From NCBI RefSeq assembly GCF_002872335.1, contig NZ_NJAG01000013.1, forward strand, positions 89,341-153,340: DNA of 64,000 nucleotides, given 5' to 3'. The first letter of the stretch is position 1; each line of letters opens with the position of its first letter. The position numbers and the translations under genes were made by a program. Source of the stretch: Siphonobacter sp. BAB-5405. Its GTDB lineage: Bacteria; Bacteroidota; Bacteroidia; Cytophagales; Spirosomataceae. Under the pieces are notes generated by a model. The model was not told the DNA's origin and searched no databases. It worked only from the letters and a program-made list of their open reading frames with translations. This document shows positions 1-64,000 of this stretch, piece by piece.

Positions 1-132
1 TCTTCTTTTTTCGTCTATAGTGCCGTGGATGTTGGAATGAATAAAGTCGTTCTGAAAAACCGTATTCGTTGCCAGGAAGGTTATAAAGTCAAGCAGTCCC
101 AGTATGAGCCTATTGCGTACGTAACGTATCAC
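1..132 (-). CDS. Possible partial ORF of unknown function at the window edge
   Basis: A minus-strand frame stays open from a GTG at 132 to the window edge (44 codons) and would overlap the 3' end of the 70-aa gene by about 20 nt. The translation begins MIRYVRNRLILGLLDF and contains a hydrophobic stretch. No family was recognised. A plus-strand frame is also open here (1 to 204) but runs into the better-supported 70-aa gene. The call rests only on an open frame and same-strand tandem layout, so confidence is low. Confidence 0.2.
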   Translation of the reverse strand, partial: MIRYVRNRLILGLLDFITFLATNTVFQNDFIHSNIHGTIDEKRR

Positions 133-322
133 TTTCCTGTACAAAAGCTGAATCTTTATCGGTTACTGCTCCAACGCCTTTTGTACCCGTGGGGCTATTG
201 GTGAAGAGACCTCCAACAATGGCCCAGATAACACAGATAGCTACCATGGCACCAATGAATATGAACAGTTTACGCATATTCGGATTTTCGTTCTGCGGAG
301 TATTAATCGGTTGCTGAGCCAT
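110..322 (-). CDS. Small single-pass membrane protein, unknown function
   Basis: This 70-aa protein has a polar N-terminus rich in Gln, Asn and Pro (residues 1-15), one clear membrane segment (about residues 18-40, LFIFIGAMVAICVIWAIVGG) and a short acidic tail. No catalytic motif is visible. Start ATG at 322 is preceded by an AT-rich stretch. It lies downstream of the lipoprotein gene but is separated from it by a strong hairpin (427-455), so it is probably transcribed on its own. Function is unknown; it may be an envelope or stress-related small membrane protein, but nothing in the sequence shows this. Confidence 0.6.
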   Translation of the reverse strand: MAQQPINTPQNENPNMRKLFIFIGAMVAICVIWAIVGGLFTNSPTGTKGVGAVTDKDSAFVQESDTLRTQ

Positions 323-426
323 AGGAATATTGGTTTGATTGAAGTATTTAGCGTTGCTAACTAATTTAAAATTGTTGTGCCTTTTCTTTTTGCAAGTTCA
401 AGTACTTGCGGATCAGATTGTTATAA

Positions 427-455
427 ACGAAAGACCCGCTGAGCGGGTCTTTCGT
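427..455 (-). terminator. Strong hairpin terminator
   Basis: Perfect 14-bp inverted repeat (ACGAAAGACCCGCT / AGCGGGTCTTTCGT) with a minimal loop, just past the stop codon of the Arg/Asp-rich lipoprotein gene. The stem contains its own A/T ends, so it could work in either direction. Confidence 0.8.
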
Positions 456-473
456 TATTGCAAAAGTTGTAGA

Positions 474-1439
474 CTATTTTTCCCGTCTTAAACTTCTCCG
501 GGCGTCTTCGATTTTATCATCCAGATCATCCATGTATTTCGAAACATCGCGTTTAGCCTTTCTCCATTCGCGACCGGAAGACTGATTGATGCTATAGTAT
601 TTTTCGAACAGCTCGGCACGACTCTCCTGCAGATCATCCCGCATGGCTTCCCGGCGACGACGATCCCGGCGAGTTTCGCCCTTCTGTTTGTCGTCTAATG
701 ATTCGATCCGATTGTTTAACTCATTAATCTGATCGTCGAGTCGCTCGGCCAGTTCACGTTTTTCGCGTTCTTCCGATGAATCCTGGCGGTTGGAACGGCG
801 GGAACTCCAGTCCCAGTCCTCATCTCGGTAACGGTCGTCCCGATCATCGTAGCGACGACTGTTTCGATCGTCATTGTATCGATCATCGTAACGGCGGCGA
901 TCCCGATCGTCCCGATCCCGGTCATCGCTGTAACGATCCCGGCGAGAACGATCTTCGTAGCGGCGATCCTCGTCCCGGTAACGATCTACATCGTCACGGT
1001 CACGGCGTTCGCTACGGAAGAAGTTGCGGTCCTCATCCCGACGCTCCCGATCGTCTCGACGGTCATCGTCTTTACGATCTTCTGATTTTTTATCTTCATC
1101 TTTCCGGTCATCATCCCGGCGGTCTTCGTATTTTTTTTCATCATCTCTCCGCTCCTCGTATCTTCTGTCGCTGTCCCTTCTTTCATCGCGTTTTTCGTCA
1201 CGATACCGGTCCATATCTGACTCATCCCGACGAGCTTCTCTTTCCTCACGTTCTTCCTGACGACGATCTTTTTCTTTCTCTTCGCGTCGTTCCTGTTTAT
1301 CCCGATTTTCACGGTAAGCGGTGCGGTTTGACTCTCCGCGTTTGAGGCTACTCGAAAAATTGTCCAGTCCTGCACATGAACTTAAAAACAGTCCGGTAGC
1401 TAAAGTTCCTAGTAAAATGATGTGACGTTTCATAGCCAT
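474..1439 (-). CDS. Arg/Asp-rich polyampholyte lipoprotein
   Basis: 321 aa. The N-terminus is a lipoprotein signal peptide (hydrophobic IILLGTLATGLFL followed by SSC, Cys at about residue 22). Residues about 30-220 are almost entirely Arg, Asp, Glu, Lys and Tyr in irregular RDD/RYDDR/YRDED repeats, so this part is expected to be a disordered polyampholyte. Residues about 220-321 (EEREKRELAERLDDQINELN onward) look like a helical coiled coil. The predicted location is the outer or inner membrane, anchored by lipid. M1 or M3 may be the start; MKRHIILL from M3 is a typical signal peptide start. No family with a known role was recognised. It could interact with anionic cell-wall polymers or with itself, but this is inference. 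Confidence 0.75.
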   Translation of the reverse strand: MAMKRHIILLGTLATGLFLSSCAGLDNFSSSLKRGESNRTAYRENRDKQERREEKEKDRRQEEREEREARRDESDMDRYRDEKRDERRDSDRRYEERRDDEKKYEDRRDDDRKDEDKKSEDRKDDDRRDDRERRDEDRNFFRSERRDRDDVDRYRDEDRRYEDRSRRDRYSDDRDRDDRDRRRYDDRYNDDRNSRRYDDRDDRYRDEDWDWSSRRSNRQDSSEEREKRELAERLDDQINELNNRIESLDDKQKGETRRDRRRREAMRDDLQESRAELFEKYYSINQSSGREWRKAKRDVSKYMDDLDDKIEDARRSLRREK

Positions 1440-1511
1440 TTTTTAATTAGTACACTAGCTGCAATGATGGGTAGTCGTTTGGGTAAGGCTAGTGTAGTAG
1501 TTGGTTGGATG

Positions 1512-2021
1512 TTAGAAATTATAACGCAAACCTGCGTTCAACTGAGGACTCAGATAGAAAAAGGCCGGCAGTAACTCCGCATATAGTCCTCCTTCTACGA
1601 AAAGAGAATACGGGCTTCGCTTCGAGAGAAATTCAACCCCACCTACCACCGTAGGTCCAATCCCAATACTGCGATCGTTTGCAGTGCTATTGATATCGGG
1701 GTAATACTTCCGTGAAGTCAACTGAGCCCCTACCCCTCCGTAAAGCGACATTCGTTCCTTGAATGCTGGAGCATACCAGAGGTAATTGGCGTTAATGGCA
1801 AACCCAACACCTTTGAGCCGACCTTTCCGGTAATCGCTCGTACCGCCGAACAAACCTCCATAGGTTCCTATGTTTACATCGAAGGCATTACGGTCACCAT
1901 ACTTCCGGATATTAAGACCCGTAGGCTGACCAATTTTCAGGCCTAGAGCCCAATCTTTAATTTGAGCGTGTACCAGCGTCGTACAGCTCACAAAGAATAG
2001 AGAAATAAGAATTTTTTTCAT
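1512..2021 (-). CDS. Small outer-membrane beta-barrel protein
   Basis: 169 aa. A signal peptide (MKKILISLFFVSCTTLVHAQ) is followed by a mature chain with alternating hydrophobic/aromatic strands (for example ALGLKIGQPTGLNIRKYG, GFAINANYLWYAP, LFVEGGLYAEL) and a C-terminal aromatic ending in NAGLRYNF. This is the pattern of a small eight-stranded outer-membrane barrel. Cargo and function are unknown. It stands alone on the minus strand between the lipoprotein gene and a plus-strand small ORF. Confidence 0.7.
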   Translation of the reverse strand: MKKILISLFFVSCTTLVHAQIKDWALGLKIGQPTGLNIRKYGDRNAFDVNIGTYGGLFGGTSDYRKGRLKGVGFAINANYLWYAPAFKERMSLYGGVGAQLTSRKYYPDINSTANDRSIGIGPTVVGGVEFLSKRSPYSLFVEGGLYAELLPAFFYLSPQLNAGLRYNF

Positions 2022-2272
2022 GGGTCGTTCATCTTTGACGGGTAAACAACTACTGAACTAAGTAGATTACCATTAATAAATGAAAATATGTTAGTCATTT
2101 ACTAACAATTTTCATGCCGTTGTACTTTTCCTATGCTTATCTAAGAAATTCAGGTGCCTACTGAATTAATCAACGTTTTTGGGGAAATGCCTACCCACGC
2201 CTTGAATTGGTTTACCCCTTCTGTACCCGGCACAAAACTTTCTTTCATCCTCCGCAAAAACCCAAAACAGCT

Positions 2273-2464
2273 ATGAAAACTGAAGAAGTGTTAGGAACTC
2301 TTTCGCCCACTACCCGGGAGCGTGCCTTACTGATTGCCAAACGTTTAATGCGTGGCGGTAGACGGAGTCCAGCCGAAGCTATCAAGATGGCCAGCGAACT
2401 GGCCCGGCGATGGGCCTGGCGTCAGGTACCCGCCCGACGTTTGTCAGAAACCTATTATAATTAG
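2273..2464 (+). CDS. Small basic hypothetical protein
   Basis: 63 aa from the ATG at 2273 (MKTEEVLGTLSPTTRERALL); a longer reading from 2207 adds an unlikely Phe/His/Pro-rich leader and was not used. The protein is helical and basic (KRLMRGGRRSPAEAIKMA, ELARRWAWRQVPARR). No domain was recognised. It lies 26 nt upstream of the SDR gene on the same strand and may be co-transcribed with it. Confidence 0.55.
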   Translation: MKTEEVLGTLSPTTRERALLIAKRLMRGGRRSPAEAIKMASELARRWAWRQVPARRLSETYYN

Positions 2465-2490
2465 CTTTACTATTATCCTACTTACTACTT

Positions 2491-3306
2491 ATGGCTTCCT
2501 ATCAAAGACTCAAAGATTCCGTAGCAATGATCACCGGTTCCAGTTCTGGCATCGGAAAAGCAATCGCTATTGAAATGGCCCGTGAAGGTGCCTCGGTTGT
2601 AATCAATTACCATAAAACGTCCGAAGGTGCCGAGGATGCCTTAGCTCAGATTGAAGCCTTTGGTGGTAAAGGCATTATCGTGAAAGCGGATGTAAGCGTA
2701 GAAGAAGATGTCAGACAAATGTTTGATAAAACGCTGGAAGCCTTCGGAAAGCTGGATATTCTTGTGAACAACTCGGGTCGTCAGGTTGATGCTCCTTTTC
2801 TGGAAATGACTCTTGACCAGTGGGAAGCCGTCATCTCGACCAATTTGACCAGTCAGTTTATCTGCTCAAATCTGGCTGCCCGTCAGTTTGTGAAACAGGC
2901 CGAAGCGAATCCTTCCCAAGAGGCAAACGCTATTGGTAAAATCATTTGCATGAGTTCGGTTCATGATATGATCCCCTGGGCTGGACACGTCAACTACGCT
3001 GCTTCGAAAGGCGGTGTACTGATGTTCATGAAGTCTATCGCTCAGGAACTGGCTCCTTTGAAAATTCGGGTGAATGCCATCAGTCCGGGAGCCATTAAAA
3101 CGCCGATTAATAAAGAAGTGTGGAGTGACCCCGAGAAGATGCCCGCTCTCATGGATCTGATTCCGTACAAACGCATCGGTAAGCCGGAAGACGTGGCTAA
3201 ACTGGCCGTATGGCTTTCCTCAGACGAATCGGATTATATAACCGGAGAAGCGATCTATATCGACGGAGGTATGATGCTGTATCCAGAATTTGCAGACAAT
3301 GGTTAA
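2491..3306 (+). CDS. SDR-family oxidoreductase, glucose 1-dehydrogenase-like
   Basis: 271 aa, a usual length for a classical short-chain dehydrogenase/reductase. The cofactor-binding motif TGSSSGIG is near residue 16, an NNSG variant of the structural NNAG motif is near residue 92, a catalytic Ser lies in ICMSSVHD, and the active-site pair YAASK follows. The C-terminus carries the typical DYITGEAIYIDGGM. The closest general match is the glucose 1-dehydrogenase group, acting on a sugar or polyol with NAD(P); the exact substrate cannot be read from the sequence. The protein is cytoplasmic. The gene ends in a clear terminator shared with the convergent Dabb gene. Confidence 0.9.
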   Translation: MASYQRLKDSVAMITGSSSGIGKAIAIEMAREGASVVINYHKTSEGAEDALAQIEAFGGKGIIVKADVSVEEDVRQMFDKTLEAFGKLDILVNNSGRQVDAPFLEMTLDQWEAVISTNLTSQFICSNLAARQFVKQAEANPSQEANAIGKIICMSSVHDMIPWAGHVNYAASKGGVLMFMKSIAQELAPLKIRVNAISPGAIKTPINKEVWSDPEKMPALMDLIPYKRIGKPEDVAKLAVWLSSDESDYITGEAIYIDGGMMLYPEFADNG

Positions 3307-3322
3307 TTCCTTTCATGAGACA

Positions 3323-3361
3323 AAAAAGAAGGGATGCCTCAAACGGACATCCCTTCTTTTT
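3323..3361. terminator. Bidirectional terminator
   Basis: Inverted repeat with arms AAAAGAAGGGATG and CATCCCTTCTTTT, A-tract on the left and T-tract on the right. It lies between the convergent SDR and Dabb genes and should stop transcripts from both. Confidence 0.85.
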
Positions 3362-3374
3362 ACTCTGGTTTGGA

Positions 3375-3761
3375 TTAGATCAACTGTGAATCGTAAACGA
3401 CTACTTTATTCCAGAGATGTTTGTTTTTGTCGATAAAGGCTTTGTGCTCGGGGTGTACCAGATAGGTCTGCTCATCTTTAGCGGAGGCGAAGACCAGCAT
3501 AACCGAGAAACTGTAGGTACCATCCGTCACCGCCTTATCGAATTCCGTAACAACGGGCTTACCGATGTGAGCGTGTTTGATCACGGACAGCTTGCCCAGA
3601 CTCTTCAGGGCATTCAGTAACTGATCGTGCTCAGCTTTATTTTTCGGATTTTTCAACCAGAAAAATACGTGGTGAACAAAGGTTAGTTTTTCATCGGCCT
3701 GGGGTACTGCACCGGCAGCCGCAACAACGGAGGCATTTTTCACAAATGATCGACGATCCAT
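3375..3761 (-). CDS. Dabb (stress-responsive alpha/beta barrel) family protein, exported
   Basis: 128 aa. The start MDRRSFVKNASVVAAAG resembles a twin-arginine type leader (RRSF then a hydrophobic Ala-rich stretch). The mature part matches the ferredoxin-like Dabb fold: LTFVHHVFFWLKNPKNKAEH, VIKHAHIGKPV, YSFSVMLVFASAKDEQTYLV and HPEHKAFIDK. Dabb proteins are small dimers; most have no assigned reaction. The gene is monocistronic and convergent with the SDR gene. Confidence 0.8.
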   Translation of the reverse strand: MDRRSFVKNASVVAAAGAVPQADEKLTFVHHVFFWLKNPKNKAEHDQLLNALKSLGKLSVIKHAHIGKPVVTEFDKAVTDGTYSFSVMLVFASAKDEQTYLVHPEHKAFIDKNKHLWNKVVVYDSQLI

Positions 3762-3799
3762 GGATTGAGGTTATGATAGAATTTGACTGAATTAAGCTA

Positions 3800-5266
3800 T
3801 TAATCTAAATTACGATCCTGTTTCTTGATTTCGCTTCGTTGCATGGAAACGCGAACTTTCTTGATTCGTTTCTGATCAGCAGCGAGTACCCGAAACGTGA
3901 ATACATCATGAATTACCTCTTCATTTACTTTGGGTAGACGTCCAAATAATTCCAATAACAATCCGCCTAACGATTCACTATCGCCGCGTACGTTCCCAAA
4001 GACGTCGATCCCCATGTTCATCACTTTGGTTACATCGTTGAGCGAGGTTTTTCCTTCAAACACGTACGTATTTTCATCAATTTTCGTGTACTGAATTTCT
4101 TCTTCATCGTACTCATCCCGAATATCACCTACAATTTCTTCAATGATATCTTCCAGCGTAATGAGTCCTTCGGTTTCACCGTATTCATTTACGACAATGG
4201 CCATATGGACGCGTTTCTCCTGGAAATCATGGAGCAAATCGTCAATCTTTTTGCTTTCGGGAATAAAATAGACGGGTCTTACATTGGCCTGCCATTCGTA
4301 ATGTTCGTCTTTATCAATGTGCGGTAACAAATCCTTAATGTACAGAATGCCTTCAATCTTGTCGATCGACGTTCGATAGACCGGTACACGCGAGTAACCC
4401 GACTTATTGATTTTATCCATCAATTCGTGGAAATCCAGCTCTATATCGAAAGCAGTAATATCCATCCGGGACCGCATAATCTGTCGGGCCGAAATACTAC
4501 TGAAGTTAACGATTCCCCGAAGAATCTCTTTTTGCTCCAAAGACGTATCCTTTCCCGTTGTGATTTCCAGGGCGTGGCTGAGTTCTTCGGCAGTAATGGT
4601 ATAGCCTTTCCGTTGTACCCGTTTTTCGATAATATTGGAAATACCCATCAACGGTACCGAGATCGGTCGAAAGAGAAACTGAGCCGCTTCAATCACCGGA
4701 GCTGTAATCTTCAGAAAACGAATCGGATTCTGATTGGCCCAAACCTTAGGTATCAATTCACCGAAAAATACAATCAGAAAGGTTACCCCAACGGTTTGAA
4801 TCACTACGCCGACCCAGGCCGCAACTCCTTCGCCCAGGGCTTCCTTGGTAGCAATGGAGGTCAAGGTGACCAGCGTAATGTCGAGTAAGTTCTTGAAGAT
4901 AAGAAGCGTTGCCAGTAACAACTGCGGATGATCGAGCAATTTGGCAATCCGGCGTTCGGCGGCGTTGTCGCTATCCCGAATCTCGTTACGGGCGTCGAGT
5001 GAGAGAGAAAAAAAGCCTACTTCTGAACCGGCAGCTAAAGCCGAGGCGGCTAGTAATAACAACAGCATAAGGCCGTTGCTGATGTAGAATCCGGCACCTA
5101 CCGCGTTGGCGAGAGGTGCCCAAATAGGGAATGGGTCTAAAATATCGCCCAGGGTCAGGGCGGATTCAGTGAGCAAATGTGGCTCCAAGTCAGGAAGCGT
5201 TTGGTGAAACGTAAGCCAAGGTAACAAAAAATTGAATCCGTTAACCCCGACCGATTTGCAAAACAA
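3800..5266 (-). CDS. gldE: Gliding motility-associated protein GldE (CNNM/CBS-domain membrane protein)
   Basis: 488 aa. Membrane segments of a DUF21/CNNM domain occupy about residues 65-215 (for example LMLLLLLAASALAAGSEVGF), followed by two CBS repeats (about 225-360, including RVPVYRTSIDKIEGILYIKD and MAIVVNEYGETEGLITLEDI) and a CorC/HlyC-like C-terminal domain (YVFEGKTSLNDV). GldE proteins belong to this family and are linked to gliding and type IX secretion in Bacteroidota. The gene follows mutY and ssb, the usual gldE context. No ATG is available at the N-terminus; the TTG at 5266 is the farthest start and a later non-ATG start is possible. gldD, commonly next, is not present downstream. 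Confidence 0.85.
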   Translation of the reverse strand: MFCKSVGVNGFNFLLPWLTFHQTLPDLEPHLLTESALTLGDILDPFPIWAPLANAVGAGFYISNGLMLLLLLAASALAAGSEVGFFSLSLDARNEIRDSDNAAERRIAKLLDHPQLLLATLLIFKNLLDITLVTLTSIATKEALGEGVAAWVGVVIQTVGVTFLIVFFGELIPKVWANQNPIRFLKITAPVIEAAQFLFRPISVPLMGISNIIEKRVQRKGYTITAEELSHALEITTGKDTSLEQKEILRGIVNFSSISARQIMRSRMDITAFDIELDFHELMDKINKSGYSRVPVYRTSIDKIEGILYIKDLLPHIDKDEHYEWQANVRPVYFIPESKKIDDLLHDFQEKRVHMAIVVNEYGETEGLITLEDIIEEIVGDIRDEYDEEEIQYTKIDENTYVFEGKTSLNDVTKVMNMGIDVFGNVRGDSESLGGLLLELFGRLPKVNEEVIHDVFTFRVLAADQKRIKKVRVSMQRSEIKKQDRNLD

Positions 5267-5312
5267 TCAGGATTAACGGATATGTACTAATTATCGCAAG
5301 CAGATTTAATGC

Positions 5313-5795
5313 CTAGAAAGGTAAATCGTCTTCGTCGCTGCCACTGTTGAAAGCAGGAGCCACCGGCGTAGTTGGCCGGGGAGCTGCGGGAGTCGCTGTC
5401 GCCGCAGGAGCTGGCATACTGCTCGTCGAAGCTGGCGTAAAACCACCCTCTTCAGTACGTCCACCGCTACCCATCAGGTTAAGTTCCATTACCCGTAAAC
5501 GTAAAGCTGAACGGGTGTTGCCCTCTTTATCGGTGAACTCTTCCATCCGTAAACGGCCCTCCAAATACACCTGATCTCCTTTTTTCAAGTATTGGGAAGC
5601 GATGTCGCTCAGGCGTTCCCAGGCTTCTGCCCGGAACCAGGTCGTCTGTTCTACTTTTTCGCCCGTACGGGTTGTGTATGATTCAGTAGTAGCCACACTA
5701 AATTCCGTTACTTTAGCTCCGCTGGGAAGCGTCCGCGTCTCGGGATCACGCCCAAGATTACCGATTAAAATTACTTTATTGAACGTCCGTGCCAT
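5313..5795 (-). CDS. ssb: Single-stranded DNA-binding protein
   Basis: 160 aa. An OB fold occupies residues 1-110 (ARTFNKVILIGNLGRDPETR, TTWFRAEAWERLSDIASQYL, GDQVYLEGRLR). It is followed by a Pro/Ala/Thr-rich linker and the acidic C-terminal tip DEDDLPF, which recruits partner repair and replication proteins. The tip is the strongest family signature. It sits between mutY and gldE in the same direction, with 46 nt to gldE and 85 nt from mutY. Confidence 0.95.
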   Translation of the reverse strand: MARTFNKVILIGNLGRDPETRTLPSGAKVTEFSVATTESYTTRTGEKVEQTTWFRAEAWERLSDIASQYLKKGDQVYLEGRLRMEEFTDKEGNTRSALRLRVMELNLMGSGGRTEEGGFTPASTSSMPAPAATATPAAPRPTTPVAPAFNSGSDEDDLPF

Positions 5796-5880
5796 GTTAA
5801 AATAGTCAGTAGGATTGAATGTGAAATTACGAAATTTCCCGGGTAAATCAAAGCGAAATTTTCGGGTACTGCCCTACCGA

Positions 5881-6948
5881 TCAATCAGTTATTTTACTCA
5901 TCCACTGATCAATAAATTTAAGTACTAATACCGATTTAGGTAATTGATCAATTGCCTCCGGCGTGTACCAATGCAGCGGTTCAGGTAAGGCTAGCGGTCG
6001 GGTTATTTTCAAATGCCAAAAACGCGTTTCGATACGTTGATGCGAGAGTATGTGCGTATAGACGGGCGACTCATTCAGCAGTACTAACTCCGGTAGTAAG
6101 GGTTTCAGACTAGCGTGTTGACTAAGCGTTTCCCAATCCAGCAGTTGTTCATCTTCGATCAGCAGAAAATCAAACATATTCGTCCAGACGTCTTTTCCAG
6201 TACGCTCACGCATGGCCAGCCGACCCTGTTCGTCTTCCAATACTATGTAGTGAAAGAAACGGTCGCGTACTTTCGCCTTCTTCGCTTTGACGGGAAGTTG
6301 ACTCTGTCGTCCTGTGAGATTCGCTTCGCATACCTGATTAAACGTACAGAACATACACTGGGGTGATACGGGTACGCACTGGGTCGCACCGAAATCCATG
6401 ATGGCGTGATTAAACAAGTCCGGATGCTCAGCTGAAATCAGGGAATTCGCCAGTTGGGTAAACTGGGCTTTGGCAGCGTGACTGGCAATGTCCGTTTCGA
6501 TCCCGAATATACGCGAGAGCACCCGGTAGACGTTCCCATCCAGTACCGCCACTTTTTCGCGGAAGGCGAAGGAGGCAATGGCTGCTGCCGTATAGGGGCC
6601 AATTCCTTTGAGTTTCAGTAGCTCCTGGTACGTAGTGGGGAAAACGCCGCCGTAGTCTTCCACAACGATTTTAGCCGTGCCATGCAGATTTCGGGCTCTG
6701 GAGTAATAGCCCAGTCCCTGCCAAAGCCGTAATACCTCCCGCTCGTCGGCATTCGCCAGGCCGGTAATGGTTGGAAACGTTTCGATGAAGCGGTAGTAAT
6801 AAGGCATTCCCTGCACAACCCGCGTTTGCTGGAGGATGATTTCCGAAAGCCAGATGTGATAGGAATTGGTGGTATGTCGCCAGGGTAAATCCCGGCCATA
6901 ACGTTCGTACCAAGCCAGTAGTTTGGGAGCAAAAAAATCGTTGGTCAT
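5881..6948 (-). CDS. mutY: A/G-specific adenine glycosylase
   Basis: 355 aa from the ATG at 6948 (MTNDFFAPKLLAWY); an in-frame ATG at 6984 adds 12 residues unlike the family. MutY removes adenine mispaired with 8-oxoguanine. The sequence shows catalytic Glu36 in SEIILQQTRV, the helix-hairpin-helix LKGIGPYTAAAI, catalytic Asp137 in VLDGNVYR, and the [4Fe-4S] cluster Cys191-x6-Cys198-x2-Cys201-x5-Cys207. The C-terminal NUDIX-like domain (RFFHYIVLEDEQGRLAMRER) recognises 8-oxoG. It is the first gene of mutY-ssb-gldE and is divergent from HU. Confidence 0.95.
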   Translation of the reverse strand: MTNDFFAPKLLAWYERYGRDLPWRHTTNSYHIWLSEIILQQTRVVQGMPYYYRFIETFPTITGLANADEREVLRLWQGLGYYSRARNLHGTAKIVVEDYGGVFPTTYQELLKLKGIGPYTAAAIASFAFREKVAVLDGNVYRVLSRIFGIETDIASHAAKAQFTQLANSLISAEHPDLFNHAIMDFGATQCVPVSPQCMFCTFNQVCEANLTGRQSQLPVKAKKAKVRDRFFHYIVLEDEQGRLAMRERTGKDVWTNMFDFLLIEDEQLLDWETLSQHASLKPLLPELVLLNESPVYTHILSHQRIETRFWHLKITRPLALPEPLHWYTPEAIDQLPKSVLVLKFIDQWMSKITD

Positions 6949-7148
6949 TTCAGGGTGTAAAGCAGATGAAACTAAAAGAATCAAGCCACTTTATACGGGC
7001 CGACAGACTGGCAGAAGTGAGGTAAAAGTGACAAAAACGAGGAAAAACACAGCCCTCTACGTACTTAGTTTTCGTCACGAAAAGAGGTATAATTCGCTAA
7101 ATACGAGTCGATTACAAAAAAAATATTGACCAGATTTCTGAATAATTG

Positions 7149-7179
7149 TTTTGCAAATGAATTCAAACCCGTACTTTTG
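7149..7179 (+). promoter_or_regulatory. Bacteroidetes-type promoter for HU
   Basis: TTTTG at 7149-7153 and TACTTTTG at 7172-7179 with an 18-nt spacer fit the -33 TTTG / -7 TAnnTTTG consensus. The HU start lies about 70 nt downstream. Confidence 0.55.
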
Positions 7180-7251
7180 TGCCTCTAAAATTTTGAGCCT
7201 TAGGCACTTTCTCAATTAAAAATCATTATAAACCTTTTAAAGTTTACCCAA

Positions 7252-7551
7252 GTGACCAAAGCAGACGTGATCGCAAAAATCGCCGAAAAGACCGGCATTG
7301 ACAAAGCTGATGTAGCTCAGAGCCTGGAGACATTCTTCGGCGTGGTGAAAGAAGCTCTCGTGGATGGCGAACCGGTATACGTTCGCGGTTTCGGCAGCTT
7401 CGTGAATAAGAAGCGGGCGAAGAAAGTAGCACGGAACATCTCTAAAAACACGACGATGGAAATTCCTGAGCACTACATTCCTAGCTTTAAACCCGCTAAA
7501 GAATTTACGGAATCAGTAAAAACTTCTGAAAAAGCTAGCCAGGCTGTTTAA
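7252..7551 (+). CDS. HU/IHF-family DNA-binding protein
   Basis: 99 aa from a GTG at 7252 (MTKADVIAKIAEKTGIDKAD). The DNA-binding arm signature GFGSFVNKKRAKKVARNIS is at about residues 45-63, and PSFKPAKEF near the C-terminus is typical. HU proteins bend and package DNA as dimers. The gene precedes a TPR gene and rng, an order I associate with Bacteroidota. Start choice: no in-frame ATG precedes the conserved N-terminus. Confidence 0.93.
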   Translation: MTKADVIAKIAEKTGIDKADVAQSLETFFGVVKEALVDGEPVYVRGFGSFVNKKRAKKVARNISKNTTMEIPEHYIPSFKPAKEFTESVKTSEKASQAV

Positions 7552-7750
7552 GCCCCTGGTGTAGCACCGGATATGCAGGGTAGGAAGAAGGCTAACAGTT
7601 CTGCTATACTTTCTTTCTGCCCTCCTGTCCAGATTTTTTAAGTACCCAATGAATTGATTTGCTTTGGTAAGTGTTGAATTTGTGACTTTCTCTATCTGCT
7701 GAATCGTATTCGCTAATCGTTAGTCTCAAATTTTTAAAATCATTGCTCCC

Positions 7751-8587
7751 GTGAAGAAATCATTTATTACCCTTATCGTTGTTGCTGTTGCTTCGATTGG
7801 CGGGCTGTATAGTCTGCCGAAAGTAGCCGTGAAGGATGATAAACGAGCCACGGAGAAGAAAGTACCAACGCAGTCAGAAGCGTCCAAACCCTCAGCTCCG
7901 GCCGCTGAAACCCATCTGCCCCCCGTCCCGGCTGAACAACGTAAAGCCATCGACGGAGCCCGTCAGATTTTCGAAAGTACCAACCACTCCACGAGCGAAC
8001 GCATTAGGGCCGGCGAGCAATTGGCGGAACTCTTTACTCAAGTGAGCCGGTTTGACAGTGCAGCTTATTTCGCCGGAGAAATCGCTGGACTACAACCGAC
8101 GGTCGAACGCTACTTGAAAGCGGGCGATCGGTATTACGAAGCCTTTACGTTTGCCCTTGATTCAGATAAAGCGGCAACGCTAGGTCAGCAAACGCGGGAT
8201 TGGTACCAGAAAGCCCTGGACCAGAATCCGAACCTGCTGCAGGCAAAAGCCAACCTGGCCATGACTTACGTATCCACGGCGAACCCCATGCAGGGGATTG
8301 GCATGCTACGTGAGCTTCTGGAACAGGATCCGGACTTTGAACCTGCCCTGTTCAACCTGGGCATTCTTTCCATGCGTTCCAACCAGTACGAGAAAGCGGT
8401 TGGACGTTTCGAACGAATCCTGCGGACTCACCCCAACAGCACCCGCACGATGTTTTATCTGGGCATCTGCTACGCTGAAACGGGCCAAAAAGAAAAAGCC
8501 AAACCTCTGCTGGAAGAGGTTCGGAAAAAAGAAACTGACCCGTCCATTCAGGCGGGTGTCCGGGAATACCTGGAGCAGTTAAAGTAA
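7751..8587 (+). CDS. Tetratricopeptide-repeat protein, membrane-anchored or secreted
   Basis: 278 aa from GTG at 7751. The N-terminus MKKSFITLIVVAVASIGGLY is a signal peptide or membrane anchor. A Pro/Ala/Glu-rich linker (about 25-60) follows, then TPR helices (AFTFALDSDKAATLGQQTRD, NPNLLQAKANLAMTYVSTAN, FEPALFNLGILSMRSNQYEK, TRTMFYLGICYAETGQKEKA). TPR domains mediate protein contacts; the partner is unknown. Its place between HU and rng suggests a conserved housekeeping location, facing the periplasm by the leader. Confidence 0.85.
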   Translation: MKKSFITLIVVAVASIGGLYSLPKVAVKDDKRATEKKVPTQSEASKPSAPAAETHLPPVPAEQRKAIDGARQIFESTNHSTSERIRAGEQLAELFTQVSRFDSAAYFAGEIAGLQPTVERYLKAGDRYYEAFTFALDSDKAATLGQQTRDWYQKALDQNPNLLQAKANLAMTYVSTANPMQGIGMLRELLEQDPDFEPALFNLGILSMRSNQYEKAVGRFERILRTHPNSTRTMFYLGICYAETGQKEKAKPLLEEVRKKETDPSIQAGVREYLEQLK

Positions 8588-8664
8588 TTTTTTTAACTCG
8601 GTTGCTGGTTTCCGGGTGATCAAATGATTCCTGCGAACTGACAACTTTAAACTCATTTTCAATT

Positions 8665-8754
8665 ATGCCTTGCGGAAAAAAACGTAAACGCCACAAAATC
8701 GCTACTCACAAACGTAAAAAGCGGCTGAGAAAGAACAGACACAAGAAGAAATAA
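8665..8754 (+). CDS. 29-aa extremely basic protein, AURKAIP1/COX24-like
   Basis: A 29-codon ORF (start MPCGKKRKRHKIATHKRKKR, ending NRHKKK) that is about 60% Lys/Arg/His. It resembles the very short AURKAIP1/COX24-domain proteins annotated in Bacteroidota, related to a mitochondrial small-subunit ribosomal protein; a ribosomal role is therefore likely but inferred. It lies between the TPR gene and rng and has a good ATG start. It is too short for ordinary gene callers. Confidence 0.75.
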   Translation: MPCGKKRKRHKIATHKRKKRLRKNRHKKK

Positions 8755-8762
8755 CATCGAGT

Positions 8763-8826
8763 GGAAAGTGAAAGGTGAAAAGTGTAGTTTTTTCACTTTT
8801 CACTTTTTGACTTTTCATTTTTCACT
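8763..8826 (+). terminator. A/T-rich inverted repeat, possible terminator
   Basis: Repeats of GTGAAAAGTG and CACTTTTCAC face each other around a TTTTTT run, so the transcript can fold into a hairpin after the 29-aa gene. The arms are simple A-rich repeats, and several pairings are possible. Confidence 0.5.
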
Positions 8827-8980
8827 CCTTGGGCTGGCCCGATTGGGTTACAGCCTTTTTGTGTATTCACCCAATTCTGTTCGAACCGAGTAAATGAATA
8901 AGAAAAGTTAAGTCAGCATCGCTTTCGTGTCGCTGGAAGCGTTTCTTATGGGTTTACTCTAAACCCTCTGAGCATCACCT

Positions 8981-10536
8981 GTGAGCAATGAATTAGTTAT
9001 CAATTCGACTCCCAAAGGTGATAGAATCGCTCTTTTGCAGGACAAAAGAATCGTTGAATATCACTTTGAAGAGTCAGAAGAGCACTTCTCTGTGGGCGAT
9101 ATCTACCTGGGAACGGTCAAAAAACTGGTCACCGGGCTCAATGCCGCTTTCATAGATATTGGGTACGAGAAAGATGCCTTTCTTCATTACCTGGACCTGG
9201 GGCATAACATCAATTCACTCAACAAGTACACGAAAGATGTAATTGCCAAACGGGTGAGTGATGGCATGCTGAATGGGTTCGAGATGGAGCCTGAAATAGA
9301 CAAGCATGGAAAGATTGACAAAGTCTTAACCAAAAATGCCCCTATTTTAGTCCAGGTCGTAAAGGAGCCTATTTCAACCAAAGGCCCCCGACTTTCCTGC
9401 GACATTTCCATTGCAGGCCGTTTTCTGGTACTGGTTCCTTTTGGACATTCGATTAATATTTCCAAAAAGATCACCAGCAAGCAGGAACGTCAACGCCTTC
9501 ATCGGCTTGTACAGGGCATTAAGCCGCCCAACTTTGGAGTAATCATCCGTACAGTCGCTGAAGGAAAAGAATCGGAGGAAATTGAACTCGACCTGCGAAG
9601 CCTGCTGGCCAAGTGGGATGCGGGGATGAAAGCCCTCCGGGACGCCAAGCCCCGTGATAAAATCATCGGTGAGATGAGCCGGGCTACGTCCATTATGCGG
9701 GACATGCTGAATGATAACTTCGACAGCATTACGCTCGACCATAAGGAAATGTACGAAGAGGTTCGATCGTATGTTACCCAGATTGCTCCCGAGAAGCAGA
9801 ATATTGTTAAATTCCATCAAGGGAAAAACAAGGTATTCGAACATTTCGGCATTGAAAAGCAGCTCAAAATGCTTTTCGGACGTTCGGTAAGTTTACCGGG
9901 CGGTGGCTATCTGATCATTGAACATACGGAAGCCTTACACGTCATTGACGTAAACTCTGGTAATAAATCCAATCAGGAAGAAAGCCAGGAAGATACGGCG
10001 GTCAATGTAAACATTGAAGCAGCCAAAGAAATTGCCCGTCAGTTGCGGCTTCGGGATATGGGTGGAATCATTGTCATCGATTTTATTGACATGAAAAAGC
10101 CCGAGAATAAGAAGCAGATTTATGACGTGATGCGGGAGGAAATGAAGCTCGATCGTTCGAAATTCACCATTCTGCCCCTCACTAAATTTGGTCTTATGCA
10201 GATTACCCGGCAACGGGTACGGCCCGAACTCAACATTCAGACTCAGGAAGTTTGTCCACCTGCGGTGGAACGGGAAAGATTACGGCGAGTATTGCAGTCT
10301 CAGACATTGTTGAACAAAATCTGGATTACATACTCAGTAAGCAGAATGAAAAAGGATTACGGATCATGCTCCACCCCTACCTTTATTCATACTTTATGAG
10401 CGGTTTTCCGTCTCGCCGAATGAAGTGGTGGCTGAAGTACCGAATCTGGGTAAACCTGGTACAGGACAGCTCACTAGGTGTTACCGAATTCCATTTTTAC
10501 AATAAGTCCGGCGAGCCGATTGAGGTACACGGATAA
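8981..10536 (+). pseudogene. rng: Ribonuclease G, interrupted by a one-base frameshift
   Basis: RNase E/G-family endonuclease for rRNA and mRNA processing. GTG start at 8981 (MSNELVINSTPKGDRIALL). An S1-like domain lies at about residues 35-130 (VGDIYLGTVKKLVTGLNAAF) and the catalytic DNase I-like region includes VIDVNSGNKSNQEESQ and IIVIDFIDMKK. At 10253-10259 the frame breaks inside the zinc-link motif: frame 1 reads TQEVCPPAVERERLRR, while the -1 frame continues with TCGGTGKITASIAVSD to the stop at 10536. One extra C in the CC run would restore CPTCGGTG and a 518-aa protein of normal length. As written, the protein loses the zinc link and the small C-terminal domain (stop near 10399). It could be a sequencing error or a real mutation. 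Confidence 0.88.
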
Positions 10537-10538
10537 AT

Positions 10539-10589
10539 GTATAAGAACGAAAAGGCCGGAATCACTTGATTCGTCTTTCGTTCTTATAC
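10539..10589. terminator. Bidirectional terminator
   Basis: Perfect 14-bp arms GTATAAGAACGAAA and TTTCGTTCTTATAC separated by 23 nt, between convergent rng and the J-domain gene. The right arm overlaps the last codons of the J-domain gene. Confidence 0.75.
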
Positions 10590-11603
10590 GTAATTGCGAA
10601 TCAGATCTTTCAAATGCTCTGGATTTCGGCTGCGTTTTAATTCCTCCTGCAATTGCTGAATCGTAGCCTTCAGGCGTTTAATTTCCTGAGCAAACTTGGC
10701 ATCCATCTGCCGGGGTTCTGCTACAAAGCGGGCCTGAAAATCACTTTTCCGTACTTCGTTCAGTTGACTTTGTAACTGATCAGCCTGCTTTTTCAGAGCC
10801 TGATTGTACGCGGCCATTTCCTGAAAATCGTCCGTCTGACTAGCCTCGGGTTGTTCACTCTGCAGTTTCAGCAAAGCAAACCAGTTACCCTGCTGATAGG
10901 CTTCCGTAAGCTCTTGCATCAGTCGGGTTTTATGCTCCCGTTGTACTTCGTCACGCTCGCGATCCGGGTGCAGGCGTTTCACCAGATTCATGTATAATTT
11001 ACGCAACGGGATGAGTTCAGTCGGTACGACTTCGGGTAGCTGTACGGCCTTTTTTTGCTTTCGTTTTTCCTTTTTCTCCGCTCGTTTCTGTCGTTTCTCC
11101 TCCTGCCGGGCCTGCTGTTTCGCCATCTGTTCGGCTACATACGCTCTTAATTCCTGCTCGTTCTTGAGGCGGACGCCTTCAAAACTAATGCCGTATTGCT
11201 GAGAAAACAGCTCTTTCAGTTCCTCAAGTCGGTCCTTCTCGGCTTTCGTTTCCTGGCCCGTATGCTCATTGTAGATGGCCCGCAGGTCTTCCCGTCCAAA
11301 CCGTCGGATCAGTACCGATGATTCCTGGATGATAAATTCCCGTAAAGCCCCTTTCTCCGCTTTTTTGAAGGCCTTGGAATGATAGGCATCATTGAAAAGA
11401 TGTACCCGGCGGACGTGAGCGTCTACTACGGCTTCTTCCAGCGGTAGAATTTCCTGCTTCACCCGTTCGCGGGCCATTGCCTCCCAGCTTTCGTAATTCT
11501 GAAGGTCCTGCCGTAGCTGCTCGATTCGTTGCAGGTACTTCTGAAACGTTTCCTGCACGTCGGATAGCGTCGCTTTTCCAGGGGTCGGTATTAACTTTTC
11601 CAC
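10584..11603 (-). CDS. Coiled-coil J-domain-like protein
   Basis: 339 aa. The N-terminal half is charged helix (LSDVQETFQKYLQRIEQLRQ). A Lys/Arg/Glu-rich helix (KRQKRAEKKEKRKQKK) lies near residue 170. A J-domain-like segment follows: PLRKLYMNLVKRLHPDRERD with the HPD tripeptide that stimulates Hsp70, then HKTRLMQELTEAYQQGNWFA. A C-terminal coiled coil ends the protein. Unlike DnaJ, the J-like segment is internal and there are no zinc or substrate domains, so it is a specialised co-chaperone at most. The gene is alone on this strand. Confidence 0.75.
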   Translation of the reverse strand: MEKLIPTPGKATLSDVQETFQKYLQRIEQLRQDLQNYESWEAMARERVKQEILPLEEAVVDAHVRRVHLFNDAYHSKAFKKAEKGALREFIIQESSVLIRRFGREDLRAIYNEHTGQETKAEKDRLEELKELFSQQYGISFEGVRLKNEQELRAYVAEQMAKQQARQEEKRQKRAEKKEKRKQKKAVQLPEVVPTELIPLRKLYMNLVKRLHPDRERDEVQREHKTRLMQELTEAYQQGNWFALLKLQSEQPEASQTDDFQEMAAYNQALKKQADQLQSQLNEVRKSDFQARFVAEPRQMDAKFAQEIKRLKATIQQLQEELKRSRNPEHLKDLIRNYV

Positions 11604-11719
11604 GCGTGAATCTGATTAAACTGCAAAGTACGGGAAGAGTTTAGTTCAAAAGAATAGGGCCTACCGAGTGTCTTTTAAAAATCGTAGCCCAATAAGTAGG
11701 CCTTTCACGATCGTACAGG

Positions 11720-11809
11720 ATCCTGCTTCACCTTGATAGAATCGTTCGTTTTTATGATAGGATTGAAGACGTACCAAGTAAAGGTTATCCTTTTCCTTTG
11801 AAGCAGGAT
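11720..11809. promoter_or_regulatory. Inverted repeat upstream of alcohol dehydrogenase
   Basis: ATCCTGCTTCA (11720-11730) and its exact reverse complement TGAAGCAGGAT (11799-11809) lie 50-140 nt upstream of the dehydrogenase start. It may be a paired operator or a leader hairpin. Confidence 0.35.
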
Positions 11810-11858
11810 TAGTCATTGCCTTTACCCGTATTCTTTCATCTATCTAAACACGTTTTCT

Positions 11859-12893
11859 ATGTTACCCCTTACTATGAAAGCGGCGGTTGTCCGTGAATTC
11901 GGAAAACCCCTATCCATTGAAGAAATGCCGGTTCGCCGACCCGGTCGTAACGAAATCTTAGTTAAAGTAATCGCTAGTGGCGTTTGTCATACTGATTTGC
12001 ACGCCGCAGGTGGCGACTGGCCGGTGAAACCCAAGCTACCGCTCATTCCTGGACATGAAGGCGTCGGGTATGTCGTAGCCTTAGGGCCGGATGTGACCAA
12101 CGTTAAAGAAGGTGATGCCGTTGGCGTACCCTGGCTCTATAGTACCTGTGGTTGCTGTGAGCATTGTATTACTGGCTGGGAAACGCTTTGCGAGAGTCAG
12201 CAAAACGGCGGCTATAGTGTAGACGGTGGCTACGCCGAGTACGTCATTGCCGATGCCCGATACGTAGGAAAGCTCCCCTCGAACGTCAACTTTATTGAGA
12301 TGGCTCCCATTCTTTGTGCCGGCGTAACCGTGTACAAAGGGTTGAAAGAAACTGAAACCAAACCCGGTGAGTGGGTGGCCATCTCGGGAATTGGCGGCCT
12401 GGGCCACGTAGCCGTACAATATGCGAAAGCCATGGGTATGCACGTTGCGGCTATTGATGTAGCGGACGATAAATTAGAGTTAGCGAAACGACTGGGAGCC
12501 GACTTGGTAGTCAATGCAAAAACGCAGAATCCGGGCGAATACTTGCAAAAGGAAGCAGGAGGTATGCACGGTGTACTGGTCACAGCGGTTTCACCCATTG
12601 CCTTCCGGCAAGGCATCGCAGCCCTTCGCAGAAAAGGAACCATTGCGTTGAACGGTTTACCTCCCGGAAGCTTTGATTTACCCATTTTCGAAACCGTTTT
12701 GAAACGTATCACCGTTCGCGGTTCTATCGTCGGTACGCGTAAAGATCTCCAGGAAGCAATCGAGTTTGCCGTCGAAGGGAAAGTACGGGCGACCGTGCAT
12801 ACGACTCCTTTGGAATCCATTAATGACGTGTTCGATCAAATGAAAAAAGGAGCGATCGAAGGCCGTATGGTGATGGAAATCGCTTCGGCCTGA
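11859..12893 (+). CDS. Zinc-dependent alcohol dehydrogenase (AdhP-like)
   Basis: 344 aa. Medium-chain dehydrogenase that interconverts alcohols and aldehydes with NAD. The catalytic zinc site is seen in GVCHTDLH and PGHEGVGYV. The structural zinc site is the Cys cluster in [17 protein letters not shown]. The Rossmann motif is [17 protein letters not shown]. The start is at 11859 ([11 protein letters not shown]) or, more in line with the family, at the internal ATG 11874 ([12 protein letters not shown]). Transcription ends at the hairpin 12926-12956. The protein is cytoplasmic. Confidence 0.93.
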
Positions 12894-12925
12894 GTCTAGG
12901 TTTATCAGCGTACGCTTCCTACCAG

Positions 12926-12962
12926 GGAGCTAAACTTTTTCGTAAGGTTTAGCTCCTTTTTT
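12926..12962 (+). terminator. Rho-independent terminator after alcohol dehydrogenase
   Basis: Stem GGAGCTAAAC / GTTTAGCTCC followed by six T. It rules out a TTG at 12961 as the start of the next gene. Confidence 0.9.
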
Positions 12963-13101
12963 GTTACAGCAGGTTGAAGCACACTCGCTTCAAACCCTTC
13001 AGTCTCAGGATTCACCATTCATCCCAAAACTAACCCGATTTGAACTATCTCCGGTGGTACGCTTGTTTCAATCCTCAGAACTTGGTTTTAACGCTTCCCT
13101 C

Positions 13102-14412
13102 ATGAATAGAAGTCTCACTTTAATCATAACCCTTGCCGTCCTCCTGGTGGTAGACTGGTACGGTTTCCAGGCGGTGAAGGCCGCTACCCAACAGGCTTCA
13201 CCGGGCTGGCAACGCTTTGCCCGATTACTGTACTGGAGTTTTCCCGTGGTTGCCTTACTTATGTTTGCCCTCTCCGCTACGCTGGGTAGCGATTTCTGGG
13301 GACGTTTTAAATTTGTACGTGGGTTTTTGTTTAGTTACATTCTGATTGGTTACCTGGGCAAGATCTTCATGGTACCCTTTCTGTTGCTTGACGATCTCAG
13401 TCGGGCCTTCCGTTGGGTCATTTCCCATTTTAACTCCTCGTCTACGGTCGATACCCCCATTGTGGCGAACGCTCCCGATGTGGCTGTACCAGCTCCAACG
13501 GCCCAACTGCGTGATCCGGATACGATTTCCCGTTCAGAATTTCTGGCAAAATCCGCTCTGGTCGCTTCCGCGGTTCCGGCCATCGCTTTTACGTATGGCA
13601 TTGTATCCGGAGCCCACGATTACCGCATCCGCCGCGTACCGCTGGTACTGAAAAACCTACCCAAGCAATTTGATGGCTTACGGATCGCCCAGATTTCGGA
13701 TATCCACTCAGGTAGTTTCTTTAATAAAACGGCGGTGAAGGGCGGTATTGAAATGCTACTTCGCGAAAAACCCGATATGGTCTTCTTTACTGGTGATTTA
13801 GTGAACGATCGGGCCATCGAGGTAAAAGACTACAAAGATGTATTCGATAAAGTAAAAGCTCCCCTCGGCGTTTTCTCAACCCTGGGTAACCACGATTACG
13901 GTGACTACGCAGCCTGGAATAGTCCCCAGGAAAAACGCCAGAACCTGCTGGATCTCGAACGGGTACACCGCGAAATGGGGTACGATCTGTTGCTGGATGA
14001 ACACCGTTTTCTGGAAATGGGTGGTGAAAAACTGGCCATCATCGGGATTCAGAACTGGGGTACAGGCGGCTTTGCTCAATACGGAAATCTGAAAAAGGCG
14101 GCCGCCGGAACGGAAGAAGCTCCGGTGAAATTACTGCTCTCTCACGATCCGAGTCACTGGGATGCCCAGGTTCGTCCGCTGTTCCCGGATATTGATGTAC
14201 AGTTTGCCGGCCATACGCACGGAATGCAGTTTGGTGTCGAAACCAAGTACTTCCGCTGGAGCCCGGTTCAGTACCGCTACAAACAGTGGGCGGGTCTCTA
14301 CGAACAAGGCGATCAGAAATTATACGTAAATCGGGGCTATGGCTATATTGGCTACCCCGGACGCGTAGGGATGCCCCCGGAGATTACGATTTTTGAATTG
14401 AAGAAAGGATAG
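13102..14412 (+). CDS. Membrane-anchored metallophosphoesterase
   Basis: 436 aa from the ATG at 13102; an upstream TTG frame begins inside a terminator and was rejected. Three or four membrane segments occupy residues 1-145 (LTLIITLAVLLVVDWYGF, FPVVALLMFALSATLG, FLFSYILIGYLGKIFM), followed by a linker and a metallophosphoesterase domain with all five blocks: DIHSG, GDLVND, LGNHDYGDY, LLSHDPSH and AGHTHG. These bind two metal ions. The substrate is unknown; the family includes UDP-diacylglucosamine hydrolase-like and general phosphoesterases. The gene appears monocistronic, flanked by terminators on both sides. Confidence 0.9.
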   Translation: MNRSLTLIITLAVLLVVDWYGFQAVKAATQQASPGWQRFARLLYWSFPVVALLMFALSATLGSDFWGRFKFVRGFLFSYILIGYLGKIFMVPFLLLDDLSRAFRWVISHFNSSSTVDTPIVANAPDVAVPAPTAQLRDPDTISRSEFLAKSALVASAVPAIAFTYGIVSGAHDYRIRRVPLVLKNLPKQFDGLRIAQISDIHSGSFFNKTAVKGGIEMLLREKPDMVFFTGDLVNDRAIEVKDYKDVFDKVKAPLGVFSTLGNHDYGDYAAWNSPQEKRQNLLDLERVHREMGYDLLLDEHRFLEMGGEKLAIIGIQNWGTGGFAQYGNLKKAAAGTEEAPVKLLLSHDPSHWDAQVRPLFPDIDVQFAGHTHGMQFGVETKYFRWSPVQYRYKQWAGLYEQGDQKLYVNRGYGYIGYPGRVGMPPEITIFELKKG

Positions 14413-14473
14413 AAAACGGAGTTCCTCGTTGTTCGTTCTTTGAATCTTCCATTCCTCCTTAACAGGATCTCAA

Positions 14474-14505
14474 AAAGCCACGTAGAAAATTTTCTGCGTG
14501 GCTTT
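14474..14505 (+). terminator. Terminator after metallophosphoesterase
   Basis: Stem AAAGCCACG / CGTGGCTTT enclosing an inner palindrome (AGAAAATTTTCT), then AACTTTTT. Confidence 0.75.
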
Positions 14506-14589
14506 AACTTTTTATCGGTTGAAACATCTTTTTCGCAGGCTTGTTTTTACCTTAACTACCGTGTTCACCCGATTCAAATCCCGAATGTT

Positions 14590-15471
14590 ATGAAAAAAAT
14601 ACTCCTTGCTCTTGGTTTGGTTATGAACGGAATGCTTTCTTATGGTCAAAGCTGCTGTGAAGAAGCTACTGCAACCTGTCACGAAACGAAGGATCAGGCC
14701 AAAGGGCTGGCTCCCGATCCCATGCAATTGATGGCTTCTACCAAAGAGTTTCAGGCTATGCACGTAGAACCTCTACCTTTCACCTTCGTTAGTAAGGCCG
14801 GTGGCGAAATGATCAAGATGGATGCTCCCGACGGAAAAGCGGCAAACGGCTTTTTCATCAAGGCTAAAAGCCCCTCGAACAAATATCTGCTGGTCTATCA
14901 GGAATGGTGGGGCCTGAACGATTACGTAAAGCAGGAAGCTGAAAAGTACTACAACGAACTGGACGGCAAGGTAAACGTACTGGCTCTGGACATGTACGAC
15001 GGCAATGTAGCTACCACCCGCGAAGACGCCGGAAAATACATGAGTCAGGCGAAACCCGAGCGTCTGGAATCAATCATGAAAGCGGGCATTAACTACGGTG
15101 GACCCAAAGCTGAATTTGCGTCGATTGGCTGGTGCTTTGGTGGCATGCTTTCCCTGAAGTCCGCCCTGCTGGAAGGTTCACAGGCGGTGGGTTGCGTGAT
15201 GTATTACGGTCGTCCGGAGCAGGATATTGATAAACTGAAAGCCTTGAAAACAGACGTGATCGGTTTCTTCGGTAAGAAAGACAAAGGCATTCCTCCAACC
15301 GTAGTGGAGCAGTTCGAGAAAAACATGAAAATGGCTGGTAAAAAAATCGAAGTGAAGATGTACGATGCCGACCACGCCTTTGCCAATCCTAGCAACCCGA
15401 TCTACGACGAAGCCGCTACGAAAGATGCCTTTCAGCATTCGTCGGAATATCTGAAGAAAAAGCTGCTATAA
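14590..15471 (+). CDS. Secreted dienelactone hydrolase family protein
   Basis: 293 aa from the ATG at 14590 (MKKILLALGLVMNGMLSYGQ), which starts a clear signal peptide; the frame extends upstream without a better start. The alpha/beta hydrolase fold shows the nucleophile Cys in IGWCFGGML, an acid in FFGKKDKGIP and His in MYDADHAFANPS, the Cys-Asp-His triad of the dienelactone hydrolase family. The true substrate in the periplasm is unknown. Cys-rich mature N-terminus (SCCEEATATCHE) is unusual and may form disulphides. Confidence 0.88.
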   Translation: MKKILLALGLVMNGMLSYGQSCCEEATATCHETKDQAKGLAPDPMQLMASTKEFQAMHVEPLPFTFVSKAGGEMIKMDAPDGKAANGFFIKAKSPSNKYLLVYQEWWGLNDYVKQEAEKYYNELDGKVNVLALDMYDGNVATTREDAGKYMSQAKPERLESIMKAGINYGGPKAEFASIGWCFGGMLSLKSALLEGSQAVGCVMYYGRPEQDIDKLKALKTDVIGFFGKKDKGIPPTVVEQFEKNMKMAGKKIEVKMYDADHAFANPSNPIYDEAATKDAFQHSSEYLKKKLL

Positions 15472-15637
15472 GTTTTCGGTTTGCTGTTTGCAGAATTTTT
15501 GCCACGAAGGTACCAAGGCACGAAGTCTCACGCAGTAATAAGCTCAACGTGAGACTAGTTTCTGAAAACAGAAAACTAAAAACTGAAAACTAAACCGTCC
15601 GTACTTTGCGTTACTATCCTGTAAACGACATGATCCA

Positions 15638-15847
15638 ATGAAAAAGCTGATATTCACGTTACTGATTGGAGCTATGGTGTTGCCTGAGTACGCCTCCGCT
15701 TCAGCTCCAAGCCCTTCGTCGGGCACCACGGTACAAACCGAACAGGCCCACGCTCGGAAGCGACGGTCGTATCGCAAAAAGAAAGGTTTCATGTGGGGTT
15801 TGTTCCGGAAAAAAGACAAAGGCTGCGGCTGTCCCAGTTATAAATAA
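15638..15847 (+). CDS. Small secreted basic protein, unknown function
   Basis: 69 aa. Signal peptide MKKLIFTLLIGAMVLPEYAS(ASA) with a likely cleavage after ASA, then a Ser/Pro/Thr stretch, a highly basic segment (ARKRRSYRKKKGF) and a Cys-containing tail GCGCPSYK. No domain recognised; small basic proteins with this tail occur in related genomes, as far as I recall. It is followed by a hairpin terminator. Confidence 0.6.
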   Translation: MKKLIFTLLIGAMVLPEYASASAPSPSSGTTVQTEQAHARKRRSYRKKKGFMWGLFRKKDKGCGCPSYK

Positions 15848-15869
15848 TTGAAACGTACTTTCTATCGTT

Positions 15870-15896
15870 AACCTGTCTCGCAAGGACAGGTTTTTT
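15870..15896 (+). terminator. Terminator after the small basic protein
   Basis: Stem AACCTGTC / GACAGGTT with a 7-nt loop and a T-tract. Confidence 0.85.
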
Positions 15897-15908
15897 CATT
15901 CTCGACTG

Positions 15909-15916
15909 TACCTTTG
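15909..15916 (+). promoter_or_regulatory. Possible -7 box for the PaaE-like reductase
   Basis: TACCTTTG matches the Bacteroidetes TAnnTTTG -7 element about 100 nt before the start; no clear -33 box was seen. Confidence 0.35.
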
Positions 15917-16017
15917 CTTTTCGTTTTTCAGCAGAGAATTCTTCCGATGCGTTCTCTGATTTTCATACATGGTCAACGTCTCTAGTTGTGTTGACTGCCA
16001 ACGGTTAATTATTCCCA

Positions 16018-17109
16018 ATGAGCAAATATTTTCATTTAACGGTAAAAGAGGTCGTTCGTGAAACGGAGGATACCGTTACGATTCACTTCTGGCACCCACC
16101 CCACGCCACTATTCCGTATAAAGCTGGTCAGTTTCTGACATTGATCGTCACCGTCGAAGGCAAAAAATTACGTCGGGCGTACTCCATGTCCAGCTCGCCC
16201 ACCAAAGATGCTTCCATCGCGGTTACGGTCAAACGGCTGCCCAATGGTTTGGTCTCCAATTACCTCAACGATCAGGTAAAAGTGGGTGATGTCATCGAAG
16301 TGATGGAGCCGATGGGCCATTTTGTGTACGAGCCGCAAGCCCAGAAAACGGGCGGTCTGAGCTTTTTCAAATCCAACAAAGGCCGTCATCTGGTGTTTTT
16401 CGGTGCGGGTAGTGGCGTAACGCCGCTAATGTCGATGATCAAAACGGCCCTGCCCGGCGAACCCCAGTCTAAAGTCACGCTTTTTTACGGCAGTCGTATC
16501 GAAACGGGGATCATCTTCCGTGATCAGCTTTCGCAGTTGCAGGACCAGTACGGCGATCGCCTGGAAGTGGTGCACGTACTGAGCCAGCCCCAAAGCTGGG
16601 ATGAACGTACGGGTCGGATTAATCAACAGGCGGCCATTCGTTTATTGGACGAATTCGGTGTGAACGCCCGTTCGGCGGAATACTACATCTGCGGACCCGA
16701 CGGCATGATGGAAGAGGTACAGAACGCCTTATCCATTCTCGGTGTAGCTAAAGATCAGGTTCACAAGGAAAGCTTTGCTCCCTCGAAAGATACACACGGG
16801 GAAGTCGTGGAAGATGAAGACGATAGTAAACTCAAAACCCGTAGCGTGACCATCATCTACGAAGGGGCTGAATACAAAGTGGAGGTAAAGCCTCACCAGA
16901 CGATTCTGGAAGCAGGACTGGAAATGGACATTGATCTACCTTACTCCTGCCAGGCTGGGATGTGTACGGCCTGTATGGGTCGTTGCAAATCGGGCAAGGT
17001 ACTCATGGACGAAGAAGATGGCCTTTCCCCGCAGGAAATCGACGCCGGTTTTGTACTCACCTGCGTAGCCCACCCGCTGACCGAGGGGGTTGTGGTGGAA
17101 ATTGAGTAA
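16018..17109 (+). CDS. FAD/NADPH oxidoreductase with 2Fe-2S domain (PaaE-like)
   Basis: 363 aa. Three domains in order: an FAD-binding barrel (RAYSMSSSPTKDASIAVTVK, about 50-70), an NAD(P)-binding domain (LVFFGAGSGVTPLMSMIK, YYICGPDGMMEEV) and a C-terminal plant-type ferredoxin domain with Cys ligands in YSCQAGMCTACMGRC and a final Cys in LTCVAHPL. It passes electrons from NADPH to a partner oxygenase or desaturase. In Bacteroidota this architecture is often called ferredoxin-NADP reductase or phenylacetate-CoA oxygenase reductase; no paa gene lies next to it, so the partner is open. Monocistronic. Confidence 0.9.
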   Translation: MSKYFHLTVKEVVRETEDTVTIHFWHPPHATIPYKAGQFLTLIVTVEGKKLRRAYSMSSSPTKDASIAVTVKRLPNGLVSNYLNDQVKVGDVIEVMEPMGHFVYEPQAQKTGGLSFFKSNKGRHLVFFGAGSGVTPLMSMIKTALPGEPQSKVTLFYGSRIETGIIFRDQLSQLQDQYGDRLEVVHVLSQPQSWDERTGRINQQAAIRLLDEFGVNARSAEYYICGPDGMMEEVQNALSILGVAKDQVHKESFAPSKDTHGEVVEDEDDSKLKTRSVTIIYEGAEYKVEVKPHQTILEAGLEMDIDLPYSCQAGMCTACMGRCKSGKVLMDEEDGLSPQEIDAGFVLTCVAHPLTEGVVVEIE

Positions 17110-17112
17110 GCG

Positions 17113-17275
17113 TTTAGGGTTTTGTGTTTAGAGTTTAGAGTTACAACGGCCATGATTACTGGTGCCTCATTTTTGTACAACGATGTTAGAGCACACACAT
17201 GGTTACCCGATTAGATTGCTGTCGATGCTACGTGGCCCGATAATTAACTCAAAACACGAAACACAAAACCCTAAA
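17113..17275. repeat. Intergenic inverted repeat TTTAGGGTTTTGTGTTT
   Basis: TTTAGGGTTTTGTGTTT at 17113-17129 and its exact reverse complement at 17259-17275 bracket the gap between two convergent genes. It may act as a long-loop bidirectional terminator. A related pair exists at 47924-47987. Confidence 0.6.
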
Positions 17276-17280
17276 TTCTC

Positions 17281-18042
17281 CTAATTCCAAGGTTTAATGC
17301 CCCAATACGGATTACGTTGAGCCTTGATACTGTCTTTGATGTGTTCTTTAATGATCCGGTCGCGTTCGGCCAGATTGATCTTCTTTCCTTTCATTTTCGG
17401 TAAGACCAATTGCTTCGGCTCTACTTTCTTCAGGTCAATTTTTGTAGCCGTTACTACGGTGACTCCATCATTATAATCTAGTTCCAGAATGATTCCCGGC
17501 AAGCCAAACAACCGTTCGGGACCCGCCGACACGGGTAAATCATCGGCAAACCAGGCTACAATTTTCTGCTGATTGGCCGGGTCTTCCATCTCCGCTTTCA
17601 TGCACACGTGGCCCGCAACGTCTTTCAACTGATTCAGTATTTTCCACTTGGGAATTTTGAGTGAATCCTGAATCAGGTAGGTTTTGCCCCCCATTTCATG
17701 CCATTCCGTAATAATCTCCTTGTCAAAATCCCGTTGGACCAGGTAGTCGTCCTGCCGCCACGACCAGCGACCATCGTCGGTTTCGCCCTGTTCGCTTTCA
17801 TAGGTGTACACACTTTGAGCGGGTGTAAAGACCAGTTTTAGTTTCGTTTTCTCTTCGTCGTCGTTCCCCCACATCATCTTTGCCCGATCCTTTTCTTCCT
17901 GACTCAAAAAAGGCAGTTTGGCGATGAGCTTGGTCCAGTACGTTTTCCGTTCGTAATTCACGACCCCTTCAATGTCCTGAGCCTGTACCAGCGAAAGCGT
18001 TGTTACGAGCAGGATCAGGGTTTGTATGACTTTCTTTTTCAT
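17281..18042 (-). CDS. GLPGLI family protein
   Basis: 253 aa from the ATG at 18042 (MKKKVIQTLILLVTTLSLVQ), which begins a signal peptide; an upstream frame overlaps the neighbour's 3' end and is not used. The family signature appears as RLFGLPGIILELDYNDG near residue 182. GLPGLI proteins are periplasmic Bacteroidota proteins with no known reaction, and I recall them encoded next to TonB-type beta-barrels, as here: it follows the barrel gene by 25 nt and is probably co-transcribed. Confidence 0.9.
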   Translation of the reverse strand: MKKKVIQTLILLVTTLSLVQAQDIEGVVNYERKTYWTKLIAKLPFLSQEEKDRAKMMWGNDDEEKTKLKLVFTPAQSVYTYESEQGETDDGRWSWRQDDYLVQRDFDKEIITEWHEMGGKTYLIQDSLKIPKWKILNQLKDVAGHVCMKAEMEDPANQQKIVAWFADDLPVSAGPERLFGLPGIILELDYNDGVTVVTATKIDLKKVEPKQLVLPKMKGKKINLAERDRIIKEHIKDSIKAQRNPYWGIKPWN

Positions 18043-18067
18043 TGATTCGTTGAATACAGTGCTTGAC

Positions 18068-20893
18068 TTAGAACCCACCATTATTACGCAGATTGGCTTT
18101 GATGCCCCGCATGTTGTACGTATAGCTGAGCATGAAATACCGGGTAATGGTTTGTACCTGCGTCTGGGTAAAGAAGTTGCCGGAGGCTCCCTGGTTGATT
18201 CCGAGGTTGCGGCGGAAGACATCGTAGGCCGACAGGCGAATTTCTGACTTCTTGCTCTTACCCAATAACTTATACACGGCCATGTTCAAAATTGGGATGT
18301 TTTGATCCAGTCCGAAGCGGTCATTTTTGTAAATGTTGTAGTTAAAAGTCGCGTTGAAATACATGCTCCAAGGACCTTTCACGTTCATCTGCCCGCTGTA
18401 GCTGGAATTCCAGATGTTCTGATTCTGGCCCGTATTAATCGAATATTTCACCAGGTTATACGACCAGTTGGCATTTCCGTAGAACGTAAAGTTTTCGCTC
18501 GGCGTCAGGTCCAGGTTGAGTCCCCAGTTATAACGATTACTGTTGGTCCGGTTCTGGATTTCATTAATAAGCGTATAGCTACGACCAAAGTTAATACTGG
18601 TATTTAACCCAATGTTAGCCTTGTTTTTCTTCAGTGGGAAACCGACGTTCAGGTACGTTCCATAATTCTGTCCACCCGTCAGGTTAATGGGTTTCGTGCG
18701 GGTAATCAGCAACGAGTCGATGGTTTGGCTGTAGACGACCTGATTGACGTTGTACGAGTAGTTGATGTTTCCAAAAAACCGCGTGAAGGACGACGGGTTA
18801 AAATACTGAAAACCGGCGTACGCGTTATGACTGACCGTAGGTTTCAGGTCCGGATTTCCCTGCGTAATGTAAAGCGGGTTGGAATAATCAATGATAGGTT
18901 GCAGATCACGAACCGAAGGCTGCTGCACGCTGCCGGAGTAATCCATGTACAGGTAGCGGTTGTTTTTCAGATCGATGTTCATATTAACACCGGGTACAAC
19001 CACCGTATAGGATCGATCGACATTCATGAATTGGCTCGCGTTCTGATCCGTTGCAAACCGTCCCGAAATGTTCATTTGAATACCCGCCAGTCCGGCTCCG
19101 ATGTTGAGGCCTTTGTAGTTGTAGCGAAAACCCGTACCCAGCCGGTTGTGCATAACCTGATTGGTGTAGTAGCGACTCAGCGTATCGTTTCGCCGATTAC
19201 CTTCCTGCTGGTCATACACGTTGCGGTCTACCTTATCCTGCCGTACTCCGAAGTTATAAAAACTTTCCCAGGCAATTCGTTTGGTCACGGGCTGTACGTA
19301 GAACAAGCTGGTCCTGATCTGATTCTGACGATTGGTGTTGTCCGTTAGCAGGTTGAGCTGACGGGGCGGCAAAGCACCTGTTTCAGCCGGCACAAAGAAT
19401 TCATTGTCCGATTTTTGCAGTCCGTCTGCATCGCCATTGTTCAGATTGAAAGTAGCACTGGCGGCAAAGCTTCTGCCTTTTTGCTTGAATTTATGCCGGT
19501 ACAGGGCCGAACCAGAGAAATTGATCGTCTGGCTGGTGTTCCGGTTATCCTGCGTGGTCTGGCTCGTCAAACGTCCTCCTGACCGCAGGTTTTCTTCCTG
19601 TTTACCCTGGGTATACGTCTGGTTATTGATCGTACCGTTCGCAATCAGAATCAGTGTATTGAGTGAATCGAGATTATCCTCGTACCGTAATTGTACGCGG
19701 TGGTTATCATTTTTCGTGTATTCATTAGACGTCGTATTGGTCTCGAATTCATTATCTGCCAGAATGCTCTGCCGTTTGGAAACCTGATCGATCCAGTTCC
19801 GACGCTGGTTATAGTAGTAGTTGGAGCTGAATTTTTTCTTCTTGGTTTCGTAGTTGTAGTTCAGACCCCCGGCGTACGAATTGTTGAAACCCCGGTCGCC
19901 GCCCCCACCATTCATAATGATGACGTTGCCGCCCTGAATGATGACCCCATCGCCGCCGCCGTCACTGCCGGTCAATCCTCCGCCGAAGCCAAAATCCGTT
20001 TCATCCCAACGGTAGGCTGAACTACCGTAGAAATCCTGACGGTCATCCCAGCTCATACCCGATTGATTGATATTGTTGCCGAACCCAACGACAGCAAACT
20101 GCTGCTTATCGTCGAATTTGTTGTAGTTCCCCCGAACATCTATGCGTTCGTCCGTACCCACTCCTGCTTTGATCTTTCCAAACCCTCCTCTTTTATACTC
20201 TTCTTTCAAGGCCAGGTTGACGGTTTTTTCTTTCTTGCCGTCGTCAATACCCGTTGCTTTCGACTGCTCGGACTTACTGTTATATACCTGGATTTTATCA
20301 ATGGTTTCGGCTCCCAGGTTCTTGGTAGCAGTTTTAGGATCGCCGCCAAAGAAGTTCTTCCCATCAACGGTTACGCGTTTCACTTCCTGCCCCTGAGCCC
20401 GGATACTCCCATCCTGTTCAATCTGAAAACCGGGCAATCGCCGCAGCAGATCTTCTACCGTTGATCCCGGTGGTACTTTAAAGGAGCTGGCGTTGTATTC
20501 AATGGTATCACCGCGAATGTTCAAAGGAGCTTTTGCCGTTTTCACGACTACTTCAAAGAGCTCTTTGGAAATGGGCTTCATGGTTAGCTCACCCAAATCC
20601 GTAACCGCTGCCTCGCCGGGTGTAAACTCTTTCTGAAAAGGTAAATAACCGGTGTAGGAAGTCTTGAGCAAGTACGTTCCCCGCTTCACATTCTTGAATT
20701 CAAACGCTCCTTTTTCGTCCGCCCGGGCGTAGCTCACCAGAGCCGAATCCTTGGGCGTTAATAACATGACAGTCGTGAAGGGTAAGGCTGCATTTGTCGT
20801 ATCGACCATACGGCCCTTCACCACCACACGCGTTTGGGCATGGGCACAAAAAGCCAGTAAGAGCAGAAAGGTACTCAGTAGAAGGTAACGCAT
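18068..20893 (-). CDS. TonB-receptor-like outer-membrane beta-barrel protein
   Basis: 941 aa. A signal peptide (MRYLLLSTFLLLLAFCAHAQ) leads into a carboxypeptidase-regulatory-like domain (VVVKGRMVDTTNAALPFTTV, about 22-105). A plug-like region follows (STVEDLLRRLPGFQIEQDGS, VTVDGKNFFGGDPKTATKNL), then a long outer-membrane barrel rich in Asn, Tyr and Gly, with an Asp/Gly loop near residue 310. It probably binds or imports a ligand or forms an outer-membrane partner of the GLPGLI protein. It is the first gene of a two-gene operon. No SusD partner is present, so a SusCD glycan system is unlikely. Confidence 0.88.
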   Translation of the reverse strand: MRYLLLSTFLLLLAFCAHAQTRVVVKGRMVDTTNAALPFTTVMLLTPKDSALVSYARADEKGAFEFKNVKRGTYLLKTSYTGYLPFQKEFTPGEAAVTDLGELTMKPISKELFEVVVKTAKAPLNIRGDTIEYNASSFKVPPGSTVEDLLRRLPGFQIEQDGSIRAQGQEVKRVTVDGKNFFGGDPKTATKNLGAETIDKIQVYNSKSEQSKATGIDDGKKEKTVNLALKEEYKRGGFGKIKAGVGTDERIDVRGNYNKFDDKQQFAVVGFGNNINQSGMSWDDRQDFYGSSAYRWDETDFGFGGGLTGSDGGGDGVIIQGGNVIIMNGGGGDRGFNNSYAGGLNYNYETKKKKFSSNYYYNQRRNWIDQVSKRQSILADNEFETNTTSNEYTKNDNHRVQLRYEDNLDSLNTLILIANGTINNQTYTQGKQEENLRSGGRLTSQTTQDNRNTSQTINFSGSALYRHKFKQKGRSFAASATFNLNNGDADGLQKSDNEFFVPAETGALPPRQLNLLTDNTNRQNQIRTSLFYVQPVTKRIAWESFYNFGVRQDKVDRNVYDQQEGNRRNDTLSRYYTNQVMHNRLGTGFRYNYKGLNIGAGLAGIQMNISGRFATDQNASQFMNVDRSYTVVVPGVNMNIDLKNNRYLYMDYSGSVQQPSVRDLQPIIDYSNPLYITQGNPDLKPTVSHNAYAGFQYFNPSSFTRFFGNINYSYNVNQVVYSQTIDSLLITRTKPINLTGGQNYGTYLNVGFPLKKNKANIGLNTSINFGRSYTLINEIQNRTNSNRYNWGLNLDLTPSENFTFYGNANWSYNLVKYSINTGQNQNIWNSSYSGQMNVKGPWSMYFNATFNYNIYKNDRFGLDQNIPILNMAVYKLLGKSKKSEIRLSAYDVFRRNLGINQGASGNFFTQTQVQTITRYFMLSYTYNMRGIKANLRNNGGF

Positions 20894-21243
20894 AAAGAAG
20901 GTTTAGATAGGGAGGAGTTCAATCAGAGGGCTAAAGATGAACGAGATTTTTAGTTTAACAACGAATAGATTAGTTAAAATGTGTTAAACGGAAAATATCG
21001 TTGCTTAATGGCATTTGTTGGAAAGATGAGAAAAGTAAAGGCAAGGTTGCATTCCATTGTATGAATTTATGTTAAATCTATCTTCTTCAGATAAAATATA
21101 ATATTCCTCTTTATAGACATGATTAGAAAATGGACATTACTCTAGCTCCTACTTATTGCTTTCAGGAAAAATTAGAATTTAAAGATTGTTTTTAGGGAAG
21201 GCTGTTTTTATTTTGTCGCGATTCAACTTTATCCAACGCTACT
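20894..21243. other. A/T-rich divergent intergenic region
   Basis: 350 nt between two divergent outer-membrane protein genes, clearly more A/T-rich than the coding DNA around it. It must hold promoters for both. Apart from one weak promoter-like pair at 21186-21215, I saw no repeat, hairpin or small ORF worth calling. Confidence 0.5.
21186..21215 (+). promoter_or_regulatory. Weak promoter-like pair
   Basis: TTG at 21186-21188 and TATTTTG at 21209-21215, 20 nt apart and about 30 nt before the start codon, approach the Bacteroidetes consensus. Confidence 0.3.
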
Positions 21244-21828
21244 ATGAAATTCTTTATTACTGGCTTTTGTATACTCTTATTTTCATTCGTTTTCTCGCCG
21301 GTACAGGGGCAAATTCAGGCCGGCATATACGGCTCTTATGAGATAAAAACGCCTAAAGATCCAGCCTTTGAACCCATGTGGGGATTCGGATTACAGGCTC
21401 GCTATTTTGTCAATTCTAAATTTGCTGTAGGTGTAACCGCTACGCGATTTGCCCGAAAGGAGATATTAATTCCTGGTCAACCTGACCCTTCGGTACCAGA
21501 AGAATACATCAGATATGTTCTCACCCCAGTTACAGCTACAGCGGAGTATTTTTTAACAGAAAAGGGAGTTAAACCTTACGTGGGCCTTAAAGTCGGTGCT
21601 CATTTCCGAAAAATAGACACTCGTTACGCAAAGGATACTGATTCATTCTTTGGCTTATCGCCGAAGCTTGGATTACAAATTCCCATTCAACAGGACATTT
21701 CGTTATTTGTTGAAAGCGAATATAATGTTCTACTTCAAAAGAAAAAATACATAGACATTGGCTTGGCTAGGACTGAGCGTTATTTGCAATTCAATGCAGG
21801 GCTTGTGTATATTTTTGGTAAGAAATAG
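21244..21828 (+). CDS. Outer-membrane beta-barrel protein
   Basis: 194 aa. The signal peptide (MKFFITGFCILLFSFVFSPV) ends near QGQ. The mature chain has repeated amphipathic strands (IQAGIYGSYEIKTP, MWGFGLQARYFVNSKFAVGV, VKPYVGLKVGAHFR) and ends in an aromatic strand (YLQFNAGLVYIFGKK). This is the OMP beta-barrel domain pattern; function unknown. Its codons are noticeably more A/T-rich than those of neighbouring genes, which may hint at different ancestry. Confidence 0.75.
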   Translation: MKFFITGFCILLFSFVFSPVQGQIQAGIYGSYEIKTPKDPAFEPMWGFGLQARYFVNSKFAVGVTATRFARKEILIPGQPDPSVPEEYIRYVLTPVTATAEYFLTEKGVKPYVGLKVGAHFRKIDTRYAKDTDSFFGLSPKLGLQIPIQQDISLFVESEYNVLLQKKKYIDIGLARTERYLQFNAGLVYIFGKK

Positions 21829-21834
21829 ATATAA

Positions 21835-21866
21835 AAAGAGCCGACTTATGGATGAGTCGGCTCTTT
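21835..21866. terminator. Bidirectional terminator
   Basis: 12-bp arms AAAGAGCCGACT / AGTCGGCTCTTT with an 8-nt loop, between the convergent barrel gene and recQ. Confidence 0.9.
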
Positions 21867-21876
21867 CATTTAAACC

Positions 21877-23786
21877 TTATCGCAAATACAAATTCCCCAA
21901 CGCATCATACGCCATTACTTCTTCACTCACTAATTCCCGAACAAGTAACAGAAAAGCGTTTTCATTCTTCGGAGCTAAACGAGCCACTAATTGCTGAATG
22001 GTAATGGGTCCACTCGCTAATGCATCTACGATTCGTTGCTTTTCCTGCGTCATCGAGCCCGCCGTTTGACGGGCTTTTTTTCGAGCCACGCAGGTATCAC
22101 AAATCCCGCACTCGTAATCGGTAGACTCGTCAAAATATTCGAGTAATAGCTGCGTTCGGCAACGGGTCGTGTTGCCCACGTATGCAATCATGGCCTGTAC
22201 TTTGCTCAAGTCGCGGTCGCGGCGGGCCGCAATGGCCCGTACCGAAAGCGGCAGGCCAGCGGCATCGTACCGGGCCGTAATGAAGGTTAGCTGCGGTTTG
22301 GTTTTTTGCGGATCGTATTCAATCACATTCAGTTCTTCGAGCCGATACAACAGCGTCCGTACTTCGGCTTCTGGTACCAGAAAAGCTTTAGCGATGGCGG
22401 ATTCCGAAATAATCAGGTATTCCGTAAATAAGGCTCCGCCGTACATCCGTAACAGCAGTTTCGTGAAGCCATCAAAGCGTTCGTTGCGTACCTGAAATTC
22501 GTATAATTCGCGGCTATTGACCGTAAAATGCAGTTTGGACGGATTGTGATACGATTCACTCATCTGAATGAATCCCTCACTTTCCAGAATTTTCAGGGCG
22601 TAGTAGGTATCGGTCGTAGCCAGTCCGAACGTCGATTGAAAGTCATTCAGATCAAAATCGTAACTACTCCCCTCACCCGCTCCAATGGCCAGCCGGAAAT
22701 AATTCGCCAGACATTGGTAAACCCGGCGGACAAAATCCAGTTCGGGATACTGCTGCTCTACCTGTTTAACCAACTCTTTTCCATCCCCCGGAGCTACCAG
22801 AGCTACGGCGTAGGCTTTTTCCCCATCCCGACCGCCGCGTCCGGCCTCCTGAAAATAGGCTTCGAGGGTATCCGGCAAATCCAGGTGAATGACCGTCCGC
22901 ACGTCGGGTTTATCGATCCCCATCCCAAAGGCATTCGTCGCCACCATCACCCGTATACGCCCCTTAAGCCAGGCTTCCTGCCGCATGGCTCGGTCCGAGG
23001 CACTTAAGCCCGCGTGATAAAACGTCGCCGGAATACCCCGGCGGCTGAGTTCGTTGGCAATGGCCTGCGTACGGCGGCGGCTCCGGGCGTACACCACGGA
23101 GGTACCGGGGACATTGGTAAGGATTTTCTGTAAGCGTACTTCCTTATCTTCCGTCGTAATAATCGAATAGGAAAGATTAGGCCGGGCAAAGCTTTGCTGA
23201 AAATCCGCTCGTTCCGCATGGCCAGTTTTTGCACGATGTCGGCTTTGACTTCTCGTGTAGCCGTGGCCGTCAGAGCCAGCAAGGGCAGCTTGGGGAAAAG
23301 CTCCCGGAACTCAGCGATTTGCAGGTACGGTGGTCGGAAATCGTAACCCCAGGCCGATACGCAGTGGGCTTCATCCACTGCAATCAGGTTGATTTTCATT
23401 TGCTTGGCCCGTACCCGAAACAGCTCGGTTCGCAAACGCTCGGGTGATACGTACAGAAATTTCACATCACCGTAAATACAGGCATCCAGCGTATGATCAA
23501 TCTGTCGGTAGCTCATGCCCGAGTACACGGCTTCGGCGTGAATACCGCGTTTTCGCAGGTTTTCCACCTGATCCTTCATCAGGGCAATCAAAGGCGAAAT
23601 GACGAGGCACAAGCCCGGCTGAGCCAGGGCCGGCACCTGAAAGCAGACGGATTTTCCTCCTCCCGTGGGCAGCAGGGCCAGTACATCATGCCCGGCCAGT
23701 ACTGATTCAATAATTTCCCGTTGCATGGGTCGAAAAGCATCGTACCCCCATACCTGCTTTAATAGTTCGTCAATCGTCATGGTCAA
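21877..23786 (-). pseudogene. recQ: ATP-dependent DNA helicase RecQ, interrupted by a one-base frameshift
   Basis: About 636 codons if read through. The N-terminal part (start 23786) has Walker A TGGGKS with Lys45, SPLIALMKDQV, DEAH at 138-141 and the aromatic loop WGYDFRPPY. After ERIF (about residue 196) the frame is lost at about 23195-23204; the other frame continues with QSFARPNLSY, then VVYARSRRRTQAIANELSRR, motif VI (EAGRGGRDG), the zinc-binding Cys set (CRTQLLLEYF...YECGICDTC) and a winged helix. One extra T in the TTTT run (AAAA at 23200-23203 on the plus strand) restores RIFQQSFARPNLSY. As written, the product has no motif IV-VI and would be inactive. Sequencing error or real mutation cannot be told apart here. 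Confidence 0.88.
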
Positions 23787-23972
23787 AAGCTACCTCTTTT
23801 TCCAGTTTTCCAGGCTCCTTAAATTTTGTCCAAAAATAACACGAGCTTGTGCCGCGTTTGACTATAAAATCGCGTAATTGAAAGAGAATCCTTTCTGGGT
23901 TCTTACGCAAGGATTGTAAAAACAATTCACAGATAGAATTTGTATCGTTAGAAAGATTACCTTACTCGTGCT

Positions 23973-26585
23973 ATGAAAAAAATTTTACTCTTATGTTTTT
24001 GCTTGGTTAGTGGACTGACCTGGGGTCAGAGAACGTTGCCACAAGCCAAGAAAATTCGTACGACTGCTTCCTCTGACCTGATCTTCTTACCCGCGAAAGG
24101 AACCGTTTGTTATTCAACCGGTCAGACCGATAGTCGTATTGGTCCTCCACCGGAATTTCTGCGGCGACGCGGCGGACGTACCACCGCGACGACAGCCCAG
24201 ATCATTGTCGAATACGAAGGTTTTTCGGATAGTGCCCGCACGGCTTTTCAATACGCCGTCGATATCTGGTCTTCCCTGATTGTATCCCCCGTTCCCATTC
24301 GCGTTCGAGCCATCTGGACTAACCTGGGCGGTACTGCCAACGGATCCATCGTGCTAGGTGGGGCCCGCCCGTACGCGTACGTAGCTGGCGTGCAGGGAGC
24401 CCTGAAAGCAAACACCGCGTATCCCATTGCATTAGCCGAGAAACTAGCCCGTCAGAATCTCAACGGCGATCAACCCGATATTTACTGTCAGTTTAATAGC
24501 AACAGTCAGGTAAACTGGTATCTGGGTACGGATGGAGCGGCCAACGGTTCACGGGGTCGTCAGGATCTGGTCACCGTCGTCACGCATGAGCTGGGCCACG
24601 GTTTAGGCTTTACGAGTTCTTTCTACGCTGAAAACCCAATCGGCGTCTGGGGCAATGATTCGAATTACGGCTATCCCGAAGCGTTCGACCATTTTGTAGT
24701 GAATGCTACTAATCAGCAGCTCATCGATCAAACGCTATTTAGCAATCCTTCCAACGAGTTGTACCGACAACTGACCAGTAACAACCTGTTCTTCAACGGA
24801 CCCCTTGCCACGCAACGCAATGGCGGTACGAAACCGAAACTATACGCTCCCACCACTTACAGCGTCGGATCAAGTATTTCACACCTCGATGAAACGACCT
24901 ACCGTACGGGTACGGCCAATGCTCTGATGACGCCCTCGCTGGCCCGGGGAGAAGTCAACCAGAATCCGGGTCCCATCGTCATGAACATCTTTACGGATAT
25001 GGGTTGGAAATCTACCTCTATCCTGCACGAACGCCTACGGGATTCGGAAGATTTACTCGGACGACCCATTACCTTCCGGGCAACGGTCGTTAGTGATACT
25101 ACGTTGAAAGGGAACGTACGGCTTTCCTACACGATCAACGATACGACCCGGGCGAATGCGACAACTGTCAACATGACCCAGTCGGGTTCGGAATATACGT
25201 ATACGCTGGCGGCGGCGAATACCCCCCGAATCATCCGTTACTGGATTACGGCCGAGGATAATTCCAACCGCGTTTTCACTAGCCCCGCCGAAGCTCCCGG
25301 CCGGGCTCTCTGGACCTTCCGCATTGGTACCGACAATACGCCACCCACCATTACGCACGTTCCCCAATCAACGATTTTATCCACAGCAGATTCGCTGATT
25401 CTGACTGCCGATGTTTTTGATGACTTTGATTTTGGTATTGATACCACTTATATTGATTATCGGATCAATGGCGTAGCTCAGCCTTCGGTACCCATGCCTC
25501 GCTTAGGCTACTACGTCACCAATGGCGTTCGCAGCAACAACATCTACGCGGTCGGCGTACTAACGTTTGCATCGGGACGAATTAAAGGCGGCGATAAAAT
25601 TGAATACCGAATCGTAGCTCGTGACCGGTCTAAAGCCCGTAACCAGGCTACACTACCGGCCACGGGGTACTTCACCGTCAACGTAGCGGGCGTGGGTACT
25701 GCGGTTTCGGAGTACGTCAATGATTTCAATGCGACGACCGCAGCGAATGATTTTTCGGGGAATGGATTCCAGATTACTACGCCGACGGGTTTTCTTGATG
25801 CAGCTATTCATTCCGATCACCCCTACGTCGATGGCCCCGCCAGTCAGGGTTACGAAGCGAACTATACCTATATCTTACTGAAGCCCATCCGGCTTTCGGA
25901 TCAGGACCCCTTTATTCGGTTCGATGAAATCTGTCTGGTCGAACCGGGAGCCGCAGGTTCTATTTTCGGTAGTTCCGACTTCTATGATTATGTAGTAGTG
26001 GAAGGGTCAAGGGATGGTGGCAAAACCTGGGTACCCTTTGATGAGGGCTGGGATGCCCGGGCCAACAACGAATGGCTCACGGCCTATAATTCGCAACTCG
26101 TCCGGGCGAACGGAGCCGAAAACTCTACCTACGCCGGTACGGCAGGCCTGTACAAACGCCGGGAAGTCAACATGCTGGGTTCGGGTTATTTCAGTCCGGG
26201 GCAGCAGGTACTGGTTCGTTTCCGCTTATTTGCCGATCAGCTTTCGCATGGCTGGGGCTGGAGCATCGATAATTTATACATTCAGCGGGCAAAACCGGTC
26301 GTTACTTCAGTGGAGCCTACGCTGCAACGGGCCACGATAGCGGTATCTCCGAATCCTAGTAATACGGGTGAATTTTTGGTGGAAGCGGACTTTCCTTCAG
26401 TCACCCAATCGTTAGGTCTTTCCGTAACGAACCTGTTCGGCCAATCGCTTTATCAAAAAACCATCGCCAATCCGGGTTCCTTGCGGGAACGCCTCCCGCT
26501 GACGAACCTGCCCGCGGGTACGTACCTGATTCGCTTCCAGACGGATGCCGAAGTCATTACCCGACGGGTCGTGATTGCCAAATAA
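23973..26585 (+). CDS. Secreted zinc metalloprotease with T9SS sorting domain
   Basis: 870 aa. Signal peptide MKKILLLCFCLVSGLTWGQ. A metalloprotease-like domain holds the zinc motif HELGHGLGF (residues 205-213, with a downstream His/Asp region) after VVT; this is the HExxHxxGxx metzincin form. The middle part (about 350-560) has Ig/Fn3-like strands (KGNVRLSYTINDTTRANATT, DRSKARNQATLPATGYFTVN). A later jelly-roll-like region includes GWGWSIDNLYIQRA. The C-terminal 80 residues (VSPNPSNTGEFLVEADFP ... PAGTYLIRFQTDAEVITRRV) are a type A T9SS sorting domain. The protein should cross the outer membrane by T9SS and remain on the surface or be released. Substrate unknown. Confidence 0.88.
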   Translation: MKKILLLCFCLVSGLTWGQRTLPQAKKIRTTASSDLIFLPAKGTVCYSTGQTDSRIGPPPEFLRRRGGRTTATTAQIIVEYEGFSDSARTAFQYAVDIWSSLIVSPVPIRVRAIWTNLGGTANGSIVLGGARPYAYVAGVQGALKANTAYPIALAEKLARQNLNGDQPDIYCQFNSNSQVNWYLGTDGAANGSRGRQDLVTVVTHELGHGLGFTSSFYAENPIGVWGNDSNYGYPEAFDHFVVNATNQQLIDQTLFSNPSNELYRQLTSNNLFFNGPLATQRNGGTKPKLYAPTTYSVGSSISHLDETTYRTGTANALMTPSLARGEVNQNPGPIVMNIFTDMGWKSTSILHERLRDSEDLLGRPITFRATVVSDTTLKGNVRLSYTINDTTRANATTVNMTQSGSEYTYTLAAANTPRIIRYWITAEDNSNRVFTSPAEAPGRALWTFRIGTDNTPPTITHVPQSTILSTADSLILTADVFDDFDFGIDTTYIDYRINGVAQPSVPMPRLGYYVTNGVRSNNIYAVGVLTFASGRIKGGDKIEYRIVARDRSKARNQATLPATGYFTVNVAGVGTAVSEYVNDFNATTAANDFSGNGFQITTPTGFLDAAIHSDHPYVDGPASQGYEANYTYILLKPIRLSDQDPFIRFDEICLVEPGAAGSIFGSSDFYDYVVVEGSRDGGKTWVPFDEGWDARANNEWLTAYNSQLVRANGAENSTYAGTAGLYKRREVNMLGSGYFSPGQQVLVRFRLFADQLSHGWGWSIDNLYIQRAKPVVTSVEPTLQRATIAVSPNPSNTGEFLVEADFPSVTQSLGLSVTNLFGQSLYQKTIANPGSLRERLPLTNLPAGTYLIRFQTDAEVITRRVVIAK

Positions 26586-26600
26586 AAACGAACGCTTACG

Positions 26601-26634
26601 AAAAGCCGGGTGCCTTCCTCACCCGGCTTTTTTG
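26601..26634 (+). terminator. Terminator after the metalloprotease
   Basis: Arms AAAAGCCGGGTG / CACCCGGCTTTT, 7-nt loop, T-tract. Confidence 0.93.
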
Positions 26635-26700
26635 TGCTCCTTACACTCTTTCTTTAAACTAGTGACGCGTACCTTTAAGGCACGAATTACCCTTTCTCCC

Positions 26701-28005
26701 ATGAAATTTCTCTGGTATTGCCTCCTTTGCCTGGTCCTGCTTGGGCAGTCTTCCTGCCGCGTCAGTCGTCAGCGGCCGTCGCTTACTTTGCTGGATACGC
26801 TCTGGCAGTCGGCTGCCTTTCAGCATCACCACGCCGGACTGATGATTCTGGATGCGGATACCCGCAAGGTGGTCTACCAGCACAATGCCGAACGCTATTT
26901 TGTACCCGCATCCAACACCAAGCTTTTTACCTTTTATGCGGGAATGAAAATGCTGGGCGATTCGGTCGAAGCCCTGCGATACGTCGTTCAGCAGGATTCA
27001 CTGATTTTCTGGGGTACAGGCGATCCTTCACTGCTCAATCCTAATCTGCCGAGTACCAAAGTGGTGGATTTTCTGCAATCCCGTCCGGAAAAGCTGTACT
27101 TCTGGCCCGGCAATCCGCTCCTTAAACCCTACGGCCCCGGCTGGGCCTGGGATGACTACAACGACTATTACCAGGCCGAACGAACCAGCCTTCCCGTATA
27201 CGGCAATGTCGTTCGGTTTACCCGAAAATCGGCCCAATCGGTACAAGCCAATCCCAGCCAATTCCGGTATACACTGGATACATTGCGTCGGGATTTTCAG
27301 GTTCGCAGGGCGGAAACCGAAAACCTGTTTTACGGTACGAAGGCACCGATTCCCCTGCGGTATGAACAGGACGTACCTTTCCGGACTTCGACGGAAGTAA
27401 CCCTGCAGTTACTCAGTGATACGCTGCAAAAACCCATTACGTCGTTACCCGCTTTTACGTCGAAAGTATACCAGCCCCTGCGTTCGGTGGCGAGTGATAC
27501 GCTTTTTAAACGCATGCTTCAGCCCTCGGATAATTTCCTGGCGGAGCAGATTCTGTTACTGGTTTGTGCCAGACTCGAACAGCCCTTCGATCCCGGTACG
27601 GCAATTGATTACATGCTCAACAACCACCTAAGGGATCTGCCCGATGCTCCACACTGGGTAGATGGTTCGGGTCTTTCCCGCTACAATCTCTTCACGCCCC
27701 GCAGTATCGTGGCGTTACTGGAAAAACTACTCGCCGAAATGCCCCGCGAGCGGCTTTTTCCGCTACTGGCAGTGGGTGGGCAAAGTGGTACGCTTCGGAA
27801 TAGCTACCGTTCCGCCGATCGGAAACCGTACCTGTTTGGAAAGACGGGTTCGCTATCCGCCTGCTACAACCTGAGTGGCTATTTGCTGACCAAAACGGGT
27901 AAAACACTACTGGTCAGTTTTATGAATAATAACTTCAACCGACCCACGAGTGAGGTACGCAAGGAAGTTGAACGCGTACTCACGGCCATTCACGAGCAGT
28001 ATTGA
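26701..28005 (+). CDS. D-alanyl-D-alanine carboxypeptidase/endopeptidase (S13 family)
   Basis: 434 aa from the ATG at 26701; an upstream frame passes through the terminator and is rejected. It trims or opens peptidoglycan cross-links in the periplasm. Active-site motifs: SNTK (Ser71-Lys74) in PASNTKLF, SGLSRYN as the SxN-type motif in WVDGSGLSRYN, and KTG in LFGKTGSLSACY. The N-terminus (MKFLWYCLLCLVLLGQSSC) is a signal peptide with Cys19 in a weak lipobox, so it could be a lipoprotein. DacB-type S13 enzymes usually carry an inserted domain between the first two motifs, which fits the spacing here. Confidence 0.9.
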   Translation: MKFLWYCLLCLVLLGQSSCRVSRQRPSLTLLDTLWQSAAFQHHHAGLMILDADTRKVVYQHNAERYFVPASNTKLFTFYAGMKMLGDSVEALRYVVQQDSLIFWGTGDPSLLNPNLPSTKVVDFLQSRPEKLYFWPGNPLLKPYGPGWAWDDYNDYYQAERTSLPVYGNVVRFTRKSAQSVQANPSQFRYTLDTLRRDFQVRRAETENLFYGTKAPIPLRYEQDVPFRTSTEVTLQLLSDTLQKPITSLPAFTSKVYQPLRSVASDTLFKRMLQPSDNFLAEQILLLVCARLEQPFDPGTAIDYMLNNHLRDLPDAPHWVDGSGLSRYNLFTPRSIVALLEKLLAEMPRERLFPLLAVGGQSGTLRNSYRSADRKPYLFGKTGSLSACYNLSGYLLTKTGKTLLVSFMNNNFNRPTSEVRKEVERVLTAIHEQY

Positions 28006-28042
28006 AGCAAGCGTTCCGTACTTATTATCCGTATTTCTTACG

Positions 28043-28050
28043 TACTTTTG
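28043..28050 (+). promoter_or_regulatory. Possible -7 box for uridine kinase
   Basis: TACTTTTG, a perfect TAnnTTTG match 20 nt before the udk start; the -33 element is unclear. Confidence 0.4.
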
Positions 28051-28069
28051 TCGCGGAAATCCACAATAC

Positions 28070-30195
<2,126 letters not shown>

Positions 30196-30211
30196 TTCGC
30201 TGGCAGTCTTT

Positions 30212-30267
30212 TGGGCTATGGGCTTGGGTTCTTTTCGGAGAGCTTAAACCCATAGCCCATTTTTTTG
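30212..30267 (+). terminator. Terminator after enolase
   Basis: 11-bp arms TGGGCTATGGG / CCCATAGCCCA with a longer loop, followed by seven T. Confidence 0.85.
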
Positions 30268-30294
30268 TTACAAAGGTGTAATCCCCTCTCGACT

Positions 30295-30591
30295 ATGTCT
30301 CGTTTCAAGCCCTCTCAATTTCGTATCCTGGCGGCAATCGTCTGGTTCGTCATGATCTGTATTAGCGACTACAGCCCCCTCAAACAGTGGGAAATGAGTC
30401 GTGAACTGGTTGCATTGAAGGAGCAGAAGAAATTCATGGAAAAGGAAATCGTCCGGGTACACGACGAACGAAAAGCCATCAACGAATCGCCCACATCGCT
30501 GGAAACGTTTGCCCGGGAAAAGTACCACATGAAAAAGGAAAACGAAGAGGTGTTTGTACTGGTGGATGAGCAGGGGAATCCGGTGGAGTGA
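30295..30591 (+). CDS. Septum formation initiator family protein (DivIC/FtsB-like)
   Basis: 98 aa from the ATG at 30295. A single membrane segment (FRILAAIVWFVMICISDYSP) is followed by a coiled coil (ALKEQKKFMEKEIVRVHDER) and the LETFAREKYHMKKENEEVFV motif typical of FtsB/DivIC. Such proteins help assemble the division septum with FtsL and FtsQ-type partners. It follows eno as in many Bacteroidota. Confidence 0.9.
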   Translation: MSRFKPSQFRILAAIVWFVMICISDYSPLKQWEMSRELVALKEQKKFMEKEIVRVHDERKAINESPTSLETFAREKYHMKKENEEVFVLVDEQGNPVE

Positions 30592-31079
30592 GGATTTGAG
30601 GTTTCTAGGTAGGGTTGAAGGTTGAGATTGGTTTAAGGGTTGAAACCTGTAAGATTAGGTTTTAGTGCGTTGGCCGTAGTATTTGCTGCGGATGTTGAAC
30701 GTTGGTAAGCTGTGTCTACCGGGCATACCCCGCATTGCATACGGGGCTAAACACATGGAACCCCTCCGGGGTTGGGGTTTTGATTAAAGAGGTACAACTG
30801 GTGCAAGTTTCCAAACTTATACCCACCATTAAGCAGTTTCCAACTGCCCGGTTTTGCAATCCGAAAGCGATTTGTAAAGCTCCCATGCCTTGCCAATGCA
30901 CAACCGTTAAGTTCCAGATTACAAACCTGGAACAGCGAAGAGCCTACCAGACGATCTGAGCCCTACCGATTAAGTAGCATTATGGATAGTCCCCTTAGAT
31001 TAACACCCTCTAGTCAGGAAATACTAATTGATCTATTTTCAGCATTGAAAACTGAAAACTGCCCATTAAAAACAATGCA
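30592..31079. other. Intergenic region with repeat copy A and repeat remnants
   Basis: 488 nt without a gene. It starts with simple repeats, then holds the repeat at 30669-30773. Downstream is a hairpin of GTTCCAG / CTGGAAC (around 30910-30935) and a TGAAAACTGAAAACTG tract just before the phosphatase. Short ORFs here are shadows of the repeat. Confidence 0.6.
30669..30773 (-). repeat. Four-palindrome intergenic repeat, copy A
   Basis: Reverse-orientation copy of a roughly 105-118 bp noncoding element also present at 33456 and 33688. In order (element strand): AACCCC/GGGGTT palindrome, CCCCGTATGCAATGCGGGG palindrome, GGTAG/TTACC-type palindrome and a CCGTAGCAAATGCTACGG-type palindrome (here CGCAGCAAATACTACGG). 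Confidence 0.8.
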
Positions 31080-31598
31080 ATGATTAACGTTCTTTTTGTT
31101 TGCCTGGGAAATATCTGCCGCTCGCCGCTGGCGGAAGCTTTGTTCAAAAAAGCGGTGCAAGAACGCGGTCTGTCCGATCAGATTTACTGCGATTCTGCGG
31201 CAACGAGTACTTACGAAATTGGTAATCGTCCTGATCACCGTACCCGCCGGAATGCGGAGTCGCATGGGCTGCAGCTTGATCACCGGGCCAAGCAACTTCG
31301 CAAGTCTGATTTTGTGGATTTTGATTACATCATTGGCATGGACGATTCGAACTTCGATAACATTCAGGCCATGTCTCACCAATTCAGCGGGGCATATCCC
31401 CGTCACGAGCAGGTATTTCTCTTACGTAAATTTGACCCGCTGGTGGATACGTCCAGCATGACCATTCCTTCCCTGCCCGATCCGTATTACGAGGCGGATG
31501 AAGCTTTCGAAGAAGTTTACCAGATTGCCGAGCGTAGTACAAAGAAACTACTGGACTGGATTGTTGAGCAGCATGGCTTAACGGCTCGCCAGGGTTAA
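31080..31598 (+). CDS. Low-molecular-weight protein-tyrosine phosphatase
   Basis: 172 aa. The P-loop CLGNICRS has nucleophile Cys8 and Arg14 near the N-terminus, and the general acid is Asp134 in SLPDPYYEADEAF. These enzymes remove phosphate from tyrosine, often on kinases that control polysaccharide export, or from small arsenate-type substrates. Start ATG 31080 gives the conserved MINVLFVCLG. It lies between repeats and gpmI; 111 nt to gpmI. Confidence 0.93.
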   Translation: MINVLFVCLGNICRSPLAEALFKKAVQERGLSDQIYCDSAATSTYEIGNRPDHRTRRNAESHGLQLDHRAKQLRKSDFVDFDYIIGMDDSNFDNIQAMSHQFSGAYPRHEQVFLLRKFDPLVDTSSMTIPSLPDPYYEADEAFEEVYQIAERSTKKLLDWIVEQHGLTARQG

Positions 31599-31668
31599 GA
31601 GCGGACCTTTATCCACCGCTTTTCATAAACTTCTATCCCGATTCTGATTCCTTCAAATTACCTTTGCT

Positions 31669-31676
31669 CCGAATTC
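31669..31676 (+). promoter_or_regulatory. Possible -7 box for gpmI
   Basis: TACCTTTG fits TAnnTTTG, 34 nt before the GTG start of gpmI. Confidence 0.4.
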
Positions 31677-31709
31677 CATTGATAGGTCCATTCTCATCCC
31701 CTAAATATC

Positions 31710-33236
31710 GTGAGCAAAAAAGTTCTCTTAGTCATCCTCGACGGATGGGGCATTGCCAAACAAGGTGAAGAAGACCGTTCGGCGATCATTGCGGCTCAAA
31801 CGCCTTTCTACGATTCCTTATTTGCGAATTATCCGCATTCTACGCTCGTCACCTTCGGCCCGGCGGTAGGTCTGCCCGTGGGTCAGTTTGGCAACTCCGA
31901 AGTAGGTCACATGAACCTTGGAGCGGGTCGTACCGTCAAGCAGAGTCTGGTACGGCTGAATGATGCCATCGAGCAGGATACCCTTCGCCACGAACCCGTA
32001 TTGGTAGAGGCTCTGGAATACGCCAAGGCGAATCAGAAACCGGTACACCTCATTGGACTGGTTTCCGATGGCGGCGTACACGCCCATATCAATCACCTCA
32101 AAGCCCTTTGCAACGTTGCCAAAGACAACGGTTTGCAGGACGTATTCATCCACGCCTTTACCGATGGCCGGGATACCGATCCGAAATCTGGTGTAGGCTA
32201 CTTAACCGATCTACAGCATTTTCTGCCCACTTCTGTTGGGAAAATTGCCAGTGTTACGGGCCGGTATTACGCCATGGACCGGGACAATCGCTGGGAACGT
32301 ATCAAGCTGGCCTATGACGTGATGGTGAAAGGCGTAGGTCAACTAACGCCCGCCGATCAGCTGATTCCAACGATGCTCCAGTCCTACGCAGAAGGAGTAA
32401 CAGATGAGTTCATCAAGCCGATCTTATTGACTGAAAACGACCAGCCGATTGCCACCATTCAGGAAGGTGACGTCGTTCTGTGTTTCAATTACCGTACCGA
32501 CCGTCCGCAGGAAATCACGAAAGCTTTAACGCAGGAAAATTTCCCGGAATACGGTATGCATACCCTCGACATCCGGTATCTGACGCTGACGAACTATAAC
32601 AAGTCGTTTACGGGTGTTCATGTGATTTTTGACGATTCCAACCTACCCGCTACGCTGGGTGAAATCATCTCGAAAGCGGGTAAGAAACAAATCCGGATTG
32701 CTGAAACGGAGAAATATCCGCACGTAACTTTCTTCTTCTCGGGAGGTCGTAACGAACCTTTTGAAGGAGAAAATCGACTTTTGTGTCCGTCGCCCAAAGT
32801 GGCTACCTACGATTTGAAACCCGAAATGTCGGTTTATGACGTTCGGAATGCCTTGGTTCCTGAACTGGAAAAAGGAGAAGCGGATTTCGTATGTCTGAAC
32901 TTTGCCAATCCGGACATGGTAGGCCACACGGGTAGCTTTGAAGCCGTAGTTGCTGCCTGCGAATCTGTAGATGTGTCACTGAACGCCGTTGTCACCGCCG
33001 CCCGCAACAGTGGGTATTCGGTGATTGTACTAGCCGACCACGGCAACGCGGATTACATGATCAACGACGACGGTAGCCCCAATACGCAGCACAGCCTGAA
33101 CCTGGTTCCGTGCATCTTACTCGACGATGATCACAAAGCGATCAAAGATGGAAAACTCGGCGACATCGCTCCAACCATTCTGGCTCTGATGGGCATTGAA
33201 AAACCCGAAATCATGACGGGAGACGTGTTGGTGTAG
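31710..33236 (+). CDS. gpmI: 2,3-bisphosphoglycerate-independent phosphoglycerate mutase
   Basis: 508 aa from a GTG at 31710. Interconverts 3- and 2-phosphoglycerate through a phosphoserine enzyme. N-terminal LVILDGWGI carries the metal-binding Asp11; the catalytic Ser63 is in QFGNSEVGHMNLG; HAFTDGRDTDP, SVTGRYYAMDRDNRWER and NFANPDMVGHTG are further family blocks, and metal ligands recur in VLADHGNADYM. Ends in a strong terminator. Confidence 0.96.
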   Translation: MSKKVLLVILDGWGIAKQGEEDRSAIIAAQTPFYDSLFANYPHSTLVTFGPAVGLPVGQFGNSEVGHMNLGAGRTVKQSLVRLNDAIEQDTLRHEPVLVEALEYAKANQKPVHLIGLVSDGGVHAHINHLKALCNVAKDNGLQDVFIHAFTDGRDTDPKSGVGYLTDLQHFLPTSVGKIASVTGRYYAMDRDNRWERIKLAYDVMVKGVGQLTPADQLIPTMLQSYAEGVTDEFIKPILLTENDQPIATIQEGDVVLCFNYRTDRPQEITKALTQENFPEYGMHTLDIRYLTLTNYNKSFTGVHVIFDDSNLPATLGEIISKAGKKQIRIAETEKYPHVTFFFSGGRNEPFEGENRLLCPSPKVATYDLKPEMSVYDVRNALVPELEKGEADFVCLNFANPDMVGHTGSFEAVVAACESVDVSLNAVVTAARNSGYSVIVLADHGNADYMINDDGSPNTQHSLNLVPCILLDDDHKAIKDGKLGDIAPTILALMGIEKPEIMTGDVLV

Positions 33237-33263
33237 CAATTCGTTTTCGTTACTTGAATACTA

Positions 33264-33299
33264 AAAAACGTCTGGACATAAGGTTCAGACGTTTTTTTA
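33264..33299 (+). terminator. Terminator after gpmI
   Basis: Arms AAAAAACGTCTG / CAGACGTTTTTT with an 11-nt loop and T-tract. Confidence 0.92.
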
Positions 33300-33455
33300 T
33301 GCCTATGCTGTCAACTATCGCGAAGTAAAACTTTGCTGTTCACGCTTGGTATTAGAAATCCGGCTGGTTTGCACAGGCAAGGCACGGGATTATAAATTTC
33401 GTTCAGATCGCTCTCGGAATTACAAATCCGAAAGAGCCGCTCCCTTCAGCTTGCT

Positions 33456-33573
33456 AACGCCGAAGAGGTTCCTTGTACTTGGCCTCGTATGCAATGCGGA
33501 GTATGGGTGCGTCCCGCCCGGTAGGCACAGCCTACCAACTTTTGCGTCCGTAGCAAATGCTACGGACAACCCG
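33456..33573 (+). repeat. Four-palindrome intergenic repeat, copy B
   Basis: Same element as 30669 (opposite strand) and 33688. Copy B keeps the perfect GGTAGGCACAGCCTACC and CCGTAGCAAATGCTACGG palindromes but has decayed first and second palindromes (AACGCCGAAGAGGTT, CCTCGTATGCAATGCGGAG). Confidence 0.8.
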
Positions 33574-33590
33574 TGAATCCAATGCGAATC

Positions 33591-33639
33591 TAGCCATGGG
33601 TTGCACCCATGGCTATTCAAATGAAACCCCTCCGGGGTT
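33591..33639. repeat. Extra palindrome pair
   Basis: TAGCCATGGG / CCCATGGCTA (33591-33615, 5-nt loop) and AACCCC / GGGGTT (33625-33639, 3-nt loop). The second palindrome matches the first module of the neighbouring repeats, so this is likely a related partial element. Confidence 0.7.
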
Positions 33640-33687
33640 AAACGGTCATACTTCCCTATTTCATCTAGGCTTGCACTCTGCCTCACT

Positions 33688-33799
33688 AACCCCGAAGGGG
33701 TTCACTGTGCTTAGCCCCGTATGCAATGCGGGGAACGGCCAGCCCGGTAGGTATAGACTATCCACTTTTGCATCCGTAGCAAATGCTACCAACAACCCG
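33688..33799 (+). repeat. Four-palindrome intergenic repeat, copy C
   Basis: Aligns end to end with copies A and B: AACCCCGAAGGGGTT, CCCCGTATGCAATGCGGGG, a decayed GGTAGGTATAGACTATCC and CCGTAGCAAATGCTACC, then CAACCCG. Confidence 0.8.
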
Positions 33800-33844
33800 T
33801 TCCGCTGTCTTTACCGGATTTATCCTACAAAACTGAAAACTCCT

Positions 33845-35509
33845 CTACACCGCATACTCCTTCCGCCGCCAGAAGTACCAGCCTCCTCCCAACAGAGCAA
33901 TCAGTACCAGCGGACCGAGCAGATTCAGCACCTGCCAGGCCGTCCGGTTTTCGTCTACCTGTATTTTGTCGAGGGGGCGAAGTTTAAACTCCTTGGTACG
34001 GGCCGTAATGACGCCGTTATCGTCAAGCATGTAATCCATCGCATTCAGGATAAAATCCTTGTTGGCGTACACGTGCCGATCCGGACTGAAGCGGTCGAAG
34101 CCCAACGGTAAGGGTACTTCCCGCTTTGGATCAAAGTCATTGAGAGCCATATCCCCATCGGCCACCACCACAATTTTTGAAGGCTGATCCTGTACGGCAA
34201 AGCCCTTGGCTCGCGGGTCGTCGGGTAATAAGCGATTCCGGAACAGCGACGAGAACTTCCCTTCCAGTAAATACGCTACCGCTTTCGGTCCACCGTTGTA
34301 CTGCGTCGGATCGGGTTTTCGCCCCGCCTCATTATAGGGAATCACCGCCGGAGCGTGCAGATTTTGCGTATACGCGGAAGTGAATAACAAGGGCGTTTTG
34401 CGAATTCCTTCGGCTCCTACCGTATCGAGTGAACCCACGTAACGTCCGTATATGGCATCCAGATTTCGGGTGATGGGCGATTTCCCGAAGGAATTCAGTA
34501 ACGGATAAAACCGCCAGGGCATTAGCTGAATGTTGGCTTTATCGCCCATCGTTCCAATGTTCAGTGGAATTTCGGCGGACAATAAATCTTTCACTACAAC
34601 CGGGTTAGCCCGTAATCCGTACCGGAACAGCAGTTCGTCCAGCTTCAGATTCGTCGGTTGAGCGTAGACCCCTTCCCGGCCTACGGAATCCGTTTGTACC
34701 TGATCGATGAGGAACATGGCTTTTCCTCCATGCACAATAAACTGATCGAGCTTGAGCTGATCATCTTCCGAAAATTCCTGATCGGGCTTCACAACCAGTA
34801 CGGCGTCGAGTCCACCCAGATTCGGAGACGTTTGCAGGTTGACCTGATAGATTTCGTAATGCTTCTGCAAAGCCACAATCAGATCCGAAATGCGTACGGG
34901 ATTGAGTTTCTTCGAAAACGTCGAAAGCAGTCCGATCTTTTTCTTTTCCTTCTGGGTAAGCTCCCGCAGAGCCGTCGCCAACGTGTACTCGATATTTTCC
35001 GCCGAGAGATTCAGGTTTTCCTGAGCGGATTTAGAAATGTTGCCTTTCAGTAGTTGAACCGCCGTTTCCTTGTTCTGGTACGTCAGCAACGCTCCCGGCC
35101 AGACGAGTTTCTGGGTACGGCTGTCCTGGCCGCCTTCGACCACATTCGTCGGAATCAGCCCCTTTTCAGTCAGACTTTCGTAAAATGCATTGCGTTTCTC
35201 GCCATTCGTTTCCGCCGAGGGGTCGATGAATCGATACTCCAGGTGTCCGCCCGACTGAGCTTTGAATTCTTCCAGCGTTTCACGTACGGATTCCCGCAGG
35301 TGACGAAAGCCCGGATTTAGGTCACCATCTAGATACACCTTCACGTACACTTCCTCGTCCAGCTGATCGAGCAGGTTTTTAGTCGCATCCGAAAGGCTAT
35401 ACCGTTGATCTTCCGTCAAATCCAGACGAACGTAGAAAAAACTGGCCAGGACATTCAGGGCCACCATTTCAATGATTAAAAGCAGGGGACGCAGGTACTT
35501 GGATTTCAT
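33845..35509 (-). CDS. gldG: Gliding motility protein GldG
   Basis: 554 aa. An N-terminal membrane segment (LRPLLLIIEMVALNVLASFF) is followed by a large soluble ABC-auxiliary-type domain (DLTEDQRYSLSDATKNLLDQ, VYVKVYLDGDLNPGFRHLRE, KIGLLSTFSKKLNPVR, GGKAMFLIDQVQTDSVGREG) and a C-terminal membrane segment (LLGPLVLIALLGGGWYFW) with a basic tail. GldG works with the GldA/GldF ABC transporter parts in gliding. Unusually, gldF is not next to it: the upstream neighbour is a divergent sigma-factor gene. Confidence 0.88.
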   Translation of the reverse strand: MKSKYLRPLLLIIEMVALNVLASFFYVRLDLTEDQRYSLSDATKNLLDQLDEEVYVKVYLDGDLNPGFRHLRESVRETLEEFKAQSGGHLEYRFIDPSAETNGEKRNAFYESLTEKGLIPTNVVEGGQDSRTQKLVWPGALLTYQNKETAVQLLKGNISKSAQENLNLSAENIEYTLATALRELTQKEKKKIGLLSTFSKKLNPVRISDLIVALQKHYEIYQVNLQTSPNLGGLDAVLVVKPDQEFSEDDQLKLDQFIVHGGKAMFLIDQVQTDSVGREGVYAQPTNLKLDELLFRYGLRANPVVVKDLLSAEIPLNIGTMGDKANIQLMPWRFYPLLNSFGKSPITRNLDAIYGRYVGSLDTVGAEGIRKTPLLFTSAYTQNLHAPAVIPYNEAGRKPDPTQYNGGPKAVAYLLEGKFSSLFRNRLLPDDPRAKGFAVQDQPSKIVVVADGDMALNDFDPKREVPLPLGFDRFSPDRHVYANKDFILNAMDYMLDDNGVITARTKEFKLRPLDKIQVDENRTAWQVLNLLGPLVLIALLGGGWYFWRRKEYAV

Positions 35510-35640
35510 AGTGCAAAAATCACGCTTTTTACGGCTTTAGAACTAACGCCCCGCCCGATAAAAAATTTTCTTTCCTTAGATTGTAACCTTTCCCGCACCC
35601 TGGCGTATCCTTTCCCGAATTCTGAACCTTAGCCTACTCC

Positions 35641-36150
35641 ATGACCGACGAACAGGCCATGCTAGCCGTCAAAGGAGGAGATCTGGACAAAGCGGCCATT
35701 TTGTACGAACGCTACAAAAAGTCGCTGCTCAATTTCTTCCTCTATCGACAACCGTCCCGGGACGTAGCCCGCGACCTTACCCAGCAGGTATTCCTGCGGG
35801 TGTTGCGGTATCGGCATACCTTTCGGGAAGAGGCCGTGTTCCGGACCTGGGTGTACGAAGTGGCCCGCAATGTATTTCACGATCACTTGAAAACGGTACG
35901 GCTGCAAACGAATGAAATTCCGGAACTACTGGATACGGAAGAGGAGCCGGAAGACCGCCATCAGCAATTACACCAAGCCCTGGGTCAGCTGCCCGATTCG
36001 TACCGGGATGTACTCTTACTCAGTCGGTTTCAGAATATGAGTTACGAAGAAATTGGGCAGGTACTCGGACTGTCGGTAGCGAATGTGAAAGTACGGGCCT
36101 TTCGGGGCTTACAGAAGTTACGTGAATTGTATTTCCAGTTGAATGAATAA
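35641..36150 (+). CDS. ECF-type RNA polymerase sigma factor
   Basis: 169 aa. Region 2 (LNFFLYRQPSRDVARDLTQQVFLRVLRYRH, including DLTQQVF that resembles the DLxQexF core-binding motif) and region 4 (LGQLPDSYRDVLLLSRFQNM, YEEIGQVLGLSVANVKVRAF helix-turn-helix) are both present. It directs RNA polymerase to an unknown regulon. The next two genes, 21 and 4 nt apart, form one operon with it, a sigma/anti-sigma arrangement. Confidence 0.92.
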   Translation: MTDEQAMLAVKGGDLDKAAILYERYKKSLLNFFLYRQPSRDVARDLTQQVFLRVLRYRHTFREEAVFRTWVYEVARNVFHDHLKTVRLQTNEIPELLDTEEEPEDRHQQLHQALGQLPDSYRDVLLLSRFQNMSYEEIGQVLGLSVANVKVRAFRGLQKLRELYFQLNE

Positions 36151-36171
36151 AGTCAACCAACGCATACGCTC

Positions 36172-37074
36172 GTGGAAAAAGATACGGTGATTATTGATTA
36201 TTTGCTGGGACGCCTGCCGGAATCCGAACGGCTGGCCTTTGAGCAACAACTCGACGCCGACCTGCCCCTCAAGCAGGAAGCCGACGGATTACAGAAAATC
36301 TGGTACGATGTTCAGCAGCAGGAAGTCGAGCCGGATGCCGGAATGGATACGTCTTTCTATGCTCTGCTGGATCGGGAAAAAGAAAATCAGGCCCTTGAAA
36401 AAGCTCGCCAACAACCTCTCAAGGTCTTACCCCGCCGACGCTCTTACTGGCCTTATGCCGCTGTACTGGCCGCTTTCGGACTGATGTTCTGGCTGGGTCG
36501 CCTGACGGTTACGCCTACGGTACGGACGCTTACCGTCGAAAAAACGGTCATGCAACCGTTAACTACGCCGCCTTCGGAAGAAGTTGCCCAGATAGAAAAG
36601 CCGAAGACCGGGCAACCTAAAGAGACGTCGCTAACGAAAGTACAGCAGGAAGTAGCCACGCTTCGTAAGGAACTGAAGGTTACCCAGGAACTGGTCGTGC
36701 TGGGCTTGCTGCGGAAAGAGTCGGCGGCCGAGCGGCTGAAGGGCTTACAGTACGCCAGTCATTTGCCCGAGTTAAAACCGGAAGTATTACGCAGTCTGGT
36801 ACGAACCCTTCGGCAGGATGAGAATATCAACGTACGACTCGCCGCCATTGAAACCTTACGGGCGTATGGACAAAATCCTAAAGTTCGGGAAGCCTTTCTG
36901 GCCCGGCTGGAAACCGCCTCCGAAATTCCTGAGCAACTCAGCGTCATGGAAACGCTGGTGGGCTTACGCATCCAGGAAGCTCTGCCCCAACTCAAACACC
37001 TGACCGAAGACGAAACGGTCGATCCCCTCATTCGCCAAAAAGCTCAGCAAAGCATTCAACTATTAACCATTTAA
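36172..37074 (+). CDS. Putative anti-sigma protein with one membrane segment and HEAT-like repeats
   Basis: 300 aa from a GTG at 36172. The N-terminal part (IIDYLLGRLPESERLAFEQQ) resembles the short cytoplasmic domain of anti-sigma factors, though the usual HxxxCxxC zinc motif is missing. A membrane segment (PYAAVLAAFGLMFWLGRLTV, about 100-120) follows, then a coiled coil and a C-terminal helical-repeat region (LRSLVRTLRQDENINVRLAA, LRAYGQNPKVREAFLARLET) like HEAT repeats, facing the periplasm. Position and topology suggest it holds the sigma factor at the membrane and senses a signal outside. The anti-sigma role is inferred. Confidence 0.75.
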   Translation: MEKDTVIIDYLLGRLPESERLAFEQQLDADLPLKQEADGLQKIWYDVQQQEVEPDAGMDTSFYALLDREKENQALEKARQQPLKVLPRRRSYWPYAAVLAAFGLMFWLGRLTVTPTVRTLTVEKTVMQPLTTPPSEEVAQIEKPKTGQPKETSLTKVQQEVATLRKELKVTQELVVLGLLRKESAAERLKGLQYASHLPELKPEVLRSLVRTLRQDENINVRLAAIETLRAYGQNPKVREAFLARLETASEIPEQLSVMETLVGLRIQEALPQLKHLTEDETVDPLIRQKAQQSIQLLTI

Positions 37075-37078
37075 TGTC

Positions 37079-38062
37079 ATGAAAAAAGGATTTATCGCGG
37101 GTTTGATCCTGCTGAGTAGCAGCCTTTTCGCTCAGGAAAAACCGAGCACCCAAACCTACCGTACCACCTTCGCGGGGAAGAAAGTCGTACTCCGGATTGA
37201 ACATGCCAACGTAACGATCCAGGGAACGGATGGTAACGAAATCCTAGTTGAAGCTCAGGGCATTACGCCGCCGCCCAAAGAAGCCGAAGGCCTGCGACCC
37301 GTCGGAGGCGGCGGTACAGATAATACGGGAATAAATCTTTCGGCTCGTACGGAAGGCGATGTGCTCAATCTCACCACCAGTATCCGGCAGGATGGCATCA
37401 GTTATGTCATTCGGTTGCCACGCCGTCTGAATGTAAACTGGCAATCCAATAACCGGTACGGCTTCGATGATTCAGAACTATCCATCAACGGAATGCAGGG
37501 CGAAATTGAAGTTCGTACGGCTTCCACCGCGATTAATCTGAAAGACATTTCAGGGCCGGTCATTGCGTATTCCTCGATGGGCAAAATCAACGCTCAGTTC
37601 AGTAAGGTGAATCAGAGCAAACCCATTTCCTTATATTCAGGCCACGAGTCCATTGATATCAGTCTTCCCGCAGATACGAAAGCTCAGGTAGCTTTATTAA
37701 CGTCGATGGGTAATGCGTTTACCGATTTTGACATCAAGCCGCTACCAGATTCGCTAGTGAAACGTTCTAAAACCGCCCGAGCCGTTGCCGGCATCGGGGT
37801 TAAGGGATCGGCCATTAATATTCGTCGAGAACTAGCCACCGCCGATAAGGCACGCGATTTGGCGGCTAAACAAATAACAGTCGCTGACGGGGAGATCATT
37901 TCTGAAGCTACCACCATCAATGACCTTGTTGAGTCTGGAAACGCTGCTGTATTTTTTCCTTCGCCGGGATCTTCGGGTACCCAAGGAGTCATCAATGCTC
38001 CCGGCGTTTCCATTACCGTCCATTCCTCCATGGGAAATATCTATTTGCGGAAACGCAAGTAA
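37079..38062 (+). CDS. DUF4097 beta-strand repeat protein, secreted
   Basis: 327 aa with signal peptide MKKGFIAGLILLSSSLFAQ. The mature chain is a beta-rich DUF4097-like solenoid (VVLRIEHANVTIQGTDGNEI, GEIEVRTASTAINLKDISGP, GKINAQFSKVNQSKPISLYS). DUF4097 proteins often accompany ECF sigma/anti-sigma pairs; the reaction is unknown. Third gene of the operon, 4 nt after the anti-sigma-like gene. Confidence 0.85.
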   Translation: MKKGFIAGLILLSSSLFAQEKPSTQTYRTTFAGKKVVLRIEHANVTIQGTDGNEILVEAQGITPPPKEAEGLRPVGGGGTDNTGINLSARTEGDVLNLTTSIRQDGISYVIRLPRRLNVNWQSNNRYGFDDSELSINGMQGEIEVRTASTAINLKDISGPVIAYSSMGKINAQFSKVNQSKPISLYSGHESIDISLPADTKAQVALLTSMGNAFTDFDIKPLPDSLVKRSKTARAVAGIGVKGSAINIRRELATADKARDLAAKQITVADGEIISEATTINDLVESGNAAVFFPSPGSSGTQGVINAPGVSITVHSSMGNIYLRKRK

Positions 38063-38070
38063 TCGATACC

Positions 38071-38099
38071 GAGCTTCTGAGTGCATCACTCAGAAGCTC
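38071..38099. terminator. Hairpin between convergent genes
   Basis: 13-bp perfect arms GAGCTTCTGAGTG / CACTCAGAAGCTC with a 3-nt loop, overlapping the stop codon of the FMN reductase gene. A long T-tract is missing, so termination is likely but not certain. Confidence 0.6.
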
Positions 38100-38614
38100 A
38101 CCAGTGTTTCTACCTGCTGACGAATTAGGGTCTTGATAAACTCGTCCTGAATTTCGCCTTCCACCCAGTTCTTTTTCAGGAACGGAATCTTCACCCGCAA
38201 CCCCAGTACCGTTGCGTTCATAAAGCTCATAATATCCGTTAGGTGACTCATTCCCAGCGGATTGCCACTTCCCCCGTCCGAAATTCCCACCAGAGCCACC
38301 ATCTTGCCGCTCAGTTTGCTGGGATAATGGAATCCATCCAGAAACGCTTTCAGTACGCCCGGAAAAGACCCGTTGTATTCGGGGACGATAAAAATCAGCT
38401 TACTCGCGTTTTCAACCGAATCCCGAATGGCATTGAAGGCATCGTGCTTGCCAAAGTTGGCGTACAGAGCCGAGTAGATAAAGTCAATGGGCAAATCCGC
38501 CAGATCCACAATACGGGCTTCGGCTCCCACTTGCTGAATCTGCTGCCGGTAGTACTCCGCAATCTGACGACTACGAGAATTTTTCTGATTCGTTGAAGAA
38601 ACGATGGTGATCAT
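38090..38614 (-). CDS. NADPH-dependent FMN reductase family protein
   Basis: 174 aa from the ATG at 38614 (MITIVSSTNQKNSRSRQIAE); the frame upstream lacks family sequence. Flavodoxin-like fold: phosphate loop SSTNQKNSRS, the flavin segment FIVPEYNGSFPGVLKAFLDG and GISDGGSGNPLGMSHL. It probably reduces FMN, quinones or azo dyes with NAD(P)H. Convergent with DUF4097. Confidence 0.88.
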   Translation of the reverse strand: MITIVSSTNQKNSRSRQIAEYYRQQIQQVGAEARIVDLADLPIDFIYSALYANFGKHDAFNAIRDSVENASKLIFIVPEYNGSFPGVLKAFLDGFHYPSKLSGKMVALVGISDGGSGNPLGMSHLTDIMSFMNATVLGLRVKIPFLKKNWVEGEIQDEFIKTLIRQQVETLVSF

Positions 38615-38722
38615 GAGTAATTTGTCTTTTCTTAGGTACCCTTTTGCCAGCGTAGCTAGATTGCTGCAAGGTAAAAGGTTTCTCAACTTTTGAAGCGATT
38701 GCCGTTTATTTCCATTGCCCGT

Positions 38723-39424
38723 ATGGACCAACCTTCCATCCTCAGCCTGTTTGAATCGCAGGCCAATCCAGAACGAGCGGCCTTTGTCGCCCGTTACTTT
38801 AAAACGGGTCCGGGGCAATACGGTGAAAACGATCTGTTCCTCGGGCTTTCTGTGGGACAAACCCGGGCCATCGCCAAACAGTTTCGTACCCTGCCCCAGA
38901 AAGACGTTTTGAGTTTATTACAGAATCCCTATCACGAGCATCGGGCGGCGGCTCTGTTTATCTGGGTTGATCAGTTTAAGAAGGGTGATCCGCTCCAAAG
39001 GATGGAAATTTTTGAAAGCTATGTAGCCCATCGGCAGTACGTGAATAACTGGGATCTGGTAGACGTTTCCGCCCGTGACATCGTTGGAGCTTTTCTGTAC
39101 GATCAGGATCGGAGTCTTTTGTACGACTATGCTCAGTCTAATCACCTCTGGAGCGTCCGTATTGCAGTCATTGCCACACTGTATTTCATTAAAAGGAAAG
39201 AGTATACCGATACGCTGGCTCTGTGTATCCTACTCCTTTCCCATCCGCACGACCTGATTCACAAAGCCTGCGGCTGGATGCTCCGGGAAGTAGGCGAACA
39301 GGATCGGGAAGTTTTAAAAGAATTTCTCAACGAACACACCCTACAGATGCCCCGTACCATGCTTCGCTACGCCATCGAAAAATTACCGGAATCCGAGCGA
39401 CAGTATTATTTAAAGTTGAAGTAA
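38723..39424 (+). CDS. AlkD-like DNA alkylation repair protein
   Basis: 233 aa from the ATG at 38723 (MDQPSILSLFESQANPERAA); an upstream TTG adds 11 unsupported residues. All-helical HEAT-like fold with family blocks RAAALFIWVDQFKKGDPLQR, NNWDLVDVSARDIVGAFLYD, LWSVRIAVIATLYFIKRKEY, HKACGWMLREVGEQDR and MPRTMLRYAIEKLP. AlkD enzymes excise positively charged alkylated bases. Its stop overlaps the start of the Crp gene (TAATG), so the two are coupled. Confidence 0.9.
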   Translation: MDQPSILSLFESQANPERAAFVARYFKTGPGQYGENDLFLGLSVGQTRAIAKQFRTLPQKDVLSLLQNPYHEHRAAALFIWVDQFKKGDPLQRMEIFESYVAHRQYVNNWDLVDVSARDIVGAFLYDQDRSLLYDYAQSNHLWSVRIAVIATLYFIKRKEYTDTLALCILLLSHPHDLIHKACGWMLREVGEQDREVLKEFLNEHTLQMPRTMLRYAIEKLPESERQYYLKLK

Positions 39425-39993
39425 TGCAGGAAGTATTAAGAGCACATCTGGAGCAAATCATACCGTTGACGGACGAAGAATTCACCTTCATCGCATCGCA
39501 CTTTATTCTCAAAAAATATAAGAAGCATCAGTTTCTCATTCAGGAAGGCATGCTCGTCAAGTACGTCTATTTTGTCGTTTCCGGACTTTTAAAACTGGTA
39601 CACACCGACGATACGGGCAAACAGCAGATTATTTCCTTTGCTATGGAAGACTGGTGGGAAAGCGATTATCAGGCTTTTTATACGCAAACCGAAGCTACCT
39701 TTTCACTGGACTGTGTCGAAGATAGCGTCGTGCTTGGTCTTTCGCTGGAAAGCTATCAGACCCTTTGCGAGCGTCTACCCAAAATGGAGCATTTTTTCCT
39801 TCAGAAAGCGAACCGGGGGTACATGGCTTTGCAGCGACGTTTGTTATCACTGATGACTAGCCAGGCCAAAGAGCGGTACGAGCAGCTCCTCCAACAATAC
39901 CCTACGCTGGTTCAGCGGGTTCCTAAAACCTTGCTGGCTTCTTACCTGGGCGTTTCCCGCGAAACGCTGAGTCGACTTTCTTTCGGCGTGTGA
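39424..39993 (+). CDS. Crp/Fnr family transcriptional regulator
   Basis: 189 aa, starting inside TAATG at the end of the repair gene. A cyclic-nucleotide-binding-like domain covers residues 20-120 (HFILKKYKKHQFLIQEGMLV, YVYFVVSGLLKLVHTDDTG), and a short C-terminal helix-turn-helix includes LLASYLGVSRETLSRLS. No Fe-S Cys cluster is present. Similar regulators in Bacteroidota are often local; here it precedes a RidA gene, a possible target. Confidence 0.88.
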   Translation: MQEVLRAHLEQIIPLTDEEFTFIASHFILKKYKKHQFLIQEGMLVKYVYFVVSGLLKLVHTDDTGKQQIISFAMEDWWESDYQAFYTQTEATFSLDCVEDSVVLGLSLESYQTLCERLPKMEHFFLQKANRGYMALQRRLLSLMTSQAKERYEQLLQQYPTLVQRVPKTLLASYLGVSRETLSRLSFGV

Positions 39994-40083
39994 TCTACAT
40001 CACTCGAAAGCTGTGCGGTAGCTCACCGTTGGACCGTTCGATTCGCCGGACCTTTGTCCCGTTCATGTAAAGCAGCAAAGCAA

Positions 40084-40473
40084 ATGGAAAAGCGAATCAT
40101 TAACCCCTGGCAATGGCAGGACGCACGGAATTACGTACAGGCCGTAGAAGTAAAAAATGTAACCTCCACCCTCTATTGTGCCGGACAGGCATCCGTATTA
40201 GCCGACGGTACATCGAGTCATGCGGACATGAAAACTCAGTTATTACAAGCCATCGAAAATCTGGAGCTGGTGATTAGTCAGGCGGGTTATACGTGTAAAG
40301 ACATCGTTCGGTTAAACGTCTACACCACTTCTTCGGAAGAGCTTTTCGCTCATTTTGATATTTTTCAGGCATGGATTACCAAACACGGGATCCAACAGGC
40401 CAGTACGTTTTTTGAAGTAAAAACGCTTTTTGAAACGTTATCGGTGGAGCTGGAAGCGACGGCGGTGAAGTAA
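40084..40473 (+). CDS. RidA/YjgF family protein
   Basis: 129 aa from the ATG at 40084; ten extra upstream codons are unlikely. Rid fold with TLYCAGQASVLADGTSSHAD, LLQAIENLELVISQAGYTCK and VRLNVYTTSSEELFAHFD. RidA hydrolyses reactive imines; the catalytic Arg usually near the end of the fold is not obvious here (the tail is TLFETLSVELEATAVK), so it may belong to a sister group without imine deaminase activity. Ends at a strong terminator. Confidence 0.85.
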   Translation: MEKRIINPWQWQDARNYVQAVEVKNVTSTLYCAGQASVLADGTSSHADMKTQLLQAIENLELVISQAGYTCKDIVRLNVYTTSSEELFAHFDIFQAWITKHGIQQASTFFEVKTLFETLSVELEATAVK

Positions 40474-40493
40474 GCGGTATAACCTACTAACGC

Positions 40494-40529
40494 AAAAACG
40501 CTGGCAGAACGAATTCTGCCAGCGTTTTT
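40494..40529. terminator. Bidirectional terminator
   Basis: 16-bp perfect arms AAAAACGCTGGCAGAA / TTCTGCCAGCGTTTTT, loop 4 nt, between convergent ridA and fba. Confidence 0.93.
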
Positions 40530-40562
40530 AATGAAGCTCTCTCGTGAAGTGACCCCAAGTTA

Positions 40563-41648
40563 CTATAAGTACTGATTCACGTTTACGGCGTTCAGATCTT
40601 CGAAGGCGGCTTTCAGACGCGTAACGAAAGCCTTTTCACCTTCACGCAACCATACGCGGGGATCGTAGTATTTCTTGTTGGGAGAATCTTCGCCCGTAGG
40701 GTTACCGATTTGTGATTGCAGGTAGCCTTCTTTCGATTTGTAGAAGCCTAGAACACCATCCCAGTACGCCCACTGCATATCCGTATCGATGTTCATTTTG
40801 ATTGCACCGTAGCTGATGGCTTCGCGGATTTCTTCGCGGGAAGAACCTGAACCACCGTGGAATACGAAGTTTACGGGTTTCTCTGCTTCCAGACTGAATT
40901 TTTCACGGATGTATTTCTGTGAGTTATTCAGGATGACGGGTTGCAGTTTTACGTTACCGGGTTTGTATACGCCGTGCACGTTACCGAACGCCGCAGCTAC
41001 CGTAAAGCGGCTGGAGATCGCGTTCAGTTTTTCGTACGAATACGCTACTTCTTCGGGCTGGGTATACAGACGTGAAGAATCTACGTCGGAGTTATCCACA
41101 CCGTCTTCTTCACCCCCCGTTACGCCTAATTCAATTTCCAGCGTCATGCCCATTTTGGCCATACGCTCGAGGTATTTCGAAGAAATTTCGATGTTTTCTT
41201 CCAGCGACTCTTCTGACAAATCAAGCATGTGGGAAGAGTACAGGGGCTTGCCCGTCTGAGCGAAAAACTTCTCACCAGCTTCCAGTACGCCGTCAATCCA
41301 AGGAAGGATTTTCTTGGCACAGTGGTCCGTGTGCAGTACGACGGGGACACCATAGCGTTCGGCCAGTAAGTGAATATGTTGAGCTCCTGAAATAGCTCCG
41401 GCGATAGCGGCTTGTTCGTTATCGTTTTTCAGGCCTTTTCCTGCGTAAAACTGAGATCCGCCGTGGGAAAACTGAATGATGACGGGAGAATTCAGGTCGC
41501 GTGCTGTTTCCAGTACTGCGTTTACCGTACTGCTGGAAATAACGTTGACAGCCGGAAGAGCAAATTGGTGTTTCTTAGCGAGTTCGAATAACTCCTGAAC
41601 GGCATCTCCTGAAAGAACGCCCGGAGCAATTTGAGTTGCATTGGCCAT
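40563..41648 (-). CDS. fba: Class II fructose-bisphosphate aldolase
   Basis: 361 aa, the longer FbaA type. Splits fructose 1,6-bisphosphate into two triose phosphates. Zinc-binding His in VVLHTDHCAKKILPW, active-site region GVTGGEEDGVDNSDVDSSRL, phosphate loop VFHGGSGSSREEIREAISYG and NIDTDMQWAYWDGV. Starts at 41648 (MANATQIAPGVLSGDA). Divergent from accD across 456 nt. Confidence 0.96.
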   Translation of the reverse strand: MANATQIAPGVLSGDAVQELFELAKKHQFALPAVNVISSSTVNAVLETARDLNSPVIIQFSHGGSQFYAGKGLKNDNEQAAIAGAISGAQHIHLLAERYGVPVVLHTDHCAKKILPWIDGVLEAGEKFFAQTGKPLYSSHMLDLSEESLEENIEISSKYLERMAKMGMTLEIELGVTGGEEDGVDNSDVDSSRLYTQPEEVAYSYEKLNAISSRFTVAAAFGNVHGVYKPGNVKLQPVILNNSQKYIREKFSLEAEKPVNFVFHGGSGSSREEIREAISYGAIKMNIDTDMQWAYWDGVLGFYKSKEGYLQSQIGNPTGEDSPNKKYYDPRVWLREGEKAFVTRLKAAFEDLNAVNVNQYL

Positions 41649-41998
41649 ACTAAGCGTTGAAATGTGATGATTATGAACTAAATTTTTTACTCGTATCGAA
41701 AGAAGTTCGTCGTTTTGAAACGGTGTATCCCGTTGAAACCAACCCTACGAGGTTCGTTGTACGAGAACTTCAAGTTGATGAAGAAGAAGCATCTCACCAG
41801 AATCTTTCCGGCCTGACCGGAAGGCAGCTGGCAATCAGCGGCTACAAACTTAGGCATTTTTCCTTCATCCGTCGTACTTCCATTTAAATAAGGTACAGAA
41901 TCACTTTTTCGTTTCCAATCGGGGCCTGAAAAATCCAAAAAATCATAAAAAATGCATTAAAGCCGCCTCGAAAAGTACAAAAACTAACCAATAGCTAG

Positions 41999-42027
41999 TT
42001 TGCAAACCTAGGAATGGCCTATCTTTG
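41999..42027 (+). promoter_or_regulatory. Bacteroidetes-type promoter for accD
   Basis: TTTG at 41999-42002 and TATCTTTG at 42020-42027 with 17 nt between them; a good -33/-7 pair about 78 nt before the start. Confidence 0.55.
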
Positions 42028-42048
42028 ATGTCCCAAATCAAGCTTTAG

Positions 42049-42087
42049 GTTTAGTGCCCGTCTGTTAGGGCGGCCTAAGCACTAAAC
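42049..42087 (+). promoter_or_regulatory. Leader stem-loop before accD
   Basis: GTTTAGTGC (42049-42057) pairs exactly with GCACTAAAC (42079-42087); inside it GCCC can pair with GGGC. It ends 17 nt before the start codon, so it sits in the transcript leader. Confidence 0.5.
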
Positions 42088-42104
42088 TTCAAAAACTCTA
42101 ACAC

Positions 42105-42959
42105 ATGTCTTGGTTCACCCGGAAAGACAAGGGTATTCAAACCCCCACTGAAGCCAAGCGGGAAGCTCCCGACGGGCTTTGGTACAAGTGCCCTCAGTGC
42201 GGGAACATCATGCATACCCGCGAGCACAAGCTGCAGGCTTATACCTGCTCGAAATGCAATTACCACGAAAAAGTCGGTTCGCAGGAATACTTTGAACTGC
42301 TCTTCGACGATACCCTTTATACCGAACTTGATCCGACGATGACGTCGGACGATCCGCTCCACTTCAAAGATACCAAAGCTTATCCCGACCGGATCAAGGC
42401 TACCGAACGTAAAACGGGGCTGAAAGATGCCGTTCGTACGGGTTATGGCAAAGTACACGGCATCGATATGGTGGTGGCGTGTATGGACTTTAACTTCATC
42501 GGCGGTTCGATGGGTTCGGTCGTGGGTGAAAAAATCGCCCGGGCGATGGATTACTCCCTGAAAAACCGGATTCCCCTCCTGATGATCTCCAAATCAGGGG
42601 GTGCCCGGATGATGGAAGCAGGATTCTCGCTCATGCAAATGGCGAAAACGTCGGCGAAAATCGCTTTGCTCGATCAGGCCAAAATTCCCTACATCTCGCT
42701 TTTGACCGATCCTACCACGGGTGGTGTAACGGCTTCGTTTGCCATGCTGGGTGATTTCAACATCTCCGAACCCGGAGCTCTCATCGGCTTTGCGGGTCCC
42801 CGCGTCATTCGCGAAACCATCGGTAAAGATCTGCCTAAAGGCTTCCAGAGTGCCGAATTTGTGCAGGAACACGGCTTCCTCGACTTCATTGTGGATCGCA
42901 AGGATTTGAAAGATCGGCTGGCGAAATTGCTGGAAATCATCTGGGTCAAGCCTGCGTAA
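42105..42959 (+). CDS. accD: Acetyl-CoA carboxylase carboxyltransferase subunit beta
   Basis: 284 aa. First committed step of fatty acid synthesis: transfers carboxyl from biotin to acetyl-CoA with AccA. N-terminal zinc ribbon Cys29, Cys32, Cys48, Cys51 (CPQC ... CSKC); the carboxyltransferase domain has [54 protein letters not shown] and [17 protein letters not shown]. Full length. Strong terminator follows. Confidence 0.96.
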
Positions 42960-42975
42960 AACCCTGTTTCAGTAT

Positions 42976-43007
42976 AAAAAGCCTGGGTCCCACGACTCAG
43001 GCTTTTT
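42976..43007 (+). terminator. Terminator after accD
   Basis: Arms AAAAAGCCTG / CAGGCTTTTT plus T-tract. Confidence 0.9.
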
Positions 43008-43071
43008 TCGTGTCCGTTCGGACCGTTTGTTCTTAGTATCTTTATCGCAACCATTTTAACTTCTTCACTGT

Positions 43072-45636
43072 ATGCGTGGTCGCTTGTCGCTGGCTTTTCT
43101 ATGGCTCTGTACCTTATTCTTTGTCGGTTGTAAATCTTCGGAAAAAGCATCGGAGGGTTCTTCGGTAGCGATTTCCTGGAAATTGATTTCCAACTTCACC
43201 GATACTCCCTCCGGCTTTAAAGCCCGTTTTGTCTTCAAAAATAATGGTAGTGAAACGTTGGGTAACAAGGGCTGGACGCTGTACTTCAACATGTCTCCCC
43301 GCCCGATTCTGGCTTCCAAAACACCGTCTCCGGCTACCGTCGAACACATCAACGGCGATTGGTACAAGCTCACCCCCAACGAAAGTTTTGAGCTGAAACC
43401 CGGTGCCAGTCTGGAAATTCCCTACGAAGCTTCGGTCGCCATCATCAAGGAAACGGATGCTCCGATGGGTCTGTACTTTGTGCATACGGATGGGAAAGAA
43501 GAGAAAATCGAGGAAGTAGCCGACTATACAGTCGAACCATTCACGGAAAAAGAACAAATCCTACGCGGTTCCAACGATCAGGTTCCTTTGCCTACGGCGG
43601 CCTATCAGTATCAGCAAAATGCGGGACTAAGTCTGGTTTCGCCGGAACAACTGCCGGTCCTGATTCCGTCTCCGGTGAAGGTTACGAAAACGGCGGGTTC
43701 CGTTAGCCTGACGAAAGAATGGCCCATTTATTACGCGAAAGGGCTGGCCAATGAAGCTACGTTTCTGGCCCAACAACTCCAGGTACTGACGGGCACCTCA
43801 TTTACTACGAAAGAAGGTACGAGTACGGAACAACGCATTCAACTGAGTACGGGCTCGGTAGCCGTAAATGGTGTTACGAGCGAAGCCTATCAATTGAACG
43901 TAGCTGCTAACGGTATCCAGATCGTGGGTAGTGATGCCGCCGGGGTTTTCTACGGCGTAGAAAGTTTACTGGCTTTGGCTCCGGTTGCCGCGTACCAGAA
44001 AGCGACCGCTCCTCTGGCCCTGCCGCAGGTACAGATCGAGGACGCACCCCGCTTCAAATTCCGGAGTATGCACTTCGACGTTTGCCGAAATTTCCAGACG
44101 AAAGAAACGGTCAAACGTGTGCTGGATTTACTGGCTTTCTACAAAATCAATCACCTGCTGTTTTACCTGACGGAAGACGAAGCCTGGCGGCTGGAAATTA
44201 AGAGTCTTCCCGAATTGACCGAAGTAGGTTCGCATCGCCAACATACGGCGGGTATGCAAACGGCAGCCCTGCACCCGGCGTACGGCTCCGGTCCCCACGC
44301 CGATGCCAAGGGTAAATACGGCAGTGGCTACTACACCCGTCAGGACTTCATTGATATTCTGAAATACGCTCAGGAACGACACATTCAGATTATCCCGGAA
44401 ATCGGATTTCCCGGTCACTCGCGGGCGGCTATCAAATCCATGGAGGCTCGGTACGAACGCTTCATGAAAGAAGGCAAAACGAAAGAAGCCGAAGAATTCC
44501 GACTGATCGATCCCGAGGATAAATCGGTTTATAGCTCGGCTCAAGCCTTCAAAGACAACGTGATCTGCGTCGCCCGCGAATCAGCGTATCATTTCTTTGA
44601 AACGGTAATTGCTGACGTAGCGAAGATGTACGACGAAGCGGGATTGAAACTGACCGTACTCCACGTCGGTGGCGACGAGGTCCCGCAGGGCGTCTGGACG
44701 AAATCACCAATGGTGGACGAGTTGCTGAAGAAACATCCCGAAATCAAAGGCCCCCGCTATTTACAGAGTTATTTCTTCGGACAAATGCTCCATCGCCTGA
44801 AAAAATATAATCTGGAAATTCATGGTTGGGAGGAAGTAGCCCTGAATGTAGATGCCTCGGGTCAGTACGTAGCCAATCCGGATTTTGTGGGCAAACGCGT
44901 TGTTCCGTACATCTGGAATAACGTATTCGATGTGGATCTGGGATATCGCATGGCCAATGCAGGTTATCCGGTGGTGCTGTGTAATGTGACGAACCTGTAC
45001 ATGGATCTGGCTTACAATAATGATCCGAAAGAACCCGGTTTGTACTGGGGCGGCTTTGTCGGTCCGAAAAACGCCTGGACCTTTGCTCCCTACGATTTCG
45101 CCAAGACTACCTATACCAATTCACTGGGCAAACCGCTGGATTTTACGGGCAAGCAGAAACTCAAAAATCGTCAGAACATTCTGGGCCTAGAAGCTCAGTT
45201 GTGGAGTGAAACCGTAAAAGGTCGCGACATGATGGAGTATTATGTGCTACCGAAACTGATCGGTTTTGCGGAAAGTGCCTGGGCAGCCGAGCGTCCCTGG
45301 GAAACAATCGAAAACCGGGATCAACGCGAGAAGTCCATGCAAACGGGCTGGAATGTGTTTGCCAATACGCTGGCCCAACGCGAACTCCCCCGCCTGAGTT
45401 ACTGGAATAATGGCTATAACTATCGCATCCCAACGCCCGGAGCAGTTCTGGAAAACGGTACGCTCCAAGCCAATGCCGAGTATCCCGGCCTCCAGATTCG
45501 GTATACAACAGACGGCTCCGAACCTGGACCGCAGTCTACGCTGTACCAATCACCCGTGCCGGTACAGGGAACGGTGAAACTAAAATGCTTCGATTCGGCG
45601 GGTAAATCTAGCCGTATGGTTACCGTGGGTAAGTAA
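43072..45636 (+). CDS. Beta-N-acetylhexosaminidase lipoprotein (GH20)
   Basis: 854 aa. Signal peptide ends in FFVGC, a lipobox with Cys20. Next come an N-terminal carbohydrate-binding-like domain (SWKLISNFTDTPSGFKARFV, about 35-155), the GH20 small domain (about 195-325), and the catalytic barrel beginning near FKFRSMHFDVCRNFQTKETV. The catalytic Asp535-Glu536 pair lies in VLHVGGDEVPQGVW; LEAQLWSETVKGRDMMEY and SAWAAERPW close the barrel. A chitobiase-like C-terminal domain ends it. It probably removes GlcNAc or GalNAc from chitin oligomers, peptidoglycan fragments or glycans at the cell surface or in the periplasm. Confidence 0.93.
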   Translation: MRGRLSLAFLWLCTLFFVGCKSSEKASEGSSVAISWKLISNFTDTPSGFKARFVFKNNGSETLGNKGWTLYFNMSPRPILASKTPSPATVEHINGDWYKLTPNESFELKPGASLEIPYEASVAIIKETDAPMGLYFVHTDGKEEKIEEVADYTVEPFTEKEQILRGSNDQVPLPTAAYQYQQNAGLSLVSPEQLPVLIPSPVKVTKTAGSVSLTKEWPIYYAKGLANEATFLAQQLQVLTGTSFTTKEGTSTEQRIQLSTGSVAVNGVTSEAYQLNVAANGIQIVGSDAAGVFYGVESLLALAPVAAYQKATAPLALPQVQIEDAPRFKFRSMHFDVCRNFQTKETVKRVLDLLAFYKINHLLFYLTEDEAWRLEIKSLPELTEVGSHRQHTAGMQTAALHPAYGSGPHADAKGKYGSGYYTRQDFIDILKYAQERHIQIIPEIGFPGHSRAAIKSMEARYERFMKEGKTKEAEEFRLIDPEDKSVYSSAQAFKDNVICVARESAYHFFETVIADVAKMYDEAGLKLTVLHVGGDEVPQGVWTKSPMVDELLKKHPEIKGPRYLQSYFFGQMLHRLKKYNLEIHGWEEVALNVDASGQYVANPDFVGKRVVPYIWNNVFDVDLGYRMANAGYPVVLCNVTNLYMDLAYNNDPKEPGLYWGGFVGPKNAWTFAPYDFAKTTYTNSLGKPLDFTGKQKLKNRQNILGLEAQLWSETVKGRDMMEYYVLPKLIGFAESAWAAERPWETIENRDQREKSMQTGWNVFANTLAQRELPRLSYWNNGYNYRIPTPGAVLENGTLQANAEYPGLQIRYTTDGSEPGPQSTLYQSPVPVQGTVKLKCFDSAGKSSRMVTVGK

Positions 45637-45653
45637 GCCTAGCTGTAAACGAA

Positions 45654-45689
45654 AAAAGGCAGTCAGGGTCTACGCTCTGACTGCCTTTT
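45654..45689. terminator. Bidirectional terminator
   Basis: Arms AAAAGGCAGTCAG / CTGACTGCCTTTT with a 10-nt loop between convergent GH20 and T9SS-cargo genes. Confidence 0.92.
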
Positions 45690-45692
45690 CAT

Positions 45693-46964
45693 TTATTCGA
45701 CCACGATTCGTCTGGTTACTACCTCGTTTGCCAGCGTGGCTCGGAGTAGATACAGCCCTTTAGGTAAGCCTTGCTGTAGTTGAAGATCGTCCTGATTGCC
45801 ATTCGCACGCGTAACTTTCGTTGGAATTGGCTCGCCCTGATGGGTGTATAATTCGTAAGATACATTACGAGCGGTTGTCCGTACCGTGAATTGCTGGGCG
45901 TTTAGCAAAGGATTTCCCAGAATCTGAACGTCTAATTCGGCAGACTCGGGTCGCTCAACCGACACGGTACGACATACGTATTCGGTGCCATCTTCGTCCA
46001 TCTGACGTAAGCGGTAATAGCTTTTTCCCGGAAGGGGTTTTTCATCTGTACCCCAATACTCTTTCCGTTCGTCAGTAGTGCCCGAAGCTTCGTATGTTTT
46101 GAGTACCTCGTATTGTTCCGCATCTGTACTCCGCTCTACCACGAAAGAACGGGCATTTTTTTCGGAAGCAGTAGCCCAGTTTAAGCGTACCTGACTAGCG
46201 GAAGCTATAGCCTTGAAGTACAGCAGTTCAACAGGCATTGGCCCCTGGCTACCCAGAATTTTCAGGTTATCTACGGTAAGGGTACCATTGCTATTGTTCC
46301 AGAGAAATTTGAAGTCCGTCGGCGAAACACCGGTACTGAGTTCACTGGCTTCATCGAATTCCAGCGAATTATCAACCCAAATGTCCATTTTATTGGCTGC
46401 CAGACTACCCGTCCGCCCATCCTCATCCGTATAGGTGGTGGCATTCCCCGAAACGTTGAGTACCCAAGTGATGGTTTTAGTACCGGTGTATGGCCCTTTC
46501 GTTACGGAACCGCCGTCCTGTAAATGCAAATTAAAAGCGTTACCTGCGGTAGGGAAATGAAAACCTAAACGGGCAAAAACGCTGGCATTTGCTGGCAGAC
46601 TTCCGTTATCGTTCAAATTACCGAAATACAGGTAATTGTAGGGATTCACCGCTGCAGAGGGTTCCGCAATATCCACCGAAACCGTAAACTGCACGTAAAG
46701 AATGGTTGGATTGGCCGAAAAGAGATCATCGGTCTTAGCAAACCGAACCTGGCCACCAGACGCCTTCGTAAGCGTTAAGGCTTCATTGCTGATACTCGCA
46801 GTTGAAGGCGTATTCCCCAGTATTTCGGTAAACTTGTTTGGACCGCCGCCTTTGTAATCCGCTACATTGGATGAGCTACTAAAATTTTGCTCGAAGTAAG
46901 TAGTGGTTTGTGCATATCCTGAGGATACGCACAAACCCATCAGTAATCCATAGAAACGCTTCAT
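45693..46964 (-). CDS. Secreted protein with T9SS sorting domain
   Basis: 423 aa from the ATG at 46964 (MKRFYGLLMGLCVSSGYAQ, a signal peptide); an ATG eight codons upstream is less likely. The mature N-terminal two-thirds look beta-rich (NKFTEILGNTPSTASISNEA, TKTITWVLNVSGNATTYTDE), resembling a laminin-G/jelly-roll binding domain. An Fn3-like segment (PVELLYFKAIASASQVRLNW) is followed by a type A T9SS domain (VQILGNPLLNAQQFTVRTTA, GLPKGLYLLRATLANEVVTR). No catalytic motif is seen, so it is likely a surface adhesin or binding protein. Confidence 0.85.
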   Translation of the reverse strand: MKRFYGLLMGLCVSSGYAQTTTYFEQNFSSSSNVADYKGGGPNKFTEILGNTPSTASISNEALTLTKASGGQVRFAKTDDLFSANPTILYVQFTVSVDIAEPSAAVNPYNYLYFGNLNDNGSLPANASVFARLGFHFPTAGNAFNLHLQDGGSVTKGPYTGTKTITWVLNVSGNATTYTDEDGRTGSLAANKMDIWVDNSLEFDEASELSTGVSPTDFKFLWNNSNGTLTVDNLKILGSQGPMPVELLYFKAIASASQVRLNWATASEKNARSFVVERSTDAEQYEVLKTYEASGTTDERKEYWGTDEKPLPGKSYYRLRQMDEDGTEYVCRTVSVERPESAELDVQILGNPLLNAQQFTVRTTARNVSYELYTHQGEPIPTKVTRANGNQDDLQLQQGLPKGLYLLRATLANEVVTRRIVVE

Positions 46965-47057
46965 GAGTAAGAGAGGGGTGTTTGTCACCCTAAACTACAT
47001 ACTCAATCAAGAAAATTAACAATACTCAATTATTTACTTATTTAAAGGCACAAATAC

Positions 47058-47897
47058 CTAATTTTTTAATGTTTTAGCTTCGTTCCAAAAGACGTCCATT
47101 TCGGCCAGGGTCATGTCTTTCAGGCTTTTCCCTAACTCTTTGGCTTTCGTTTCAATGTATTGGAAGCGAGTAATGAACTTTTTATTGGTACGCTCCAAAG
47201 CCGTTTCGGGATTGATGTCCACAAAGCGGGCGTAATTAACCAGTGAGAACAACACGTCGCCAAATTCACTTTCGGCCCGTTCCGTATCATGCACGGCTCC
47301 GGCTTTAAACTCCGCCCGGAATTCGTCAATTTCTTCGCGTACCTTGTCCCAAACCTGTTCCCGATCTTCCCAGTCAAAACCCGCTCCACGAGCTTTTTCC
47401 TGAATTCGCATGGATTTCACCAGAGCTGGTAACGAACCAGGTACGCCACCCAATACTGACTTGTTTCCTTCTTTGATTTTTAGCTGTTCCCAGTTCTGCT
47501 TTACCTGTTCTTCGGTATCCGCCTGGGCTTCGCCGTAGATATGCGGGTGCCGATCCACCAGTTTCTTGCACAGGCTGTCCATCACATCCGTAATGTCGAA
47601 ATCGCCCGTTTCGGAAGCAATGCGGGCGTAAAAAACCAGATGCAAGAGTACATCTCCCAGCTCTTTTTTGATTTCATTGAGATCCTTTTCCAGAATTGCA
47701 TCCGAAAGCTCATAGGTCTCTTCAATCGTCAAATGTCGGAGCGAATCCATGGTTTGCTTCCGATCCCAGGGGCAATTTTCGCGAAGCTCATCCATGATCG
47801 TCAATACCCGATCAAAGGCCATCAATTGTTGTTTTCGCCGACTGGGCAGCTCCTCAAATACCCGGGGCTGCTGGGAAGGATGAAGTTCTTTTTGCAT
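47058..47897 (-). CDS. mazG: Nucleoside triphosphate pyrophosphohydrolase MazG
   Basis: 279 aa. Two MazG repeats: residues about 25-130 (CPWDRKQTMDSLRHLTIEET, ELGDVLLHLVFYARIA with metal-binding Glu/Asp) and about 165-270 (EKARGAGFDWEDREQVWDKV, ESEFGDVLFSLVNYARFV). It hydrolyses NTPs to NMP and pyrophosphate and cleans the nucleotide pool. Same strand as pruA upstream, separated by about 110 nt with an inverted repeat. Confidence 0.94.
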   Translation of the reverse strand: MQKELHPSQQPRVFEELPSRRKQQLMAFDRVLTIMDELRENCPWDRKQTMDSLRHLTIEETYELSDAILEKDLNEIKKELGDVLLHLVFYARIASETGDFDITDVMDSLCKKLVDRHPHIYGEAQADTEEQVKQNWEQLKIKEGNKSVLGGVPGSLPALVKSMRIQEKARGAGFDWEDREQVWDKVREEIDEFRAEFKAGAVHDTERAESEFGDVLFSLVNYARFVDINPETALERTNKKFITRFQYIETKAKELGKSLKDMTLAEMDVFWNEAKTLKN

Positions 47898-47923
47898 AAG
47901 AATACCGTTAAATCTAAAAGCAG

Positions 47924-47987
47924 TTAGGGTTTTGAGTGTAGTGTTTTGGAAGGAACCCCAGTCAAAACGCCAAACTCAAAACCCTAA
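47924..47987. repeat. Intergenic inverted repeat TTAGGGTTTTGAGT
   Basis: TTAGGGTTTTGAGT (47924-47937) and its exact complement ACTCAAAACCCTAA (47974-47987) between pruA and mazG; related to the pair at 17113/17259. Confidence 0.6.
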
Positions 47988-48009
47988 ACCTAATTACTCA
48001 TTTATTCAT

Positions 48010-49641
48010 TTATTCCGCTAAAAACGGATAGCGATAATCCGTTGCGGGTACAAATCCTTCTTTAATCGTACGAGCTGATACCCAACGCAACAGGTTTTGC
48101 ATCGAACCCGCCTTATCATTCGTTCCGGAGCCACGAGCACCGCCGAAAGGCTGTTGACCCACCACGGCTCCCGTACATTTATCGTTTACGTAGAAGTTTC
48201 CAGCGGAGTTCACCAACTTACGGCTTGCCAGGTCAATGGCGTAGCGATCCTGCGAGAAGATGGCACCCGTCAAAGCGTACGGCGACGTACGGTCAATCAG
48301 GCTCAGCGTTTCTTCAAACTGCGTAGGTTCGTACAGATAGATCGTCAAGACGGGACCGAAGATTTCCTGTTCCATCGTTTCTGAATGCGGATCCGTCGTC
48401 AGGATCAACGTCGGATCGATAAACCAGCCTTTGGATGAATCGTACGTACCACCCCAAATAATCTCGTTAGCCGGGTTTTGGCGGGCCCGCTCAATGAAGC
48501 CCGTAATTTTCTGGAAAGCCCGTTCATCGATGACGGCATTCACGAAATTCGAGAAATCTTCCGTCGGGCCTACTTTCATGGTTTCCAGCATGGATTTCAT
48601 TTCCGCCCATACGGATTCCCATAGCGTTATGGGAATATAGGCCCGGGAAGCGGCGGAACATTTCTGTCCCTGGAATTCGAAAGCGGCCCGCAACAGGTTC
48701 GCCGCGTATGCTTTTACATCGGCGGATTCGTGGGCAAGCATGAAGTCCTTACCACCCGTTTCGCCCACGATACGCGGATAATACCGATAGCTATCCATGT
48801 GGCTACCAATATTTTTCCAGATCGTTTTGAACACGGCAGTACTACCCGTGAAGTGAATACCCGCAAACTCAGGATGACTGAAGACCAGATCACCAATCAT
48901 CGGGCCATCACCTTGAATAAGGTTAATCACACCATCGGGCAAACCAGCTTCTTTAAGAATTTGCATCAACACATAGGCCGAATACATCTGTGTAGGGGCT
49001 GGTTTCCAGACTACCACGTTACCCATCATGGCCGCCGAAGCCGGTAAGTTTCCGGAGATTGCGGTAAAATTGAAAGGCGTTAATGCGAATACGAAGCCTT
49101 CCAGCGGACGGTACTCCACCTGATTCCAGATGGTAGGATCCGGAGAGATGGGTTGATTTCGGTAAATTTCTGTCGCAAAAGCCACATTAAACCGTAGAAA
49201 ATCCACCCACTCACACGCAGCGTCGATTTCGGCCTGGAAGGCATTCTTCGACTGACCCAGCATGGTAGAGGCATTCAGCAGATACCGGTACTTGGTAGCA
49301 GACAATTCGGCGGCTTTCAGGAAAATCGCCAGACGTTGTTCCCAGGGTAATACCGCCCAGGCATGACGAGCCTGCAAAGCTACTTCAATGGCCTCGGTCA
49401 CGTGTTCCGGACCGCCTTCGTAGAAATAGCCTAATACGTGCTGGTGATCGTGCGGCGGCGTAATGGCTACTTTTTTATCCGTACGAATTTGCTGATTTCC
49501 AATGTATAAAGGGACCTCAATCTCTTTCGAACGTAACTCAGCCAGGGTAGCTTTCAGTTTTTCGCGTTCAGCTGTACCGGGGGCATATCCGTAAATGGGT
49601 TCGTTTTTCGGGATTGGGACGTTATAAATTCCGTTGGACAT
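48010..49641 (-). CDS. pruA: L-glutamate gamma-semialdehyde dehydrogenase
   Basis: 543 aa, the usual size of stand-alone P5C dehydrogenase. Oxidises glutamate semialdehyde to glutamate with NAD in proline degradation. Catalytic Cys is in FQGQKCSAASRAYIP, the general base Glu in RIVGETGGKDFML; IHFTGSTAVFKTIWKNIG binds NAD; C-terminal GQQPFGGARGSGTNDKAGS is typical. No proline dehydrogenase gene is next to it. Confidence 0.95.
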   Translation of the reverse strand: MSNGIYNVPIPKNEPIYGYAPGTAEREKLKATLAELRSKEIEVPLYIGNQQIRTDKKVAITPPHDHQHVLGYFYEGGPEHVTEAIEVALQARHAWAVLPWEQRLAIFLKAAELSATKYRYLLNASTMLGQSKNAFQAEIDAACEWVDFLRFNVAFATEIYRNQPISPDPTIWNQVEYRPLEGFVFALTPFNFTAISGNLPASAAMMGNVVVWKPAPTQMYSAYVLMQILKEAGLPDGVINLIQGDGPMIGDLVFSHPEFAGIHFTGSTAVFKTIWKNIGSHMDSYRYYPRIVGETGGKDFMLAHESADVKAYAANLLRAAFEFQGQKCSAASRAYIPITLWESVWAEMKSMLETMKVGPTEDFSNFVNAVIDERAFQKITGFIERARQNPANEIIWGGTYDSSKGWFIDPTLILTTDPHSETMEQEIFGPVLTIYLYEPTQFEETLSLIDRTSPYALTGAIFSQDRYAIDLASRKLVNSAGNFYVNDKCTGAVVGQQPFGGARGSGTNDKAGSMQNLLRWVSARTIKEGFVPATDYRYPFLAE

Positions 49642-49981
49642 ACTACTATGATGAAGTTTGATTTTAGCAAGCTTAGAAATAGTAATGAATGAACTTTAAA
49701 TCTGTTGTATGCAACACGAAGGCCATTCAAATAATTCAAATAGATTTGCGAAGGTACGGCTTTTCAAGAAATCCCTTTCAGAAGAATTTTTATGAAATCG
49801 TAAAATTTCACGCTTGATAGTCAGGGTACTAAGCCCTCAGGAAATGGTCTTTAGGTATGCAGGCACAGTTTTCTATAGACTTACACCCTATGGTTCAGCC
49901 ATTTTGTCAGCAGTATTGAAGTGGCAGGCTTTTGTATTCATAATAATATTTTAGCTTTAGCCCGAAAAACTTATCACAGCC
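49642..49981. other. Divergent intergenic region, pruA / ECF sigma
   Basis: 340 nt. A/T-rich with no repeat or hairpin that stands out; must hold the promoters of both genes, but no convincing consensus pair was found. Confidence 0.4.
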
Positions 49982-50605
49982 ATGACAGCCGACGAATTTA
50001 TCGCCGTCCGGCAATATACAGAGTCCGAAAAGTACGCCATCTTCGACCGGGAGCTTATGCCGCATATCCAGTCGATGTATAACTTTGCTTTTCGCCTGAC
50101 TCAAGACGAGGACGATGCCAACGATCTGGTTCAGGACACCTATCTGAAGGCGTTCCGGTTCATCAATTCTTTCGAGAAGGGGACCAACGCCAAAGCCTGG
50201 CTGTTTCGGATCTTGAAGAATAGTTTCATCAACGACTACCGCCGTAAGTCGAAAGAACCGAATAAAGTAGACTACCAGGAGGTAGAAACCTACTACGATT
50301 CGGAAGAAATGGCGGGTACTAGTCAGACCACCGATTTGCGGGCCGAAACGGTTCAGGAATTGCTGGGTGATGAAGTCACGAATGCCCTGAATGCCTTGCC
50401 CATTGATTTTCGTACGGTACTGATCCTCTGTGACGTGGAAGGATTTACGTACGAAGAAATGGCCAAAATTCTTGATATCCCCATCGGTACGGTCCGTTCA
50501 CGGCTGCACCGGGCCCGTATGTTGTTGAAGGAAAAGCTCAAAACATATGCGACCCACATGGGTTATGATACGAGTGAGCGTTCGGAAGACGAAGAATCCT
50601 TGTAA
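49982..50605 (+). CDS. ECF-type RNA polymerase sigma factor (second)
   Basis: 207 aa. Region 2 (MYNFAFRLTQDEDDANDLVQDTYLKAFRFI) with the DLVQDTYLKA core-binding motif, WLFRILKNSFINDYRRKSKE DNA contact, and region 4 (LNALPIDFRTVLILCDVEGF, YEEMAKILDIPIGTVRSRLH helix-turn-helix). Cytoplasmic. Followed by a hairpin terminator and then a small Cys/His-rich gene, its likely partner. Confidence 0.93.
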   Translation: MTADEFIAVRQYTESEKYAIFDRELMPHIQSMYNFAFRLTQDEDDANDLVQDTYLKAFRFINSFEKGTNAKAWLFRILKNSFINDYRRKSKEPNKVDYQEVETYYDSEEMAGTSQTTDLRAETVQELLGDEVTNALNALPIDFRTVLILCDVEGFTYEEMAKILDIPIGTVRSRLHRARMLLKEKLKTYATHMGYDTSERSEDEESL

Positions 50606-50642
50606 GACGGAAACTTTTTGGCGGAGAAATCTGCTATAGCAT

Positions 50643-50668
50643 GGACTGCCTCTAGCAGTCCTATTTTT
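50643..50668 (+). terminator. Terminator after the second ECF sigma gene
   Basis: Arms GGACTGC / GCAGTCC, 5-nt loop, then TATTTTT. Confidence 0.75.
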
Positions 50669-50845
50669 CTGTCTGCCAAAAGATTAATCGTTCGTCTTAC
50701 TTTCTTCCAGCGTAACGTACCTTAAAATTTATTTTCGAAAGAATTATCTGTAACTCAGGAACCAAAAGAACCAGGTATTGATTTTGGCCTCAGTTTTCCA
50801 CGTTTAGAGAGGTGCATTGAGCCCCGCTAATTATCTTATTTTATC

Positions 50846-51139
50846 ATGACTCCCATGACACCCGAATCCAGTTCATCTGCCGAAGCAGAGAAGGTGGTTA
50901 AGAAAGAGCACTGCGAGAACCATGCCAATTGCATGAAGCTCATTCAGATGGCTTTGGACGGCGAAGCCAGTCCCGAGGAACTCGAACACGTTCGCCAGAA
51001 TTTGGGCAATTGTCTACCCTGTAACCGCGGTTACAACTTAGAAAAAGCAATTAAGCAAGCCTTACAATTACGCGTTGAGCAAAAAGCAGTACCGCAAAGT
51101 CTGGTTGATTGCATCAAAAGTAAGATCCACGAACTTTAA
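50846..51139 (+). CDS. Small Cys/His-rich putative anti-sigma factor
   Basis: 97 aa. Residues 22-30 (HCENHANC) and 48-59 (H then seven residues, CLPC) hold Cys/His positions that could bind zinc like ZAS anti-sigma factors; the spacing HxxxxxxxCxxC differs from the usual HxxxCxxC. The rest is helical and acidic to neutral. Lying 240 nt after an ECF sigma gene, it probably binds that factor, perhaps with thiol-based sensing. No membrane segment. Confidence 0.7.
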   Translation: MTPMTPESSSSAEAEKVVKKEHCENHANCMKLIQMALDGEASPEELEHVRQNLGNCLPCNRGYNLEKAIKQALQLRVEQKAVPQSLVDCIKSKIHEL

Positions 51140-51296
51140 AACGACCCCTATAGCCTTAAGACTATCCTTCTCATTCCTAAGAAGTTACGTTTTTTATATC
51201 CAATATTGATCCGTCTGATTTATTTTTGAGGCTATATCATGACCTCGGGGCACGCTCCGGGGTTATTCATTAACAGACCTTAACTATTCCATTGGT

Positions 51297-51869
51297 TTGA
51301 ACGGTAAAGCCATTATTTTCTGTGCACCTTCCGGTTCCGGAAAAACGACACTCGTTAAACATTTGCTGGCCTCACAGCCCGATCAGTTCGGTTTCTCTAT
51401 CTCTGCCTGCACGCGGGACAAACGCGGCCGGGCCGAAGAACACGGGAAAGATTACTACTTCCTGAGCATCGACGAGTTTAAACAAAAAATTGACGAAGAC
51501 GCCTTTGCTGAATGGGAAGAAGTATATCCAGGTGGCTACTACGGCACGCTCAAGTCCGAAGTAGAGCGGGTTTGGGCTTCGGGCAAGCACATTTTATTTG
51601 ACGTGGACGTACGCGGGGGTCTCAAGCTGAAGCAGTACTTTGGCGACCGGGCTCTGGCCATTTTCGTGAAAGTGCCTTCCATGGAAGTACTCGAACAACG
51701 CTTACGTTCACGGGGGACCGAAACCGAAGACAGTATTTCCAAACGTCTTTATAAAGTTCGCTTCGAAATGTCCTTCCAGGATCAGTTTGATGTCATTTTG
51801 GTTAATGATGATCTGGAAACGTCAACGAAGGAAACGGAACGACTCGTTTCGGAGTTTACTGCAAAATAG
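51297..51869 (+). CDS. gmk: Guanylate kinase
   Basis: 190 aa from TTG at 51297; no in-frame ATG precedes the conserved N-terminus [20 protein letters not shown]. Phosphorylates GMP to GDP. P-loop at residues 11-17 (PSGSGKT), GMP-binding residues in [40 protein letters not shown], and lid region [17 protein letters not shown]. The TTG start may lower expression. Confidence 0.94.
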
Positions 51870-51932
51870 TTATTCGTTATTTGACGGAACTCGAAACAAA
51901 TAACTATCCACCAACAACCAACCACTAAGATC

Positions 51933-52427
51933 ATGCGAATTGCGTTGGAACATATGCCGGATCATGCCCGCCTTTGGGTGTATCAGGCCGATCGCAGCCT
52001 TTCGACGGCTGAACAGGAAGCCATTCAGCAGCAGCTGGAGGCCTCGTTTGAAGAATGGGCCGCCCACGGCCAACCGCTGACAAATGCGGTACAAATCGTG
52101 GAAGGACGCTTTGTATTACTGGCCGTTGATGAAAAAGCTTACGCGGCCAGCGGTTGTTCCATCGACGCTTCTACCCGAATCATTAGCCAGATTGGTCAAC
52201 AGGCGGGTATCAACTTTTTTGATCGCTCGATTGTGTTCCGTACCGAACAGGGTATTGATTCCATAGACGGACTCAAGGGTAAATCAGCCGTGAAAGCGGG
52301 TACCATTCAACCGAATACAATCTTATTTAACAATCAGGTAAAAACGGTCGGCGAGTTCCGTACTCAATGGGAAGTACCCGCGGCAGAAAGCTGGATGAAA
52401 CGGTTTTTTAATTTGGTTGTGAGTTAA
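51933..52427 (+). CDS. Conserved Bacteroidota protein, often mislabelled ABC transporter ATPase
   Basis: 164 aa. Begins MRIALEHMPDHARLWVYQAD and contains VEGRFVLLAVDEKAYAASGC, SIDASTRIISQIGQQAGINF, GTIQPNTILFNNQVKTVGEF and WEVPAAESWMKRFF. I recall a Bacteroidota family with this layout annotated as an ABC transporter ATPase, yet there is no Walker A, signature or Walker B motif. The function is unknown. Same direction as gmk, 63 nt after it. Confidence 0.75.
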   Translation: MRIALEHMPDHARLWVYQADRSLSTAEQEAIQQQLEASFEEWAAHGQPLTNAVQIVEGRFVLLAVDEKAYAASGCSIDASTRIISQIGQQAGINFFDRSIVFRTEQGIDSIDGLKGKSAVKAGTIQPNTILFNNQVKTVGEFRTQWEVPAAESWMKRFFNLVVS

Positions 52428-52447
52428 TGGTTTTTTGTAGATAGTAT

Positions 52448-52486
52448 AAAAAAGGCCCGAACGTTCTGTAACGTTCGGGCCTTTTT
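52448..52486. terminator. Bidirectional terminator
   Basis: Long stem AAAAAGGCCCGAACGTT / AACGTTCGGGCCTTTTT with a 4-nt loop. Confidence 0.95.
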
Positions 52487-52626
52487 CGATGGGTAAAAAC
52501 CGAGTTGATTGATTAGGTTGTATAAGACTATAAGGGTTAAAAGATCAGCCGTCTCAGTGGGACGAAAACGGATCTACTATAGCATAAACAATCATCCCCT
52601 AACAACAAAAAGCAATCAACCAACCC

Positions 52627-53670
52627 CTACTTCTTATAATGCACCCGAGGCAGCTCTCGCAGCCGCTGAGCACTTTGCTCGGGTGTGATGTCGCGTTGGG
52701 GATTGGCCAGCATTTCGTAGCCTACCATGAATTTCTTCACCGTGGCTGAACGCAGCAGCGGGGGCAGGAATACAAAGTGCCAATGCCATTCTTCGTGCAC
52801 GTCGCCGTCGGTTGGGGCCTGATGGATACCCGCCGAGTACGGAAATGATACTTCAAAGAGATTATCGTAGATGATCGTCAGCTCACGGTAGGCTTCCGCC
52901 AAACCGTCGCGTTCGGCACTGGTCATTTCCAGAATGGAAGCCATCGGCCGTTTCGGAATGATCATCGCCTCGTACGGCCATACGGCCCAGAAGGGAATCA
53001 GAGCTACGAAATGCTCATGTTCGAACAGAATCCGTTCTTTCTTTTCCAGTTCCTTCGTCAGGTAATCGCTCAACAGCGTTCGCCCGTGGCGATCGTAATA
53101 TTTTTTCTGGGCGATCTGTTTTTTATACGGCTCATCGGGAATGCTGTACTGAGCCCAGATCTGCCCGTGCGGGTGCGGATTGGAGCAACCCATGACGAAG
53201 CCCTTGTTTTCAAAAATCTGTACGTGATTGATTTTCGGATCCGTACCCAGTCCTTCGTACTCCTGACACCAGGCATCCACTACGCGACGAATGTCTTTGG
53301 CTTCCATTTCGGGAATGGTCAGATCGTGCCGGGGCGAGAAACAGATTACTTTGCAAATACCCGATTCGCTTTCCGCCTGAAACAGTTCGCCATCGGAAAC
53401 CTGTCCGGCGGGTGTATCGTGAATCAACGCTGAAAAGTCGTTCGTAAAGACATATACGTTTTCGTAGTCCGGATTCTTTTCTCCGTTGGAACGCGTATTG
53501 GTCGGACACAAATAGCAGGTCGGATCGTACGAGGGCCGTTTGTCTTCCGTCGACTTTTCCACCTGTCCCTGCCAGGGACGTTTGGTACGGTGCGGTGACA
53601 CCAGCACCCAACTATCCGTCAGTGGATTGTAGCGGCGGTGCGGATGTTCGTCAAATTGAAATTCACTCAT
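52627..53670 (-). CDS. galT: UDP-glucose--hexose-1-phosphate uridylyltransferase
   Basis: 347 aa. Second step of the Leloir galactose pathway. Catalytic His motif [15 protein letters not shown], zinc Cys pair in [18 protein letters not shown], and [15 protein letters not shown] near the C-terminus. It follows galK by 42 nt on the minus strand. Confidence 0.96.
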
Positions 53671-53712
53671 AAGTCGTGTTGCGTTTCAGGTGTTCGGTTT
53701 GGCGTTGTACGT

Positions 53713-54897
53713 TTAAACCCGTTCGTTCGATGATTCCAGGCGAGAAGTGCCTTTTTTGATAACGACTTTGTGGGTTACTAAATCCAGATTCAGCGATTCC
53801 TTATACGCTCTCGTCATGGTTTCAATGAAGGCATCCGCCGCTCCTTTTTCAATCAGATTGATGGTACAGCCGCCGAAGCCGCCCCCCATCATGCGGGCTC
53901 CCAGTACCGCTGGGTTCAGGCGAGCCTGATCCACCAGAAAGTCGAGTTCTTCACAACTCACTTCGTAGTCGTGTTGCAGGCCTTCGTGCGTTTGATACAT
54001 CTTTTTTCCAAAGGCTTCCAGATCGTCTTTCTGCAAATCCTTACAGGCTTCCACAACGCGGTTGATTTCCTCCACAATGTATTTACAACGTTTATAAGTA
54101 ACCGGATCAAACTCAGCCTGGTGTTCCTGCAGGAACTCGATACTCACATCCCGCAGGCTCTGTATACTGGGTTTATGAGCCTGTAGAATAGCCACACCTC
54201 GTTCGCATTCGGCTCGCCGGGTGTTGTATTCGGAGGTTCCCAGGGAATGTTTTACGCCCGTATCGCACAGCACCAGTACGTGCTGCTCCTGCGTAAAGGG
54301 AAAGTATTCGTATTCCAGCGAACGGCAGTCCAGACGAATGACGGCGTCCGTATCCCCCATCAGTGAAGCAAACATATCCATGATGCCGCAGTTGAGGCCC
54401 ACAAACTGGTTCTCAGCCCGCTGGCAAAGTTGCACCAGGGCCATTTTGGGAATGCCCAGCTGATACAGTTCATTGATGGCAAAGGCCAGCCCCGCTTCCA
54501 GAGCCGCTGAAGAAGAGACGCCCGCTCCTACCGGAATATTTCCCCCAAAAACCAGATCAAAGCCGTGAAATTCGTAACCCAGTTTCTGAATCTGATCGAT
54601 GACTCCCTTGAGGTAATAGGTCCACTTTTCTTCCGTCTTCTCCAGCTGATCCGTTGCAAACGTTTCTTCGCGGTTTAGGTTATACGCAATCGTGCGGCAT
54701 ACCTTATCCGTGCGGGGACTAATGGCGAAAAACATTTCGCGATCAATCGCCGCAGGTAGTACAAAGCCCATATTGTAGTCCGTGTGCTCCCCAATGAGGT
54801 TGATTCGGCCCGGCGAGCGAACCAACAAGGCTGGCTCGGCTCCGAACGAAGCACGGAAGGTTTCTATAATGGCAGTAACAAGAGGATCCATAATCAT
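53713..54897 (-). CDS. galK: Galactokinase
   Basis: 394 aa. Phosphorylates galactose at C1. GHMP kinase blocks: SPGRINLIGEHTDYNMGFVL, the ATP loop PVGAGVSSSAALEAGLA, NCGIMDMFASLMG and the C-terminal MMGGGFGGCTINL. Start either M1 at 54897 or M3 at 54891. First gene of galKT, divergent from a LacI-type regulator. galM and a sugar transporter are not in this cluster. Confidence 0.96.
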   Translation of the reverse strand: MIMDPLVTAIIETFRASFGAEPALLVRSPGRINLIGEHTDYNMGFVLPAAIDREMFFAISPRTDKVCRTIAYNLNREETFATDQLEKTEEKWTYYLKGVIDQIQKLGYEFHGFDLVFGGNIPVGAGVSSSAALEAGLAFAINELYQLGIPKMALVQLCQRAENQFVGLNCGIMDMFASLMGDTDAVIRLDCRSLEYEYFPFTQEQHVLVLCDTGVKHSLGTSEYNTRRAECERGVAILQAHKPSIQSLRDVSIEFLQEHQAEFDPVTYKRCKYIVEEINRVVEACKDLQKDDLEAFGKKMYQTHEGLQHDYEVSCEELDFLVDQARLNPAVLGARMMGGGFGGCTINLIEKGAADAFIETMTRAYKESLNLDLVTHKVVIKKGTSRLESSNERV

Positions 54898-55064
54898 TGA
54901 GGTAATGCGTCGTATTAAGATTTTGTATTCAAAAGAACACGTATTTTGTGAGATTCATTGGCGATCGTCCGTATTACATTCGTACGCAAGACGTAGAAAC
55001 CAATAGATCAGGGATTGCAAAGCATTGCACAAGTACACGACTGAAGTAGATTTAACAGGGGATC

Positions 55065-56063
55065 ATGCAAAAAAGCCAAGCCACCATCAAGCAAATTGCC
55101 CAGGAGTTAGGCGTTTCGATCTCCACGGTTTCGCGGGCCTTGCAGAACAACCCACGCATCGGCCTGCGTACCCGCGAACGCGTCTGGGAACTGGCCCGTC
55201 AATTGCAGTACCGGCCCAATCCGGCGGCGTTGATCCTGAAGAAAAAACACACCCGTACCATTGGCGTGGTGCTGCCTTTTCTGAAAGAAGAATTTTTTTC
55301 GACGGCTATTACGGCCATTGAAGATGTACTAACGGGGTACAACGTCGTCATCAGTCAGTCGCGGGATGAACTGGAACGCGAAAAAGGGGCTTTGGCTACC
55401 TTTCTGTCCAGTCGGGTGGATGGCGTCATTGCTTCCATTTCGGCGGAAACGCATCATTATCTGCATTTTAAGGAACTGGAAAGCTTTGGCATTCCCGTCG
55501 TGTTTTTTGACCGCGTACCCCGGCGATTGCCTGCTCATAAAGTCCGCAGTAACATCAGTACGGCCGCTCGCGAGCTGGTTGATTTCCTGGCTGATCGTGG
55601 CCTCGAACGCATCGCCCTGCTCAATGGTCCGGCTCAGCTGGAAGTTTCCGAGGAACGTCAGCAGGGCTATTTACAAGCCATGAAAGAGCGACAGCTGCCC
55701 ATCGATCCTTCGTACGTCTGTTCTTCGGATTTATCGAAAGCCGATACGCAGGCAAAAGTCGACTATCTGCTGAGCCGTGAACCAAAACCACAAGCCATTG
55801 TTGCCTTCAATGATTACATTTCCCTGTATGCCATGGAGCGGACCCAGGCTCTGGGTCTGATTCCGAATCAGGATGTGTATTTTGTAAGTTTTGCGAACCT
55901 GCCCATGATGGAATACGCTGCTCACCCGCCTCTGGCATCGGTCGATCAGTTTGCGTATACCATGGGCGAAAAGGCCGCCGAACTGCTCCTGCAACTCATC
56001 CAAAGTCCGGAGGAAATTCCGTATCAGGAACTTTGGGTAGAAACCAAGCTGGTCATTCATTAG
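55065..56063 (+). CDS. LacI-family transcriptional regulator
   Basis: 332 aa. N-terminal helix-turn-helix (ATIKQIAQELGVSISTVSRA, hinge LQYRPNPAAL) and periplasmic-binding-like effector domain (TRTIGVVLPFLKEEFFSTAI, GVIASISAETHHYLHFKELE, HPPLASVDQFAYTMGEKAAE). Divergent from galK with 167 nt between, so it is the natural candidate to control galKT; the operator was not identified by eye. Confidence 0.93.
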   Translation: MQKSQATIKQIAQELGVSISTVSRALQNNPRIGLRTRERVWELARQLQYRPNPAALILKKKHTRTIGVVLPFLKEEFFSTAITAIEDVLTGYNVVISQSRDELEREKGALATFLSSRVDGVIASISAETHHYLHFKELESFGIPVVFFDRVPRRLPAHKVRSNISTAARELVDFLADRGLERIALLNGPAQLEVSEERQQGYLQAMKERQLPIDPSYVCSSDLSKADTQAKVDYLLSREPKPQAIVAFNDYISLYAMERTQALGLIPNQDVYFVSFANLPMMEYAAHPPLASVDQFAYTMGEKAAELLLQLIQSPEEIPYQELWVETKLVIH

Positions 56064-56103
56064 GAAGCCAGCCATTGATTCAAAAGAAACACGTATCGTT
56101 AGT

Positions 56104-56601
56104 ATGGCCGAAAACTTATTCATTCCCGAAACCACTTCCCGTCAGGAACTCTACGAAAGTCTGGTACCCCAGATTGAAGCCCTTGTGCAGGGCGAAGACG
56201 ACTTTGTAGCCAATCTGGCCAACATTGCGGCCGCCCTGAAACAAACCTTTGATTTTTTCTGGGTTGGCTTTTATCTGCGGAAAAATAATCAACTCGTTCT
56301 GGGACCTTTTCAGGGGCCCATCGCCTGTACGCGGATTGACTTCAACAAGGGCGTTTGTGGACATGCCTATACCACGCAGCAAACGGTTCTGGTTCCCGAT
56401 GTGGACGCCTTCCCGGGACATATTGCCTGTTCGTCGGCGGCCCGTTCGGAGATTGTTCTGCCCGCTTTCGATGTCAACCAGGAGGTTTTTCTGGTACTGG
56501 ACGTGGATAGTGATCAGCTCGACGATTTCCACGAAGAAGATCGTCAGGGACTTGAGCAGGTAATGCGAATCATTGAAAAACTGGCCCGCACGAATTACTG
56601 A
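56104..56601 (+). CDS. GAF-domain protein, free methionine-(R)-sulfoxide reductase type
   Basis: 165 aa. Single GAF domain: FDFFWVGFYLRKNNQLVLGP, FQGPIACTRIDFNKGVCGHA, DAFPGHIACSSAARSEIVLP. The Cys positions (IACTRI, VCGHA, HIACSS) match the three catalytic Cys of fRMsr enzymes (MsrC), which reduce free methionine-R-sulfoxide. Follows the LacI gene by 40 nt. Confidence 0.88.
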   Translation: MAENLFIPETTSRQELYESLVPQIEALVQGEDDFVANLANIAAALKQTFDFFWVGFYLRKNNQLVLGPFQGPIACTRIDFNKGVCGHAYTTQQTVLVPDVDAFPGHIACSSAARSEIVLPAFDVNQEVFLVLDVDSDQLDDFHEEDRQGLEQVMRIIEKLARTNY

Positions 56602-56679
56602 GTTTGCCGTTGACGGTTTTCCGTTTTCAATAAAGTATTACCGTTTTCAGTTAATCCTGAGTCGTATTCGTGCTTATAA

Positions 56680-56735
56680 CAGGAAAGCCCTTCGCCTGGG
56701 AGGATCCAGACTTGAAGGGCTTTCCTGTTTTTTAT
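56680..56735. terminator. Bidirectional terminator
   Basis: Arms CAGGAAAGCCCTT / AAGGGCTTTCCTG followed by T-rich sequence, between convergent genes. Confidence 0.85.
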
Positions 56736-56765
56736 TTACTACCGGGCTAAAGATTTACTACTACC

Positions 56766-57218
56766 TTACTTTTTGATAAACCAGTCCTGCAAGGAAGACA
56801 GATTGTAAAACGCCCAGCTAAACACCACGGCCCAGAGTACGGCGAATACCAGCATCCAGCTCAGAATACGCAACGGCGATGCCTTAAAGGATACCGCCAG
56901 CAGGGTACCGCCAATGGGCGTAAACAGTAAGGGTGTCAGACAGGCAATACCGGCAATACCGAATTTTCGATAAATTCGTACGGCCCGCCGCGTGCTTTTG
57001 CTAAAACGCTTCCGCTTGGTTTTACGTAAGTCTTCCCAAACCAACCGAAGCCACTGGCCCAGAAAGGTAAAGAGGAAGACGCTGAACATCATGCCACAGA
57101 CGGTACAGAGGATGGTTTCCAGCAATGATAACTGGAGGGCTAAACCCGCCAATGGTCCGCCGACGAACTTCAGCATGGAAGCCAGTACAACGGAGAGATA
57201 CTTACTAATCAGTGTCAT
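56766..57218 (-). CDS. Small multi-pass membrane protein, unknown function
   Basis: 150 aa with about four membrane helices (MLKFVGGPLAGLALQLSLLE, MMFSVFLFTFLGQWLRLVW, GIAGIACLTPLLFTPIGGTL, ILSWMLVFAVLWAVVFSWAF) and a basic loop (RKTKRKRFSKSTRR). The GIAGIACLTPLLFTPIGG segment resembles small DedA/VTT-like transport proteins, but no family is firm. It follows upp by 6 nt on the same strand and is probably co-transcribed. Confidence 0.75.
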   Translation of the reverse strand: MTLISKYLSVVLASMLKFVGGPLAGLALQLSLLETILCTVCGMMFSVFLFTFLGQWLRLVWEDLRKTKRKRFSKSTRRAVRIYRKFGIAGIACLTPLLFTPIGGTLLAVSFKASPLRILSWMLVFAVLWAVVFSWAFYNLSSLQDWFIKK

Positions 57219-57224
57219 GACCTA

Positions 57225-57869
57225 CTACAGCTTTTCACCAAAGGCCAAATCACCGGCATCGCCAAGACCGGGAATGATGTAATAATTATGATTCAATCGT
57301 TCGTCGATGTCCCCGACCCACAAACGACACTCGGGCATACGCTCCTGGAGATATTTGATTCCCTCGGGAGCTGCAATGGCTGCCGCAATGTGCGTACGGG
57401 CCGGAATGCCGTACCGTAACAGGGATCGGTACGAAATTTCCAGCGACTTTCCAGTAGCCAGCATGGGGTCTACAATGATGAGCGTTTTGCCGGTTAAATC
57501 AGGACAGGAGATATATTCCAGTTCGACGGTAAACTCTTCCCCTTCGGCGTGAAGCCCCCGGTATGCTCCAATAAAGGCATTCTGGGCTCCATCGAAGGCA
57601 TTGAGAAAGCCCTGATGGAAAGGCAGACTGGCCCGCAAAACCGCCGCTAGCACGGGCTGCTGAGCCATGAGAAAGGTCTTACTCGTTCCGAGCGGGGTCT
57701 CTACCTCCGTTTTAGTATAGGTAAGCGTTTTGGAAATCTCGTAGGCCAGAATCTCCCCGAGCCGTTCCAGATTCCGCCGAAATCGCAGGGGATCTTTCTG
57801 AATACGAACGTCTCGAAGTTCGGCTATGAAATGGTTGGCTATGGAAGATTGCTCGGTCAGGACAAACAT
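57225..57869 (-). CDS. upp: Uracil phosphoribosyltransferase
   Basis: 214 aa. Makes UMP from uracil and PRPP. PRPP loop VDPMLATGKSLEIS; uracil-binding C-terminal region IIPGLGDAGDLAFGEK; VLRASLPFHQGFLNAFDGAQ. First gene of a two-gene unit with the small membrane protein. Confidence 0.94.
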   Translation of the reverse strand: MFVLTEQSSIANHFIAELRDVRIQKDPLRFRRNLERLGEILAYEISKTLTYTKTEVETPLGTSKTFLMAQQPVLAAVLRASLPFHQGFLNAFDGAQNAFIGAYRGLHAEGEEFTVELEYISCPDLTGKTLIIVDPMLATGKSLEISYRSLLRYGIPARTHIAAAIAAPEGIKYLQERMPECRLWVGDIDERLNHNYYIIPGLGDAGDLAFGEKL

Positions 57870-57971
57870 GTAAAAATGAATTTCAGAATCCTTTTGTAAT
57901 TTGCAGGGCCTTTTGGCTGTTTACAAAGTAAGTAATAAAACGTTAAACCCGAGGGTACGCGTCTTTCTCCT

Positions 57972-59702
57972 ATGCCAAGATTTACCCTATTCTTTTCTCT
58001 TTTGTGGTTACAGGCTGCGGTTGCGTGGAGTCAAAGCGTATACGCCCCACTTAATTCGGATTATTACCACCTCATCGATCGGTATGAAATCAAAAGCGGT
58101 AAACACGCTCCGGGTTACCAAAGTACAGTAAAGCCGTACCTGCGTAAAAATATCATCCAGTTGATCGACAGCCTTTCCTGCGATGAATGTGCTGATTTAT
58201 CGGATGTCGACCGCTTCAATATCAAGTATCTCCGGGAAGATAGCTGGGAATGGAGTAAGAAGCCCGAGCAAACGGCCAATAGCAAAGAACCCTTCTGGCA
58301 GTACTTCTACCACAAGAAGAATGATATGTACAGCGTCTCCAACGACGACGTTGAACTACACATTAATCCCGTTTTGTATGGTTTGCTGGGTGTTGGGAAA
58401 GATGCCTCGCCCTACTCTTACATCAACACGCGGGGGCTTGAAATTCGGGGTTCGATTGGTAAAAAGCTGGGTTTCTACACGTACGTGACCGACACGCAGA
58501 TGCGTCTGCCGGGTTACTATCAGGATCGGATCAATTTCTTTAAAGCCGTTCCTAACGAAGCCGCCTATAAAATTTTCCGCAGTACGACTAACTCCGACGG
58601 CGTGACCGTTACGCCGGAAACGGCTACCGATTTTTTCACGGCCCGCGGCTACATCACCTTTGATCCTATCAAGCAGATTAATCTTCAGTTTGGTCACGAT
58701 AAGGTTTTTATTGGCAATGGCTTTCGTTCGATGATCCTGTCGGATAACAGCGGTCCCTACCTCTTTTTGAAGCTTACCACCAAAATCGGACCGTTTCAAT
58801 ACGTCAACTTATTCAGCGAAATCAGTAACCAGCAGGATAGTATCCCGGCGTATGGTGCTCTGCCTACCAAAAAATACATGGCTTATCATCGCCTGGGTCT
58901 GAATATTGGTGATAACGTAAACATCGGTCTTTTCGAGTCGATCATTCACAGCCGCGATAAATCGCAGGGCTACTTCGATTTGAGCTATCTCAATCCCGTC
59001 ATTTTTTATCGGGCCATTGAAGCCCAGAAGTTTAGTGCCGACAACACCATGGTGGGTATGGATGTCCGCTGGACTTTCCTAAGGCAATTTCAGACCTACG
59101 GACAGCTCAATCTCGACGAATTCAATTTCCAGGAAGTACGCAAAGCCCGGGGCTGGTGGGGAAATAAATTCGGCTACCAGCTAGGAGCAAAATACATCAA
59201 CGCCTTTAACGTCGATAACCTTGATTTACAGGTCGAATGGAACGGGGCCCGCCCGTATACCTTCCAGCACGTGTCCAACAAAACCAATTACGTTCATTAC
59301 AATCAGGCCATGGCCCATCCCATGGGAGCCAACTTTCAGGAAGTAGTCGGCACCATCCGGTACCAGCCGCTGCCTCGCCTGAACGTAACGGCGGTTGTTC
59401 TGGGTGCCAACTACGGACTCGATCTGCCCGGTCGCAATTATGGAAGTAACCCCCTGCTCAACTACAACGAAGCCGACCGCCCCGCCGGACGTGAATACGG
59501 TAACTTTATTGGCCAGGGCGTAGGAACCAATCTTTTTTACGGCGAACTCGTAGCTTCGTACCAGTTCCGGCACAATGTCTTTATCGACTTCCGTCAGGTA
59601 TTCCGTGATCAGAAATCCGCTCTTTCCCAATTTGACCGTAGCACAGTTTTTTCATCGCTTTCCATCCGAATTAATTCGCCACAGCGTTTGCTGGCTTTTT
59701 AA
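57972..59702 (+). CDS. Outer-membrane beta-barrel protein, Wzi/RemB-like
   Basis: 576 aa with signal peptide MPRFTLFFSLLWLQAAVAW(SQ). The rest is a beta-barrel: FGHDKVFIGNGFRSMILSDN and IGPFQYVNLFSEISNQQ match the signature region of Wzi-type capsule proteins and of RemB-like gliding-associated proteins; LMARYFD-type strands continue to the C-terminus. It may bind or assemble surface polysaccharide. It sits upstream of flippase and glycosyltransferase genes. The exact family is not certain. Confidence 0.75.
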   Translation: MPRFTLFFSLLWLQAAVAWSQSVYAPLNSDYYHLIDRYEIKSGKHAPGYQSTVKPYLRKNIIQLIDSLSCDECADLSDVDRFNIKYLREDSWEWSKKPEQTANSKEPFWQYFYHKKNDMYSVSNDDVELHINPVLYGLLGVGKDASPYSYINTRGLEIRGSIGKKLGFYTYVTDTQMRLPGYYQDRINFFKAVPNEAAYKIFRSTTNSDGVTVTPETATDFFTARGYITFDPIKQINLQFGHDKVFIGNGFRSMILSDNSGPYLFLKLTTKIGPFQYVNLFSEISNQQDSIPAYGALPTKKYMAYHRLGLNIGDNVNIGLFESIIHSRDKSQGYFDLSYLNPVIFYRAIEAQKFSADNTMVGMDVRWTFLRQFQTYGQLNLDEFNFQEVRKARGWWGNKFGYQLGAKYINAFNVDNLDLQVEWNGARPYTFQHVSNKTNYVHYNQAMAHPMGANFQEVVGTIRYQPLPRLNVTAVVLGANYGLDLPGRNYGSNPLLNYNEADRPAGREYGNFIGQGVGTNLFYGELVASYQFRHNVFIDFRQVFRDQKSALSQFDRSTVFSSLSIRINSPQRLLAF

Positions 59703-60026
59703 TTTCCGTTATTTTTACTGTATTTAAAGCCTATTAATCTGACCGCCATCAAGATTATGACTTGGAAGTGCACTGCTGGTTCAGCGAATTTTTCCGCCTT
59801 TGTAAGCTCCGGAATATTTTCCTATGCGATGGGCTGGCTTCAGCCCCTGCCTTTCCCTGGTCCATCTTCCTTGATGGTTCCTGTTTCCTGCTCTACCCCA
59901 AATCCCTATATCAACGCGTAATGAAAGCAGGCCACGCTATGTGCGGCGGTGTCTTTTATTCGCTATCTATTCTAGTCCACCCTTAACAGCTTTTGGGAAT
60001 CGTCCCAATTCATTTATTACAGCTAC
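59703..60026. other. Intergenic region before the flippase gene
   Basis: 324 nt. No gene, repeat or clear promoter seen; a 74-codon frame from 59762 has no family features. Confidence 0.4.
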
Positions 60027-61466
60027 ATGAGTACGAAAAAAAGTGCAGTAGATGGGGGCAAATGGATAACCTTATCCACGGTTATTTCAACGGTCTTTCA
60101 ATTCTTACAGGTAACCATCCTGGCCAGAATTCTAGATCCCTCGGTATTTGGGGTAGTGAGTGTCAGTGCATTGCTTATCAACTTATTTTACATCTTCAGT
60201 AACCTCGGCTTTTCCAATTCCATTATCTATAAACAGGAGAACGACCGTAACATACTATCCAGCATTTATTTCACCAGCTTATTACTGGGACTCACCATCT
60301 TCTGCATTGCGTACCTGAGTGCTCCGCTGGTCGTGGCCTACTATAAGGAGCCCAAACTCGACTACGTAATCAAGCTGGCGTCGATCTACTTCCTCATTAT
60401 TTATTTTGGTCAGATTTATCTGTTTCTGCTACAAAAAGAACTGAAGTTCAAGACGATCGCCCTCATGGAGATCATTGCCACCGTTGCGGGTACGGCCATC
60501 ACGATTGCTTTAGCGTATAATCATTACGAAGAACTCTCCCTGATTTACGGACAACTGGCTACCCACGTTATTCGTACTTCCCTGCAAATCATCCTGGGTC
60601 GCCATCTGTTTACGCCCAGGCTTTACCTGAATTTTAACGCCATCAAAGAGCACCTGAAGTTTGGCGTATATAACGTGGGTGATGGCTTACTGGGCTTTGT
60701 ACAGGGTAATTCCGATAACATTATTGTGGGTGGTTTACTGGGCGTTAAAGCCCTGGGTTATTACACGATTGCCTCACAACTGGCGATCTTCCCCATTACC
60801 AAACTCAGTCCTATTATTTTACAGGTGGCCTACCCGATTCTGGCTAAAATGAAGGAAAGTGATTCGGAGCTAAAGAAAGCCTATCTGAGCATTTTAGACC
60901 TGGTTAGCTACCTCAATATTCCTTTGCTGGCGGGACTCTATATTACGGCTGACAGTGTCGTACCGCTGATGTACGGTCCGGGTTGGGAAGAGACCATTCC
61001 CCTCATCAAGATTTTCGTATTCGTCAGTATATTCTACTGCCTTTCCAATCCCTTGTTTACGCTGGCGTTCACGAAAGGAAAACCCAATCTGCTTTTCTAT
61101 CTGAATTTGGTTACGCTGCTGGTGAAAGTCCCGTTGCTTTACGTATTGGGTACCCGTTGGCAGGTATACGGCATTGCTACGGCTTTCCTGCTCAGTACGT
61201 TTATCAACCTGATTCTGAACTTCTTTATCGTTCAGCATTTAGTCGGTGATTTTATCCGTGATTTCTTCGCCAACTTCATCAAACCCGTACTTTTCTGTAC
61301 GCTGATGATTCTGGTTATTCTGGCGTATAAACAGTACGTAGGCAACAGTGGCCTATTTCACACGCTTGCTCAAATCCTCATCGGTGGCAGTATTTATCTG
61401 TTACTCACTTTCAAATACAAGATTACGCTCAAAGAAATTATAGCGTTTAGACGAAGCGTTTCCTAG
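60027..61466 (+). CDS. Lipid-linked oligosaccharide flippase (Wzx, MOP superfamily)
   Basis: 479 aa with about 12-14 membrane helices. Starts MSTKKSAVDGGKWITLSTVI, typical of the polysaccharide export family; AYLSAPLVVAYYKEPKLDYV and DGLLGFVQGNSDNIIVGGLL fit the family. It flips lipid-linked sugar repeats for surface polysaccharide. First gene of a plus-strand run with the acyltransferase and two glycosyltransferases. Confidence 0.88.
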   Translation: MSTKKSAVDGGKWITLSTVISTVFQFLQVTILARILDPSVFGVVSVSALLINLFYIFSNLGFSNSIIYKQENDRNILSSIYFTSLLLGLTIFCIAYLSAPLVVAYYKEPKLDYVIKLASIYFLIIYFGQIYLFLLQKELKFKTIALMEIIATVAGTAITIALAYNHYEELSLIYGQLATHVIRTSLQIILGRHLFTPRLYLNFNAIKEHLKFGVYNVGDGLLGFVQGNSDNIIVGGLLGVKALGYYTIASQLAIFPITKLSPIILQVAYPILAKMKESDSELKKAYLSILDLVSYLNIPLLAGLYITADSVVPLMYGPGWEETIPLIKIFVFVSIFYCLSNPLFTLAFTKGKPNLLFYLNLVTLLVKVPLLYVLGTRWQVYGIATAFLLSTFINLILNFFIVQHLVGDFIRDFFANFIKPVLFCTLMILVILAYKQYVGNSGLFHTLAQILIGGSIYLLLTFKYKITLKEIIAFRRSVS

Positions 61467-61496
61467 CCCAAGTCGAATTCTAAGCTGACCTAAACG

Positions 61497-62627
61497 ATGA
61501 AACACCGATTCGATGTACTGGATATTTTCAGGGGTATTTTTGCCTCTCTCGTGGTTTTGTTTCACATGGCCCTGTCGGCTGACACGCCCATACTGAACAA
61601 TCAATTTATCGATAACGCTGATGTTTTCGTTGATTTTTTCTTTGTGTTGAGCGGGTTCGTCATCACCTACCGATACCAGGCCATTGCCACTACGCAGGAT
61701 TTTTCGCTGTACTTCAGCAAGCGTATTCTTCGCATTTATCCGCTGCATTTATTCATGCTGGCCATCTTCCTTATTATGGAAGTAACGAAGAAATACATGA
61801 CTTCCTACGTACAGATCAACCAGTTGGATAATGAGAACAACAACGTCGTTACCTTCTTTACTTCCCTCTTTCTGCTCAACTCGGTCAAGCTGTTCGGGGT
61901 TAAGGATTTGAGCTGGAATATTCCCAGCTGGTCGATTAGTGCCGAGATGATTTCCTACTTTTTCTTTGGCGTTTGTATGCTCTTCATTGCTCAGGTTAAG
62001 CTGATCCGCTGGAAGAAGGAAGTATACGCTCTGATTATTGTACTCGTCGTTGCGATTCTGTACGCAGTGACCGGCTCTTTCCGGATGAATTACGGATACG
62101 ATTACGGGTTTCTGCGGGGACTTATCGGCTTTTTTACGGGGGCTGTCTGTTTCTGTATTTTCCTGGAAGTGTATCCGCTCTGGCATACCCTCAAAGACAG
62201 CTGGTTTAGTCTGGCTGAATTCGTTTCGGTCGTCCTGATCTTTCTAGCCATTTATTTCGGGGCGTATTTAAAGGAAATAGGCGTTGTTTATGATCTCATT
62301 TTCTTCATTCCGATTCTGATTTTCTCGTTTGAAAAGGGTTTCATTTCCAAATTTCTGAAACGCATCCCCTTTTTACACAAGGTAGGATTGTACAGTTATT
62401 CCATTTACCTGACTCATCCCTTTACCCTGAGTATTTTCAACATCTTCTTTATCCGGATTTTACACTTTCAGAAAGAAGATTATAGCTATTTATTCATTCT
62501 CAATTACGCCCTCATTTTCATTTTTGCCCGCTGGACGTACCATCACGTAGAAATGAAATTCAAGGATTACAAGTGGTTGGATTCCCTGCGAGGTTCCCGC
62601 AAAGGAGCCCTTCCGAATCAGCACTAA
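61497..62627 (+). CDS. Acyltransferase family 3 membrane protein
   Basis: 376 aa with about 10 membrane helices. LDIFRGIFASLVVLFHMALS holds the Arg and the catalytic-type His of OafA/NolL-like enzymes, which O-acetylate or otherwise acylate surface sugars. C-terminal YSIYLTHPFTL is another family motif. 30 nt after the flippase gene. Confidence 0.9.
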   Translation: MKHRFDVLDIFRGIFASLVVLFHMALSADTPILNNQFIDNADVFVDFFFVLSGFVITYRYQAIATTQDFSLYFSKRILRIYPLHLFMLAIFLIMEVTKKYMTSYVQINQLDNENNNVVTFFTSLFLLNSVKLFGVKDLSWNIPSWSISAEMISYFFFGVCMLFIAQVKLIRWKKEVYALIIVLVVAILYAVTGSFRMNYGYDYGFLRGLIGFFTGAVCFCIFLEVYPLWHTLKDSWFSLAEFVSVVLIFLAIYFGAYLKEIGVVYDLIFFIPILIFSFEKGFISKFLKRIPFLHKVGLYSYSIYLTHPFTLSIFNIFFIRILHFQKEDYSYLFILNYALIFIFARWTYHHVEMKFKDYKWLDSLRGSRKGALPNQH

Positions 62628-62670
62628 CAAGGAAGTTTTCTGTTTTACCGCCGTTTTTACCTTCCGATTT

Positions 62671-63468
62671 ATGGGTACTCATTTTGCCGAGGTTACGCTA
62701 TTGATTACACACTACAACCGTAGCCAGTCGCTGCAACGATTATTGCAGGCGTTTGAGGATTTGAACTGTTCGTTTGGTCAGATTGTCGTTTCCGATGATG
62801 GCAGCAAACCCGAGCATCGGCAGGTACTGGAAGCCCTGCAACGCTCGTATGCCTTCGATCTGATTACGACGCCCGTAAATAAAGGATTAGCGAATAATAT
62901 CAACAAGGGACAGGATGCGGTCCACCAACCGTACACGCTGTACGTGCAGGAAGATTTTGTTCCGAAACCGGCGTTTGCCGAACATTTTCAGGATGCCCTG
63001 CATCTGATGCAACAGAACGGCAGCCTGGACATTGCCCGGCTGTATGCCTACTTCCCGTACCCCTACCTCAAACCCTACGATAAGGGCTTTTCGGAAATGG
63101 TGTTCAAAGGAGAGTTCTGGAATATGGATCACCTGAAATTTTACTACTACAGTGATCATCCGCACCTGCGTCGGAGTACCTTTTTTCAGAAATTTGGCCG
63201 TTATACGGAAGGCACCAACAGTGATCAGGCCGAGTTTCAGATGTGCCTGTCGTTCATTAAACACGGGGGAAAAGGCCTGTTCTTTAATGCTTTCACCACG
63301 CTATTTGACCAGGCGAATTCGGCGAGTGAACCCAGTACGGCAACGTTCCGGGCCGACTGGAAGCAGAGCCCTACGCCCTGGGTGCGACTGCTGCGATGGG
63401 GCTATTTAAAATACCGGTTTTTCAAGAACACCGTTCAGCTACTCACCTACCAACGCCAGGACTCTTGA
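62671..63468 (+). CDS. Family 2 glycosyltransferase, tandem copy 1
   Basis: 265 aa. GT-A fold: VTLLITHYNRSQSLQRLLQA, IVVSDDGSKPEHRQVLEALQ (donor/metal Asp), NNINKGQDAV, LYVQEDFVPKP (DxD-like acidic pair) and YSDHPHLRRSTFFQKF near the acceptor side. Probably adds a sugar to the lipid-linked repeat unit. Nearly collinear with the next gene, 12 nt away. Confidence 0.9.
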   Translation: MGTHFAEVTLLITHYNRSQSLQRLLQAFEDLNCSFGQIVVSDDGSKPEHRQVLEALQRSYAFDLITTPVNKGLANNINKGQDAVHQPYTLYVQEDFVPKPAFAEHFQDALHLMQQNGSLDIARLYAYFPYPYLKPYDKGFSEMVFKGEFWNMDHLKFYYYSDHPHLRRSTFFQKFGRYTEGTNSDQAEFQMCLSFIKHGGKGLFFNAFTTLFDQANSASEPSTATFRADWKQSPTPWVRLLRWGYLKYRFFKNTVQLLTYQRQDS

Positions 63469-63480
63469 CCCTCTACGCGA

Positions 63481-64000
63481 ATGAATTATTCCTTCCCCGA
63501 CGTTACATTGCTGGTTACGCATTACAACCGAAGCAGTTCGCTGGAGCACTTGCTGACCAGCTATCAGCAAATCGGTTGCCAGTTTGGCGATATTGTCGTT
63601 TCAGACGACGGCAGTAAGCCCGAACACCTGCAAAGGCTTCGGGAACTTCAGCAAACTTTTCATTTTCAGCTCATTACGACGCCCCAGAACCGGGGCCTTG
63701 GGAACAATATCAACAAAGGACAGGACGCCGTAAAAACGCCCTTGACGCTGTATGTGCAGGAAGACTTTGAACCCAGTCCGGATTTTCCCCTGCACTTTAC
63801 GCACGCTCTGGAGCTAATGGATGCGAATAAAAACCTGGATTATATCCGTTTTTACGCGTACATCCCCTATCCGTACCTGCGGCCCTATGCGTACAATTTT
63901 TCAGAGATATACCTGCCCCCCTTTGGTATGGATTACACGAAAATTTACGCCTACAGTGACCATCCTCACCTGCGTCGGAGTACGTTTCTACAGAAATTTG
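63481..64000 (+). CDS. Family 2 glycosyltransferase, tandem copy 2 (partial)
   Basis: 173 codons, running off the window edge. Begins at the ATG 63481 (MNYSFPDVTLLVTHYNRSSS) and repeats the blocks of copy 1: IVVSDDGSKPEHL, NNINKGQDAV, LYVQEDFEPSP and YSDHPHLRRSTFLQKF. Roughly half of the residues match copy 1 by eye. A recent or conserved tandem duplication. Confidence 0.88.
   Translation, partial: MNYSFPDVTLLVTHYNRSSSLEHLLTSYQQIGCQFGDIVVSDDGSKPEHLQRLRELQQTFHFQLITTPQNRGLGNNINKGQDAVKTPLTLYVQEDFEPSPDFPLHFTHALELMDANKNLDYIRFYAYIPYPYLRPYAYNFSEIYLPPFGMDYTKIYAYSDHPHLRRSTFLQKF

Follow-up and report, generated by a model that had tools for sequence, protein, structure and literature searches.

The rng locus

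The window, a stretch of 64,000 nucleotides from contig C8 of the draft genome of Siphonobacter sp. BAB-5405, carries at 8981-10536 on the forward strand a gene of the RNase E/G family, rng, whose reading frame is lost directly after the first cysteine of the Zn-link motif. As given, the ORF opens with GTG at 8981, stops at 10399 and encodes 472 amino acids, against the 518 expected. It agrees with the expected protein through codon 425, the last residues being TQEVC, and beyond the break the conserved RNase G sequence TCGGTGKITASI... resumes in another frame and continues to a stop of its own (Table 1). An ORF that starts with TTG is present at 10252-10536.

Table 1. Parts of the rng gene, in window coordinates
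Feature	Position	Strand	Basis
5' part of rng: 425 in-frame codons for the catalytic part (large domain), ending with the first Zn-link Cys	8981..10255	+	PF10150, TIGR00757, alignment with E. coli RNase E
Frame break, one base shorter than the closest congener	10255..10258	+	Alignment with G001; codons of 29 relatives
Out-of-frame tail of the ORF as given, stop at 10399	10256..10399	+	Tail without match in the relatives' proteins
C-terminal 92 codons of rng and stop; second half of the Zn-link motif and small-domain region	10258..10536	+	91 of 92 residues identical to G001; single occurrence in the assembly

The rng product was assigned to the RNase E/G family by a domain match (PF10150, RNase_E_G domain; E value 3.1e-101, 338.8 bits against a cut-off of 25.5), by a family model (TIGR00757; 433.6 bits against a cut-off of 325.95) and by its catalytic aspartates. 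In an alignment with E. coli RNase E, the query residues D323 and D367 align with D303 and D346 (counted on the alignment), and C425, the last residue in frame, lies opposite C404, the first Zn-link cysteine. The roles of D303 and D346 (the catalytic aspartates) and of C404 and C407 in the E. coli enzyme are those given in PMC9841416. In the sequence as given, no single frame spans the whole CPxCxGxG Zn-link and the small domain. This motif sits between the large domain (1-400) and the small domain (415-510), and its mutation or deletion causes the loss of tetramers and of much of the activity, according to PMC2631609. A protein ending as the sequence is given would be without the second Zn-link cysteine and without the small domain.

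The assignment extends to the family and no further. The E. coli-type ribonuclease G equivalog model NF008689 scored 305.7 bits on the rng product, under its cut-off of 594 bits, and the intact protein of the closest congener, at 322.6 bits, likewise fell under that cut-off; the rng product is therefore a member of the RNase E/G family and not the E. coli-type ribonuclease G equivalog. The catalytic part, both aspartates and the first Zn-link cysteine are common to the rng of the window and to the G-type enzymes of the Bacteroidota, and the congener's intact protein has CPTCGGTG, whereas the frame break inside the Zn-link motif is limited to this assembly. Weak matches of the C-terminal part to a thiamine kinase model and to an aminopeptidase chain were judged to be due to chance.

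The missing base and the codons downstream

The closest congener, referred to here as G001, has an rng locus (L002) that is 95.4% identical to the window in DNA sequence over 2 kb. Compared with G001, the window lacks one base of a two-base run where the Pro and Thr codons meet. That two-base run is present in four of five congeners, and the fifth uses another Pro codon. A first-pass annotation of this DNA had described a single-base frame break in rng inside the Zn-link motif, and the comparison bears out both its place and its direction, one base short. The full length of 518 amino acids that the annotation expected is confirmed by the relatives, since the loci L002-L009 encode uninterrupted rng proteins of exactly that length. 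The CC run that it named as short, however, is not the run that differs from G001; the neighbouring two-base run differs.

To either side of the break, differences from G001 are mostly synonymous. The last 92 codons of rng carry 14 synonymous differences and 1 nonsynonymous difference, and the first 425 codons carry 52 and 4, respectively. These counts suggest that the part of the gene downstream of the break shows no sign of decay, although a mutation too young to have left traces would look identical. The first-pass annotation had held that its reading would fail if reads bore out the given sequence and the downstream part evolved without constraint; on the second point, and with the same reservation about a very young mutation, the 92 codons appear to be under constraint. 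The sole downstream replacement is an Ile; in a simple pattern comparison, 17 of 29 relatives have Thr at that site and none has Ile.

Copies and relatives of rng

The assembly (G000) comprises 6,487,815 bases in 246 contigs and is 99.99% complete. No second rng was found in it by searches with both halves of the gene, which answers the question, raised by the first-pass annotation, of whether another intact copy exists. Among the 39 genomes searched, that of the window included, an open rng frame of 512-559 amino acids was present in all 38 others, compared with 475 in this assembly. DNA was compared for 29 of these 38 relatives: CxxCxGTG is read in frame in all 29 and CPxC in 28, the exception having CMTC in its Zn-link.

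A scan of named genomes, which are partly the same genomes as those in the other set, yielded 23 rng loci, and those nearest to the rng of the window belong to Siphonobacter. Eighteen were recognized as in frame by pattern, one of them (L052) without its 5' part. The remaining five were missed by the pattern and are in frame by alignment; three of these have GSG in place of GTG.

Frame breaks elsewhere in the assembly

Frame breaks were counted in two samples of this one assembly, each compared with one congener, G001. The first sample was contig C8, of which 184,192 of 257,231 bases could be aligned with the G001 counterpart; C8 was picked for holding the rng break, and its count takes in rng itself. 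The second sample was the first 200 kb of contig C1. The count covered ORFs of at least 150 amino acids whose orthologues reached at least 75% identity at a coverage of 85% or more, and a break was scored when it cost at least 7% of the protein.

On C8, the orthologues of 6 of 135 G001 proteins are frame-broken in this assembly, namely rng, recQ, accC, tilS, a SusC/TonB-receptor-like gene and a glyoxalase-like gene. The reverse comparison on C8 flagged 3 of 137 proteins. None of the three flags is a genuine break in G001, because those for rng and recQ mirror the breaks counted here and the remaining one reflects an FMN-reductase gene extended upstream, in which the domain begins at residue 84 and the sole ATG in the first 110 codons lies at residue 83, past the difference. 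At the start of C1, 2 of 124 genes are broken here (an AcrB-like gene and an outer-membrane barrel gene), compared with 0 of 124 in reverse. The two samples together give 8 of 259 against 0 of 261 (Fisher p = 0.0036), or 8 of 259 against 1 of 261 when the extension is counted as a break (p = 0.02). Taken alone, C8 gives 6 of 135 against 0 of 137 (p = 0.014), and C1 gives 2 of 124 against 0 of 124, which is not significant (p = 0.50). At the DNA level, C8 differs from G001 by 17 frame-changing indel clusters in or at ORFs.

In seven of the eight breaks, a run of 2-5 bases is one base shorter than in G001, and four of these seven runs, that of rng among them, are just two bases long; about half of the bases of C8 sit in runs of at least two. 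In the eighth, that of the glyoxalase-like gene, no run is shortened; the change there is +2. In the recQ-like helicase gene, at 23204 of the window (C8:112544) on the minus strand, an A run is one base short relative to G001, probably through the same kind of error. Outside the window, the frame changes in the accC, tilS, SusC/TonB-receptor-like and glyoxalase-like genes lie at positions 30901, 57942, 77061 and 82643 of C8, and those in the outer-membrane barrel gene and the AcrB-like gene, each a one-base run shortening relative to G001, at 21111 and 154397 of C1.

No other full copy of tilS or accC was found in the assembly. The search returned tilS in two pieces only; accC was returned in two pieces, the other matches being a domain, 47% identical, within a longer protein on another contig and two weak hits to a third contig. 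The combined loss of tilS (lysidine synthetase) and accC (acetyl-CoA carboxylase) would be hard to survive.

Interpretation of the break

As judged from these sequence comparisons, the break in rng is very probably an error of sequencing or assembly, and the RNase G of the organism intact. An error is favoured because slips of this kind also disrupt other housekeeping genes in the draft: tilS and accC are broken alike, which a living cell could scarcely tolerate, so that an indel-prone draft is the economical reading. The breaks have the marks of indel errors in that they are in excess over a close relative, are unshared by relatives, and fall also in genes expected to be essential. Most likely, then, the frame break is present in the sequence and absent from the organism. 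This Siphonobacter-like member of the Bacteroidota would possess a single RNase G-type endoribonuclease, ordinary and intact, of about 518 amino acids, and in the window a very short run of identical bases would have been called one too low. The first-pass annotation had considered the loss severe if real; the point is probably moot, given that similar breaks in housekeeping genes of C8 suggest an error of base calling or assembly.

Several observations weigh against an error. The pattern resembles the run-length (homopolymer) indel errors of draft genomes in that one-base shortenings of short runs occur in several genes, with none genuine in reverse, but it departs from them in the shortness of the runs. 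Of the seven runs, four have only two bases, that of rng among them, and miscalls are rarer in two-base runs than in long ones. In addition, the C1 sample is not significant alone, a +2 change accounts for one of the eight breaks, and the downstream Ile occupies a site at which none of the 29 relatives has it. Among the literature matches listed on Siphonobacter genomes or on run-length errors of drafts, the portions available contained nothing on the read technology of this assembly. With 8 of 259 orthologous genes broken by indels in two regions, apparent truncations in this draft are not safe to take as biology without reads.

A real and very recent one-base deletion, which would have cut RNase G within the Zn-link and left a large domain without a small domain, is improbable. 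It matches the sequence as given, and the unusual downstream Ile is in its favour. RNase G is also non-essential in E. coli, which has RNase E as well (PMC9841416); a real loss might for that reason be survivable, although the presence of RNase E in E. coli tempers the comparison. Against a deletion stand the several other genes of the assembly that are broken alike, tilS and accC included, the lack of decay downstream, and the long frame kept by all 38 of the other genomes. We correspondingly think it quite unlikely that the strain lives with its only RNase G cut inside the Zn-link, the catalytic large domain kept and the small domain gone. A break that did exist in the organism would amount to a natural example of an RNase E/G enzyme lacking the part that forms the tetramer, and it would offer a natural test of whether the family needs the tetramer in the Bacteroidota.

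Still less probable is a mutator (mismatch-repair-deficient) isolate or a decaying genome, in which many one-base run shortenings would be true. The prevalence of run shortenings among the breaks fits such a genome, but mutators hit mostly long runs, whereas four of the seven runs here are only two bases long, and genes expected to be essential are affected.

Programmed -1 frameshifting, in which one base read twice would yield the conserved protein, and independent translation of the C-terminal part beginning at the TTG at 10252, for which an ORF exists, have a negligible probability: the 38 relatives encode a single long frame that needs no shift, and the slippery site that the first-pass annotation thought worth looking for did not materialize, since the two X XXY YYZ heptamers in 10150-10400 are out of frame with the upstream gene and lie away from the break. 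Programmed frameshifting was rejected on these grounds, and independent translation because the relatives encode one frame.

Further differences from the congener

Other differences from G001 were seen that do not enter the set of eight. At 38652 of the window (C8:127992), on the minus strand, a one-base difference lies upstream of the only nearby ATG of the FMN-reductase-like gene, and because of this position it is probably in the leader and breaks no gene. A cluster of one-base differences at 26596 (C8:115936), at the edge of a 476-amino-acid ORF, is probably intergenic. Two further sites on C8 were dropped from the protein-level count by its thresholds, and both are probable further errors: C8:79099, near the start of a mannose-1-phosphate guanylyltransferase-like gene, where the run is longer here, and C8:189080, near the end of a sugar-transferase gene.
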